From a bacterium (GTDB taxonomy: Bacteria; Vulcanimicrobiota; Xenobia; Xenobiales; JADMJV01): a stretch of 44,614 nucleotides of DNA. Below are positions 1 to 44,614 of this stretch, one piece after another. Position 1 is the first letter of the stretch; each line of letters opens with the position of its first letter. The position numbers and the translations under genes were made by a program. Where the stretch lies: NCBI GenBank assembly GCA_030149525.1, contig JASBRJ010000131.1:1-44614 (forward strand). The letters are read 5' to 3'. Under the pieces are notes generated by a model. It was given only the letters and a program-made list of their open reading frames with translations. It ran no database searches and was not told the DNA's origin.

Positions 1-1
1 T

Positions 2-178
2 TCCTCTGCCGGAAAGAAAGAACAGGTTGCAACCATGTTCGATAATATTTCAGAAAACTACGATGGCTTAAACCGTGTTATCTCTTTCGGAATTGATGTT
101 AGCTGGCGTAAAAAAGTTGTAAAAATCATCTCCAGAAACAATCCAAAAAAAATTAAAAAAAATTCTACATTCATTTGA
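2..178 (+). pseudogene. N-terminal fragment of a Bacteroidetes-type MenG/UbiE methyltransferase
   Basis: Reading from base 2 gives a 58-codon open frame that contains [20 protein letters not shown], then a [13 protein letters not shown] segment. This is the usual N-terminus of demethylmenaquinone/ubiquinone methyltransferases, and the wording is that of Bacteroidetes proteins. Similarity stops around base 155, where the SAM-binding motif (LDIATGTGD) should begin. It is replaced by a lysine-rich run and a TGA at 176-178. The 5' end lies outside the window. The piece is very A+T-rich compared with the following genes. It is either a contig-end chimera or a broken transferred fragment, and it is not a functional enzyme as it stands. 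Confidence 0.6.
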
Positions 179-276
179 ACGAAACTTGCCCAATATGTGG
201 GAGAGGGTGATTTGGCCTTGTACTAGATGTTGGGTTTTTCTAGAAAAAATCTCGATTTCATACAAAAAAGACGACA

Positions 277-306
277 TTGACACTCTATTTTGCCGCTGTT
301 TATAAT
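277..306 (+). promoter_or_regulatory. Sigma70-type promoter of the mraZ operon
   Basis: TTGACA at 277-282 and TATAAT at 301-306, both exact consensus hexamers, are separated by 18 bp. Transcription would start near 313, inside the MraZ operator repeats, just upstream of mraZ. This is the only strong promoter seen for the mraZ-ftsI unit. Confidence 0.85.
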
Positions 307-307
307 C

Positions 308-351
308 GTGGAGCCGAGTGGGGCAAAGTGGAGGTAAGTGGAGCTAAGTGG
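308..351 (+). promoter_or_regulatory. MraZ operator: five GTGG direct repeats at 10-bp spacing
   Basis: GTGG begins at 308, 318, 328, 338 and 348. Four of the five read GTGGA and one reads GTGGG. The exact 10-bp period is the spacing known for MraZ boxes (TGGGN repeats with 5-nt gaps in E. coli). The array starts 2 nt after the -10 hexamer and runs over the Shine-Dalgarno GGAGG into the mraZ start codon. MraZ binding there should therefore block transcription or translation of its own operon. Confidence 0.8.
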
Positions 352-800
352 ATGAGGTCTCCGAGGAATATTGGTTCTCCGGGACATTCGAGCACTCGCT
401 TGACAGCAAGGGTCGATTGACTATTCCGTCTTCCTTTCGTTCTGATTTCGAGGACGGCGCGGTGCTGAGAAAAGGCGCCGATCGATCCGTGGAAATTTTG
501 CCGCGCTCAGCATGGAACCTTTTTCTAAAGAAAATGAAAAAGATTTCAAAAACCGACCTCCGGGGTCAGCGATGGGTCACCCTTCAACTTGCCTCGGCGG
601 TCACGACCGAACTGGATAAGAACGGCCGAGTACTGGTCGGACAGGAGCTTCGCTCCCACGCCGATCTGGGGCAAGGCCAGGTTGTCATCACAGGAGCTCT
701 AGACCGGCTCAAGGTTTGGGAACCCAGCCGCTGGTCCGAGATGGAGATGGCTGGAATTGAGGAGTTGGACGACTATGTCTATGAGAAGTATCAGATCTGA
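348..800 (+). CDS. mraZ: Transcriptional regulator MraZ
   Basis: This 150-aa protein has the two MraZ/AbrB-like half domains. The first contains FEHSLDSKGRLTIPSSFR near residues 14-31, and the second contains TTELDKNGRVLVGQELR near residues 87-103. Both halves show the DxxGR core of the family. MraZ forms ring-shaped oligomers, binds repeats upstream of its own gene and represses the dcw operon. The start is GTG 348, which is the last unit of the operator, with GGAGG at 330-334 as a possible ribosome site. It is the first gene of the mraZ-rsmH-ftsL-ftsI unit, the standard dcw order. Confidence 0.95.
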   Translation: MDEVSEEYWFSGTFEHSLDSKGRLTIPSSFRSDFEDGAVLRKGADRSVEILPRSAWNLFLKKMKKISKTDLRGQRWVTLQLASAVTTELDKNGRVLVGQELRSHADLGQGQVVITGALDRLKVWEPSRWSEMEMAGIEELDDYVYEKYQI

Positions 801-822
801 TCTCGAGTACTCTCGCTTTCCT

Positions 823-981
823 ATGAAAGTGGGCCTGCCGCCTACACCTCCGTGGAAGAGGCGTACCCCGGCACCGGGACCTGGTTCGGGTACCAGGCTG
901 CGTCGGTCCGACAAGGTGGACGCCGACTCCGTCAAGCGAGCTGATAAAGCTCAAGGGAATTCGGATAAGGGCGACTCTTAG
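823..981 (+). CDS. Possible 52-aa basic, proline-rich small protein
   Basis: A 183-nt gap separates mraZ from rsmH. It holds an ATG-started frame of 52 codons rich in Pro, Arg, Lys and Asp, ending at TAG 979-981, 2 nt before the rsmH start. No clear Shine-Dalgarno sequence precedes ATG 823, and I recognise no family. The frame could be chance in G+C-rich DNA. Its end next to the rsmH start would suit translational coupling. Confidence 0.22.
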   Translation: MKVGLPPTPPWKRRTPAPGPGSGTRLRRSDKVDADSVKRADKAQGNSDKGDS

Positions 982-983
982 AG

Positions 984-1928
984 TTGTCAGATTTTCACCG
1001 CCCCGTGATGCTCGGGGAAGTGATGGAATGGCTCGTGGTGGAGCCGGACGATTTTATCGTCGATATGACCCTCGGAGGCGGGGGTTATAGTCGAGCGATT
1101 TTAGATGAGTTGGGAAAAGAGGGTAAATTGGTCTCATTTGACCGAGATATAGAGGCGGTAGAAAGGGCGCGGGGGTTATTCTCCGATGAGCCTCGCCTTA
1201 CCATCCACCACGCTCCCTTTTCTCAGTCGGCGGAATTTATCGCCCTCCACTCACCCGTTGGCCACGACGGTGCTGTATTCGATCTCGGGGTGTCCTCCCA
1301 TCAGCTCGATGAAGCCGAGCGCGGCTTTAGCTTCCAGCAAGACGGTCCACTGGACATGAGGATGAATCCGGACTCCGATGCCGAGTCGGCAGCCGATTTC
1401 GTCAACAATCGAAGCGTCCAAGAACTCACAGAAATTTTCAGAGACTTCGGCGAGGAGCGCAAGGCTCGCGCGGTGGCAAGAGCCATCGAGAAACGCCGGG
1501 AGACTCAACCCTACACCCGGACCCTCGACCTTGCTCAAACCATCGAATCGGTGGTCGGTCGTCCCAGACCCAGTAAATTTAAGAAGGCTAAGCATCCTGC
1601 AACTCGCTGTTTTCAAGCCCTGCGAATCGCTGTGAATCAGGAACTGGATGAGCTCCGCATCGGGTTGGACAACGCTCTCAATACCGCGCGTCCCGGTGCT
1701 CGAGTGGCGGTGGTTTCTTATCACTCTCTGGAAGACCGTATCGTGAAGAACTACTTTCGCGACAAAGCCGGTCGCTGCCACTGTCCCCGTCACCAGCCCG
1801 TCTGCACATGTGGGGCCAAGGCCGAAATCAACATTCTTACCAAAAAAGCTGTTAAACCTTCTGAACAAGAGGTGGAGGAGAACCGTCGTTCTCGCTCCGC
1901 TGTGCTCAGAGTGGTGGAAAAAATCTGA
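984..1928 (+). CDS. rsmH: 16S rRNA (cytosine(1402)-N4)-methyltransferase RsmH
   Basis: The 314-aa product matches RsmH (MraW) over its full usual length. It starts with HRPVML near residue 5 and has the SAM-binding loop DMTLGGGGYS near residue 27. It also has the family signatures VFDLGVSSHQLDEAERGFSF and DMRM, then FQALRIAVNQELDEL and VVSYHSLEDRIVK. It methylates C1402 of 16S rRNA in the small subunit P site. The start is TTG 984; a stop in the same frame just upstream (966-968) excludes longer forms. It lies second in the dcw unit, as usual. Confidence 0.96.
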   Translation: MSDFHRPVMLGEVMEWLVVEPDDFIVDMTLGGGGYSRAILDELGKEGKLVSFDRDIEAVERARGLFSDEPRLTIHHAPFSQSAEFIALHSPVGHDGAVFDLGVSSHQLDEAERGFSFQQDGPLDMRMNPDSDAESAADFVNNRSVQELTEIFRDFGEERKARAVARAIEKRRETQPYTRTLDLAQTIESVVGRPRPSKFKKAKHPATRCFQALRIAVNQELDELRIGLDNALNTARPGARVAVVSYHSLEDRIVKNYFRDKAGRCHCPRHQPVCTCGAKAEINILTKKAVKPSEQEVEENRRSRSAVLRVVEKI

Positions 1929-1954
1929 AACCGAAATTCGAGAGGGAGCCGAAG

Positions 1955-2329
1955 TTGGACACGTCTGAGACATCTTCAAAAGAAACCAAGAGAGCGAAAA
2001 GGGGGCCGTCTAAGAAGATTTGGACCTTGCCTTTCCTGGCTTTCTGCGGCGTCGCATTTCTTCTTCTCGCTTACCTCTGCCAATCGGCACAGTTGGTTCG
2101 CATCCAGTATGAGGTTCTGGCAAAACGCCAGGAAATCAAGCAACTCCAAGGGGTTCGAGCGGATCTTGAGCTGTCGGTCCAGGAGCTGACATCGCTTGAG
2201 CGTGTGGAGCACTACGCAGTCAATCAGCTGAAAATGGTCGCACCGGATGAGCGTCGCGTCATCGAGGTCGTATGGAGCAAAGCTCCTCAGCCCAAGTCCA
2301 GCAATCAAGTTGCGGTTGTTACGGAGTAA
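1955..2329 (+). CDS. ftsL: FtsL-like septum protein
   Basis: The 124-aa protein has a basic cytoplasmic N-terminus of about 26 residues and one membrane helix (near 27-46, FLAFCGVAFLLLAYLCQS). A periplasmic coiled coil follows, with a leucine-type repeat (near 50-95). This is the bitopic layout of FtsL, which is called by position and topology because the sequence is poorly conserved. FtsL joins FtsB/DivIC and FtsQ in the complex that activates FtsW/FtsI. The start is TTG 1955 behind GAGGGAG (1942-1948). It lies between rsmH and ftsI, the normal place. Confidence 0.8.
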   Translation: MDTSETSSKETKRAKRGPSKKIWTLPFLAFCGVAFLLLAYLCQSAQLVRIQYEVLAKRQEIKQLQGVRADLELSVQELTSLERVEHYAVNQLKMVAPDERRVIEVVWSKAPQPKSSNQVAVVTE

Positions 2330-2340
2330 GCGTCGCCGCC

Positions 2341-4086
2341 ATGAAGAGTAGCACCACAACAAATAGAGGACGCGTCATCACTCTCTTCTGGCTGTTTGCC
2401 GGATTCGCCGGGTTGCTCGGTGGCCGGCTGATTAAGCTTCAGTATGTCGATCACCCCTACTACCTTGACAGAGCCGACGCGCAGCACCTGGGGGAAGCGG
2501 AACTTCCGGCTCTACGAGGCGAGATACGCGACAGAAACAACGTTGTTCTGGCCACCTCAATCTCCCGAATGTCGGTGGCGGTCAACCCCGATCAGCTTCA
2601 AAAAGAAGGCAACGTGGAGAAGGCTGTGGAGGTTCTCTCGGAGGCTCTCGGTCGCTCTAAGGCGGACATTCGCGCCATAGCGAAACGAGCTGGAACCTTC
2701 GGTTGGATCGCGCGCAAAGTCGACGATCACGTGGCCACCAAAGTGAGAGAGGCTGCTATCAAGGGTGTGTTCATGCTCAAAGAGCCCACACCCGGCAAAC
2801 GCTACTATCCAAAGGGCCGCCTGGCGTCACACTTCCTCGGCACCACCGGTGTGGATGACCAGGGCTTGGACGGCATGGAGTCCTCCTACGAAGAGGATCT
2901 GGCCGGAAAGCCAGGGATTCTGCGAGCGTTCATGGATCGTGACGGTTGGGCCACCTTAGAAAGTCCTACCGCCCTCATCCGACCGGCTCAACCCGGTAAC
3001 AACGTCATTCTGACCATCGACGAAACCATCCAGTACGTGGCTGAGAAAGAGTTGGCCAAGCAGGTCAAGGAGTACCACGCTGTGGGTGGGATTGTGGTGG
3101 TGATGGATGCGCGAAACGGCGAGATCCTGGCTATGGCCATCAACCCCGACTTTCCGGCCAAGGACTTTGGAGCCGTCAAGCCTGAACTGCGCCGCAATCG
3201 GGCGGTCACCGACCCTTACGAACCGGGTTCAACCTTCAAAGTTTTTCTGGCTGCTTCCGCGCTTGACAGCGGAGTGAAGCCTTCCGACACTTTCCGCTCC
3301 GGAGGAATCCTGAGTATCGGTGGCTGGACCATCCACAACGCCAACGACGGTCTCTATGCAGGCGCTATGGAGAGTCTAAAAGACATCATCGCCTACAGCT
3401 TCAACGTGGGAACCGCATCGGTGGCAATGCACATCGGAAAGAAGACCTATTACGAGCATCTTCTGAAGTTCGGTTTCGGCGATAAAACCGGTATCGACTT
3501 GCTGGGCGAAAGCGAAGGCTTGTTGGCCCCCGCCGACACCTGGGCCGACATCAACACTGCTACTATTAGCTTCGGTCAGGGGGTTGCCGTGACCCCGGTT
3601 CAACTGGTTTCTGCTATGCAGTCGGTCGCTAACGGTGGGGTGAGAATGAAACCCCGCGTGGTGAAAGCCATTACCGACCACGAAGGCAATGTTGTGAAGC
3701 GTTTCGAGCCTGAAGTTCTCAACCAGACCATCGCTCCGAAGGCTGCTCAACAGATGCTCGACATTCTGGAGAATGTGTGTGAGAACGGTACCGGTAAACG
3801 AGCCCGGATCCCCGGCTATCGAGTGGGCGGCAAAACCGGAACCGCTCAGATGGTGGAGAACGGTGTTTACGCTCCCGGCGACTATGTCGCATCCTTCCTT
3901 GGTGTGGCTCCTGTCGATGACCCCCGCATCGTGGTTCTGGTCAAGATTGAAAAGCCTCACCCTTACTGGGGTGGTCTGGTAGCAGGTCCTGTTTTCAAGG
4001 CTGTTGCCGAGAAAGCCCTATGGAAATTGGGCGTGAAGCCCGATCCGAAACTTTTAAAAAGAGACCTGTCCGAAAACGGGCATTAA
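2341..4086 (+). CDS. ftsI: Class B penicillin-binding protein 3, septal transpeptidase FtsI
   Basis: One N-terminal membrane anchor is followed by the PBP dimerisation region and a transpeptidase domain. The three catalytic motifs are complete: STFK with nucleophile Ser297, SFN at Ser353 and KTGT at Lys498 (numbered from ATG 2341, 581 aa). A GRYYPKGRLASHFLG-like segment (here KRYYPKGRLASHFLG) is typical of FtsI/SpoVD. No PASTA repeats follow the transpeptidase domain. The frame is open to ATG 2272 inside ftsL, but ATG 2341, 12 nt after the ftsL stop, places the membrane helix normally. It cross-links septal peptidoglycan together with FtsW. Confidence 0.94.
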   Translation: MKSSTTTNRGRVITLFWLFAGFAGLLGGRLIKLQYVDHPYYLDRADAQHLGEAELPALRGEIRDRNNVVLATSISRMSVAVNPDQLQKEGNVEKAVEVLSEALGRSKADIRAIAKRAGTFGWIARKVDDHVATKVREAAIKGVFMLKEPTPGKRYYPKGRLASHFLGTTGVDDQGLDGMESSYEEDLAGKPGILRAFMDRDGWATLESPTALIRPAQPGNNVILTIDETIQYVAEKELAKQVKEYHAVGGIVVVMDARNGEILAMAINPDFPAKDFGAVKPELRRNRAVTDPYEPGSTFKVFLAASALDSGVKPSDTFRSGGILSIGGWTIHNANDGLYAGAMESLKDIIAYSFNVGTASVAMHIGKKTYYEHLLKFGFGDKTGIDLLGESEGLLAPADTWADINTATISFGQGVAVTPVQLVSAMQSVANGGVRMKPRVVKAITDHEGNVVKRFEPEVLNQTIAPKAAQQMLDILENVCENGTGKRARIPGYRVGGKTGTAQMVENGVYAPGDYVASFLGVAPVDDPRIVVLVKIEKPHPYWGGLVAGPVFKAVAEKALWKLGVKPDPKLLKRDLSENGH

Positions 4087-4118
4087 AATACTGCTTCCAA
4101 CGGTTAAGGAGGGATGAA

Positions 4119-4340
4119 ATGAAAGAGATAGATATAGACGCGTTCGTACGAAAATTTGCCGGGCCCAGAGCCGTTCCACAGAAACGGAAGAAGCCGGCAG
4201 CCCAGATAATGGCTGCACCGCAACCTCTTTGCTTCGGTCCTCGACTCGATTCCGGTCGTGGGGGAAAGAAGCGCTGGCTAACGATGATCGATCGAAAGCC
4301 GGATATTATGAGCTATCGTCCCAATCTTCCCAGCTATTGA
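4119..4340 (+). CDS. Conserved-looking 73-aa basic protein of unknown function
   Basis: A perfect Shine-Dalgarno sequence (AAGGAGGG, 4106-4113) sits at ideal distance before ATG 4119, 32 nt after the ftsI stop. The frame gives a 73-aa protein beginning MKEIDIDAFVRKFAGPRAVP, with a basic middle (QKRKKPAAQ) and a tail ending SYRPNLPSY. There is no membrane segment and I recognise no family. It is the last gene before the terminator at 4424, so it should be co-transcribed with ftsI. The quality of its ribosome site is the main reason to treat it as a real gene. Confidence 0.6.
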   Translation: MKEIDIDAFVRKFAGPRAVPQKRKKPAAQIMAAPQPLCFGPRLDSGRGGKKRWLTMIDRKPDIMSYRPNLPSY

Positions 4341-4423
4341 TTCTGCAACCGGGTTTGGGTGCTGGGGAGTGTCTTACCGGTAAGAATAAATAGCGACGAA
4401 ACAGGTGACTCTCGCACTCCTGG

Positions 4424-4446
4424 GCCCCCGATCGGGGGCTTTTTTT
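4424..4446 (+). terminator. Rho-independent terminator of the mraZ-ftsI unit
   Basis: GCCCCC-GATC-GGGGGC (4424-4439) is a perfect hairpin followed by seven T (4440-4446). It closes the first dcw transcription unit and separates it from the unrelated gene at 4544. Confidence 0.92.
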
Positions 4447-4543
4447 ATTTGGCTCTCGGGCTTTGTTCGTCAGTTGTGGGGGCTACAAAACGCCACCGCT
4501 TAGAAAGCGGACACACTCTGATGAACGACGAAGCGATTTTTGC

Positions 4544-6889
4544 ATGAGTCTGGAGGAGCACCTTAACCGGTTCAGCGGCGAGGGATCATATGACAGTGCC
4601 GGGGTTTTCACGCTCGATCGAAACAAGGCGCTGGAGAAACTTGCGGGGTTTTCCTTAGGGAGCTGGCTAGATGTTCTTTTCTTGCTGGGAGCCTGGCTTG
4701 CTGCTGACGGCAAAGAGTCCACGGATTTTGAGCTGAGCGATCGAAGATTGATAGTTCGAAGAGCCTCCACGCGACTCACTCGAGAGCAGGTAGAACATCT
4801 GGAAGATTTTGTTCTCGTGAGCGCCGCTCCCCACGGAGTGTCTCATCTTGCCCTGGTCCAGCATGTCTGGTTGAGGGACGGTCTCTTTTCCCTGTCGGCT
4901 CAGGGGGTGAAGCGCAGCTGGGGAAAAGGAGGAAGTCATGGACTGGAGGAGTGTCCGGAACAGGTGGGAGTGACCGTTGAGTTCTCTCACAAGTCGATCT
5001 CTGGAAAGCTCGATCGCATGGCGGAGTTCTTGGCACGGCATTTTGGCTGGACACCTTATCCTTGGAGTATCAACGGTTTACCCATGGCTTCGAAAACTCC
5101 GCCGGCCAGAGTTTTGATGATTCTCAACAGCCCTATGCTTTCCGTCAAACCGTTTCCGGGGGTGGCTCTAGAGAAGCCGGAGTACAACTTTCAGATGTAC
5201 TGTCGCTGGCGTTCCGACGGTCGGACCGTTGTGGTCACCGACGGCGTCGCATACCCCGTGGAGATTCCACTGGTGGAAGGGTTGGAAGTCGCCGTATTCA
5301 GTGACAAGGTCCAGAGAAACCTGACCCGCACGGAAGTGATCGTTTCTAGAGCACAGAGAGCGGACTGGCTGAAAGCGCTTCATGAACTGGTTCGAGCTTT
5401 TGCCCAGAAGACCCATTTCTGGAGCAGCAAGGAATTTTTCCAGCAGCTCGGACCCGTCTTTTGCCGAGCACTCTGGGACAATTTGGATCATCCGGCCTGT
5501 CTTGCGGCCGCCCAGCGGTTAGCCAGTTTTCGGATGAAAGAGCGGTTTTCTCCTTTGCTCCTGGCTCGAATAGCCGTGGCCCAAGGTGACTTTCGAGCAG
5601 CGTTGTTCCATCTCAAACCTGTCTCCCGTTGGGAGTTGAGCACGGAAGAAAAAAGCTATGTAGAGACGGTTGATAAAGAGTTCGCCAACCGTCTTTCGGG
5701 GTTTCCCCTCACCGAGGAGCAGTTTCACGAATTGCGAGGAGAGCTGGAACTCTACGTGGAGCTTGGCCCCCGATTCCCCAACGCAATTCATCGCTTTTGC
5801 TTCTGTCTGGCAAGGGCAGGTGAGGAATTCGGGCACATTTCTCTGGCAGAGCGACTCTATTTTGCCTCCTATTTCTTGCCCAGGGGTATCAAGTCAGAAT
5901 GGTCCACGTTTCTTCATGTGCATAGCTACATGGATACCGCACGTGATCGGTTGCCGGAATGGCTGGCCGATATGGACCAGCGCGAGGAGCAGGTGGATGG
6001 GATTTGGGCCGTTGTGGATATGGCTCACCGTTGTCAGTCGACTCAGGCGGCTACTCTGGCGGAGCTGGCGGAGCGCTTTCGTTCTTCTAGAGAGCAACCA
6101 CTGCATCACGAGCTTAATCTCCGGCTGATGGAAAGCTGGCGACTGGAGCGAAAAGCGGGCCTGGCGGAATGGTTCAAGTGGCATTTGGTGGCCGGGTTAG
6201 AGGGGTTGACTCCCCGCTATCCTCCGGTTTCCTTCGATCAAAGCTTTCAAGTGCCCTCACTCTTTCTGGCGGAAACAGCTCGTTCTCGCTTGACCAGGCT
6301 TCGCTGCGAGACCGTCTATCTTGAGTATGCTGCAAGATCGGTTCGCTGTGCCGAGGAGCACGGTCAGAAGGAGCCATGTCAGAGATTCGGGGCCATCCTG
6401 CGAAAGATTGGCGAAGCCTTCGACCGCTATGAGGAAAGCGATTGTCCCGAGGAGTTGGTGGAGTTGGGCCGGATTGCTCTGGAGCTTGGTCGTTGTGAAG
6501 ATGCGGCAGAACTGTTGAAAAGGGCTGTTTGCAAATATCCGGTGGGGGACTTTAATCGATTACCGTTGCTCGTGGACATGGCCATTTTGGAACCTCATCG
6601 TTCCGATTCTGTTTTGGACGGTCTGACCAGAGTTTTAGGTGTCGAGCTTTCCCGAGGTGGAACGTTTGATCGGATAGTTAAGGACTGTGCCTGGCCGTTT
6701 CCTTTCGAGCTGCCCAGTCGGCTCAGGAGGTTGGCCTGGGAGTTAAAGCCGTCTAAAGCCCTCAAAGTCTACGGCCTTGCCCGGGTTCTTTTCAGGAAAG
6801 CTTACGGCTCACGCTGGATGGAACCCACCGAGCAAGACTGGGTTATCGATGCTATCGACCTTCTCAAACGCAAGCTGTTAGACACTTGA
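4544..6889 (+). CDS. Large helical protein of unknown function (TPR-like C-terminal half)
   Basis: This 781-aa product has no signal peptide, clear membrane helix or enzyme motif that I recognise. The second half is rich in short helical segments with Ala, Leu, Arg and Glu, such as ARIAVAQGDFRAALFHL and IALELGRCEDAAELLKRAV. These look like tetratricopeptide-type repeats, so a scaffold or protein-binding role is possible. ATG 4544 is preferred; the frame extends to TTG 4463, close behind the terminator, without a good ribosome site. It stands alone between the ftsI terminator and oppositely oriented genes, splitting the dcw cluster. Confidence 0.8.
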   Translation: MSLEEHLNRFSGEGSYDSAGVFTLDRNKALEKLAGFSLGSWLDVLFLLGAWLAADGKESTDFELSDRRLIVRRASTRLTREQVEHLEDFVLVSAAPHGVSHLALVQHVWLRDGLFSLSAQGVKRSWGKGGSHGLEECPEQVGVTVEFSHKSISGKLDRMAEFLARHFGWTPYPWSINGLPMASKTPPARVLMILNSPMLSVKPFPGVALEKPEYNFQMYCRWRSDGRTVVVTDGVAYPVEIPLVEGLEVAVFSDKVQRNLTRTEVIVSRAQRADWLKALHELVRAFAQKTHFWSSKEFFQQLGPVFCRALWDNLDHPACLAAAQRLASFRMKERFSPLLLARIAVAQGDFRAALFHLKPVSRWELSTEEKSYVETVDKEFANRLSGFPLTEEQFHELRGELELYVELGPRFPNAIHRFCFCLARAGEEFGHISLAERLYFASYFLPRGIKSEWSTFLHVHSYMDTARDRLPEWLADMDQREEQVDGIWAVVDMAHRCQSTQAATLAELAERFRSSREQPLHHELNLRLMESWRLERKAGLAEWFKWHLVAGLEGLTPRYPPVSFDQSFQVPSLFLAETARSRLTRLRCETVYLEYAARSVRCAEEHGQKEPCQRFGAILRKIGEAFDRYEESDCPEELVELGRIALELGRCEDAAELLKRAVCKYPVGDFNRLPLLVDMAILEPHRSDSVLDGLTRVLGVELSRGGTFDRIVKDCAWPFPFELPSRLRRLAWELKPSKALKVYGLARVLFRKAYGSRWMEPTEQDWVIDAIDLLKRKLLDT

Positions 6890-6899
6890 GGGGTTTCGT

Positions 6900-7475
6900 T
6901 CAAGGGGTGAGGGCGAGCTTCGTCTTTTTTAGCAAATGGAAAAGGGAGACGGCACATCCCACCGCCACAAGCGTTGCGACGGCTGCACCGATGGGGCGCA
7001 AAAACACACCAAAGCCATAGGCGACCACCAGCCCTAGACCGATTCGTTGGGCTTGATTTTGAAGCCAGTCTAGTTCTCGCTCTGCTCCCAGACGGTACAG
7101 GTAGCCTAGAAAAAAGAGAAGAGAGAGCCCGGCGGGTAGAGGCGCCAAGGCGCCCAGCGGGGTGAAGAAGAGCAGGCAGCTAAATGCGTCGAGAGCTATA
7201 GATGCTAGAAGCTCCGCCTTACCGGGGCCCTCTGTAAGACGACATTTGAACTTGCCCAGCAGAGTCACCATCAGATAGGAGAAGCCGATAACCCCTGCTA
7301 CGAGTCTGGCCGGTTGAATGATAGGGGCCAGACTTTTTAGCGAGTCTGGCCCAAGCCAGGCAGCCGCCGCGAAGAAATAGGTCGATATCCAGAGGAGAAC
7401 GTAGAAAACGAAGAGCAGCAGCGAGATGGAGACTAACTGGAGTCCAAAAACTCGATGTTGACCCTGATCTTCCAT
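6900..7475 (-). CDS. Integral membrane protein of unknown function
   Basis: About 190 aa with four to five hydrophobic segments (for example LQLVSISLLLFVFYVLLWIS and LLFFTPLGALAPLPAGLSLL). It ends in a basic tail, HLLKKTKLALTP. No known family motif was recognised. The frame continues upstream to GTG 7514, but that start lies against a 12-bp hairpin (7516-7553), so ATG 7475 is preferred. It lies downstream of another small membrane protein gene on the same strand and is convergent with the 781-aa gene, 10 nt away. Confidence 0.7.
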   Translation of the reverse strand: MEDQGQHRVFGLQLVSISLLLFVFYVLLWISTYFFAAAAWLGPDSLKSLAPIIQPARLVAGVIGFSYLMVTLLGKFKCRLTEGPGKAELLASIALDAFSCLLFFTPLGALAPLPAGLSLLFFLGYLYRLGAERELDWLQNQAQRIGLGLVVAYGFGVFLRPIGAAVATLVAVGCAVSLFHLLKKTKLALTP

Positions 7476-7515
7476 CTCGTTGTATTTGACTCCGGGGGAA
7501 AGCGCCCTTCTCACT

Positions 7516-7553
7516 CGCGGTCTTGCCCCATCGCTTGCATAGGCAAGACCGCG
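7516..7553. repeat. Perfect 12-bp inverted repeat between two minus-strand genes
   Basis: CGCGGTCTTGCC (7516-7527) and its reverse complement (7542-7553) flank a 14-nt loop. There is no T tract on either side, so it is not a normal terminator. It may be an RNA processing or stabilising hairpin that separates expression of the two membrane protein genes. Confidence 0.6.
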
Positions 7554-7571
7554 TCGGAGCTTGACGGGCGC

Positions 7572-7925
7572 TTAGAAAGGTAGCAGGTGAGCCAATCCAC
7601 CGATTATGGGATATGCGTACTGTTTTCCTTGAAAAGCGGCGACGGCACCCAGAACGGCGGGTATGAGAAGTACTAGGAACACAGCATAAACAAGAAGCGA
7701 AATGATGCTGATGAGGGCAGCAGGTAAGATAGAGAAGATAACAAGATTGAATCCGAAGACAACCAGTCCCGCCAGGAGGGCCAGAATTTGGTAGAACAAC
7801 CCTTGGCGAGCGTGGTCACGAACATACTTATCGGTTGAGTTGAAATAGATGAGCGCGGTGACGAGGCACGGGACGGGGATAATCCAGCCCAGGTGGGAGG
7901 CGGCTGCTAGTTGGTTGTTATTCAT
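7572..7925 (-). CDS. DUF4870-type small membrane protein
   Basis: The 117-aa protein begins MNNNQLAAASHLGWIIPVPC and has three hydrophobic stretches. It contains the YVRDHARQGLFYQI segment, close to the (H)AKQALNFQ motif of the DUF4870/Tic20-like family. Function in that family is not established. A good Shine-Dalgarno sequence (AAGGAG) precedes ATG 7925. It is the first gene of a short minus-strand pair, divergent from the exported protein gene at 8027. Confidence 0.75.
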   Translation of the reverse strand: MNNNQLAAASHLGWIIPVPCLVTALIYFNSTDKYVRDHARQGLFYQILALLAGLVVFGFNLVIFSILPAALISIISLLVYAVFLVLLIPAVLGAVAAFQGKQYAYPIIGGLAHLLPF

Positions 7926-8026
7926 TGTGGAAACTCCTTAGCTTTCAATAACCCGACTTTACGCCACTTGAGACGATGGGAATGTGACTTTTGATCCAGG
8001 AGAATCGCTCCATCATCGGAATCGGC

Positions 8027-8485
8027 ATGGTTATGAAAAGAGTTCTTTTATCCTTAACACTGTTTCTCGCCCTTGTCGGACCGACCATCGCCGAGACGAA
8101 GCTGACCAAGCAATCCATCCAGAGTATGCTGAATAAGATGACGGCTGCGGTCAACGCAAAAGATGCCGGCAAATTGCTCGTCCACTTCACCCCTGATGCG
8201 AAGATCACACTTCATGTCAACGGACGCAAAATGGTGACCACACCCAAGCAGTATCAAGGTTTGCTTCAGCAAACCTGGGCTGCTGCAGAGAACTACACGT
8301 ATAAGGTGACCGGTCTGAAAGTGGAGCTTGCCGCCGACGGGAAGTCAGCCGTCGTCACCGATACGACCCAAGAGTCGGCCACCATCGGCGGACAAAAGAT
8401 GACCTCGGTGAACGAAGAGACGCTCACTGTAAAATTGGTGGGTGGTAAGCCTATGGTCACAAGTCTTGAGGGGCGTTCCAAATGA
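8027..8485 (+). CDS. Exported NTF2-like (SnoaL/DUF4440-type) protein
   Basis: ATG 8027 (or 8033) starts a Sec-type signal peptide, MKRVLLSLTLFLALVGPTIA, ahead of a ~130-aa domain. The segments SMLNKMTAAVNAKDAGKLLVHF and DAKITLHV, followed by a beta-rich end, are typical of the NTF2-like cone fold (calcium/calmodulin association-domain or DUF4440 type). Such domains bind small ligands or act as enzymes, and no catalytic residue can be assigned here. The stop overlaps the next start by 4 nt (ATGA), so the two exported proteins are co-translated and may work together. Confidence 0.72.
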   Translation: MVMKRVLLSLTLFLALVGPTIAETKLTKQSIQSMLNKMTAAVNAKDAGKLLVHFTPDAKITLHVNGRKMVTTPKQYQGLLQQTWAAAENYTYKVTGLKVELAADGKSAVVTDTTQESATIGGQKMTSVNEETLTVKLVGGKPMVTSLEGRSK

Positions 8486-9042
8486 TCACACATTTTGGGA
8501 AGGTTTTCGTCTTGAGTTTGCTATTGTTTTCCTGTGGCTATGCTCAGGATGTTCAAGTTACGCCGTTGAATCTTCCCCAGGGTTCCAATGTGGGTGAGGT
8601 CACCGGCAATATCAGCAACGGGGTGAAAATCCCCATGAAGTGGGCTGAGAGCAGTTCGGTGGCGCTCGTGCCGGGGACAAGGTTTGAGCAATTCGACGGC
8701 AATCAAGTCTTTTATCGAATCAACATGCCGGCGGCCTCCACTATCAATATCAAGATGAAGCCTGAGGATGGCAAGAAGATCAATCTCTATGCCCTTCGCC
8801 AATCTCTCACCGGCACGCAACAAGTTCCACCCAATGTGACGTCGGCCATCAGTTCGGAAGCGAGTTATCCTATTTACGCCAACATGGGTGGAGGCCGACG
8901 GGTTCAGAACAAGGACAAGGGCTACCGCGAGGTTGAGTTTGATTCGGTCAATCGCGGCTACAGCATTCTGATCGGAGTGTCCGGTGCCGAAGGAGAAACG
9001 GACGGTGCCTTCACTCTGCGAATAGAGATTAAACCTCGCTAA
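8482..9042 (+). CDS. Exported protein of unknown function
   Basis: The 186-aa product has a hydrophobic N-terminus ending LLLFSCGYAQ. It could be cleaved after Ala21 by signal peptidase I or lipid-modified at Cys18, and the lipobox is imperfect. The mature part is beta-rich with many Asn, Gly and Ser residues, suggesting a surface or periplasmic beta-sandwich (ending GAFTLRIEIKPR). The gene overlaps the NTF2-like gene by ATGA (8482-8485). No homologous family is recognised. Confidence 0.72.
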   Translation: MITHFGKVFVLSLLLFSCGYAQDVQVTPLNLPQGSNVGEVTGNISNGVKIPMKWAESSSVALVPGTRFEQFDGNQVFYRINMPAASTINIKMKPEDGKKINLYALRQSLTGTQQVPPNVTSAISSEASYPIYANMGGGRRVQNKDKGYREVEFDSVNRGYSILIGVSGAEGETDGAFTLRIEIKPR

Positions 9043-9118
9043 TTGACACTTTCTTAACGCCCCTCTGCGAGAATCTCAATATGCTCCTCAGAATAAGAGA
9101 TTGAGAGATTCAAACAGC

Positions 9119-9337
9119 ATGAGATTGAACGCATTCCGTGGCTCCGGGAGCTGCGATTCGGTAAAGGTACGACAGGCCATGCAGGGCTTCAGAGGTAAGC
9201 CCGGCGTCAAGGGTGTGACCTGCTCCAACGGACGAATGGCCGTTGAGACCACGAGCGAGGAAGCTGCCAAGAAGCTCCGAGCAGAAAATCCCGGGACCGT
9301 CGACGGAGTCGACATTTACTACCGTTTCCCCCGCTAA
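9119..9337 (+). CDS. Small hypothetical protein, 72 aa
   Basis: ATG 9119 gives a 72-aa soluble protein with paired Cys residues (SGSCDSVKV and GVTCSNGRM). Its alternating alpha/beta pattern, including EEAAKKLRAENPGTVDGVDIYY, is reminiscent of small ferredoxin-like or HMA-type folds. The CxxC metal motif is absent, so no function is proposed. TTG 9101 is an alternative start. Upstream lies an imperfect inverted repeat built on GAATCTC / GAGATTC. Confidence 0.5.
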   Translation: MRLNAFRGSGSCDSVKVRQAMQGFRGKPGVKGVTCSNGRMAVETTSEEAAKKLRAENPGTVDGVDIYYRFPR

Positions 9338-9385
9338 CTCAGAGCGCCTTCGAGGAGCTTGACAGGCTTCTCAGAACGCTTCGGT

Positions 9386-10264
9386 ATGAGCTTGAGATTT
9401 GGAATTCATACCGGGCAACAGTACTGTCAATTCAGCGAACTGCTGGAACTTTGGAAAAATGCCGAAGACCTTGGCTACGATTGGGCCTCGGTCTTCGATC
9501 ATTTTATCCCCATTTTCGCCCCACCCGAAGGGCCTTGTTTCGAAGGTCTCACAGCGCTTGCGGCTCTCGCCCAGGCCACTCAGAGGCTGACCTGCGGTAT
9601 CATCGTTACCGGCGTCACCTATCGCAATCCTGTTTTGCTGGCCAAATCGGCCGTCACCATCGATCACATTTCGGGGGGGCGGATGGAACTCGGGATCGGC
9701 GCCGCCTGGCATGACATAGAGCATGATCAGTACGGCTTTGATTTCCCCTCTGTGGGCACGAGGATGGATATGTTGGAAGAGGCCTCCCATATCGTCCAGG
9801 CCCTCTTCAAAGAAGACCGACCTTCTTTTCAGGGAAAGCACTTCAAGATCTCTGATGCCCTGTTTTTGCCCAAACCTGTTCAGAGGACCATTCCGCTGTG
9901 GATTGGTGGAGGAGGGGAGAAGAGAACTCTCAAGGCGGTTGCCCGCTACGCCGACGGCTGGAATTACTTTATGACAACGCCTGAGGAGTATCGCCACAAA
10001 CTCAACGTTCTTCAGGAGCATTGCCGGAATGAGAAAAGAGAGCCCGGCACCATACGCCAGGGTATGATCGTTCGCGCCGTTCTTGATCAGAATGTGGAGG
10101 CGCCCGATGACAAAACCTTTGTCGGTAGCTCACAAGAGTTTGTCAAAAAGCTCATTCCCTACCGTGACATGGGAGTAAAAGACTTTCTTCTGCTGGCTCG
10201 ACCGCCTGCGGATAAGACGACATTGGAGGCGTTTATTAACAGAGTGGCCACTGCGCTTCGATAG
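9386..10264 (+). CDS. LLM-class F420-dependent oxidoreductase
   Basis: The protein is 292 aa from ATG 9386 (MSLRFGIHTGQQY). It shows the luciferase-like (beta/alpha)8 barrel features of F420-dependent LLM oxidoreductases: WKNAEDLGYDWASVFDHF near residue 24, LAKSAVTIDHISGGRMELGIGAAW near residue 92 and the IPLWIGGGGEKRTLKAVARYADGWNYF segment. These enzymes use coenzyme F420 or FMN for hydride transfer; the substrate cannot be inferred. No other cofactor gene is nearby. The frame extends to TTG 9359, but the ATG matches the family start. Confidence 0.85.
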   Translation: MSLRFGIHTGQQYCQFSELLELWKNAEDLGYDWASVFDHFIPIFAPPEGPCFEGLTALAALAQATQRLTCGIIVTGVTYRNPVLLAKSAVTIDHISGGRMELGIGAAWHDIEHDQYGFDFPSVGTRMDMLEEASHIVQALFKEDRPSFQGKHFKISDALFLPKPVQRTIPLWIGGGGEKRTLKAVARYADGWNYFMTTPEEYRHKLNVLQEHCRNEKREPGTIRQGMIVRAVLDQNVEAPDDKTFVGSSQEFVKKLIPYRDMGVKDFLLLARPPADKTTLEAFINRVATALR

Positions 10265-10398
10265 AGTCTGCCAATTTTAAAAATGTAGAATAAATTTCAA
10301 ATTCGAGGAGGATTCTCGTTTTTTGAACATAATTCAATATCACAGCCAAAAAGGTTGGTAGTCGGACCGTCCACCGGTCTGAATGGAGGAACTGGGAA

Positions 10399-12036
10399 TT
10401 GAAACTGGCGCACCTGTTGAAAACGGAATCCGTACGACCCTACGAGGTTGTAGGGGCGGAGGAGTATGAGGATAAGCTGAACTCCCTTGATATCACAGGG
10501 GTGGCTTTTGACTCCAGAAGGGTTCTGCCGGGTTATCTGTTCGTCTGCATTCCTGGTTTTCAAGTCGATGGTCACGACTTTGCCAAGAACGCTGTGGATC
10601 AAGGTGCTGTGGCACTGGTGGTTGAGAGAGAGAGCGAAGGACTGCCTGTAGAGATCGTTCAGATAAAAGTGGACGACGCTCGCAAGCGTCTGGGCCACCT
10701 GGCTGCACGTTTTTACGACTATCCCGCCTCTCGACTGGCGACCGTAGGTATCACGGGGACGAACGGTAAGACCTCCACGGCATTTCTGTGCGAAACAGTT
10801 CTGAGTCGGGCCGACCAGGCCCCGGGTCTTATCGGAACCATTCGGGCTAAAGTCGGCGACGCTGAGCGAACTGTTCAAAACACCACTCCGGAAGCTTCCG
10901 ATCTGCAAGAACTTCTTTCCGACATGGTCAACGCCGGAAATCGTTCGGTGGTCATGGAGGTGTCTTCCCACGCTCTCGCCCTACATAGGGTCGCCGGGAT
11001 CCCCTTCGATGTGGCGGTATTCACCAATCTTTCCCAGGACCACTTGGATTTCCACGAATCCATGGAGGAATACTTCGAAACGAAGAAGTCGCTCTTCACC
11101 GGTCTTGGACAGGATTGGAGTCGCCCGGCTCCGCCCTACGCTATTATTAACTTTGACGATCCTTACGCTGAGCGGATTCTGGAGGACATCAAGGTTCCGT
11201 ACATCACCTACGGCTTCAAGGAAGGCGCCCATATCCGAGCTACTAACCTGGAGTTCGGACCCGAGGGGTCGCGTTTTCTTGTGAAGACACCGGTTGGCGA
11301 CGCCGAAGCGTTCCTGCGACTGGCCGGAGCCTTCAACGTCTCCAACGCCCTGGCTGCCATCGGTGTGGGCCTCGCGCGTCGCGTGGAGTTAGAGGATATT
11401 GTTGACTCACTGGCCACTCTTGAAGGCATTCCCGGTCGATTTGAACTGGTGCGCGAGGGTCAGGACTTTACAGTTTTAGTAGATTACGCCCACACGCCGG
11501 ACGGGCTTGAAAACGTTCTTCAAGCCGCCCGCGAAGTGACGAGCGGTCGCCTCATCACGGTGTTCGGTTGCGGCGGCGACCGAGACGCGACCAAGCGAGC
11601 CCCCATGGGTGAGGTGGCAGCCCGTCTGTCTGATCGCGTTTTTATCACCTCCGACAACCCACGCTCGGAAAATCCGGCTAAGATACTCCACGACGTGGAG
11701 GCCGGAGTCCTCGATGTGGGAGATCATGTGGACTACATCAAAGAAGTGGACCGTGAGGCTGCCATCGCGGCAGCCGTCCGTGGAGCCCGCCGGGGCGATA
11801 CGGTGGTGATCGCCGGTAAAGGTCATGAACGGGTTCAAGTGTTCGCCGACCACAAGATCGTCTTCGACGACCGAGATGTGGCCCGGCGAGTCATCTGTGC
11901 TCGCCTGGGAAAGGTCCAGCGAAATAGTTCGCTGAGTACGGCGAACTTACTGTGGACGGAGTGTCGAAAACCACTGCGTCATCTCTACCGAGACCTCCCT
12001 TCGAGAAATCGCGCTCAGGGTCGTGCCGCTCTGTGA
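10399..12036 (+). CDS. murE: UDP-MurNAc-L-Ala-D-Glu : meso-diaminopimelate ligase MurE
   Basis: This 545-aa Mur ligase has the ATP loop GITGTNGKTST near residue 116 and the substrate segment NTTPEASDLQELL. It also has SSHALALHRVAGIPFDVAVFTNLSQDHLDFH, VDYAHTPDGLENVL and SDNPRSENP. The DNPR motif marks enzymes that add meso-diaminopimelate rather than lysine. TTG 10399 follows GGAGGA (10385-10390). It catalyses the third amino-acid addition in cytoplasmic peptidoglycan precursor synthesis. Its last codon overlaps the murF start as GTGA. Confidence 0.95.
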   Translation: MKLAHLLKTESVRPYEVVGAEEYEDKLNSLDITGVAFDSRRVLPGYLFVCIPGFQVDGHDFAKNAVDQGAVALVVERESEGLPVEIVQIKVDDARKRLGHLAARFYDYPASRLATVGITGTNGKTSTAFLCETVLSRADQAPGLIGTIRAKVGDAERTVQNTTPEASDLQELLSDMVNAGNRSVVMEVSSHALALHRVAGIPFDVAVFTNLSQDHLDFHESMEEYFETKKSLFTGLGQDWSRPAPPYAIINFDDPYAERILEDIKVPYITYGFKEGAHIRATNLEFGPEGSRFLVKTPVGDAEAFLRLAGAFNVSNALAAIGVGLARRVELEDIVDSLATLEGIPGRFELVREGQDFTVLVDYAHTPDGLENVLQAAREVTSGRLITVFGCGGDRDATKRAPMGEVAARLSDRVFITSDNPRSENPAKILHDVEAGVLDVGDHVDYIKEVDREAAIAAAVRGARRGDTVVIAGKGHERVQVFADHKIVFDDRDVARRVICARLGKVQRNSSLSTANLLWTECRKPLRHLYRDLPSRNRAQGRAAL

Positions 12037-13409
12037 CCTGGACCCTCGGTGATATAGCCCTGGCTTTGGGAAGTCATCAAAGCCTGCAGGCGCCCGAACT
12101 TCATGTTTCGGGGGTCTCTACCGACACAAGGACCCTGGAACGAGGGTCCCTTTTTGTGCCGCTGGTTGGGGAAAATTTTGACGGCCACGACTATGCCGAG
12201 ACGGCGGTCAAAGAAAAGGGGGCTTGCGCTCTGGTGTGGGCTCGACCGAAGCTTCCCGCTTGGCTTGTCGATTTCCCGAATGTCGTGGTCTTTCAGGTCG
12301 AGGACACCCTTTTGGCATACCAAGCCCTCGGCCTTTACTGGAAGAAGAAGTGCGGCGTTCGGTGTGTGGCTATCACCGGGTCGGTGGGGAAAACCACAAC
12401 CAAAGAGTTTCTGGCCCATTTCCTGAGTCGGCACTTTGTAGTTCATAAAAGCAAGGCAAACTACAACAACGACATCGGTGTCCCCAAGACGCTCCTTGAG
12501 CTTCGCCCCGAACATGAGGTGGCGATTGTGGAGATGGGGATGCGAGGTCGTGGCGAAATCGCTCGATTGGTCAAAGCCGCCGAACCGGAGATCGGAATTA
12601 TCACGGCTATCGGCACCTCGCACATCGAGCTTTTAGGAAGCCGGGAGAATATCGCTCTAGCCAAGGCCGAACTGGTTCAGGGGCTACCCCCTCAAGGGCG
12701 CGCTATTCTGCCCCTGTCCGACGATTATATAGAGTTGCTCTCGGAGCTCGCGGAGGCTCCCATCTTATCTTTCTCGGCCGGCGCAGACGCGGGTGCCGAT
12801 ATCCACCCTGAAAGAGTGGTGGCAAAGGATGAGGAGAGCACAACCTTTCTTTACCAAGGACGAGAGTATCGTCTACCTCTTCCCGGACAGCATCATCTGC
12901 ACGACCTCTTTGCCGTGTTGGCCGCAGGACAGGCATTGGGAATCAAGCCTGAGGATATGTTGAAGGATATCTCTTCGCTGAAACATCCTGAGGGTCGAGC
13001 TGAGTGGATCCGATTGGGAGGAGCGCGCATTTATCTCGACTGCTACAACTCAGCACCCGAGTCTTTGAGGGCGTCGCTCGACGTGCTCAAGCAGAGTCAG
13101 GGTCGCAAGCTCGCCGTCTTGGGCGACATGCTGGAGTTGGGGGATGAGGGTCCGAGGGCTCATCGAGAGATCGGCGGCCAGTTAGTCGAATACGGCGTAT
13201 CTCTTGCCCTTTGTTATGGTCCACTCAGCCAGGAGATGGCCGATCAGGCCCGGGTAGCGGGGGTTGATGCTCGCTGGTTTTCCGATAAATCGGGGATGGC
13301 CGACGTACTCGGTTCCGAACTCCGAGAGGGAGACACAGTCCTTGTGAAAGCCTCCCGAGGCATGGCTTTAGAAACAGTTGTCAACGCAATTAAAGAGAGG
13401 GTTCAGTAA
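12033..13409 (+). CDS. murF: UDP-MurNAc-tripeptide : D-Ala-D-Ala ligase MurF
   Basis: The 458-aa protein starts MTWTLGDIALALG and contains VSTDTRTLERGSLFVPLVGENFDGHD, the P-loop AITGSVGKTTTKEFL, the NYNNDIGVP motif and YNSAPESLRASLD. It adds D-Ala-D-Ala to the UDP-MurNAc-tripeptide. The frame stays open up to GTG 11952 inside murE, but GTG 12033 gives the standard N-terminus and a 4-nt overlap with the murE stop, so it is chosen. The unit murE-murF-mraY-murD-ftsW is tightly packed. Confidence 0.95.
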   Translation: MTWTLGDIALALGSHQSLQAPELHVSGVSTDTRTLERGSLFVPLVGENFDGHDYAETAVKEKGACALVWARPKLPAWLVDFPNVVVFQVEDTLLAYQALGLYWKKKCGVRCVAITGSVGKTTTKEFLAHFLSRHFVVHKSKANYNNDIGVPKTLLELRPEHEVAIVEMGMRGRGEIARLVKAAEPEIGIITAIGTSHIELLGSRENIALAKAELVQGLPPQGRAILPLSDDYIELLSELAEAPILSFSAGADAGADIHPERVVAKDEESTTFLYQGREYRLPLPGQHHLHDLFAVLAAGQALGIKPEDMLKDISSLKHPEGRAEWIRLGGARIYLDCYNSAPESLRASLDVLKQSQGRKLAVLGDMLELGDEGPRAHREIGGQLVEYGVSLALCYGPLSQEMADQARVAGVDARWFSDKSGMADVLGSELREGDTVLVKASRGMALETVVNAIKERVQ

Positions 13410-13412
13410 CCG

Positions 13413-14396
13413 TTGCATTACTTCGCAGCAAGCTCAAGTCATTATTCCACCGCTATGATCGGCCTGGTCGCTACACTTGCCGCCATGCCTTTCTATATTC
13501 GATGGGTTTCCAGTCGAGGCTGGGGTCAAGAGATTCGTCCCGAAGGGCCTGCCGACCATGCCGTGAAGGCGGGGACTCCCACTATGGGTGGTGCCGTCTT
13601 TGTGGCTGCCGCTTTTCTGGCCACTCTTATTATGGCGAAGTTCACTCTGGAGTTGGCCGTTCTATGGTTGGTCATCCTCGGAGGTTTCGGAATCGGCTTG
13701 CTAGACGATCTCACCGGTTTGATGAAAAAGCAGAACCTGGGGTTGAAGGCGCGCCAGAAACTGGTTCTCCAGGGGGTCTTGGGACTCTTTCCGGCCGCCT
13801 ATACGGTGCTGGTGAAAGGGGTCACTTCGGTGGCTCTTCCCGGTGGCTTCGAGCTGAAGGGCTCCGCCTGGGTTTTCCTGGTGGCTGTCCTGGTAGTGGT
13901 GGCGACCACTAACGCCGTGAATTTGGCCGACGGGATGGACGGTCTGGCTTCAGGAGCCGCTCTCCCCACTCTAGCCTTCTTCGCCCTGGTTGGAGCGTGC
14001 CAGGCAAATAGCGCGGTAACCCTTACTGCACTCGCCTTTATGGGCGGTTTGATCGGTTTTCTGTGGTTTAACAGCTACCCGGCTAAAATCTTTATGGGGG
14101 ACACTGGTAGCATGGCTCTAGGTGGAGCTTTAGCGGGCATGGCGCTTCTCGTGAATCGGCCGGTCATGCTGGTCCTTGTCGGGGGGCTCTTTGTGGCGGA
14201 AGCTCTTTCGGTCATTCTCCAGGTGGCCTACTTCAAGAGCACCGGCGGTAAGCGAATCTTTAAAATGAGCCCGCTTCACCACCACTTCGCCCTCTCGGGA
14301 ATGCACGAAGTGAATGTGGTGATGCGGTTCTGGTTAGTCTCACTCTTTCTGGCACTCGCCGGATTGTATTTTTGGGGTCAAGGTAGTCAGTGGTGA
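13413..14396 (+). CDS. mraY: Phospho-N-acetylmuramoyl-pentapeptide-transferase MraY
   Basis: A 327-aa polytopic membrane protein with the MraY signatures KAGTPTMGG, LLDDLTG (catalytic Asp pair), NAVNLADGMDGLA, GDTGSMALGG and SPLHHHFALSG. It transfers phospho-MurNAc-pentapeptide to undecaprenyl phosphate to form lipid I. TTG 13413 begins 3 nt after the murF stop. Its TGA overlaps the murD start as GTGA (14393-14396). Confidence 0.96.
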   Translation: MHYFAASSSHYSTAMIGLVATLAAMPFYIRWVSSRGWGQEIRPEGPADHAVKAGTPTMGGAVFVAAAFLATLIMAKFTLELAVLWLVILGGFGIGLLDDLTGLMKKQNLGLKARQKLVLQGVLGLFPAAYTVLVKGVTSVALPGGFELKGSAWVFLVAVLVVVATTNAVNLADGMDGLASGAALPTLAFFALVGACQANSAVTLTALAFMGGLIGFLWFNSYPAKIFMGDTGSMALGGALAGMALLVNRPVMLVLVGGLFVAEALSVILQVAYFKSTGGKRIFKMSPLHHHFALSGMHEVNVVMRFWLVSLFLALAGLYFWGQGSQW

Positions 14397-15847
14397 AATC
14401 GATTGTACTGGGTACGGGGCGGAGCGGTCTGGCGGTAGCCGGATTTTTGCTCGATCAAGGGCACACGGTGATGATGTCCGACCGCAGTTCCGAGAGCGAT
14501 GTGAAGGCGTCGGCTCAGTGGCCGGAGTTTGAGGCACTGCAACGTCAATACGGTGAGAAATTGGAATGGGCTCTGGGTGGTCACCCCCCGGAGATTCTTC
14601 AGGGCTGTGAACAATTGGTCATCTCTCCGGGCGTACCGATCCACGCACCGTTCATTCAGGAAGCCTTGCAGCGAGGCGTCAAGGTGACGGGGGAGATGGA
14701 GTTGGCTTTCGTTCGGTCTCCCAAGCCTGTGATTGCCGTCACCGGTACCAACGGCAAGTCAACCACCTGTTCGGTTCTAGGGGAGATGCTCGATGAGCAG
14801 GGGATCGTTGGTGGCAATATCGGCACGCCACTCCTTCACCAAGTTCAGCATTTGAGCCCTCAAGTTGAGTGGGTAGTTGCGGAGGTTTCCAGCTTTCAAC
14901 TGGCCACCGTACACACATTTCGACCCCGTATCGGAATCCTCACCAACATTTCCCCGGATCACCTGGATCATCATAAGACCTTGGAAGAGTATCGGTCGGC
15001 CAAGTCTCGGATGTTCGCTCAGATGGATGAAAACGATACGGCGATTTTCTGCTGGGACGATCAGCAAGCGCGAGAGATGATGGAGGAGGCCTTAAGTGGC
15101 ACTCTTCCCGAGTGGTTCGACGGTTTTCCTAAGCCAGCCCGAAAGGGAACTCCAAAGATTCGCTGTTATTCTGTTGAGGAGAAAGTTGAGAACGGAGTGA
15201 GTTTCACCATCGATGAGAACGCTTGTCGATGGGTCACCCGCTACGTTGAGGGAGTGGCCGAGAAGCTCTTCCCCTGGGACTTCGACAGTCTTCCCGGTAA
15301 AGCGATGATGTCCAACGGACTGGCCGCCATCACGGCCGCTCTGGAAATCGGTCTCCCCTTAGAAAAAATTCAATCCGGATTGAGAAGGTTTCATCCTCTC
15401 CACTATCGCATGTAACTAGCAGGTGTCGTTGATGGAATTTCTTATGTTAACGACTCTAAAGCGACCAATATCGAGTCGGCCTTGGCTTCGGTGCGTGCCG
15501 TAGAGGGCGAGTTGGCCGTTATTGTCGGAGGCAAGGACAAAGGGGTGGATTATTCTTCACTCGCCCGAGGCCTCAAGAACCGTAACGGCCGTGTCTTTCT
15601 TATCGGAGAGGCGGCAGAGCCCATCCAGGCCAGTCTCGAGAAATTGGGATTCGCCAATATGCAGCGTTCCTACACCATGGGGCAGGCGTTGGAAGAGGCC
15701 ACGAGCCATCTCGCCGACAGTGGTGGAACTGTGCTGCTGGCACCCGCCTGTTCGAGTTTCGACCAGTTCAAGAGTGCCGAGCATCGGGGAGAACTTTTCA
15801 ACAAGATGGTAGCAGATTTAGAGAGAACAAGGAGCAGCAAGGGGTGA
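14393..15847 (+). pseudogene. murD: UDP-MurNAc-L-Ala : D-Glu ligase MurD, interrupted by one in-frame TAA
   Basis: The frame encodes a complete MurD of about 484 codons, but codon 341 is TAA (15413-15415). Before it lie the Rossmann start VLGTGRSGLAVAGFLL, ISPGVP, the P-loop AVTGTNGKSTTCSVLGEM and LTNISPDHLDHH, ending RRFHPLHYRM. After it the same frame continues with LAGVVDGISYVNDSKATNIE, IVGGKDKGVDYSSLA and LLAPACSSFDQFK. In MurD proteins the codon after HRM is a conserved Glu, so a single GAA-to-TAA change explains the break. The gene is expected to be essential. Sequencing error, a recent mutation with another copy elsewhere, or readthrough are all possible. The intact parts are 14393-15415 and 15416-15847. 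Confidence 0.9.
15413..15415 (+). other. Premature TAA in murD replacing a conserved Glu codon
   Basis: The context is CGC ATG TAA CTA GCA. Family logic predicts Arg-Met-Glu-Leu here, so TAA stands where GAA is expected, one base different. The reading frame is unchanged on both sides, so this is a substitution and not an indel. Confidence 0.85.
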
Positions 15848-17187
15848 AAAAAGGCAACGAATACTGGGTACTGATCATCGCCTTGAGCCTGGGAATGCTG
15901 GGACTCTTGATGGTGTTCTCGTCGTCACTCGTTATGACTGCGTCGTCTTCAGACTTTGGGTCCGACCCATACTTCTTCGTGAAGCGTCAGGGAATCTGGT
16001 TCATGGCCGGGCTCTTTGCGCTCATGGTGGCTCGCTCCATCGATTTGGAAAAGTGGCGGCCGTATCTGTCGCTGCCGTTTTTGAGCTTCAACATAGTGTT
16101 ACTTGTTCTGGTCCTCTTGATCGGGCCGGAGATCAACGGTGCCCATCGTTGGCTCGTGCTGGGCGGTTTTCAGTTTCAACCGGCGGAGCTAACGAAACTG
16201 GCCATGATTTTCTATATGGCCGACTTTCTCGCCCGCAGGGGAGAGAAGGTCCGAAGTTTCACACGCTTGCTTCCGGCCTTGGTCCTTTTTGGATTGTGTC
16301 TCATCCTGATTGAGCGCGAGCCGGACCTGGGAACGGCTCTGGTTGTGGCGGGTGTTTTTATGATGATGCTTTTCGCGTCCGGTGCTCAGGTTTCTCACCT
16401 AGTAGGAATGAGTGCTGCCGGCGCGATGGTAGTCGTGCTCTCGGTGCTGGCCAAACCGTACCGATTGAAGCGGATCACTTCTTTCCTGAACCCGGATGCC
16501 GACCCTCAAGGGTCAGGCTACCACGCTATTCAGTCACTCTTGGCTATCGGCTCCGGAGGGTTGACGGGTCGAGGTTTCGGTGTCGGGCACCAGAAGTACA
16601 AGTACTTGCCGGAAGCCCACACCGACTACATCTTCTCCATCCTGGCCGAGGAACTCGGACTGGTGGGCACGCTCTGCGTCATCTTCCTCTTTATGGCTCT
16701 ACTCTATAAGGGTTGTCAAATCGCTCTCCACTGTCGAAGGCCTTACCTGAGAATGCTGGCTCTGGGAGTCACCTTCCAACTGATTCTTCAGGCTCTCCTC
16801 AACGTTGGGGTGGTTACCGGAAGTACTCCCAGTACGGGTCTCCCTCTACCCTTTATCTCCTATGGAGGGACTTCACTTCTCTTTTCCCTCATATCGGTAG
16901 GGTTGCTTATGAACGTGGCGGAGAGCAATGTGGCTCTCAGAGAGTCCTGCAAAAAGCCATCACGAAGATCCAAGAGACAGCGCTCGGGAGCTACCCTCAC
17001 CTCTTCTCAAGAGGAGAGTCTGGAAGCGGTCTCTTCAGGGGTTTGGGAAAAAGAAGCTGCGGGTCAGCGCCTATCCAAATCGACGGAGAAAGTTCCTCGA
17101 CCCGCTGTTGAGCCGGGGCTACTTCGACGCTCCGACTGGTCTAGTCGCCGTCGACACTCTAGAAACGACGACCGGCGAAGTGTGTAG
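15844..17187 (+). CDS. ftsW: SEDS-family septal glycosyltransferase FtsW
   Basis: The 447-aa polytopic protein has SEDS signatures: FQPAELTKLAMIFYMADFLA, EREPDLGTALVVAGVFMMML, GSGGLTGRGFGVGHQKYKYLPEAHTDYIFSILAEELGLVG and LPFISYGGTSLL. It polymerises lipid II at the septum in partnership with FtsI. GTG 15844 overlaps the murD stop by 4 nt. About 80 hydrophilic, Arg/Ser-rich residues follow the last membrane helix, a longer cytoplasmic tail than usual. A terminator follows 16 nt after the stop. Confidence 0.94.
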   Translation: MKKGNEYWVLIIALSLGMLGLLMVFSSSLVMTASSSDFGSDPYFFVKRQGIWFMAGLFALMVARSIDLEKWRPYLSLPFLSFNIVLLVLVLLIGPEINGAHRWLVLGGFQFQPAELTKLAMIFYMADFLARRGEKVRSFTRLLPALVLFGLCLILIEREPDLGTALVVAGVFMMMLFASGAQVSHLVGMSAAGAMVVVLSVLAKPYRLKRITSFLNPDADPQGSGYHAIQSLLAIGSGGLTGRGFGVGHQKYKYLPEAHTDYIFSILAEELGLVGTLCVIFLFMALLYKGCQIALHCRRPYLRMLALGVTFQLILQALLNVGVVTGSTPSTGLPLPFISYGGTSLLFSLISVGLLMNVAESNVALRESCKKPSRRSKRQRSGATLTSSQEESLEAVSSGVWEKEAAGQRLSKSTEKVPRPAVEPGLLRRSDWSSRRRHSRNDDRRSV

Positions 17188-17203
17188 GATGGTTGAGGCA
17201 AAG

Positions 17204-17230
17204 AAAGGGTTCCGGAAGGGACCCTTTTTT
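17204..17230 (+). terminator. Rho-independent terminator after ftsW
   Basis: AAAGGGT (17204-17210) pairs with ACCCTTT (17221-17227) around a 10-nt loop and is followed by further T residues to 17230. It ends the murE-ftsW unit. The remaining sequence up to murG (17231-17368) holds no gene; it presumably contains the murG promoter, which I could not place. Confidence 0.8.
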
Positions 17231-17368
17231 AATGTGTGCGGTTGAATTTCGATACTCTGCAGGCTTTCAGAGAAAAAGCAAAAACCCCCAGGTGCCTTTC
17301 CTCTTAAGGGCAGGGTGGGTTGAATAGTAGAAGAATTTTCAAACAGCAACTCACGTACGGATAGAATC

Positions 17369-18475
17369 TTGACAGCTCAACTCCACAAAAGACGCATAGC
17401 AATCACTGGTGGCGGAACCGGGGGGCACTTGTATCCCGGACTCGCCGTAGCTGACGTGTTTCGTCAAATGGAGTGCGAACTTTTGTACCTTGGTTCTGCT
17501 CGAGGATTGGAAGCGGAAGTTGTTCCCAAGGAAGGTTATCCATTCTTGGCTGTCCCCTCTCGCGGTATTGCCGGTAGCCCTTTCAAAAAGCTGCTGGCGG
17601 TCGGTCAACTAGCGTTGGGCACCCTGAAAGCCCTCATGCGTTTGTCGGCCTGGAAACCCGACCTTGTTGTGGGAACCGGCGGTTTCGTTTGCGTTCCAGC
17701 GGTGGTCTCAGCGGCTGTGCTGGGCGTGCCGGTGGTGCTGCTCGAGCAGAACGCCGTCCCCGGTAAGGCGATAAAGGTCTTGAGCCGATTTTCGAAGGCA
17801 GTCTGTCTTTCGTTTGCCGATTCCAAGAAGTATTTTCCGGGGCGCCGCACGGAATGGACAGGAAATCCCTTGAGAAGTTCTATAAAGCTCAAGAGCAAGC
17901 AAGAAGCTCGCGAGATTCTAGGTCTTCATCCCGACCGTCCCACTCTTTTGGTGGCCGGTGCCAGTCAGGGGGCGAAATCTATCAATAAAGCGTTGGTCGA
18001 TGCTCTAGAAGTCTGGAAAGACAAGGAATGGAACATCGTGCATCTCACCGGCCGGAACCACCTGGCTCGTGTGCAGGCCAGGGTGGAGTCGGTGTTACCG
18101 AATGACAGCGCTCTCTGTTATCGCTCGTTTGGATTTCGCAAAGATATGGAAAACCTTTACTCAGCTGCCGATCTTGTGGTATCAAGAGCCGGTGCGACAA
18201 CTATCGCTGAACTGACTTGTCTGGGTCTCCCCGCGATTTTTGTTCCCTACCCGTTCGCGGGTGGGCATCAGAAAGAAAATGCTCGAGTAGTGGTCGACTC
18301 GGGTGGGGCAAGACATATACCGGACGAGCTGGTTGGGGAAAACTTGAGGGCCGAAGTGGAAACTCTTTTGGCAGACAACTCTTTACTTAAAGAGATGTCG
18401 AAAAGAAGCAGAGAAGCCGCTCGACCCGACGCCTCGGAACACGTCGTTAATGTGTGTTGCGAAGTGATGAAATAA
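17369..18475 (+). CDS. murG: Lipid II synthase MurG (GlcNAc transferase)
   Basis: The 368-aa GT28 glycosyltransferase has the N-terminal loop TGGGTGGHLYPGLAVAD near residue 13. It also has VVGTGGFVCVPAV, LLEQNAVPGKAIK, VAGASQGAKSIN and the C-terminal UDP-GlcNAc site VVSRAGATTIAEL followed by PFAGGHQKENARVV. It converts lipid I to lipid II at the inner face of the membrane. TTG 17369 is the only plausible start and lacks a strong ribosome site. murC follows after 12 nt. Confidence 0.95.
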   Translation: MTAQLHKRRIAITGGGTGGHLYPGLAVADVFRQMECELLYLGSARGLEAEVVPKEGYPFLAVPSRGIAGSPFKKLLAVGQLALGTLKALMRLSAWKPDLVVGTGGFVCVPAVVSAAVLGVPVVLLEQNAVPGKAIKVLSRFSKAVCLSFADSKKYFPGRRTEWTGNPLRSSIKLKSKQEAREILGLHPDRPTLLVAGASQGAKSINKALVDALEVWKDKEWNIVHLTGRNHLARVQARVESVLPNDSALCYRSFGFRKDMENLYSAADLVVSRAGATTIAELTCLGLPAIFVPYPFAGGHQKENARVVVDSGGARHIPDELVGENLRAEVETLLADNSLLKEMSKRSREAARPDASEHVVNVCCEVMK

Positions 18476-18487
18476 GAGGAGGGTACG

Positions 18488-19927
18488 ATGCGCCAAGGGC
18501 AGCACGTCCATTTTATTGGGATTGGTGGAATCGGAATGAGCGGTATCGCTCGGGTTCTACTAGAGATGGGTTGGAAGGTTTCCGGCTCCGATTTGAGATC
18601 GTCGTCGATCACCGGAGGACTGGAAGAAATGGGAGCCCGAATCTATGTCGGTCATCGGGCTGAAAATATAGCCGACGCAGAAGTTGTTGTACTTTCCTCT
18701 GCAATCCCCAACGAGAATCCTGAAGTCCAAGAGGCCCTTCGTAAGAACCTCAAGATCGTTCAGCGTTGCGAGATGCTCGCTTTCTTGATGCGCCAGAAGT
18801 TCGGCATCGCGGTAGCCGGGACCCACGGTAAGACCACCACCACTTCCATGGTGGCGAAGGTTCTTGAGACGGCGAAATTTCGACCCACTGTCATCATCGG
18901 TGGCGAAGTGAACGATATGGGCTCCAACGCTAAATTGGGTGGTGGGTATCATCTTGTGGCCGAAGCGGATGAGTCGGATGCCTCCTTTGTGCATCTCGAG
19001 CCTCAGATCGCGATCGTGACCAACATGGACTCGGATGTGAACCTTTCGGCCGAGCCGTTCAAAGATCTTGACTACGACGCCGAAGAAACCATGGTTCGAG
19101 TCAAGAGCATGTTCGAAACCTTCTCCAACAAACTCCCTGAGAATGGGCGACTGATCCTCTGTTGGGACCACGAACGGGTACGCGAGTTAGCAGGGAAGGT
19201 TGACCGACCGACCACCACTTACGGATTTCACCCTGATGCAGAGCTCACTGTGAAAGACCTCAAATTGGACGGGCTGAAGTGTCGCTGCGAAGTTGTTTAC
19301 CAAGGGGAGTCCTACGGTATTATGCAGCTTAACGTTCCAGGGCGTCATAATGTTGCCAACGCCCTGGCCGCCATCGCGGTCGGAATTGAACTTGGCATTC
19401 CGGCCGCCACCGTCCTTGCCGCTCTAGCTAAGTACGAAGGTGTGCAACGACGTTTTCAGATATTGGGCCAAACCGGCGGGGTCACTGTTGTGGACGACTA
19501 CGCTCACAACCCGCAGAAGGTTGCGGCCGCTCTCCACGCCGCTAAGGTTGCCGCTGAAAAAACACGAGGCCGCGTTGTGGCCGTTTTCCAGCCCCACAGG
19601 TATACTCGAACAAAGTTTCTCTTTGAAGAGTTCACCCAGAGTTTCGGGGAGAGCGATATTCTCTTGGTGACCGACATCTACTCGGCTGGTGAACCTCCCA
19701 TCCTTGGGTTGAGAGTGGAGAATCTCGTTGAGGAGATTTCTAAGAAAGCTCCTCACGTACAGATTCATCATACTCCCAAAGAACCTGATGTGATGAGAAC
19801 TCTCTCTTCCGTCTGTCAAGAAGGCGATCTGGTCATCACACTCGGTGCGGGAGATGTAGGAAGGTGGGGCAGCCGTTTTTTGCTCCACGGTCAAAATGAT
19901 CATCTGGCTTCAGGGGCCGTGATTTAG
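18488..19927 (+). CDS. murC: UDP-N-acetylmuramate : L-alanine ligase MurC
   Basis: The 479-aa Mur ligase begins with the NAD-fold-like HFIGIGGIGMSGIARVL. The P-loop is AVAGTHGKTTTTSM, and EADESDASFVHL, NVPGRHNVANALAAIA, VDDYAHNPQKV and FQPHRYTRT follow. It adds the first amino acid to UDP-MurNAc. ATG 18488 is preceded by the strong Shine-Dalgarno sequence AGAGGAGGG. murB, often fused or adjacent, is not in this window. Confidence 0.96.
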   Translation: MRQGQHVHFIGIGGIGMSGIARVLLEMGWKVSGSDLRSSSITGGLEEMGARIYVGHRAENIADAEVVVLSSAIPNENPEVQEALRKNLKIVQRCEMLAFLMRQKFGIAVAGTHGKTTTTSMVAKVLETAKFRPTVIIGGEVNDMGSNAKLGGGYHLVAEADESDASFVHLEPQIAIVTNMDSDVNLSAEPFKDLDYDAEETMVRVKSMFETFSNKLPENGRLILCWDHERVRELAGKVDRPTTTYGFHPDAELTVKDLKLDGLKCRCEVVYQGESYGIMQLNVPGRHNVANALAAIAVGIELGIPAATVLAALAKYEGVQRRFQILGQTGGVTVVDDYAHNPQKVAAALHAAKVAAEKTRGRVVAVFQPHRYTRTKFLFEEFTQSFGESDILLVTDIYSAGEPPILGLRVENLVEEISKKAPHVQIHHTPKEPDVMRTLSSVCQEGDLVITLGAGDVGRWGSRFLLHGQNDHLASGAVI

Positions 19928-19948
19928 CTGGCTCAAAAATAAGCCGTT

Positions 19949-19977
19949 AAAAAGAGACCTTCCGAGGTCTCTTTTTT
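19949..19977 (+). terminator. Rho-independent terminator after murC
   Basis: AAAAAGAGACCT (19949-19960) and its complement (19965-19976) form a 12-bp stem closed by the stable TCCG loop and ending in a T run. It lies between murC and ftsQ, so ftsQ needs its own promoter or readthrough. Confidence 0.92.
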
Positions 19978-20008
19978 GCTTTTCGAGGGAGGTGAAAAAA
20001 GAGAAAAA

Positions 20009-20884
20009 ATGAATAACTTTCAAAACAATATTGAGAGAAATCACTTGTACGCGAGAAAAGTCGCCCAAATAGCCGATTCCAGAAGACATCTCCGACGCGA
20101 TTGCGGTTCTTTGACCTATCGAAGGCCCAAGAAGAAAGCTCGAAAAGCTCATTCTGCCAGAGAGCGCACGTTCTCGCGGAAGCGGCCTCTATTTATGATG
20201 CTGCTCTTCTTCGTTTCTCAATATTTCTTCTTGCAGTCTCCTTTGTTTCAATTCAGAGAGATTAAGATCGAGGGCAACAATCATCTCGAAAGCGCCGTTT
20301 TTGAGGAAAAACTCTCCCTTTCTCCATCCTTCTCTTATTGGAATCTCTCACCCGAGTCGCTGGAGGAAAGTTTGACCTCTCTGCATCGACTGGAAGATGC
20401 TTCGGTCAGCGTGGATTTCCCCGGACAGGTGAACGTGAAGGTCTCGGAGCGAAAACCTTCCTTCTTTGTGGCTTACCGCAGAGACCAGAAGCACTGGTTT
20501 TCCGTCGACGAAACGGGCGTTGTCCTGGAGGGGCAGCAGCCAAAGTCCGGGCTCAAGTTTCTCCTTCCTCATCCGATCAAAGGTGGTACGAAGGTCCGAC
20601 CTAAGGACATGCAGGTCGTGCGTTTCTTTGAAGATCATGTGGACGGCCCGCTCGGTAAGCAGATTCGCGCCATCAACATCAGCAACACTCGTCAGGTATC
20701 GCTCAAGGTCCTCATTCATAAGCGACCGGTCTGGGTCCGCCTCGGCAGACCGGAGCGACTGGAGTACAAGCTTTTCCTGCTGAGTGAGCTTCTCGGCCAA
20801 CTGGCTAAGGAGAAAGTCGAGATCAAATCCATTGATCTTCGCTACTCCGCACCGGTCGTAAAAATGATGCCTCCCAAATCTTGA
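20009..20884 (+). CDS. ftsQ: FtsQ/DivIB-type cell division protein
   Basis: From ATG 20009 the protein has 291 aa: a long basic cytoplasmic N-terminus (about 58 residues with RRPKKKARKAHS) and one membrane helix near 60-79. A POTRA domain then begins FQFREIKIEGNNHLESAVFEEKL, followed by VSVDFPGQVNVKVSERKPSFF and a beta domain. FtsQ/DivIB links FtsL/FtsB to the division machinery. GGGAGG lies about 15 nt upstream. It follows murC as in many dcw clusters, but ftsA and ftsZ do not follow. Confidence 0.88.
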   Translation: MNNFQNNIERNHLYARKVAQIADSRRHLRRDCGSLTYRRPKKKARKAHSARERTFSRKRPLFMMLLFFVSQYFFLQSPLFQFREIKIEGNNHLESAVFEEKLSLSPSFSYWNLSPESLEESLTSLHRLEDASVSVDFPGQVNVKVSERKPSFFVAYRRDQKHWFSVDETGVVLEGQQPKSGLKFLLPHPIKGGTKVRPKDMQVVRFFEDHVDGPLGKQIRAINISNTRQVSLKVLIHKRPVWVRLGRPERLEYKLFLLSELLGQLAKEKVEIKSIDLRYSAPVVKMMPPKS

Positions 20885-21024
20885 TGCATCGAACTTGAAC
20901 AGGAACGTGCAAGAAATTCCCTAAACGACTTATGGCGGTGTCTTGTGGCCAGGGCACCGCGTGTGCTAAACTCAAGGCCGCCGGGGCGGAGAGACAGCGA
21001 AGTCCAGCACCGGCCTGAAGGGAA

Positions 21025-21840
21025 ATGAACTTGGAGTTCACCTCGATTGAGGTTGAAGACGCGCCTGTAATGCGGCGGGGAGACGGTGCCCGGAGCTGGC
21101 AAATTCCCGTGGCCCTGGCTGCCGTTGTTCTGGGAATGGCCATTTCTCTTCAGTTTCGTGCCCAGGCTAAAGCGCCGTCTCCAAACTCTTCCCAGCGTCC
21201 TGACCTTCTCGCTCAGCTGAAAACGATTGAAACTGAGCGCAATCGACTCTCTTCTGAACTTGCCGAAACGCGAGAGAGGATGGCGGAGATAGAAAAGGCT
21301 TTGGGTCAGGGTAAGTCCCTAAATCAAGAGTTATTGTCACAGTTCGATGGAGCCCGGCTCCAGGCCGGTCTTACCACTTTGAAAGGTCCCGGGATCGTGG
21401 TTCGCCTGTCGGATTCGGTTCGCCAACCGGGCCCTGACGAGGTTCCCTACGATTTTATTGTCCACGACATCGATCTTTCTGCACTGGTGAACGAACTGTG
21501 GGCCAGTGGCGCCGAAGCGGTGGAGATCAACGGCCAAAGAATTGTGGCACGGAGTTCGATCCGATGTGTGGGCCCCACGGTGTTGGTGAACACCAATCGA
21601 ATCGCCTCTCCTTTCATTGTGAAGGCGATCGGAGATGTGGACCACCTTGAGGGTGGCCTGAAGATGCCCGGCGGCTATCTGGACTCCATGAGCCGACTCA
21701 CCTCGAACGGAGGCGAAGTGGTGATCTCCAGAATGCGAGAGCTTCAAATAGGGGCTTACCAGGGAAGTCTGATCTATCGTTACGCCGTCCCGGTGACACC
21801 TGACAGCGAGACAGAAGTTGGAAAGGCTGGAGAGCAGTAA
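21025..21840 (+). CDS. DUF881 family membrane-anchored protein
   Basis: This 271-aa protein has an N-terminal membrane helix (near 28-47, PVALAAVVLGMAISLQF) and a coiled coil (near 62-105). A conserved domain follows with GPGIVVRLSD, LVNELWASGAEAVEINGQRI and FIVKAIGDVDHLEGGLKMPGG. This matches the DUF881 (YlxW/YlxX-like) family, found beside ftsQ in Firmicutes and Actinobacteria and thought to act in division. ATG 21025 follows AAGGGA. The small basic protein gene begins 2 nt after the stop, the normal pairing. Confidence 0.88.
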   Translation: MNLEFTSIEVEDAPVMRRGDGARSWQIPVALAAVVLGMAISLQFRAQAKAPSPNSSQRPDLLAQLKTIETERNRLSSELAETRERMAEIEKALGQGKSLNQELLSQFDGARLQAGLTTLKGPGIVVRLSDSVRQPGPDEVPYDFIVHDIDLSALVNELWASGAEAVEINGQRIVARSSIRCVGPTVLVNTNRIASPFIVKAIGDVDHLEGGLKMPGGYLDSMSRLTSNGGEVVISRMRELQIGAYQGSLIYRYAVPVTPDSETEVGKAGEQ

Positions 21841-21842
21841 TT

Positions 21843-22196
21843 ATGTGGGTTGTAGTCGGTGCTCTTGTGGGAGTCATCATCGGAATGTGGCTTCCTTATC
21901 AGATTCCCGTGTCGCTCTCCCGCTATATCTCAGTAGGAATTCTGGCCGGGCTGGATTCCGTTATCGGCGGAACTCGGGCGGGCCTGGAAACCCGTTTTGA
22001 TTATCTTGTGTTCGCCAGCGGATTTGTAGTCAACACGATTCTTGCCGTTTTGGTGACCTATATCGGGGTTGTTCTCGGGGCCGACCTCTACTTGGCTGCC
22101 GTTGTGACCTTCGGTCTACGCATATTCGCTAACCTTGGCGCAGTCCGCCGACATCTGCTACGCCGCCCCTCGGCTCACCCGCCCACGTTGTCCTGA
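21843..22196 (+). CDS. sbp: Small basic protein, DUF1290 family
   Basis: The 117-aa membrane protein has three hydrophobic segments and the family text: YISVGILAGLDSVIGGTRAG, FASGFVVNTILA, then ADLYLAAVVTFGLRIFANL and a basic end RRHLLRR. DUF1290 proteins (B. subtilis Sbp) sit between DUF881 genes and ftsA/ftsZ; their role is not settled. Here ftsZ is absent and the gene overlaps the convergent peptidase gene by 22 nt. Confidence 0.9.
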   Translation: MWVVVGALVGVIIGMWLPYQIPVSLSRYISVGILAGLDSVIGGTRAGLETRFDYLVFASGFVVNTILAVLVTYIGVVLGADLYLAAVVTFGLRIFANLGAVRRHLLRRPSAHPPTLS

Positions 22197-22795
22197 AGGC
22201 TCATGTCTTTGAGCCATTGCAACGTCTTCTGGCGCCCGTGTTCCATCTCGTAGCTCACGATTGTGTTTACGGCCTTGCCGAAGGTGAAGTGTTTCATTTG
22301 CAAAAGTTTGGCGGCCTCTTTGGGCTGGTCATTTTTCAGGAAGTGATATTCAACCCAGCGAGCCATGCCTTCTCGTAGGGCACGATTGTTGCCAAGCAGT
22401 TGGTTCTCCGTTTGGAAAGCGTGGACGAGTTCGTGACCGAGAATGGCTCGAAAGATGGGGGTGGGGAGATTGGGTCTGACCGTCACTTGGTGGCTTTTTT
22501 CCGAGCCCATCTTGTTGACCTGGTACCGGCCCAGGTTCCCTTCGCTATGATAGAAGCCGGCTTTCCATCCTGCCGGAGGCGGGGCTTTCACTTCCAGGAG
22601 CACCGGCCAGCGTGTTTTGATAGAGAACTCGTTCCATAGAAATTTCTTGACATCGTCGAGCTGGAGCTTCCCCTCTAGTTCCGTGTTCACCGTTCTCACC
22701 CCATCGAAGGGCACCATCAATCGGAAGTCCGACTGACCAGTCAATTGAAACTCGATGAAGCGGCCGACGCTGGACAGAATGTCTACGATCATCAT
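22175..22795 (-). CDS. Peptidase MA-like zinc metallopeptidase
   Basis: About 206 aa starting MMIVDILSSVGRFIEFQLTG. It has the zinc motif HELVHAFQTE and, 15-20 residues later, LREGMARWVEYH, where Glu is the likely third ligand. This gluzincin pattern fits the peptidase MA superfamily. No signal peptide is visible. TATACT at about 22,812-22,817 (minus strand) lies so close to ATG 22795 that the leader would be very short. The reading frame stays open upstream through the tRNA, but that extension is not real protein. Confidence 0.7.
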   Translation of the reverse strand: MMIVDILSSVGRFIEFQLTGQSDFRLMVPFDGVRTVNTELEGKLQLDDVKKFLWNEFSIKTRWPVLLEVKAPPPAGWKAGFYHSEGNLGRYQVNKMGSEKSHQVTVRPNLPTPIFRAILGHELVHAFQTENQLLGNNRALREGMARWVEYHFLKNDQPKEAAKLLQMKHFTFGKAVNTIVSYEMEHGRQKTLQWLKDMSLQDNVGG

Positions 22796-22882
22796 AGGTA
22801 TTACAGTATACCCGAAATTCCACCGTAATACGTCTAAAGGTGTGGTCTGGGAAATCGTTAGAAAAAAAAATCGGTCATGGGG

Positions 22883-22911
22883 TTGACAGGCTGAAGCTGG
22901 CGTCGTATATT
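22883..22911 (+). promoter_or_regulatory. Promoter of the initiator tRNA gene
   Basis: TTGACA (22883-22888) and TATATT (22906-22911) are spaced by 17 bp, placing the transcription start a few bases before the tRNA at 22923. Confidence 0.85.
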
Positions 22912-22922
22912 GTCCCTGCCGG

Positions 22923-23003
<81 letters not shown>

Positions 23004-23005
<2 letters not shown>

Positions 23006-23028
23006 ACCCTGAGGAATCAGGGTTTTTT
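23004..23028 (+). terminator. Terminator after tRNA-fMet (element-borne)
   Basis: AAACCCTGA (23004-23012) pairs with TCAGGGTTT (23017-23025) around GGAA, followed by T to 23028. It lies immediately inside attL, so the element supplies a new terminator for the tRNA. The host's original is the one at 41223. Confidence 0.9.
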
Positions 23029-23091
23029 CATTTCTCGGGGCTTCTTTTAAAAAGCTCCGAGGGAGTGTAAGGGAGCTGTTTGGAGTGGTAA

Positions 23092-23113
23092 AACAGCCAC
23101 CAAAACAGCCACC
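23092..23113 (+). promoter_or_regulatory. Putative integrase arm sites near attL
   Basis: AACAGCCACC occurs at 23092-23101 and 23104-23113, a 12-bp spacing. The same pair with the same spacing and orientation occurs at 41099-41120 near the other end. Paired short repeats inside both att sites are typical arm-type binding sites of tyrosine integrases. The rest of 23029-23271 contains hairpins (23230-23268) but no gene. Confidence 0.55.
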
Positions 23114-23271
23114 AGGGCGGCGGTTCTCTCGAGAACGGTCACCCACACAAGCCCCGCTCCCGGTGGTGATGACACCAGGAACGGGGAGGCGTAGGTTGGA
23201 AACTCTATTCAACTGAGAAAGAACGTCGTAAGCGTCGGGTCGCCATCGTGAAATTGGGCCCGGCGCTTCTT

Positions 23272-24186
23272 TTATGGATAGCTTCTAGAAGGCTGTGAAT
23301 CAAACTCGTCGCTATCTTGCGGGTTGAGGTGTCGCGACCACCTCTCCTTCCAAATGCCCGAGAGGTCAATAAACTCATCGCAGGTTGCCTTCAATTCCGT
23401 GGACAGTCCGCCGGCAGCGGAGTCGAAGAAGGCTAGAATCACAATTTTCCCCAGCCGCTGAACCTCTTCTATCAGAGGCAAATAGTCTCGGTCGCCTGCG
23501 ATAAGTAGAGCCACGTCGTAGTTGTTCTGAAAAGCGTGGGAGAGGAAATCTTTTGATAAGGTTATGTCGACTTGTTTCCGCTTCTTCTCTTTCTTTTTTT
23601 TATGAAAGACGTTCGGATGAAATCCCAACCCGCCGAGCCAGCCGACGGCTTCGTCCACATCCACCGAGCTACCACTCGCGCAACTGTAGTAGTGAGCTCG
23701 AATTGCCGCAGGTTGTACGGCAAATCGAAATGGAATGTCAGTCAAGAAGCGACGGGGGTCCAGACTAGGTAGCCACATAAGCTCCTGTCCTGGCCAGTTT
23801 AGTTCAGTCTTCTCCTCGGGCAGCTCGATGCCGCTTGACTCAAGGACTTTCCGTCCTTGAATTGCTAGATTCTCCCCGTCGATAAAGGCCATCCATCTTC
23901 GAGCCGCAGCACTGAGTTGGACTTCAAGGCCTTCTCTTCTCTCCAACTCAAAATGGAGGTTGTACATCATAGAGGACACTCTTTCAGAAATGTCAGTCAA
24001 GCGAGCGTCGACCAGCTGGCTGACCTCTTCCATACGTTCAGCCTGTTCTCTGCGGGCGATTTCTTCGCGAACAAAGCTCATCCCAATGGAGCCAACATTT
24101 TTAGAGTTTTCGGTGTAGTATTGTTCGAGCTCTTCCATCGACATCGATTTTAGCTTTTGGTAGTTCTTAAATCTCTCTAAACTCAT
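23272..24186 (-). CDS. NYN-domain (LabA/DUF88, PIN-like) predicted ribonuclease
   Basis: The 304-aa protein starts MSLERFKNYQKLKSMSMEEL behind GGGAGA. A helical N-terminal third (to about residue 95) precedes a NYN domain: FIDGENLAIQG with Asp103 and Asn106, KRKQVDITLSKDFLSHAF and VALLIAGDRDYLPLIEEVQRLGK. These acidic positions form the metal site of NYN/PIN nucleases. NYN proteins usually cut RNA. It is the outermost gene at the attL end, a usual place for accessory or defence cargo. The last 35 residues are hydrophilic. Target unknown. Confidence 0.82.
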   Translation of the reverse strand: MSLERFKNYQKLKSMSMEELEQYYTENSKNVGSIGMSFVREEIARREQAERMEEVSQLVDARLTDISERVSSMMYNLHFELERREGLEVQLSAAARRWMAFIDGENLAIQGRKVLESSGIELPEEKTELNWPGQELMWLPSLDPRRFLTDIPFRFAVQPAAIRAHYYSCASGSSVDVDEAVGWLGGLGFHPNVFHKKKKEKKRKQVDITLSKDFLSHAFQNNYDVALLIAGDRDYLPLIEEVQRLGKIVILAFFDSAAGGLSTELKATCDEFIDLSGIWKERWSRHLNPQDSDEFDSQPSRSYP

Positions 24187-24254
24187 CGCTCTCCCTTGCC
24201 TCTCGCGCCAAAAGGCCGCAGCCACGGTTTCTTTGTGGCTGCGGCTCGGATTTC

Positions 24255-24563
24255 TCAGGATCTGGCCGAAGCCTCCCAGCCACTGACGCCGGTTCTCTGC
24301 GCCCAGTCCTCCAGGACCTCCAGCCTAACCTCCCAGCGACCGTTTTTCTTGCGCCGTCCGCCCAGGCCATCGCCCCTGTTTTTATCGAGCAGAGGGCGCG
24401 GGTCGTTTTCGTAGGCTCGGAGCGCCTTCTCGACCTTTTTGCGCCAGTTGTAGATCTGAGCTTTGCAGCGGGGCTCATACCGGTCAAAGAGCAGGTGCTT
24501 GGCGGCCTCGCTTGTGCTCATCCAATACTCAGGGGTTTGTTGTTTTCTTGGTCTTATATTCAC
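24255..24563 (-). CDS. Small basic protein, possible DNA-binding phage protein
   Basis: GTG 24563 overlaps the upstream stop by 4 nt (GTGA) and follows CGGAGAA, giving 102 aa beginning with Asn-Ile-Arg-Pro-Arg-Lys. The segment MSTSEAAKHLLFDRYEPRCK reads like a helix-turn-helix of the MerR/terminase-small-subunit kind, but no family match is certain. The protein is rich in Arg and Lys. The longer frame to 24770 overlaps the neighbour fully and is rejected. Confidence 0.55.
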   Translation of the reverse strand: MNIRPRKQQTPEYWMSTSEAAKHLLFDRYEPRCKAQIYNWRKKVEKALRAYENDPRPLLDKNRGDGLGGRRKKNGRWEVRLEVLEDWAQRTGVSGWEASARS

Positions 24564-24940
24564 ATCGATTCTCCGTTCGGGTTGGAAAGGTATTCTGCTA
24601 TAGGCGCCCAGTCCTGATCCTGCCCTTGGTGCCGGCGACACACCACCGAACCCTTCACGGCCGAACTCAGGCACGGCTTCCCGTCCCCATTGAATCCTCG
24701 ACATCGTCGATAAGGGACCCTTCCACGTCGCCGAGCTGGGTGGTGGTGGCCGCCACCACCCCTGAGCCACTGAGAGAGCAGTTCGGTTCCATTCTTAAGG
24801 GTGATAAGGTTGAGCGTTGCCAATGGGTAAAGGGCCTCGTCGGCAATTTCGGCAATTTCTAGAGCAGCTTTCAGTTTAGCCGCCTTGTCTTCCAACTCCC
24901 GAAGGTATCCGATGAGCTTGATTCGCTCGACACTACTCAT
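24560..24940 (-). CDS. Cys-rich small phage protein with C-terminal zinc-binding-like motif
   Basis: The 126-aa product starts MSSVERIKLIGYLRELEDKA, with an N-terminal coiled coil. It ends in a Cys/His cluster: CRGFNGDGKPC, then VVCRRHQG. The pattern C-x(n)-GKPC-x(n)-CRxH resembles a short motif common in phage packaging-associated and unknown proteins (GxxCxxPAVxGxxxCRxHGG). The ATG overlaps the stop of the upstream gene by 8 nt. A zinc site is inferred, not shown. Confidence 0.6.
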   Translation of the reverse strand: MSSVERIKLIGYLRELEDKAAKLKAALEIAEIADEALYPLATLNLITLKNGTELLSQWLRGGGGHHHPARRRGRVPYRRCRGFNGDGKPCLSSAVKGSVVCRRHQGQDQDWAPIAEYLSNPNGESM

Positions 24941-25844
24941 GGCCACCACCACCGCTCTTAAGCAAGGTTGAGTAGTGGTCCCATTCCTTAACCAGGGCTG
25001 CGAGCTCATCGAACAAGATGCGGTGGAAGCCGAAGTAGAGGTTCATGTTACGGGTAGCCATTGCGCTCCCGGACGTGTCGACCAAAACGAATTTCTGAAA
25101 GACCTCCCTGATCGCGTTTTCGATTAGCTTCAGGCGCAGTTTCGGATTTTTCTGCGATTGAAAAAAACTGTGCTCCATATCAAGGTCCCCGAAATGAGGG
25201 AGCTGTATCTCAGAGAACCTTTCTCCCTCTGTCCTCTGGGCCTCAGAACGGGCGCCTTCCCAGGAATTACTGACCTTCTGCGGATCGTCGAAAATCAGGT
25301 TCTCCGGAGGCTCCTTGTCATTGATGACCGCTCGAGCAGCCTGCACGGCTTCCGGCTCTTCACGTCGCCGAGGTTTTTTGAATCGATCCCACCGCTCAAG
25401 CAGCTTCTGAATGTGGCGCCGGCAACACATTCGCAGCTCAGCCTCGAGCAGCTTGTTAGGAGTTGAGGGAAAGTCGTCGAGGAGGCTGAGGACATGAGCG
25501 ATTCCCTGAAGGATGCTTGACTCTCGGAACAAGGGGTTTTCGACCAGTCCAGCCTTGTCAGAATCGAATTGCGGACCGTTGAGGAGCCGGTATTCGAAGC
25601 GGGGGAGTTGAGCCGGAAGTCGGCTGTCATTTTCCGCTGCGGGTTGTGACTGCCGGCTCCTCCGATAGTTCGGTTTTTCACCTCTGAGGAGACATTCTGC
25701 CGCTTGGATCAGGTCGGCGGCCAGGTCGTCGGGGAGTTCGGACGGCGGGAATTTCTGTTGCCTTTCGGCGCCAGGGATGTGATGATTCTCAGACAACGAA
25801 GTATCTGAGGGGCGGTCATGATGATTTCTTAGCGGGAATGGCAT
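24933..25844 (-). CDS. Hypothetical element protein, 303 aa
   Basis: A soluble, charged, mostly helical protein with a low-complexity N-terminus and several Pro-rich patches. The segment NPKLRLKLIENAIREVFQKFV precedes a C-terminal helix NLYFGFHRILFDELAALVKEWD. No recognised family. It is the first gene of the leftmost transcription unit (24933-23272) and starts at ATG 25844 behind GAGAGG. Its ~380-bp leader carries the same box as the tape measure unit, suggesting joint control with late functions. Confidence 0.7.
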   Translation of the reverse strand: MPFPLRNHHDRPSDTSLSENHHIPGAERQQKFPPSELPDDLAADLIQAAECLLRGEKPNYRRSRQSQPAAENDSRLPAQLPRFEYRLLNGPQFDSDKAGLVENPLFRESSILQGIAHVLSLLDDFPSTPNKLLEAELRMCCRRHIQKLLERWDRFKKPRRREEPEAVQAARAVINDKEPPENLIFDDPQKVSNSWEGARSEAQRTEGERFSEIQLPHFGDLDMEHSFFQSQKNPKLRLKLIENAIREVFQKFVLVDTSGSAMATRNMNLYFGFHRILFDELAALVKEWDHYSTLLKSGGGGHE

Positions 25845-26350
25845 GACTTAGCCTCTCTTTCTCTTTTCAGTTTTGACCGCTCGGGTCTGCGGAAAGGAAG
25901 GAGCACAAGCCAAAGAGTGCAGGGTTTCAGGTACTAAGGGTAAACCTGTATCCTAACAAGATGGCCCTGCTTTTCTCTTTCCACGGATGAAGCGGGGCCG
26001 CTTTTATTGCGGTTGTTGAACAGTTTTTGATTGCTTTATTCGCATCCTGCCGAAAGAATGTTCGCTTCGATATCGAAAAGAGTCTGTCGGGACCCGATTT
26101 GTCCACTTTGCAAGAAACTTGTCCACTTGGACATTTTAGTGTCCAAAAAATGCAGAGAATCCCAGTTTTAAGCCATTTTTTGCTGTCCAAAAAAAATCTG
26201 TGTCCACCCATATTCACCGTATCACCCAAACCCCCCCCATGTGACATGTTGATCGGTTGGTAATTTCTCCAGTTTATGCTCAATAAAGAAAGCCCGGCGC
26301 AAACCGAGCTAACCTAAAGCGACTGTCCGCCGGTTAGCCGGCGGAAGTAA
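25845..26350 (-). promoter_or_regulatory. Leader region A: shared box plus TGTCCA repeat array, no gene
   Basis: No credible gene lies in this 506-bp gap. A box at 26227-26275 (CGGTTGGTAATTT[CT]TCCAGTTT core at 26254-26275) matches one at 31931-31976, with one mismatch in 22. Six TGTCCA motifs follow towards the gene, at 26100, 26120, 26127 (inverted), 26140, 26184 and 26201. Two of them form the palindrome TTGGACA/TGTCCAA (26127-26146). Several A/T tracts are interspersed. The box lies about 380 bp before ATG 25844, the same distance as in region B. Confidence 0.5.
26326..26345 (-). repeat. Hairpin after the protease gene
   Basis: TCCGCCGG-TTAG-CCGGCGGA is a perfect 8-bp stem with a 4-nt loop, directly after the stop of the minus-strand protease gene. 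It lacks a T run on either side, so it may be a weak or Rho-assisted terminator, or a 3'-end stabiliser. Confidence 0.55.
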
Positions 26351-27553
26351 CTATTCGATGCCTGCAGCTCTCCGGAGCATGGCCAGGTCGGTACCCTCGG
26401 CTGTCTCAGGCTTCTTCGAGCTAGCTTGTACAGGAGCAATACCAAACGCTTCACGCAGCATGTCCCGTTCTTGGTTGACCTCCGGTTTATTGCAGGCTAC
26501 TTCAACCGGCTCGAGTCCGAATGCTTCACGCAACATTCTCCGGTCGAGGTCATCCCCTGGCTTGGGTTTGCTGGCTACTTCGGCCGAAGGAAGTCCGAAC
26601 GCTTTGCGAAGCATTGCTCGATCTTCCTCTTGTTTTTGTTGAGACAGGTCCCGGTACTGGGCCGCACCGCTTTCAAGGTCGACTCTCTCAAGTTTACACC
26701 ACTGGTCATATTTTACTCTGTACTCTTCTAGCTCCGCCTTGAGTGTGGCCACGGAAGCTACCGGCGCCGCCTTGGCATCTTTGGCCAGGTCCTTCTTGTC
26801 GACACCAAGGCTCGCTGCGACCGGGTTTTTGTGTTTGGGATTCATCATCGATAACAGAAAAGTGGTGGCCCGCTGCAGCAAGGCCGTAACTGTCTCCCCG
26901 AAGCCCGGGCCCTCAGAAAGCCTGGCAGTAGGAACGGCTTGCTTCGTCACGATCGAGAGCTCGTAGATTGTTGCCGATGGCTTTTCGAAGAAGCCAAGGG
27001 AGAAGCGATGCCATCGGCCGTCATTCACCCGCTCGCAACAGTAGTCACCCTTAAAGATTGTCAGAACAAAGGTCTTCGCTGGTTCGCCGGCGTTTGCCGG
27101 TACCGTTAGAACGTCAAGAATCTCCCCGTGTGTATCAAGGGCAGAGAGCCTGTGGTCTATCTGAAGTGGCGGTCGGTCCGATGGATTGAAGTTGGCCTCA
27201 AATTGCCGCATTTTCTCTTCGGTGGCCTCGAAGACGCGGTTTCCCCGATATACCCCAGGCCTCATGACCTCGAACTCTCGGATGCTGTACTGACCAAGCC
27301 TGGAGCGATCGCAATATTCTGGGAATGCGTCCATCATGGGCTTCCAGGGGGTAGACGAACGCTGAAATCGGGAGCCGCTAACGTTCCAATGCGTCGGCGC
27401 GACCGGCCCAGCGTTCAGGTTGATTCTTAGGGGGTCAGTAGTCGTTGCTCTCTCCCCAGAAACTCGAGTCCCGCAGCTCTCCGGAAATCCGAAAGCCCCG
27501 GTTGCTTTCCGTCGACTGAGTTCTTCTTCATATGTCCTATTTGGGTTTTTCAT
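26351..27553 (-). CDS. Mu gpI-like phage head protease/scaffold with C-terminal repeats
   Basis: The 400-aa protein has a domain near residues 88-210: VMRPGVYRGNRVF, LQIDHRLSALDTHGEI with His134, and WHRFSLGFF with Ser185. This matches the layout of Mu I-type head maturation proteases, in which His and Ser are catalytic. An Ala/Lys-rich linker follows. The last ~90 residues hold four repeats of MLR[KE]AFG[LI] at about 25-residue spacing, which could be the scaffold part. ATG 27553 follows GGAAGAG, 19 nt after the tape measure stop, so the two are co-expressed. No capsid gene accompanies it, which is odd for a head protease. Confidence 0.6.
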   Translation of the reverse strand: MKNPNRTYEEELSRRKATGAFGFPESCGTRVSGERATTTDPLRINLNAGPVAPTHWNVSGSRFQRSSTPWKPMMDAFPEYCDRSRLGQYSIREFEVMRPGVYRGNRVFEATEEKMRQFEANFNPSDRPPLQIDHRLSALDTHGEILDVLTVPANAGEPAKTFVLTIFKGDYCCERVNDGRWHRFSLGFFEKPSATIYELSIVTKQAVPTARLSEGPGFGETVTALLQRATTFLLSMMNPKHKNPVAASLGVDKKDLAKDAKAAPVASVATLKAELEEYRVKYDQWCKLERVDLESGAAQYRDLSQQKQEEDRAMLRKAFGLPSAEVASKPKPGDDLDRRMLREAFGLEPVEVACNKPEVNQERDMLREAFGIAPVQASSKKPETAEGTDLAMLRRAAGIE

Positions 27554-27572
27554 TCTCTTCCCATCCTCTGTG

Positions 27573-30500
27573 CTATTTTTCCCGCCGGCTTTGATCGATC
27601 GGACTGCGAGTCGTTTTCGAGGCGGTCAACCCGTTTTGTCGCTCCCGCTGTAAGAGCTTACGGGACTGTTTCTGGATCTCTCGCTTGACCATATCGGGAT
27701 CATCGCCGTTGATATAGAAACTAGCCTTCTGGTTGATGACGTTGTTCGGTACTGTGTCGTACTTTTTACGGTCCGCAGTCTGGCGAGATTCAGCCTCCTG
27801 GCGCACCTTGCGGTCGACTTCGGCGAAGCGGGGCGCTTTCGGGACATCTGGCCGCCGGAATCTTGCCACCCCAAAATTCTCTGCAAAATTGGGGAGAATT
27901 GTCGCCTGGACGCCCGAGAAGCTTGCCGATGGAGCAAAGGAAATTCCAGCAGGCTGAGATGTGCCGGCACGATTTCCACCACCGGTACCGGCGCCCAAGG
28001 ACCGCTGAGCAACGTTTTGCAGCCGCCCAAAATTGGTTTGGTTTCGCTGAGTTTCTTGAAACCGCCGAGTAGACTCACTTCGAAAGAGCGCCTCACGCTG
28101 CAGCTGAGCCTTCTTCTCCGCCTGGGTGACGTCCGCGCCGGCAGCGATTGCCGCCTGCTTCTCTTGCTCAATCGCGTCCAGCCTGGATTGCATAAGCCGC
28201 TGCCGACTCTCCCCGAGCTCGCGATCAACATTCTCACCGGCCTGCTTTCGAAGTTCAAGGATGTTGATTTCTTCTTCCAGGGCGCGTTGCTCGAGTTGAG
28301 CTATCTCGTTGGCCTGCTTTAGTTTCTCGTCCGTCTGTTTCTTATTGAGATTCAGAACCCGGTCCTCGAGTTCCGCCACATACCTCAGGCCTTCAGCCCG
28401 ATCGATGGTGCCGGACGCTATAGCCGACTGAACCGCAGCGATTGCAGTCGATGTGTTGGCGATCTGCTGCGCAGTGGTTCCCTGGTTTTTCAGAGCGCCT
28501 TCGAGTCCAGTCTTGAAGGAATCGAATTGGTCCACCAGTTGCTCAGCCTCGACGGTTCGCAGCTCTCGCTTCAGGTCAACCAGGCGCTCGCGGAACCGCT
28601 CCGCCACCTCCGGAGCACCCTGAAACGCTTGTTTGTTTGCTTTCTCAAAAGTTTCCAGGGCCTGGATGGAGTCCTTTAGCTCCTTGCCGACATCGAAACT
28701 TGTGGAGCCCGGGCGAGAAACAACCTCGTCGAGGCGATCATTGACCGTCTTGAGCTGCTTTTGCACGAGTTCCTGGGTCTTCGTGATGCGCTCACGCCGA
28801 ATCTGCTCATCGAGCTGGGCGACCTTGCGGAGGAGGGCTACTTCATCGGTCGACCCTTTCTCGACAAGCTTGATTTGCTTCTGGATTCTCTCCCGCTCTT
28901 GCTCGAGTGTGAGTTCTCCGGCTACCTTTTTGCGCTCGGTTGCCAGTTCGTATGCGGCAATCTCTTTCTGCTTGGCGCTTACGACCTCTGAAGCAATCTT
29001 TTTTTCAAGGCTCGAGCGAGAATCGAGGAGTGTAAGATAGGTCTTGATGGCCTTCTCTTGCCCCTCGGAGATTTTCGGGTCTCCCAGGGCCTTGGTGAGT
29101 TCAAAGCGGTCCAAAGTGCCCACAGCAGTGAGCAGGTTTGCCTCTATCTCCCTCAGCTTGCTGTTTGTTTCGCTCAAGGCTCGATTTAGCTGGCCAACGT
29201 CATCGAGACGGCCCGCAAAACTCAGGAACTGGTTCAGGCCTTCGGCTTGCTCGGTTGCCTCTTTGAGAGCGACGGGAATTTTGCCGAGCGAGCTAATCAA
29301 GGTTTCAATGATATCGCGAACCTGAATCATCCGGCGAAATTCAAAATTCGCTTCCTTGGCGGCTTGATTCACCTGGGCGAGGCTCACGCTGTAAACGTCC
29401 CCGAATTTGCTCCGGAGAACATCGGCCGCCCGCTCTGAAAGGTCGGAAAGCCTGACAAAGTCCCCCCTGGCTGCCGACTGAGCTTCCTTCAAAGAGACAA
29501 GATCGACTCTGAAGCTACCTAAGCTCTTGTTGGTATTGGCCAGGTCTCGCTCCAGGTCCTGAAGTGATTTGCCTGATCTCTCAATAGCGGCAGCCAGGTC
29601 AACCTCTGCCACCCCTTTGAGCGCCTGGGCGAGTTCGTCGGCATTGCGGGCCACATCGAGGTCAAAGGAGAGATTCGTGCCGCTGATTTCCTCCACTAGG
29701 CTGGCGTATGTTCGAAACGCTGTTGCTGAATTCGCCAGTTTGCCGGCGCTTCGGTCAATTGCCTCCCCGAGCTCTTTTTGAGCCTCTGCATACCGGTTGA
29801 TAGCCAGGGTTCCGACTCCCGCTGCTACTGTAGCTGCGAGAAAGAAAGGAGTGACTGGACTAGCGAGTAGGGCGCTTGTAGCAGCATTGATCAGACCAAA
29901 GCCGGCAGCGACTCGAGGCGCCACGGTTCCCGCAAAGGTAGACCCGACGCTATTGAAGACTCGAGCTTGAATTGTAGTGCTTCCCAAGCCTGCGGCAAGG
30001 GACACGATTTTGACCCCAACTGCTTCGAGCAACGCTGCTGAACCGCCGAGTGAAACGATCGCCGCCTTGGCGAGACTAAATGCCCTTTGAGCGAGCAGAG
30101 CCTTTGCAATGACACCCGCGAATGGAATAGCAAACCCCGCAACCACTCCCACGGCGCCCGCGGCCGCAGCGGTGAACGCTCCCATCAGGGTGATCAGGGG
30201 AGATATCGGCTTGATGAGTTCCGTTGCTGCATTTACCCCGGTCGCAAAGGAGCGAGCCAGAGAGGTAAGAGTCGGAACAGCTGACGCTCCGATAACGGCC
30301 AGAAAATTGGTGATAGCGTCTTGAGCGTTCGAAACCGCTCCGGAGAGGGTGTCGGCCTGGCGCTCGATGGAGCCGGCGAACTCTGTGCGGCCCAACTCGA
30401 GGAGTGCGCTCCTTGCGGCTTCAATTTGCTCCTTGGTCTTGAGCGAGACAAGTCCAGCTGAAGAAAGGTTCGCCCCAAATCTGGCAAGCCGTTCACCGGT

Positions 30501-31085
30501 GATGCCGGCAGTATCTCTAAGACCTGTAAAGCCTTCGCTGGTGCCTTGGAGAGCTTTCGCCACCCGCAGAGAGACATCTTCCAGACGTCCGCCGGTCGCC
30601 GCGGCAATGTTGGCCACCAACTCTAGACTCTCCGCACCACCCTGACCGAATGATTCCAGGGTGGTGGTGGCAGCCACGATAGACTCCACGCTGAACGGTG
30701 TTCGAGCTGCGAAGTCAACGGCGTCTTGGAATACAGAGGCAGCCTCTTCGGCGTCTCCGGTTATGCCCTGGAGACGGGCCCTTAGATCTTGAAAGTTCTT
30801 TGCTGCACCGACAGCCGAACTGCCGAACGCAGTGATAGAGACGGCGGTCGCAAGGCTGGCCGCAGCGGCCGCGCCTGCAATAGATTGAACTTCCTGTTTT
30901 AGGCTTTGGTAGGCAGTGGAAACCTGGTTGATCGCTTGTTCAGCGATTTGGCCAGCCTGATCGGCCAGGTTTTGGAGGTCATCTAACGCTTCCTCGGTAG
31001 CGTCTTTTACATCTTCGGTACCGTCTTGAAGGTCCTGGGTTTCCGCCAGGAATCGCATGATAACCGGGATCTCAGTTTCAGCCAT
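27573..31085 (-). CDS. Phage tail tape measure protein
   Basis: This 1170-aa protein has the usual tape measure plan. A helical N-terminus is followed by a conserved domain (FQDLRARLQGITGDAEEAAS, ARTPFSVESIVAATTTLESF, ALQGTSEGFTGLRDTAG). Hydrophobic segments lie near residues 300-420, and a long coiled coil runs from about 440 to 1060. Tape measure proteins set tail length and pass into the host membrane. At about 1.5 angstrom per residue it would match a tail of roughly 175 nm. No other tail gene is recognised nearby, which is unusual. ATG 31085 lacks a strong ribosome site. Confidence 0.88.
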   Translation of the reverse strand: MAETEIPVIMRFLAETQDLQDGTEDVKDATEEALDDLQNLADQAGQIAEQAINQVSTAYQSLKQEVQSIAGAAAAASLATAVSITAFGSSAVGAAKNFQDLRARLQGITGDAEEAASVFQDAVDFAARTPFSVESIVAATTTLESFGQGGAESLELVANIAAATGGRLEDVSLRVAKALQGTSEGFTGLRDTAGITGERLARFGANLSSAGLVSLKTKEQIEAARSALLELGRTEFAGSIERQADTLSGAVSNAQDAITNFLAVIGASAVPTLTSLARSFATGVNAATELIKPISPLITLMGAFTAAAAGAVGVVAGFAIPFAGVIAKALLAQRAFSLAKAAIVSLGGSAALLEAVGVKIVSLAAGLGSTTIQARVFNSVGSTFAGTVAPRVAAGFGLINAATSALLASPVTPFFLAATVAAGVGTLAINRYAEAQKELGEAIDRSAGKLANSATAFRTYASLVEEISGTNLSFDLDVARNADELAQALKGVAEVDLAAAIERSGKSLQDLERDLANTNKSLGSFRVDLVSLKEAQSAARGDFVRLSDLSERAADVLRSKFGDVYSVSLAQVNQAAKEANFEFRRMIQVRDIIETLISSLGKIPVALKEATEQAEGLNQFLSFAGRLDDVGQLNRALSETNSKLREIEANLLTAVGTLDRFELTKALGDPKISEGQEKAIKTYLTLLDSRSSLEKKIASEVVSAKQKEIAAYELATERKKVAGELTLEQERERIQKQIKLVEKGSTDEVALLRKVAQLDEQIRRERITKTQELVQKQLKTVNDRLDEVVSRPGSTSFDVGKELKDSIQALETFEKANKQAFQGAPEVAERFRERLVDLKRELRTVEAEQLVDQFDSFKTGLEGALKNQGTTAQQIANTSTAIAAVQSAIASGTIDRAEGLRYVAELEDRVLNLNKKQTDEKLKQANEIAQLEQRALEEEINILELRKQAGENVDRELGESRQRLMQSRLDAIEQEKQAAIAAGADVTQAEKKAQLQREALFRSESTRRFQETQRNQTNFGRLQNVAQRSLGAGTGGGNRAGTSQPAGISFAPSASFSGVQATILPNFAENFGVARFRRPDVPKAPRFAEVDRKVRQEAESRQTADRKKYDTVPNNVINQKASFYINGDDPDMVKREIQKQSRKLLQRERQNGLTASKTTRSPIDQSRREK

Positions 31086-31157
31086 GCGGCCACTCAGTTC
31101 TGCACCCCGGTTGTATAGTTCTAGTGTAGCAGCTGGACCGCGTCCCCGCGACTCGAA

Positions 31158-31553
31158 TCAGTTGTTTTTCAAAGCTTCGTCAATTTTTTCGAGCCTCTCA
31201 AGGACGCTAACAGTGTGAAAAGGCCACTGTCGGCCCCGATGAGACTCGGGAAAGAGCGGAGCCCCACTTTCGTGGGCGTAGGAGAGACCGACAGCTCTTT
31301 CCAGCCGTTCCAGGCGGAAGTTGACCTTATCGGTGTAGCCGGCTAAGTATTTTCCAAACATTTCGGCAAGGTCCGCAAGCCGCCAGATGGCGTCATCTTT
31401 GGAAACTATACCCGCCTTGATCGCCATGGAAGCTCTTAGAGACTCCATGCAAATGATTGCGGTGTCTTTGTCAGGGTAGTCGGAAACGAAATCCAGGAGC
31501 TCGCGAAGGAAATCGCGGTCTTCTTCATTGTCGTCATCGAGGGTATAGGTCAT
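31158..31553 (-). CDS. Hypothetical protein upstream of the tape measure gene, 131 aa
   Basis: An acidic, helical soluble protein beginning MTYTLDDDNEEDRDFLREL, with ATG 31553 behind GGAG. In phages this position usually holds a tail assembly chaperone, but no similarity to those is visible. The 72-nt gap to the tape measure gene contains no further frame with a start. It is the first gene of the unit 31553-26351. Confidence 0.65.
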   Translation of the reverse strand: MTYTLDDDNEEDRDFLRELLDFVSDYPDKDTAIICMESLRASMAIKAGIVSKDDAIWRLADLAEMFGKYLAGYTDKVNFRLERLERAVGLSYAHESGAPLFPESHRGRQWPFHTVSVLERLEKIDEALKNN

Positions 31554-32198
31554 CGTGTTTCTCCTTCGGATTTGGTGGTGGAAACTGAAAAATTTATCGA
31601 ACGGTCGGACCCGTACATGGGGATTTGGTCAAATGCGCGGACTCGAGTGCACAGAAAACTGTGTTCACAGCGAAAAAAACCGTGAAATCTAGACTCTTCT
31701 GATTTTTCGCTTTGCTGTTCACAAAAAGTCTGTGAACACCAGGCTAGCTGTAAATTTCCAGAATTTTCGAAAAAAATTGGTCGGATTGTCTTTTTTTTGA
31801 GAAAATTTCAGAAATGCAAACGGCTTAGCAGGGTGTAAACTTGGACCTGTAAACATGAGAATTTTCCAGGCTTCATGCCGTTTCTCTTTGTAAACAGGTT
31901 TCCCAGTTAGTGCGTACTCGCGCTCATGCGCAAACCCCCATGTGAAGGATCGAACGGTTGGTAATTTTTCCAGTTTCTCGAGCGAAGTCAAAAAGAGCTG
32001 CAGTGGCCAGGGGGAATGGAAGTGGCCAGTAAAGACTTCCAAAGTCTACCGCGTAGACACGGATGACTACCGGCGCCGGAGAAAAAGAACCCGCTCTGGT
32101 CTACAGAGCGGGGAGTCGTCGAACCGAACGAAACGAAGCGACGTGACTTTCTTGAGATGCTTTGAGTCTACCACTCCAAACGTGCCTGGTATAGCAAA
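31554..32198 (-). promoter_or_regulatory. Leader region B: inverted pair of boxes and TGTTCAC/TGTAAAC array, no gene
   Basis: The ~48-bp box of region A occurs here at 31931-31976 in the same orientation and again, inverted and more degenerate, at 31582-31628. The two form imperfect terminal repeats around a ~395-bp segment. Inside are TGTTCAC at 31662 and 31716, GTGAACA at 31732 (a palindrome with 31716) and TGTAAAC at 31834, 31848 and 31889. Several 6-8 nt T/A tracts are also present. The box lies 378 bp before ATG 31553. A regulatory, packaging or replication role is possible. 31977-32198 holds the terminator below and nothing else. Confidence 0.5.
32080..32112 (-). terminator. Rho-independent terminator of the replication unit (minus strand)
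   Basis: CCCGCTCTG (32090-32098) and CAGAGCGGG (32104-32112) form a 9-bp stem. On the minus strand it is followed by TTCTTTTTC. It lies after the 60-aa gene and ends the leftward primase transcription unit. Confidence 0.75.
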
Positions 32199-32381
32199 TC
32201 ACCCCTGTGTTCCTGTTCGTCCGCTCTGCTTGGATAAACTCTGGCAGCGTAACATCAGCTTCTGCAGTTGGCGCTCGTTCAAGAGAAAGCCATTGCAGAG
32301 CCTTTGGTCGGCGTCATGGACTATCTTGGCCAACTCTGCCCATTCCTTGTCTTTATTGGTCGCTATGGTCGTCTTCTCCAT
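32199..32381 (-). CDS. Small hypothetical protein, 60 aa
   Basis: ATG 32381 follows AAGGG at good distance and opens a 60-aa helical, charged protein (MEKTTIATNKDKEWAELAKI, then NGFLLNERQLQKLMLRC). It lies 68 nt downstream of the 166-aa gene and just before the terminator at 32080-32112, so it is probably the last gene of that unit. No family recognised. Confidence 0.55.
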   Translation of the reverse strand: MEKTTIATNKDKEWAELAKIVHDADQRLCNGFLLNERQLQKLMLRCQSLSKQSGRTGTQG

Positions 32382-32449
32382 CGTTTTGCCCTTTCGTTTC
32401 TGAGGAAGTCCGCGCGGCCAGCGAGTAACCGGCCGCGCGGCAATGTCTT

Positions 32450-32950
32450 TTAGAGAGCCAAAGCTCGCTTCTCATCAGGAGTAAGCCCCTTGATATGGCC
32501 CTGTCTCAGTTGGGATATGATGTAACGTCGGCCACAGATTTTGAGGCCTTCACCCCGCCCAGTAAGAACCATCACACGGCGCATGTAGGCTACGGGCGCG
32601 ATACCATCAAAATGAGGAAAGAGTGTAAGCAGACTGACTGGCACTTGCATACACCTAAGTTCGGTTGGAGCCTCTTCTGGATATGCTCGAGCCTGCTCTC
32701 TCGCCTTTTCCGCCTCCATAATGATGGCTTCTGACTCGGAAAGTATGCTTTCAATCTCTTTCCAGATTGAGCGCAGGTCGCCGCAGGCTTTTTGAAAAGG
32801 CTTGAACACCTCGACAACCCCGTTCTGAACCTCTGCTAGAGGCTTCACAAGGGCGGCCAGTTCTTCGACCCGCTTATCTTGTTCCAGTTGAGCTATTTCC
32901 TTATCTAGCTCGGCTATCTCTTTGGCGATTTCTTCTTGCGTTTTTGCCAT
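32450..32950 (-). CDS. Coiled-coil hypothetical protein, 166 aa
   Basis: ATG 32950 shares one base with the upstream stop (TAATG) and follows GGAGG. The N-terminal 90 residues form an obvious coiled coil (EEIAKEIAELDKEIAQLEQD and a second helix, ESEAIIMEAEKAREQA). The C-terminal part (MQVPVSLLTLFPHFDG) is globular. Function unknown; together with the upstream coiled-coil protein it may form a complex in replication or regulation of the element. Confidence 0.7.
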   Translation of the reverse strand: MAKTQEEIAKEIAELDKEIAQLEQDKRVEELAALVKPLAEVQNGVVEVFKPFQKACGDLRSIWKEIESILSESEAIIMEAEKAREQARAYPEEAPTELRCMQVPVSLLTLFPHFDGIAPVAYMRRVMVLTGRGEGLKICGRRYIISQLRQGHIKGLTPDEKRALAL

Positions 32951-33447
32951 TACAGGACCTCCACGATTGCCGAATCCCGCCATGTAGTAGCTAGGGCATC
33001 GGTGAACTGGTTGTAGCCGGGGTGAGCTTTACGGAGCAGCTCTCCGGTGTTGGGGTTTATCGTCTCAGATACGGGGAGCGGCAGCCACGGAGCAGCTTGC
33101 TCAAGCTCTCTAAATCCATTTGGGAAGCGAGGCTCGGGAAGCCCATGCCGCCGGCAAAAAGCCCGAAGGGACTCTTGGGCCTTTGCAGCCTTGGTGTGGA
33201 CAGCCAACCAGGAAGGAGCGAGGTCTCGAGCCACCACTTGTTCACTTTGGTCGAGCAGTTCAAGAAACCGCGTCCGAAGGTCGGCATACCTTTCCAATTT
33301 TGATTGAATGGCCTCATTCAAATCGGCTAATTCCGCATTTCTTGCTTTGAGAGCGGCTTCATGCTCTTTCTGCTTCAGGTCGGCTTCCGCCAGAACGAGA
33401 GCATTTCTTTTTTCGCGAGCTCGCTTTAGTTTGGTCTCTGTTTTCAT
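32950..33447 (-). CDS. Coiled-coil hypothetical protein, 165 aa
   Basis: ATG 33447 has a clear AAGGAG ribosome site. The first 70 residues are a highly charged coiled coil (LKRAREKRNALVLAEADLKQ). A Pro/Arg-containing globular part with CRRHGLPEPRFPNGFREL follows. No family recognised. The gene is the third of the primase-led unit. The longer frame to 33564 overlaps the neighbour and is less likely. Confidence 0.7.
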   Translation of the reverse strand: MKTETKLKRAREKRNALVLAEADLKQKEHEAALKARNAELADLNEAIQSKLERYADLRTRFLELLDQSEQVVARDLAPSWLAVHTKAAKAQESLRAFCRRHGLPEPRFPNGFRELEQAAPWLPLPVSETINPNTGELLRKAHPGYNQFTDALATTWRDSAIVEVL

Positions 33448-33533
33448 TTTGTTCTCCTTAGAAAAATATTGATAGGGGAGAGGATTGAAGCATGGCGGTG
33501 GTGGAGACCGGCCCCGGACTCGCCAGGTCGGGC

Positions 33534-34241
33534 CTAGTTGGCGAATACCCATTGGGTCCCCCAATCCTGGACCTTTAGGCAGGTTGAGTCTTCGGGGACT
33601 TGCCCCAGGGTTTTGAAAGGCTCGTATCGAGCAAGAAGATCGAGATTGAAGCCCTCTTTCCGGGCGAGATGGTTTGCAACAGGGTCATCGAGAAACGTCA
33701 GGCGAAAGACGCCCTCGGCGCGATGGATCGCCCATCTTCTCTCACTATTTTGAGCAAAGTTCCCGAAGGGCTGACTCGGGAGCCTATATTCTCGACCAGA
33801 GCGGCCCCAAAGGTTGCAATGTGAGACTCGAGTCCCAGCCGGCTGGTTCGCCCTGGCCCAATAAGTGTGGGAGTGTTTCTCGCCGCAGAAGGGGCACCGG
33901 ATGGTTAGGAGGTTGCCTTGAGGAATGCGCTCCAGGCCGATCGGAACAGCCTCAAACCCGGGCTTCCTCGGCATGGTATTGAGCCAGCCTCGAAAGGCCT
34001 CAAGAACGTACTCGAGCGGCTCCTGCTCCTTGGCGGCAGCTTGCTGCGCCTCAAAGTAGCTTAGCTTGATGCCACTTCTTCGGCTGACGTGCCGGGCGAA
34101 CAAAAAGCCCGTCTTTCCATTGCATCGGACAAGGAGGATGCCGACACATCGGGTTCGGCTCGATTTTGGAAGGGGAACCCACGCAAGGATTTCGGTTTCG
34201 TAGCGCGGTTCCAATTGGTCATAAAGACTTGTGGATATCAT
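33534..34241 (-). CDS. Hypothetical protein with possible zinc motif, 235 aa
   Basis: ATG 34241 follows GAGAGGA (a TTG at 34259 touching the primase stop is the alternative start). A central Cys/His group (RCPFCGEKHSHTYW, then SHCNLW) looks like a small zinc ribbon. The protein has Arg-rich parts and no membrane segment. Its place right after the primase-helicase suggests a replication accessory role, which is inference. Confidence 0.65.
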   Translation of the reverse strand: MISTSLYDQLEPRYETEILAWVPLPKSSRTRCVGILLVRCNGKTGFLFARHVSRRSGIKLSYFEAQQAAAKEQEPLEYVLEAFRGWLNTMPRKPGFEAVPIGLERIPQGNLLTIRCPFCGEKHSHTYWARANQPAGTRVSHCNLWGRSGREYRLPSQPFGNFAQNSERRWAIHRAEGVFRLTFLDDPVANHLARKEGFNLDLLARYEPFKTLGQVPEDSTCLKVQDWGTQWVFAN

Positions 34242-34255
34242 GGGTTTCCTCTCGG

Positions 34256-37090
34256 TCAAAATAGATAAGGTTGGTCGGCCAGAGTATCGATTGGATTTCT
34301 CCCGTCACTCCCGTCACTGCCGTCACTGGCAATCGGCGGGCCCAGGAAATATGCGGTTCTCGCGCGTGACGGCATCGAAGAAAAGGAATGCCTGCCGTCA
34401 CTACTCCCGTCACCTGCCGTCACGGATTCGGCTGAGTGACGGCAGGTGACAGCAGGGTTTCCGTCTGCCGTCACATCTGCCGTCACGCCGCGAACCCCAC
34501 CATTCTGGGCTTCTGGCGTTTCAGTGACGGGAGTGACGGGAGTGACGGGAGATTTCTTGGTTATCAGCCATCCTCGCGCAGAGTTTGTGCGAGTTTGCTC
34601 CGCCGAAATGTCCTTGTTTTGTAGAAGGGGTAGTGCTTCGACGATCCTCTTCCCTAGCGAAGCCGGAGAGCGTGGCCAATAGTCGTCCCCACCACCAGGC
34701 GGCTTAAGACAGTCGAAGAGCTCCGTGGAAGTTCCGACCCACCTTTCCCGATATTCCATAAGCGAGACAATTGCCAAGGCTACACGGTCTTTGTGGAGAG
34801 CCTGGTCATAAAGCTCTTCCTGGGCGTCACGGAATGCTTGCACTGCCTCGCCTGGTTCCCAGGGAAGGCCTTTCTCGGCGGCGGTGATGAAACGAGCAAA
34901 ATCAGCCATCCTGGGTAGGTCCGCAGGGCGCGTATTCTCGTATTCACGGATCCCCACCACCAACGCATCAAGTAAACCACCGAAAATGCTTGGCCGTAGT
35001 TCCTTTGCAAGGGTCCAAAGATCGGTTTCGCACATTCGCCCGTCTCTCTGAATGGGAGATAGATTGATTAGGGCTGTTCGGCTCGCGGTGTCGGGCTGAT
35101 TCACGACTCCACTGATCCCGTTCATCACGATGGGTCGGCGGATTCCGATTACAGTTTCCTCGGTCATCGTGTAGTGGGTTCTGGCGGAGAAGGCCCCACC
35201 AGTAACGGCACGGGCCAGCATGTCGGACTTTTCCGGCTTGACTGTTCTGGCGTTGTCAAACCCCATGATGAGCGAGTTTAGACCGAAGATAACAAAGTCT
35301 CGGTGATTCTCGGGAAACGTCCGGAGCAGCTGTTTGTGCTCGACCGGGTCGACCAAGAACTTGGGCATCCTGGAGCCGGAGCTCTTTCCACTGCCAGCAG
35401 GGCCCTCGAACAAAAGTATCGGTACCGGAGCGCGACCCCACAAAACAGCCACCATCCAAGTGATAATGAGTTTCAGGTGGGCTTCCGAGCAATTGATGAG
35501 GCGACCCAGCTGCATAACGTCGCCACCAGGCTCCGGCATAGGGAGGGTCTCGTCAGCTTGACCACTTCGGCGGAAGTAGATGGAGTTTGGCGAGTCTACG
35601 ACTTTCCATCCGTTTCCGTCGATTTGTATGACTTTCCCGTCTTGGGCTAGGTCATGGTAGTGGGCGCCGTCGACGAAGCCATTTCGCTTTACTACGGCTC
35701 GCTTCTCTCCCTCAAGAGCCAACTCTGCACCCTTGAGCCTGATCACGTGTGCCATCGTTTCAGCTGTCGCCACCTCGTTGTGAGAGCGATAGAAGGCCAA
35801 GGTGAGGTGAGATTGACAATCTTCGCTTCCGAGGGGGATTCCAAGGGATTGACCCGGCGAAAAGTATGGTTCGCCGAATTCCTCGTCGACAAATAGGTCC
35901 CAAGACTCGAGCACATCGAGGAGCTTCTCAAACTGCTTTGGCCCGTCGTCTTTTTCGGCCTTCGCTTTTGCCTTTTCTCGCCTTTTCAGCTCTGAAAAGA
36001 TGGAGCGGCACGCGGTACCGGCAGCCTTGACTTTCTTTTCTCTTAAGATCTGTAGGAGCGGCTCTTTGAGGAGGTCTCGTTCAAGGGTGTTGAGTTGTTC
36101 GGCGGCGGAGCAGAACTCACCAATCGCCTGCTGTAAGGTGGTGGGCGATGGCTCGTCGTCCATTTGGGAAAATGGCACAAGCAAACGGGAAAGGTCACGG
36201 AGCGCAGGGGAGTGGCGTTCGCGCTTAGGTTTCGCAACTTCTTCCTCTTTCGCCGGCGGTTGATACCGCACGGCCTGCTCGAGCTGCTCGGTTAACTGCT
36301 CCTTCGTGTGCCCTTCGGCCATCCAATCCGAAAGATCACCGCCTTCAGCGAGCCCAGGGAGACGGCAAACGAAGACTTCGGCGCCATGCTCGAGCAATTT
36401 GGCCGCGTTCTTGGCCAGGTACTTCTCTCCAGCGTCATCGTTATCAGGGATGAACGTGACAGAGCGCCCGCGGAACACATCCCAGTCAGCCAATCTTCCG
36501 GAGCTGCCAGAGCCGCCAATCGTGGTGGTGGCCAGAGCTCCCAGGGAGTTTGCCAGGTCGGCGTCTTTCTCTCCTTCGCACCAGATGATAGGCCGATGCA
36601 CATCCGCCTGACAAATCTTGTCATAGTGGTAGCAGTAGCGCTCAACTTTCTGCCCCTTGAGCGGTCCGGCTTTGTAGGTCATCCCGGCCCGCCACTTCCC
36701 GCTCTCCCATCGATAAAGCGGGAAGTCTTTGGACTCGTGCCGATCCACTTTGATGTGGTTTTCGCCCTTCGCGTTGCGGTAGTAGTAGCTCGCAACGACG
36801 GGACCCCACTCCGGTGGTGGCCACTGCTTATGCTCTTTCTGTGGCTTGGGCTCTTTGTGCGCAGGCACGTTATCGCGCTTGCTTGGTGGTGCCGGTAAAA
36901 GATGGTCCTTTGCGTACTGATCGAGCCAGCCGCTCTCACTACATGCTTGGCAGCAAAAATGCCCCGTCTCGGGGTCTACAAGCATGGAGGGGTTTTCGTC
37001 GCCATGGTAGTCGCAGCAAGCAATGTACTGGCCGCTCCCGCCGGTGGGCTTCGCTTTTCTAAGGTGGGTCTCAATCCAGGTGCTAAACAT
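34256..37090 (-). CDS. Element primase-helicase (CHC2 zinc finger, Toprim, P-loop NTPase)
   Basis: The 944-aa protein begins with a CHC2-like zinc finger (CDYH at 26-29, CQAC at 47-50). A Toprim domain follows (WCEGEKDADLA near 170-180, FIPDNDDAG near 213-221). The C-terminal NTPase domain has a Walker A motif, GPAGSGKS, at residues 563-570. This is the architecture of phage and satellite replicative primase-helicases. The last ~100 residues are Ser/Thr/Asp/Gly-rich (PVTPVTPVT and SDGSDGSDG) because the DNA there is a GTGACGG iteron array. The ATG overlaps the end of a 30-codon leader ORF. It likely replicates the excised element. Confidence 0.87.
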   Translation of the reverse strand: MFSTWIETHLRKAKPTGGSGQYIACCDYHGDENPSMLVDPETGHFCCQACSESGWLDQYAKDHLLPAPPSKRDNVPAHKEPKPQKEHKQWPPPEWGPVVASYYYRNAKGENHIKVDRHESKDFPLYRWESGKWRAGMTYKAGPLKGQKVERYCYHYDKICQADVHRPIIWCEGEKDADLANSLGALATTTIGGSGSSGRLADWDVFRGRSVTFIPDNDDAGEKYLAKNAAKLLEHGAEVFVCRLPGLAEGGDLSDWMAEGHTKEQLTEQLEQAVRYQPPAKEEEVAKPKRERHSPALRDLSRLLVPFSQMDDEPSPTTLQQAIGEFCSAAEQLNTLERDLLKEPLLQILREKKVKAAGTACRSIFSELKRREKAKAKAEKDDGPKQFEKLLDVLESWDLFVDEEFGEPYFSPGQSLGIPLGSEDCQSHLTLAFYRSHNEVATAETMAHVIRLKGAELALEGEKRAVVKRNGFVDGAHYHDLAQDGKVIQIDGNGWKVVDSPNSIYFRRSGQADETLPMPEPGGDVMQLGRLINCSEAHLKLIITWMVAVLWGRAPVPILLFEGPAGSGKSSGSRMPKFLVDPVEHKQLLRTFPENHRDFVIFGLNSLIMGFDNARTVKPEKSDMLARAVTGGAFSARTHYTMTEETVIGIRRPIVMNGISGVVNQPDTASRTALINLSPIQRDGRMCETDLWTLAKELRPSIFGGLLDALVVGIREYENTRPADLPRMADFARFITAAEKGLPWEPGEAVQAFRDAQEELYDQALHKDRVALAIVSLMEYRERWVGTSTELFDCLKPPGGGDDYWPRSPASLGKRIVEALPLLQNKDISAEQTRTNSARGWLITKKSPVTPVTPVTETPEAQNGGVRGVTADVTADGNPAVTCRHSAESVTAGDGSSDGRHSFSSMPSRARTAYFLGPPIASDGSDGSDGRNPIDTLADQPYLF
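34302..34548. repeat. Iteron array of CCGTCAC/GTGACGG, candidate replication origin
   Basis: Thirteen exact heptamers lie in 247 bp. CCGTCAC starts at 34302, 34311, 34320, 34395, 34407, 34417, 34468 and 34480. GTGACGG starts at 34366, 34436, 34524, 34533 and 34542, and a variant GTGACAG at 34446. The outer triplets have exact 9-bp spacing and opposite orientation, forming a ~30-bp inverted repeat. Satellite origins are known to lie beside or in the 3' part of the rep/primase gene with such iterons. Confidence 0.7.
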
Positions 37091-37175
37091 GAAGCCACCA
37101 CCGTTCTTGAGGGATTGCCGCCACGGCTAGAGTAGCCGCGGCGGCAACCAACGTGGGTGTGCCGCCGCTACTCAT
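37083..37175 (-). CDS. 30-aa leader ORF translationally coupled to the primase gene
   Basis: ATG 37175 follows an AAGGAGG sequence at 37183-37189 (minus strand) at good distance and opens 30 codons starting MSSGGTPTLVAAAATLAVAA. The ORF stops at TAG 37085-37083, overlapping the primase ATG by 8 nt. The primase itself lacks a normal ribosome site, so its translation probably depends on this leader. A hairpin with an 8-bp outer stem and a 4-bp inner stem (37115-37147) lies inside the leader and could control coupling. Confidence 0.55.
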   Translation of the reverse strand: MSSGGTPTLVAAAATLAVAAIPQERWWLHV

Positions 37176-37467
37176 GCTAAGCCACCTCCTTGGAGTCGTG
37201 GGCCATCGGAGGCCATGGACAGGGGCGGGACAAGGATGCTAATATGTATTTGTCCCGTCTCAGCCAGATGGATTTATCGAGGCCTCCCACATTGCCCGTG
37301 GGGGGCTTTCTATTTGGGGCCGGTAGACGACCCCGCTTTCTTGGTTTTCGCACTTTGGAGTGCTCCTTTCTGCTTTTGTTGCCGGTGGCGCACCGGAGGG
37401 CGGCATTTGGGGAATGCGGTAGCTAGCCCGTGGTCTGGGCTTCTGTAATTTTTGGTGGTGGTGGGGG
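37176..37467 (-). promoter_or_regulatory. Gap upstream of the primase leader with an operator-like palindrome
   Basis: No gene seen in 292 bp. CGGGACAA (37226-37233) and its inverse TTGTCCCG (37250-37257) flank an A/T-rich 16-bp centre and may be an operator for primase expression. CCCAC/GTGGG near 37,287-37,304 is a further small hairpin. Confidence 0.35.
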
Positions 37468-37716
37468 CTACGCGCCCCAGTCGGGCTCTTGCAGGGCTTT
37501 GGGGCCTCGAGGCTCCTCCCGGAGAGTGTCCAGGTATGCGTTCAGGTCCGACAATCGATAGGATAGACGCCCGCCTTTGGAGCGAATGACTGCCAATTTT
37601 CGCGCGCGGGTCAAAGCTAATAAGGTCTTGTAATGGAGGGCGAGGTATTCAGCGGCTTCCCGCGCCGGGAGCGCGGGATCGTAGTGCGGGTGGGCTGACA
37701 GCTGATCAGATGGCAC
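37468..37716 (-). CDS. Excisionase/AlpA-like small HTH protein
   Basis: GTG 37716 sits 6 nt after GGAGG and overlaps the end of the Cro-like gene, giving 82 aa. The core ALPAREAAEYLALHYKTLLA, then VIRSKGGRLSYRLSDLNAYLDTL, is the winged-helix HTH_17 fold of excisionases and AlpA-type regulators. Such proteins direct excision or activate integrase/replication genes in phages and satellites. Its place between the Cro-like gene and primase matches that role. Confidence 0.75.
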   Translation of the reverse strand: MPSDQLSAHPHYDPALPAREAAEYLALHYKTLLALTRARKLAVIRSKGGRLSYRLSDLNAYLDTLREEPRGPKALQEPDWGA

Positions 37717-37930
37717 TAACAACCTCCACTTCGAGCGGCCATCCATTCTCATCAAAGAGCTCGTCGGGCTCCGCGTCCAAGGCCCCAGCGACCCTGGCTC
37801 TCATGACCTTGCCAGCCTTCGTTGCTCCCGTTTCCAGGCGAGAGGCATTCGAGGGGTGAGTGTTAACGGCTCGAGCGAAATCGATCTGGGATAGCCCGAG
37901 AGACTCGCGGATGCTGCGGATCTTTGTCAT
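37706..37930 (-). CDS. Cro/XRE-family regulator
   Basis: The 74-aa protein is almost only a helix-turn-helix domain (SIRESLGLSQIDFARAVNTH, then PSNASRLETG). ATG 37930 follows GGAG. It is divergent from the repressor-like gene at 38031 with a 100-bp A/T-rich gap. This is the layout of a CI/Cro-type switch (Str/Stl in staphylococcal islands). It heads the leftward replication unit. Confidence 0.85.
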   Translation of the reverse strand: MTKIRSIRESLGLSQIDFARAVNTHPSNASRLETGATKAGKVMRARVAGALDAEPDELFDENGWPLEVEVVSAI

Positions 37931-38030
37931 AGCTTTTCTCCATTTCCTTGATGTTGATATTGCTATGTTATGGCTCCACTGGTAACGTGGTCTATGTGAT
38001 TGTTGTAATATATTTACGGTATTTTTCTGT
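37931..38030. promoter_or_regulatory. Divergent promoter/operator region of the lysogeny-like switch
   Basis: The 100-bp region between divergent HTH genes is A/T-rich. It holds short dyads, CCAC-TGGTAAC-GTGG and GTAA-TATAT-TTAC. I could not assign -35/-10 elements with confidence. The rightward gene starts with almost no ribosome site. Confidence 0.5.
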
Positions 38031-39020
38031 ATGCTAGTGGGAAAGCGAATCTTGAGAGTGCGGACAGCATTAAAGCTCAGCCAGGATGCGTTCGGAAGCG
38101 CTCTGTTTGGGAGCCCTGGGGATTCCGGCGTGTCGCAGGCGTATGTTTCACACTGGGAAACGGGTAATCGCCCGATCGCTCAGATCAGCGATTTTGACGG
38201 ATTGATACTTCATCTATCCCATCCCCGCGAGCGCTCTTTTGCGGAAAGAAAGGCTGCTGAATTCTCTCCGCTTGCTTGTTTGCCGGGGACCGCTGGTGTG
38301 ATGATACGCTTATTCTCTCCCGACATTTCGGACGATGAATGGGTTGATGACTTCGAGCGCTTGATTTGGCCATCCAGTAAGGAGCCCTATACCGATTCAA
38401 GACTCTTGGGCCTGATGAAGAGCGGCGCCGGGGATTTGTTTGGGCTCAAACTCCCTCCAACAGAGGCTATCGACCACGATATCCAGATTCACGGTGAAGA
38501 GTACGTTCGAAACCTGGCCCGTCACCTGGTGAACTCGAAAACCGTTGAAAGCGACTCTTGGCGCGATGTCTGCAATCAGGCGAGAATATTCACTGTTGAC
38601 CTCTTCGAAGAGATAGTGAGGATTGCCAACCACCAGGACCAAGGAACTCCCTTTATAGAGCTGAGCTTAGAGGTTGCCGCAGATGATGGGCTGGAAGCTA
38701 ACCTCCATAGAGTTTTCGGGCCAGAGTGGAGGACGACAGACTCTGAGGCTTTTGCATTCGGACTGGACTTCGCCGCGGTACTTCTTGACAATCTTTACCA
38801 TGACGATTCGGACAAGCGGTTTGACCGCCTGGCTTTTGCGCACGGGGCGCTTGAAGAGTGGAAGAGCATTCGGATAGGTCAGCGACAATTGGCAAACGCC
38901 GAGCTACACGACCACCTTGGTAGAGTGAGAGCCAACTTTATGGAACTCGCTATTGGCGATTTCAAGAAAAGAAACAAGAAGCGCAGGGGGAGACCGAGAA
39001 AGAGGCCTGACCATGGCTAA
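38031..39020 (+). CDS. Repressor-like protein with N-terminal XRE helix-turn-helix
   Basis: The 329-aa protein has an HTH at residues 5-50 (RVRTALKLSQDAFGSALFGS, then SQAYVSHWETGNRPI). A ~270-aa C-terminal part follows that is not a LexA/CI protease-type domain: no Ser-Lys pair was seen. It ends in a basic tail, KKRNKKRRGRPRKR. It is probably the master repressor, with an unusual sensing domain like that of satellite Stl proteins, which are relieved by a phage protein. The integrase start overlaps its stop by 8 nt. Confidence 0.72.
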   Translation: MLVGKRILRVRTALKLSQDAFGSALFGSPGDSGVSQAYVSHWETGNRPIAQISDFDGLILHLSHPRERSFAERKAAEFSPLACLPGTAGVMIRLFSPDISDDEWVDDFERLIWPSSKEPYTDSRLLGLMKSGAGDLFGLKLPPTEAIDHDIQIHGEEYVRNLARHLVNSKTVESDSWRDVCNQARIFTVDLFEEIVRIANHQDQGTPFIELSLEVAADDGLEANLHRVFGPEWRTTDSEAFAFGLDFAAVLLDNLYHDDSDKRFDRLAFAHGALEEWKSIRIGQRQLANAELHDHLGRVRANFMELAIGDFKKRNKKRRGRPRKRPDHG

Positions 39021-40176
39021 AGGAAGTGAAAAGAAAGCCCGCGGAGTCTTCGAGCGGCCGCCCGGGTCGGGCATTTTCTGGATACACTGGTACGACCACA
39101 ACGGGAATCGTCATCGCCAGAAGATCGGTACCTTTGCGGAGGCGAAACGCCGGCGAGGTGAGGTCAAAGCGATCGTTCACCGCATCAAGAAGAAGCTCGA
39201 GCATCCGGAGGCACTCGTTGAAGCCGGCTTTCTGGACCGATCGCACCTCGGGCTCAATGCGGACCTTACTCTGAGGGATTTTATTAAGGATTGTCTTCCC
39301 GAGCTGAAACAGAAGAAGTCCTGGAAGGACCTTGAGAGGTTCTCCGCCACTTGGATTCGGCTCATTGGCGGCTTGAAGCTAACGGAGATTGAAGCTAAGC
39401 ACGCGGTCAAAAGAAGAACGGCCAGGCTAGAGAAGGGAGTGGCGCCGGCAACTTGCAACCGGGAAACCGAATTCTTGCGCTCGCTCCTCAATCGGGCAGT
39501 AAGGGACGGGCATCTTCAGGTAAACCAGCTGGCCAAGCTCAAGGACCTCCCGGAAAACAATAAGCGCGTCCGCTGGCTCAGATTTGATGAAGAGGAACAA
39601 CTGGAGCAGCTCATGGAGTCCGAGGATTTCGAGATCGTTGCGTTTGCCATGGATATGGGGCTACGGAGAAGCAAAATCTTCGGGTTGTCGTGGTGTGACG
39701 TCCATTTTGAAGCTCAGGGCTGGGTGGAGGTTCGGGACGCGAAAGCAGGGAGTAGCCGGCAGGTTCCGTTTATGACTAAGCGGGTCCGTATTCTACTCGA
39801 AAGGCGCCGGGCCGCCCAGAATGGTGTGTGGGTGTTTCCGAGCACGGCCCACCACCGCAAGCGAGACGGCGAAAAGCGCGGAAAAAGAAAGTGGGATAAG
39901 CACCTTAATGGGGACGGATTCTGCAAGCGTAAATTCCGGCCCAGCGTTGAAGATGCCGGCATCCATGATCTTACCTTTCATGACCTTCGACACACGTTCT
40001 GTTCTCGGCTCGTGATGGCAGGGGTGCCGCTCCGGACGGTGATGGAGTTAGCTGGGCACAAGAATTTTCAGACGACACTGCGGTATGCGCACCTCGCTCC
40101 AGAGAATTTCACCGCGGCATCCTCCATCCTGAATGAGTTCAACCAGGCTCGTCGGCACTTGCGGGCGGTGAAATAG
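39013..40176 (+). CDS. int: Tyrosine-type integrase
   Basis: The 387-aa integrase starts at ATG 39013 (MAKGSEKKARGVFERPPGSG). It has an N-terminal arm-binding region, a SAM-like core-binding domain and the catalytic domain: Arg218 in GLRRSK, HDLRH with His323 and Arg326, His349 in AGHKNF and nucleophile Tyr358 in RYAHL. It would catalyse recombination at the 55-bp tRNA att core. It is co-transcribed with the repressor, as in many satellites. It lies near attR, with one cargo gene between. Confidence 0.95.
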   Translation: MAKGSEKKARGVFERPPGSGIFWIHWYDHNGNRHRQKIGTFAEAKRRRGEVKAIVHRIKKKLEHPEALVEAGFLDRSHLGLNADLTLRDFIKDCLPELKQKKSWKDLERFSATWIRLIGGLKLTEIEAKHAVKRRTARLEKGVAPATCNRETEFLRSLLNRAVRDGHLQVNQLAKLKDLPENNKRVRWLRFDEEEQLEQLMESEDFEIVAFAMDMGLRRSKIFGLSWCDVHFEAQGWVEVRDAKAGSSRQVPFMTKRVRILLERRRAAQNGVWVFPSTAHHRKRDGEKRGKRKWDKHLNGDGFCKRKFRPSVEDAGIHDLTFHDLRHTFCSRLVMAGVPLRTVMELAGHKNFQTTLRYAHLAPENFTAASSILNEFNQARRHLRAVK

Positions 40177-41017
40177 GGTCCTCGTCGTTGAATTCTATAT
40201 CGAACCTGTAGCTCGTTAAGGCCTGCGCATGGAATTCTGCCGAGGCCTTTGCCTCTCCAGGAACAGCTTGGCTCATAAGTACTCCACTTACCAAAGTTAG
40301 CTGACTTTGGACCGAATAGGACGCGCGATTGGTTAAAAAGACTGAAGCTCGCTTACATCTCCCGACGGTACGCGAGTGAACCAACGCTCGCCAGCCGGGT
40401 TCGTGGTCAAGCCAGCCAAACTCGCACTCCTCTATTCGCTGGGCGAGTGACTCTGTCCAAGGGAACCCGCGTAGTTCTATGGTGCGAGCGTACTTGCTTC
40501 CCGAGGAGGCTTGTGCACCTAGATTGGTCTCAATGGATGCGGCACCCTTTAGCTCCAAGTTCGACGCGACAGATGCCTCCTTAGTTTTTTGAGAAATGTC
40601 CTCAATCACGATTTGGGTCGCGCCAAGTTCGACGAGGAGCTTTATAAGCTCAGTCTCTCGCTCCGCAAGCAATATAGAATCATACTGCTCGAGGGGGATC
40701 ATTATTTCTTTCGTTAGAGGGTGTTCTTTGTAGTAGGTCCCCTTAACCGGGTGACCGGGTGGCCATTTCACTTCATCATTTTTTATGCAATCGGATGTCT
40801 TCGCACCCATTTGGCCAGCGAGCCCGTCGAAAGCCTCCTCCAGCTGTTGTTTGTCGGAGTCGGAGTAGCCTGGTGCAAAAGCAAGTATAGCCTTTGTAAG
40901 GCCGAGACTTGCGCTGCCCAGGTCGCGGAACGGTGAAATCACGTCCATATATTTTGCTAGACTCTCTAAAAGGTTGGCGTATCGATCGGGTGATGTGGTT
41001 GGCTTATTCTTTCCCAT
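40139..41017 (-). CDS. Cargo gene of unknown function between int and attR
   Basis: About 292 aa from ATG 41017 (MGKNKPTTSPDRYANLLESL); the frame reaches ATG 41086. The N-terminal half is helical with no membrane segment (ELIKLLVELGATQIVIEDIS). The C-terminal half is beta-rich with IELRGFPWTESLAQRIEECE and GWLDHEPGWRALVHSRTVGR. No family recognised. It is convergent with int, overlapping by 38 nt, and stands alone at the element edge. That is a common place for host-benefit or anti-phage genes, but the sequence gives no direct evidence of such a role. Confidence 0.7.
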   Translation of the reverse strand: MGKNKPTTSPDRYANLLESLAKYMDVISPFRDLGSASLGLTKAILAFAPGYSDSDKQQLEEAFDGLAGQMGAKTSDCIKNDEVKWPPGHPVKGTYYKEHPLTKEIMIPLEQYDSILLAERETELIKLLVELGATQIVIEDISQKTKEASVASNLELKGAASIETNLGAQASSGSKYARTIELRGFPWTESLAQRIEECEFGWLDHEPGWRALVHSRTVGRCKRASVFLTNRASYSVQSQLTLVSGVLMSQAVPGEAKASAEFHAQALTSYRFDIEFNDEDPISPPASADEPG

Positions 41018-41098
41018 AGCGGTTCTTGTTTTCTCGATCGTGCCCGAGCCCCTTGCTGTGTGAATAAAGGAGCCTAAAGGAAGCATTGGGATTCAGTA

Positions 41099-41120
41099 AA
41101 CAGCCACTCCAACAGCCACC
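41099..41120 (+). promoter_or_regulatory. Putative integrase arm sites near attR
   Basis: AACAGCCACT (41099-41108) and AACAGCCACC (41111-41120) repeat the 12-bp-spaced pair found at 23092-23113, in the same orientation, 47 bp before the attR core. Confidence 0.55.
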
Positions 41121-41166
41121 ACTTTTCAAGACTCCCTTCAGAATAGGGTTTAAGGCCTCATGCCTC

Positions 41167-41221
41167 CGGGCTCATAACCCGGAGGTCGCAGGTTCAAATC
41201 CTGTCCCCGCAACCAAAACAA
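41167..41221 (+). repeat. attR: 55-bp direct repeat
   Basis: Identical to 22951-23005. It contains only the 3' part of the tRNA, so it is not a working tRNA gene. The host's native terminator follows at once. Confidence 0.93.
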
Positions 41222-41222
41222 G

Positions 41223-41250
41223 AAGACTCGTGGAAACACGGGTCTTTTTT
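41223..41250 (+). terminator. Native terminator of the tRNA locus
   Basis: AAGACTCGTG-GAAA-CACGGGTCTT followed by T to 41250. After element excision it would directly follow the tRNA gene. Confidence 0.88.
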
Positions 41251-41356
41251 CGTTGTAAGGGGCGGCTTCTCCGAAGCCGGAGGTCGCAGGTGTCCTCAGC
41301 GCTTCGCGCTTCCGGAGCACTTCGTTTGCAAATCCTGTCCCCGCAACCAAAACAGG

Positions 41357-41384
41357 AAGACTCGTGGAAACGCGAGTCTTTTTT
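41357..41384 (+). terminator. Second copy of the tRNA-type terminator
   Basis: AAGACTCGTG-GAAA-CGCGAGTCTT with a T run to 41384, belonging to the second tandem unit. Confidence 0.8.
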
Positions 41385-41681
41385 CGTTAAGGGGAAGGCG
41401 ACTTCTTCGAAGCCGGAGGTCGCAGGTGTCCTCGCCGCTTCGCGGCTCCGGAAAAAAGAAAAGCCCCCGAACTTTTTTCGAGAGCCGACCAAGAAGTGTG
41501 CTTACTTGAGTTGTCCCACAGGATCGCCGGTCGTCTACCCCCTTTTTGAGAATTGTCTAGATCGACTTTCCCCTACGGGATTTTTCTGGCGGGGCAGTCT
41601 GCCCGGCTTGACTCTAAGTTCCGGCACCTCCACTTCAACGGCCTTCGGGTCGCCTCACCGACAACACCACAGGTGCTTTCG

Positions 41682-42470
41682 CTATGAACTCCCCATCAAT
41701 TCTGTCACCAGTTCCAAGGTCTTTGGGTCGGCCGGAAACAGATGCTCCACCCGCAGAGAGGCAAGGGTGATATCGTGAGGCGTACCAAAGGTGGTGAACA
41801 TGCTGAAGAAGGCCACCTCTCCTTGAGGTAACTTGAATCGTGTGGTGAGGATGGGGTTCGGTTGGGCGCTGAGAGATCTTCCAGGGAGTTTTTCCTGGAG
41901 ATAACGCTCCAGAGCTTCAACTCGAGGCCGCAACTCCGGCTGGAGCCCTAGCTCGCTTCGCAGTTGGGCGAGAAGGACGGGGCCCACCTCGGCGAGGTTG
42001 GTGACTTTCTCCAAGGCCCCCTCGGGGTGGAGGAGAAGGTCCAACATATTGGGATTCTCGAGCGGTTCGCTCAATTGCGAGAGCCACGGCGACAGGGTGA
42101 AAATGAGCCATTCGGCACCTTTATTAGAGAGTCGGATGTTCCACAGATCGTCGAGCACAAAGGCAGGCAGCGGTTCGTGACTCTTGAGGAGGTGATTCAG
42201 AGCTTCTGAGGCCTGGCTCATGGATTCGAGTGGAGTGTGTTGAAATTCTGGAGCGTATCCTGCGGCCAAAAGAGCATTGTTTCGGGAGGTGAGTGGTGCT
42301 TCCAGTTCTTGGAGCCAATGAAGAAGCAGGGCGCGGCTGGGGTTTGAGCGTCCGCTTTCCACGAAGGAGATGTGGCGTTGGGAGACACCCAGTCGCAGAG
42401 AAAGCTCCAGTTGGCTGACTCGCTTCGCTTTTCGTCGCTCTTTGAGTATGTCTCTTAAACTACAGCGCAT
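41682..42470 (-). CDS. XRE-family regulator with MmyB-like ligand domain
   Basis: From ATG 42470 (MRCSLRDILKERRKAKRVSQ) it has about 262 aa. The HTH contains LSLRLGVSQRHISFVESGRS. The C-terminal domain contains NNALLAAGYAPEF, FVLDDLWNIRLSNKGAEWLI and LPQGEVAFFSMFTTFGTPHDITLASLRVEHLFPAD, the MmyB-like pattern. Such regulators bind a small ligand and usually control the divergent neighbour. TTG 42569 is an upstream alternative. The DUF2834 gene is divergent. Confidence 0.88.
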   Translation of the reverse strand: MRCSLRDILKERRKAKRVSQLELSLRLGVSQRHISFVESGRSNPSRALLLHWLQELEAPLTSRNNALLAAGYAPEFQHTPLESMSQASEALNHLLKSHEPLPAFVLDDLWNIRLSNKGAEWLIFTLSPWLSQLSEPLENPNMLDLLLHPEGALEKVTNLAEVGPVLLAQLRSELGLQPELRPRVEALERYLQEKLPGRSLSAQPNPILTTRFKLPQGEVAFFSMFTTFGTPHDITLASLRVEHLFPADPKTLELVTELMGSS

Positions 42471-42703
42471 GGATTTGACCACAAATTCGACCGCCGCTCC
42501 GTTGCCACTCCCTTGAACATGTCGAATATGAGGCGTTCGTGACGCCTTGACCATCGAATTCTCAGCCAAGTCAATATGCAGCAGGTTGGTTGGGACACTC
42601 TCAAAGTTTAAGCAGGCGACTTCCCCTTTTCAATAACCTCGAAGGTAATTGCTCTCTTGACCTGGTCCGGGCATACTCGTGACAGACTTGAAAGGAGAAG
42701 AGA

Positions 42704-43030
42704 ATGTCACGAAAATTTCTTTTACCCATAACTATCGCTTTTACTTGTCTCAGTGGCGTGGCTCTTTGGAAGCACGGATATTTAGGAATCTGGAAGCCGC
42801 TTTTGACTACCTGGTCGGGAGCCCAGGTCTTTGCCGATCTTTTGATTGCGCTGTTTCTTGTTCTGACCTGGTTGTATAAAGATGCCCGAGCGAAGGGTCG
42901 AGCCTATGTCCCCTGGGTCATAGTCACTCTCCTACTGGGCTCTTTTGGCCCTCTCTTCTATCTACTGACTTCTCCTTCACGGGCATCGGCCGGCTCAGCA
43001 CTCCAATCGTCACCAGTCCCACAATCATAG
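42704..43030 (+). CDS. DUF2834 family membrane protein
   Basis: The 108-aa protein has three membrane helices (LPITIAFTCLSGVALW, FADLLIALFLVLTWLYKDA, PWVIVTLLLGSFGPLFYLL), and the WLYKDAR turn is typical of DUF2834. ATG 42704 follows AAAGGAG. Function is unknown; the divergent MmyB-like regulator probably controls it. Confidence 0.8.
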   Translation: MSRKFLLPITIAFTCLSGVALWKHGYLGIWKPLLTTWSGAQVFADLLIALFLVLTWLYKDARAKGRAYVPWVIVTLLLGSFGPLFYLLTSPSRASAGSALQSSPVPQS

Positions 43031-43073
43031 CCGGTGTTCTGGAGATGTTGTCATCTGCGGTGCCGCCTTGAAC

Positions 43074-43883
43074 TCACCTTTCGACAGAAGCTTCAGGCCA
43101 TATGGCTCTCTTGAATAAGACGGATTGCGCTTTGGAGTCCACTCCCAGTTCGGAAAGGGTTTGCTCTAGAATCTCGCGCTCCCCGGAACGTCCGGAAACG
43201 GCGTTCAGTTTTGTGGCCAAAACGGTGTGGAGACGATGCTCCTCACCGGGCAGACTCTGGAGCAGCTTGGCGTCCTGCTGCAGATAATACTTCTGATGAT
43301 TTTCTGCCGCCGGATAGAATTTGTTGAGAGGGAGCACGGCGGTGAGAACCTTATCGTACCCTTTTGTTTGCCATTCCTCACGAACGGCTTTCGCGGCGTC
43401 GATTTCCTCCTGGCTGGAGCAGAAAACGGCGCTTGCGTATTGGCGGAAAATCGGTTTGGCGCGGGCGTTGTGATGGGTCCAGAAATGGCGGAGCAGGGTA
43501 GAGTAGTCGATCTGTTCGGGATCGTAGATCACCTCGACGGTCTCCACATGATCGCCGATGGCCGAATAGGAAGGGTTCTCAAGCGTGCCGCCAGCGAAAC
43601 CGACTCGGGTAAGAACGACCCCGGGAGCACTTCCCATTAACGCCTCCGAACCCCAGAAGCAACCCATGGAGAAATAGGCTCGCTTGTGGGAAGGGGCCGT
43701 CAGCGGCTGAGCGAGGGCTTTCTCGTTGACACTAAAGTCAGTGAATTGAGAATCGTCCAGGAGGCTAATTTTGCAACTGGCCATTCCGTCGCTCCCGGGG
43801 GGCGGCGGCTCGGGTTGCCTCTCAGAGCATCCTGAAAACAGCAGGAAAAGGAGAGCTGCCAGGAGGCCTTTCTTAAAGCGCAT
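43074..43883 (-). CDS. msrA: Peptide methionine sulfoxide reductase MsrA, lipoprotein form
   Basis: From ATG 43883 the protein has 269 aa. A lipoprotein signal ends in the lipobox FSGC near residue 19. The MsrA domain follows with the active-site motif MGCFWGSE, GFAGGTLENPSYSAIGDHVETVEVIYDP, LLRHFWTHHN and the AAENHQKYY segment. MsrA repairs S-methionine sulfoxide. Membrane anchoring puts it outside the cytoplasm, where oxidation of envelope proteins occurs. The ~60 residues after the catalytic domain are an extra tail. Confidence 0.92.
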   Translation of the reverse strand: MRFKKGLLAALLFLLFSGCSERQPEPPPPGSDGMASCKISLLDDSQFTDFSVNEKALAQPLTAPSHKRAYFSMGCFWGSEALMGSAPGVVLTRVGFAGGTLENPSYSAIGDHVETVEVIYDPEQIDYSTLLRHFWTHHNARAKPIFRQYASAVFCSSQEEIDAAKAVREEWQTKGYDKVLTAVLPLNKFYPAAENHQKYYLQQDAKLLQSLPGEEHRLHTVLATKLNAVSGRSGEREILEQTLSELGVDSKAQSVLFKRAIWPEASVER

Positions 43884-43907
43884 GTCCATGAACTCCAGCA
43901 TAATAAA

Positions 43908-43936
43908 AAAAAGACGACTCGGCGAGTCGTCTTTTT
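43908..43936 (-). terminator. Bidirectional terminator between rbp and msrA
   Basis: AAAAAGACGACTC (43908-43920) and GAGTCGTCTTTTT (43924-43936) form a 13-bp stem with A and T runs on both sides. It ends transcription of the minus-strand RNA-binding protein gene before msrA. Confidence 0.88.
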
Positions 43937-43971
43937 CTTGAATCAGCGCTTCTGGGAAGCACTTGTAGGTC

Positions 43972-44229
43972 TTACCAGCGTTTGGCAGGCTTAGGACGAG
44001 CTTCGTTAACGATCAGGCGACGACCGTCGAGTTCTGAGCCGTTGAGGCCATCAATAGCGGCTTTCCCTGCGTCGTCATCGGCCATTTCAACAAAGCCGAA
44101 ACCGCGAGGGCGGCCGGTTTCACGGTCGGTGATCAGACGTACTGAGGTGACTTCGCCATAGGCTTCGAAAGCCTGGGACAGTTGGTCTTCGTGCAATTGG
44201 TAAGAGAGGTTTCCTACGTATAGATTCAT
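43972..44229 (-). CDS. RRM-domain RNA-binding protein
   Basis: This 85-aa single-RRM protein has RNP2 (LYVGNL, residues 3-8) and RNP1 (RGFGFVEM, near 42-49) complete, ending in a short Lys/Pro tail. Such small bacterial RRM proteins resemble cyanobacterial Rbp proteins and are often cold-induced RNA chaperones. AGGAG precedes ATG 44229. It is single-gene, ended by the hairpin at 43908-43936. Confidence 0.92.
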   Translation of the reverse strand: MNLYVGNLSYQLHEDQLSQAFEAYGEVTSVRLITDRETGRPRGFGFVEMADDDAGKAAIDGLNGSELDGRRLIVNEARPKPAKRW

Positions 44230-44477
44230 AAAAATCTCCTAATTCGATTTGAGGCCTGACTCAAGTCGGGCTCTCCTAGCATCAACAGCGGTAACTCGGC
44301 CGATCATATCGGTCACTGGGGATGGGAAAGCCTGTCGGAAAAAGGAGAGGTCTGCACCATTGCAGCTGGCGAAATGGGGAACGGTTCGATATATCGTGTT
44401 TGCACTTGCACAGTACAACAATTCTGCAAAAAGTGCAACGAGCTAACGAAGAAATTGTTAAATTTCTCGAGAGTCGA
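44230..44477. other. Intergenic region upstream of rbp
   Basis: About 250 bp without a credible gene. It should hold the rbp promoter on the minus strand, which I could not place. TTGCACTT (44400-44407) and AAGTGCAA (44432-44439) form an inverted repeat of unknown role. Confidence 0.3.
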
Positions 44478-44517
44478 TTGACAGACCCTGGAGATTGTAC
44501 TATCTTTCTAGTACAAT
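44478..44517 (+). promoter_or_regulatory. Promoter and palindromic operator of the GntR-family gene
   Basis: TTGACA (44478-44483) and TATCTT (44501-44506) are 17 bp apart. ATTGTACTA (44494-44502) and TAGTACAAT (44509-44517) form a perfect 9-bp dyad covering the -10. That is the expected place for an autoregulatory GntR operator. Confidence 0.75.
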
Positions 44518-44526
44518 ATTCTCTAT

Positions 44527-44614
44527 ATGAAACAAAAGTTCACTATAGAGAAGTCGAGTTCAACTCCGATACACATTCAACTCGAAGAGCAGATTCATCT
44601 GTTGATTCACTCCG
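44527..44614 (+). CDS. GntR-family transcriptional regulator (partial, runs off the window)
   Basis: ATG 44527 opens MKQKFTIEKSSSTPIHIQLE followed by EQIHLLIHS, cut by the window end. The PIHIQLEEQIHLLI text is the start of the winged-helix domain of GntR regulators (usual form PIYxQLxxQI). The subfamily cannot be told. The dyad over its promoter supports self-regulation. Confidence 0.8.
   Translation, partial: MKQKFTIEKSSSTPIHIQLEEQIHLLIHS

Follow-up and report, generated by a model that had tools for sequence, protein, structure and literature searches.

How many regulators are needed to explain arrays of short repeats that stand beside a common box but differ in their core letters? This question is raised by an integrated element in the window, i.e., the whole 44,614-nucleotide stretch of bacterial DNA analyzed here. 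A first-pass annotation described two leaders of ~380 bp that share a box, taken to be the same entry signal, and that carry TGTCCA motifs in one case and TGTTCAC plus TGTAAAC motifs in the other. The repeats were interpreted as related binding sites with changed core letters, as if the two transcription units behind them used different regulators. The features on which this interpretation can be judged are collected in Table 1.

Table 1. Coordinates of the features discussed, in window positions.
Feature	Position	Strand	Remarks
attL	22951–22997	+	47-bp repeat within/after tRNA-Met (22923–22999); 100% identical to 41167–41213
303-aa ORF	24933–25844	-	Annotated start inside complement of RNA gene; said to follow leader 1
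Structured RNA gene (most likely)	25757–26028	+	3′ terminator hairpin; antisense to supposed leader 1
Array of unit 1	26100–26207	-	[G/T]TGGACA at 26201–26207, 26184–26190, 26140–26146, 26120–26126, 26100–26106
Reversed copy in unit 1 array	26127–26133
Box 1 (unit 1)	26227–26275	-	AAACTGGAGAAATTACCAACCG...TCACATGGGG on - strand
Terminator-like hairpin	26291–26310	-	Ends operon upstream of box 1
400-aa protein	26351–27553	-	Weakly like Mu-type head maturation protease; phrog_976, E 0.017
Tail tape measure protein	27573–31085	-	PF20155, E 1.7e-8 (below curated cut-off); phrog_1272; homologues found
131-aa protein	31158–31553	-	First gene of late-type operon behind region 2
Box C (unit C)	31581–31639	+	Third box; inverted, diverged
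Array of unit C	31647–31738	+	GTGCACA at 31647, GTTCACA at 31663 and 31717, GTGAACA at 31732
AT-richest 92-bp stretch of whole element	31723–31814		GC 0.315; between two inverted arrays
Array of unit 2	31834–31895	-	GTTTACA, three copies
Box 2 (unit 2)	31931–31976	-	Shares core with box 1
Terminator-like hairpin	32090–32112	-	Closes operon upstream of box 2
Primase-helicase	34256–37090	-	CHC2 zinc, weak Toprim, D5/SaPI-Rep-like helicase, winged helix, disordered tail
CCGTCAC, 13 copies	34300–34550		Inside 3′ end of primase gene, part coding for disordered tail
Tyrosine integrase	38953–40176	+	PF00589, E 1.8e-26
attR	41167–41213	+	Right end of element; 47-bp repeat

The Integrated Element

A segment of host chromosome with mraW, mur, and fts genes precedes the element, which is ~18.2 kb long and bounded by perfect 47-bp direct repeats. 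Past attR, at 41277–41430, the tRNA-Met 3′ end recurs in further incomplete copies (CCGGAGGTCGCAGG, CAAATCCTGTCCCCGCAACCAAAACA), which look like traces of earlier integrations. Further products of the element include an excisionase-like HTH_17 protein, an HTH_3 protein, and several uncharacterized ORFs, with HTH proteins encoded at 37706–37930, 38031–39020, 37468–37755, and 24255–24770. At its left end (23272–24225) is a NYN-domain nuclease that is weakly like defense-associated families (PADLOC HEC-09, 1.4e-8; NYN/LabA-like, 2e-5).

Relatives of the tape measure and protease-like genes occur together in a Mu-like prophage that also has portal, F, and capsid genes (contig 6 of genome G010, from another family of the same taxonomic order); the prophage homologue of the 400-aa protein matches phrog_976 at 4e-24. 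Terminase, portal, and capsid genes were not found among the element ORFs scanned, and the element looks like a phage satellite or reduced prophage. The C-terminal part of the 400-aa protein repeats a motif resembling D-R-x-M-L-R-E-A-F-G-[IL] about four times, which may be a scaffold or capsid-binding repeat.

Several elements of the same genome (G000), namely L023, L056 (contig 53), L057 (contig 56), and that of the window, encode a recombinase alongside a tape measure-like protein. Some of them add a replication protein or a small CxxxxxC..C..H zinc protein (DUF5763-like), and no capsid genes were noticed in any of the four. In the contig-56 element, the gene of an O-like initiator (phrog_678, 2.4e-9) contains a repeat of 24-bp period, and beside it lies an AT-rich gap with four CATAGAA words (L057 15966–16058 and 15025–15185).

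Three Units of Box and Array

The element possesses three box and array units rather than two: unit 1 (26100–26275) in region 1, and units C (31581–31738) and 2 (31834–31976) in region 2. Each is composed of a ~45-bp box that is followed, ~10–36 bp on, by three to five forward half-palindromic sites of the form [G/T]TNNACA. The orientation of the sites relative to the box is equal in all units, with one additional reversed copy in unit 1, and both boxes and repeats are far beyond chance.

Boxes 1 and 2, the pair noted in the first pass, are present in the sequence and share the core CGGTTGGTAATTT[C/T]TCCAGTTT, with one difference in 22 positions. This core was not reproduced in 100 shuffles with ≤3 mismatches allowed, and it occurs at two places only in the 8.27-Mb genome. 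Box C had been missed; over 59 nt, 71% of its positions are complementary to box 2, and the alignment score is 52, compared with 39 for the best of 500 shuffles. A candidate fourth box before array 1 was rejected on its score of 21, which was equalled by 51 of 500 shuffles. The idea that the box is a piece of common coding sequence was rejected as well, since the ORFs that cover boxes 1 and 2 read them in different frames.

The words described for the arrays are likewise all there. TGTCCA occurs six times (26100, 26120, 26128 (reversed), 26140, 26184, and 26201), while TGTTCAC (31662, 31716, and 31732 (reversed)) and TGTAAAC (31834, 31848, and 31889) occur three times each, and each array has a palindromic pair (TGTCCACTTGGACA; TGTTCACaaaaagtctGTGAACA) and A/T tracts. 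Shuffles fail to account for them: a 6-mer, whichever it is, that occurs six times in the 322-bp gap of region 1 was obtained in 1 of 5000, and eight TGTNNAC sites in region 2 in none of 5000. When read in box direction, all sites except the one reversed copy match [G/T]T-NN-ACA. This pattern, defined post hoc from the inspected sites, is found 12 times in that direction (five in unit 1, three in unit 2, and four in unit C), whereas 3000 shuffles produced 1.55 on average and never more than 6. The array regions are among the lowest ~1% of the element in GC content.

The changed core letters fall on the two center positions. Sites are GTGGACA or TTGGACA in unit 1 and GTTTACA in unit 2, with uniform centers in both, while the centers of unit C vary (GC, TC, TC, and GA). 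Judged from these sequences, the two center letters look free. Because the changed letters sit at free positions, a pair of regulators is unnecessary, and because the center already varies within unit C, a single protein that is blind to it suffices. The words are related, as had been proposed, but the change of letters does not amount to a change of regulator, and the notion of different regulators gives way to one pattern matched by all three units. The uniform centers of units 1 and 2 can come from local duplication. For example, TTGTCCACTT is exactly duplicated at 26099 and 26119, and 26134–26150 matches 26178–26194 at 88%.

The arrays are also homologous, another feature missed in the first pass. 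A 30-nt double site at 26179–26208 is identical to 31711–31740 at 25 of 30 positions, compared with a maximum of 23 in 1000 shuffles (ungapped). A gapped alignment of both arrays over their full length was not significant, with 96 of 1000 shuffles as good.

The Surroundings of the Units

Region 1 had been described as a leader in which the box lies 383 bp before the first ATG, to be compared with 378 bp for box 2. While the arithmetic is correct, the ATG at 25844 lies inside the complement of an RNA gene, so the near-equal spacing means little. In place of a plain leader, the stretch 25757–26028 most likely holds a structured RNA gene that has its own terminator and is read from the + strand. 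A search of the host's own genome with leader 1 found its first 184 bp at two other places, copies that could be extended to ~270 bp, and a covariance model search added a fourth, diverged copy. The four (window 25757–26028 (+), L056 417–690, and L057 3005–3259 and ~9974–10250) are ~260 nt long, show covariation and a terminator, and lie near recombinase and tape-measure genes. The + strand of the contig-53 copy folds at z -4.55, and T-rich sequence follows the 3′ hairpin. In the four-sequence alignment, 16 of 72 pairs are changed on both sides (0 of 500 shuffles) and 93% of cells pair, versus 42–58% in slid versions, figures that are flattered because the structure comes from that very alignment. 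Rfam 15 gave no match to 25757–26028 at the gathering score, and scans of viral sequences found no copy. This RNA, found inside leader 1, may be the more useful lead.

Unit 1 stands by itself behind the morphogenesis operon and, owing to the RNA gene, in a convergent, transcription-poor gap between the RNA, which ends near 26010, and the 400-aa gene, whose terminator runs from 26310 to 26291. Region 1 has no RNA structure of its own (z +0.32), so the module common to both regions is not an RNA fold, and a function as RNA structure in both is unlikely.

Region 2 precedes the morphogenesis operon (131-aa, tape measure, and protease-like proteins). It starts behind the terminator at 32112–32090 with box 2 and the sites of unit 2, continues with the AT-rich core, the sites of unit C, and box C, and leads up to the start codon of the 131-aa gene; units 2 and C stand head to head around the core. 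A single strand of the region is an imperfect 400-nt dyad (z -5.31), as is expected of two inverted units.

The Primase-Helicase and Its Own Probable Iterons

The obvious candidate for reading such sites is the 944-aa primase-helicase. A model of 569 residues (mean pLDDT 68, pTM 0.64) shows a winged-helix-like segment and a disordered tail. Its helicase core is closest to the SaPI5 and PriRep1 initiator helicases (Z 14.6 and 13.0), matches with large rmsd over several domains that are followed by NrS-1, D5, and MCM at similar Z. A structure search with the winged helix did not bring up the P4 alpha C-terminal domain among the matches listed, and a PDB sequence search with the primase gave weak primase and P-loop matches at most.

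TGT words had been expected as primase-specific iterons, yet CCGTCAC repeats were found instead; their array forms the probable iterons of this initiator. Four primase homologues carry arrays of their own at the 3′ end, in the part that codes for a disordered tail, with 4 to 9 copies of one 7-mer where shuffles reach ≤3 to 4. These arrays are located at L023 3172–3372, L026 11580–11750, L027 11505–11734, and L028 8691–8752; the 7–9-bp repeats in primase-helicase 3′ ends differ in sequence between elements. No iterons were seen in the helicase tail of a distant homologue from Microbacterium phage Zeta1847. SaPI Rep helicases are described as using their C-terminal domain to recognize iterons that immediately follow the helicase gene (PMC7581432). 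The CCGTCAC array matches this description, so by analogy the primase most likely reads CCGTCAC. Since it has an array of its own, the [G/T]TNNACA sites would need another binder, and none was found.

Occurrence Outside the Element

A search of 149 genomes of the phylum for the box returned one match with three mismatches, compared with three matches for a reversed control pattern. Four exact 18-mer matches in viral contigs were discarded, as all lie inside ORFs according to ORF lists, and so were two matches in 84,980 genomes that lack flanking similarity and compare with ~3.7 expected by chance (our own estimate). The leaders had no match in phage records. In the related element loci examined, the best box score was 36, versus 52–61 within the element, and no cluster of TGTNNAC exceeded three in 260 bp. 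The box and arrays are known, from these comparisons, in a single element. One of the two findings that would have spoken against the box, that it is coding sequence common to both copies, was not borne out, while the other, its absence from every related element searched, was.

Possible Roles of the Units

The boxes and arrays are probably protein-binding sites that act at the DNA level. One protein, from the element or from a helper phage, would load onto the rows of sites next to the boxes. In region 2, the rows that face each other would bend and open the AT-rich core, which would then serve as an origin-type or replication-accessory site, while unit 1 would relate to it as crr does to ori in satellite P4, as an additional binding region set apart from the first. 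Such a replication outcome is tentative and falls short of probable. In its favor are the inverted units around an AT core, the short repeats beside an AT-rich segment as in iteron origins, the second, detached row 5.7 kb away, and the insulated positions of both regions. Against it, the primase-helicase, as the obvious initiator, has a different and better iteron array (13 copies of CCGTCAC), and region 2 is the sole room for a late-operon promoter. In addition, the center letters differ between units, unlike those of P4 ori and crr, and the box and arrays are missing from all related elements searched. The layout leans toward an origin-type site, with an operator region of the late operon nearly as likely.

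As operators or activator sites, the units would bind one regulator, of element or helper, that turns on the late operon from region 2 and the 303-aa operon from region 1, and the box would mark the promoter side. This possibility, a serious one if still less than probable, amounts to the idea of the first pass with one regulator in place of two. The promoter of the morphogenesis operon must be in region 2, which separates the upstream terminator from the beginning of that operon. Boxes 1 and 2, both behind - strand terminators, are equally oriented to - strand genes in the order terminator, box, and array, and the element encodes several HTH proteins. However, no promoter-like match rises above chance at either box: none near box 1 exceeds shuffles, and the one at box 2 (0.6 expected) is not common to both. 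Transcription from box 1 would also cross the RNA gene and its terminator in antisense, box C points the opposite way, and no TGTNNAC is seen in the divergent HTH promoter at 37930–38031, where an autoregulated XRE protein would bind. A combined arrangement is unlikely: two kinds of replication control site, the iterons of the primase-helicase tail and the three-unit box/[G/T]TNNACA system at both ends of the morphogenesis operon, with one protein that couples copying to late expression.

That the units are a neutral relic, i.e., duplicated non-coding pieces of a decaying mobile element without present function, is improbable. Their occurrence in one genome only would fit; however, the reading frames of the integrase, primase, and tape measure are uninterrupted, the two att repeats are identical, and the site pattern is kept while the center letters change. 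Packaging (pac/cos-like) or other helper-recognition sites, read by the terminase of a helper phage, are more doubtful still. With tape measure and protease-like genes related to those of Mu-like phage and no terminase or capsid gene found, the element would need a helper and a site for it to recognize. However, the box occurs in no searched phage, viral contig, or prophage, three copies with two inverted are unusual for a packaging site, and a Mu-type portal was not seen in the host's own genome, which is not proof of its absence. Finally, a cluster of host DnaA boxes, as origin or titration site, is very improbable: although TTGTCCACT (26099 and 26119) differs from TTATCCACA by two letters, and loose DnaA boxes are densest, within the window, in regions 1 and 2, the nonamers beside the host dnaA (TTATCCACA and TTTTCCACA) are matched by no array site, and units 2 and C fit even less.

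What stands of the original interpretation, then, is a common box module beside words that resemble binding sites; the two leaders and their different regulators do not. More generally, a common box with apparently different regulators can reduce to one pattern with free center letters. If the origin-type or operator roles are confirmed, the units would offer a way into how satellites of a little-studied bacterial lineage control their replication and the capture of structural genes from a Mu-like helper.

Comparison with Known Satellite Systems

In PLE satellites, an intergenic region carries more than one short repeat family, some of which converge on a poly-A tract (PMC7145576). The element likewise has several repeat families in non-coding regions, with TGTTCACaaaaagtctGTGAACA as a counterpart of the poly-A tract. 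PLE has a RepA_N initiator, whereas none was found in the element.

SaPI-type islands resemble the element through their Rep/PriRep initiator helicases, structurally the closest to its helicase domain. Their origins are placed at the 3′ end of the helicase gene (PMC7581432), and this position fits the CCGTCAC array of the element rather than the [G/T]TNNACA units, found ~2.3 and 8 kb past the stop codon of the primase.

By the definition of P4-like satellites (PMC8628076), the element has the integrase (PF00589), while Pfam scans of its ORFs returned no alpha (PF03288), delta (PF04606), psu, alpA (PF05930), or epsilon (PF10554); sid is a custom profile in PMC8628076 and falls outside such scans. 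The control regions of P4 differ from those of the element in several respects. P4 has the same type 1 repeat at both sites, whereas the element has TGTCCA in region 1 and TGTTCAC plus TGTAAAC in region 2, with an outer pattern alone shared between its two regions. The repeats of P4 are read by its own alpha protein. P4 also lacks a 45-bp box, and the element's primase has separate probable iterons within its gene. The likeness lies in the layout. Like ori/crr of P4 (X51522), the element has a pair of non-coding regions separated by several kb, whose short half-palindromic repeats are mixed in orientation and accompanied by A/T tracts. In the P4 record, type 1 repeats of mixed orientation number six at ori and five per 120-bp copy of crr, and ori, 4.7 kb from crr, lies just before the late sid gene and late operon. 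The P4 consensus repeat TGTTCACC, i.e., GGTGAACA, even fits [G/T]TNNACA, a match that is to be read as resemblance and not kinship because the pattern is loose.
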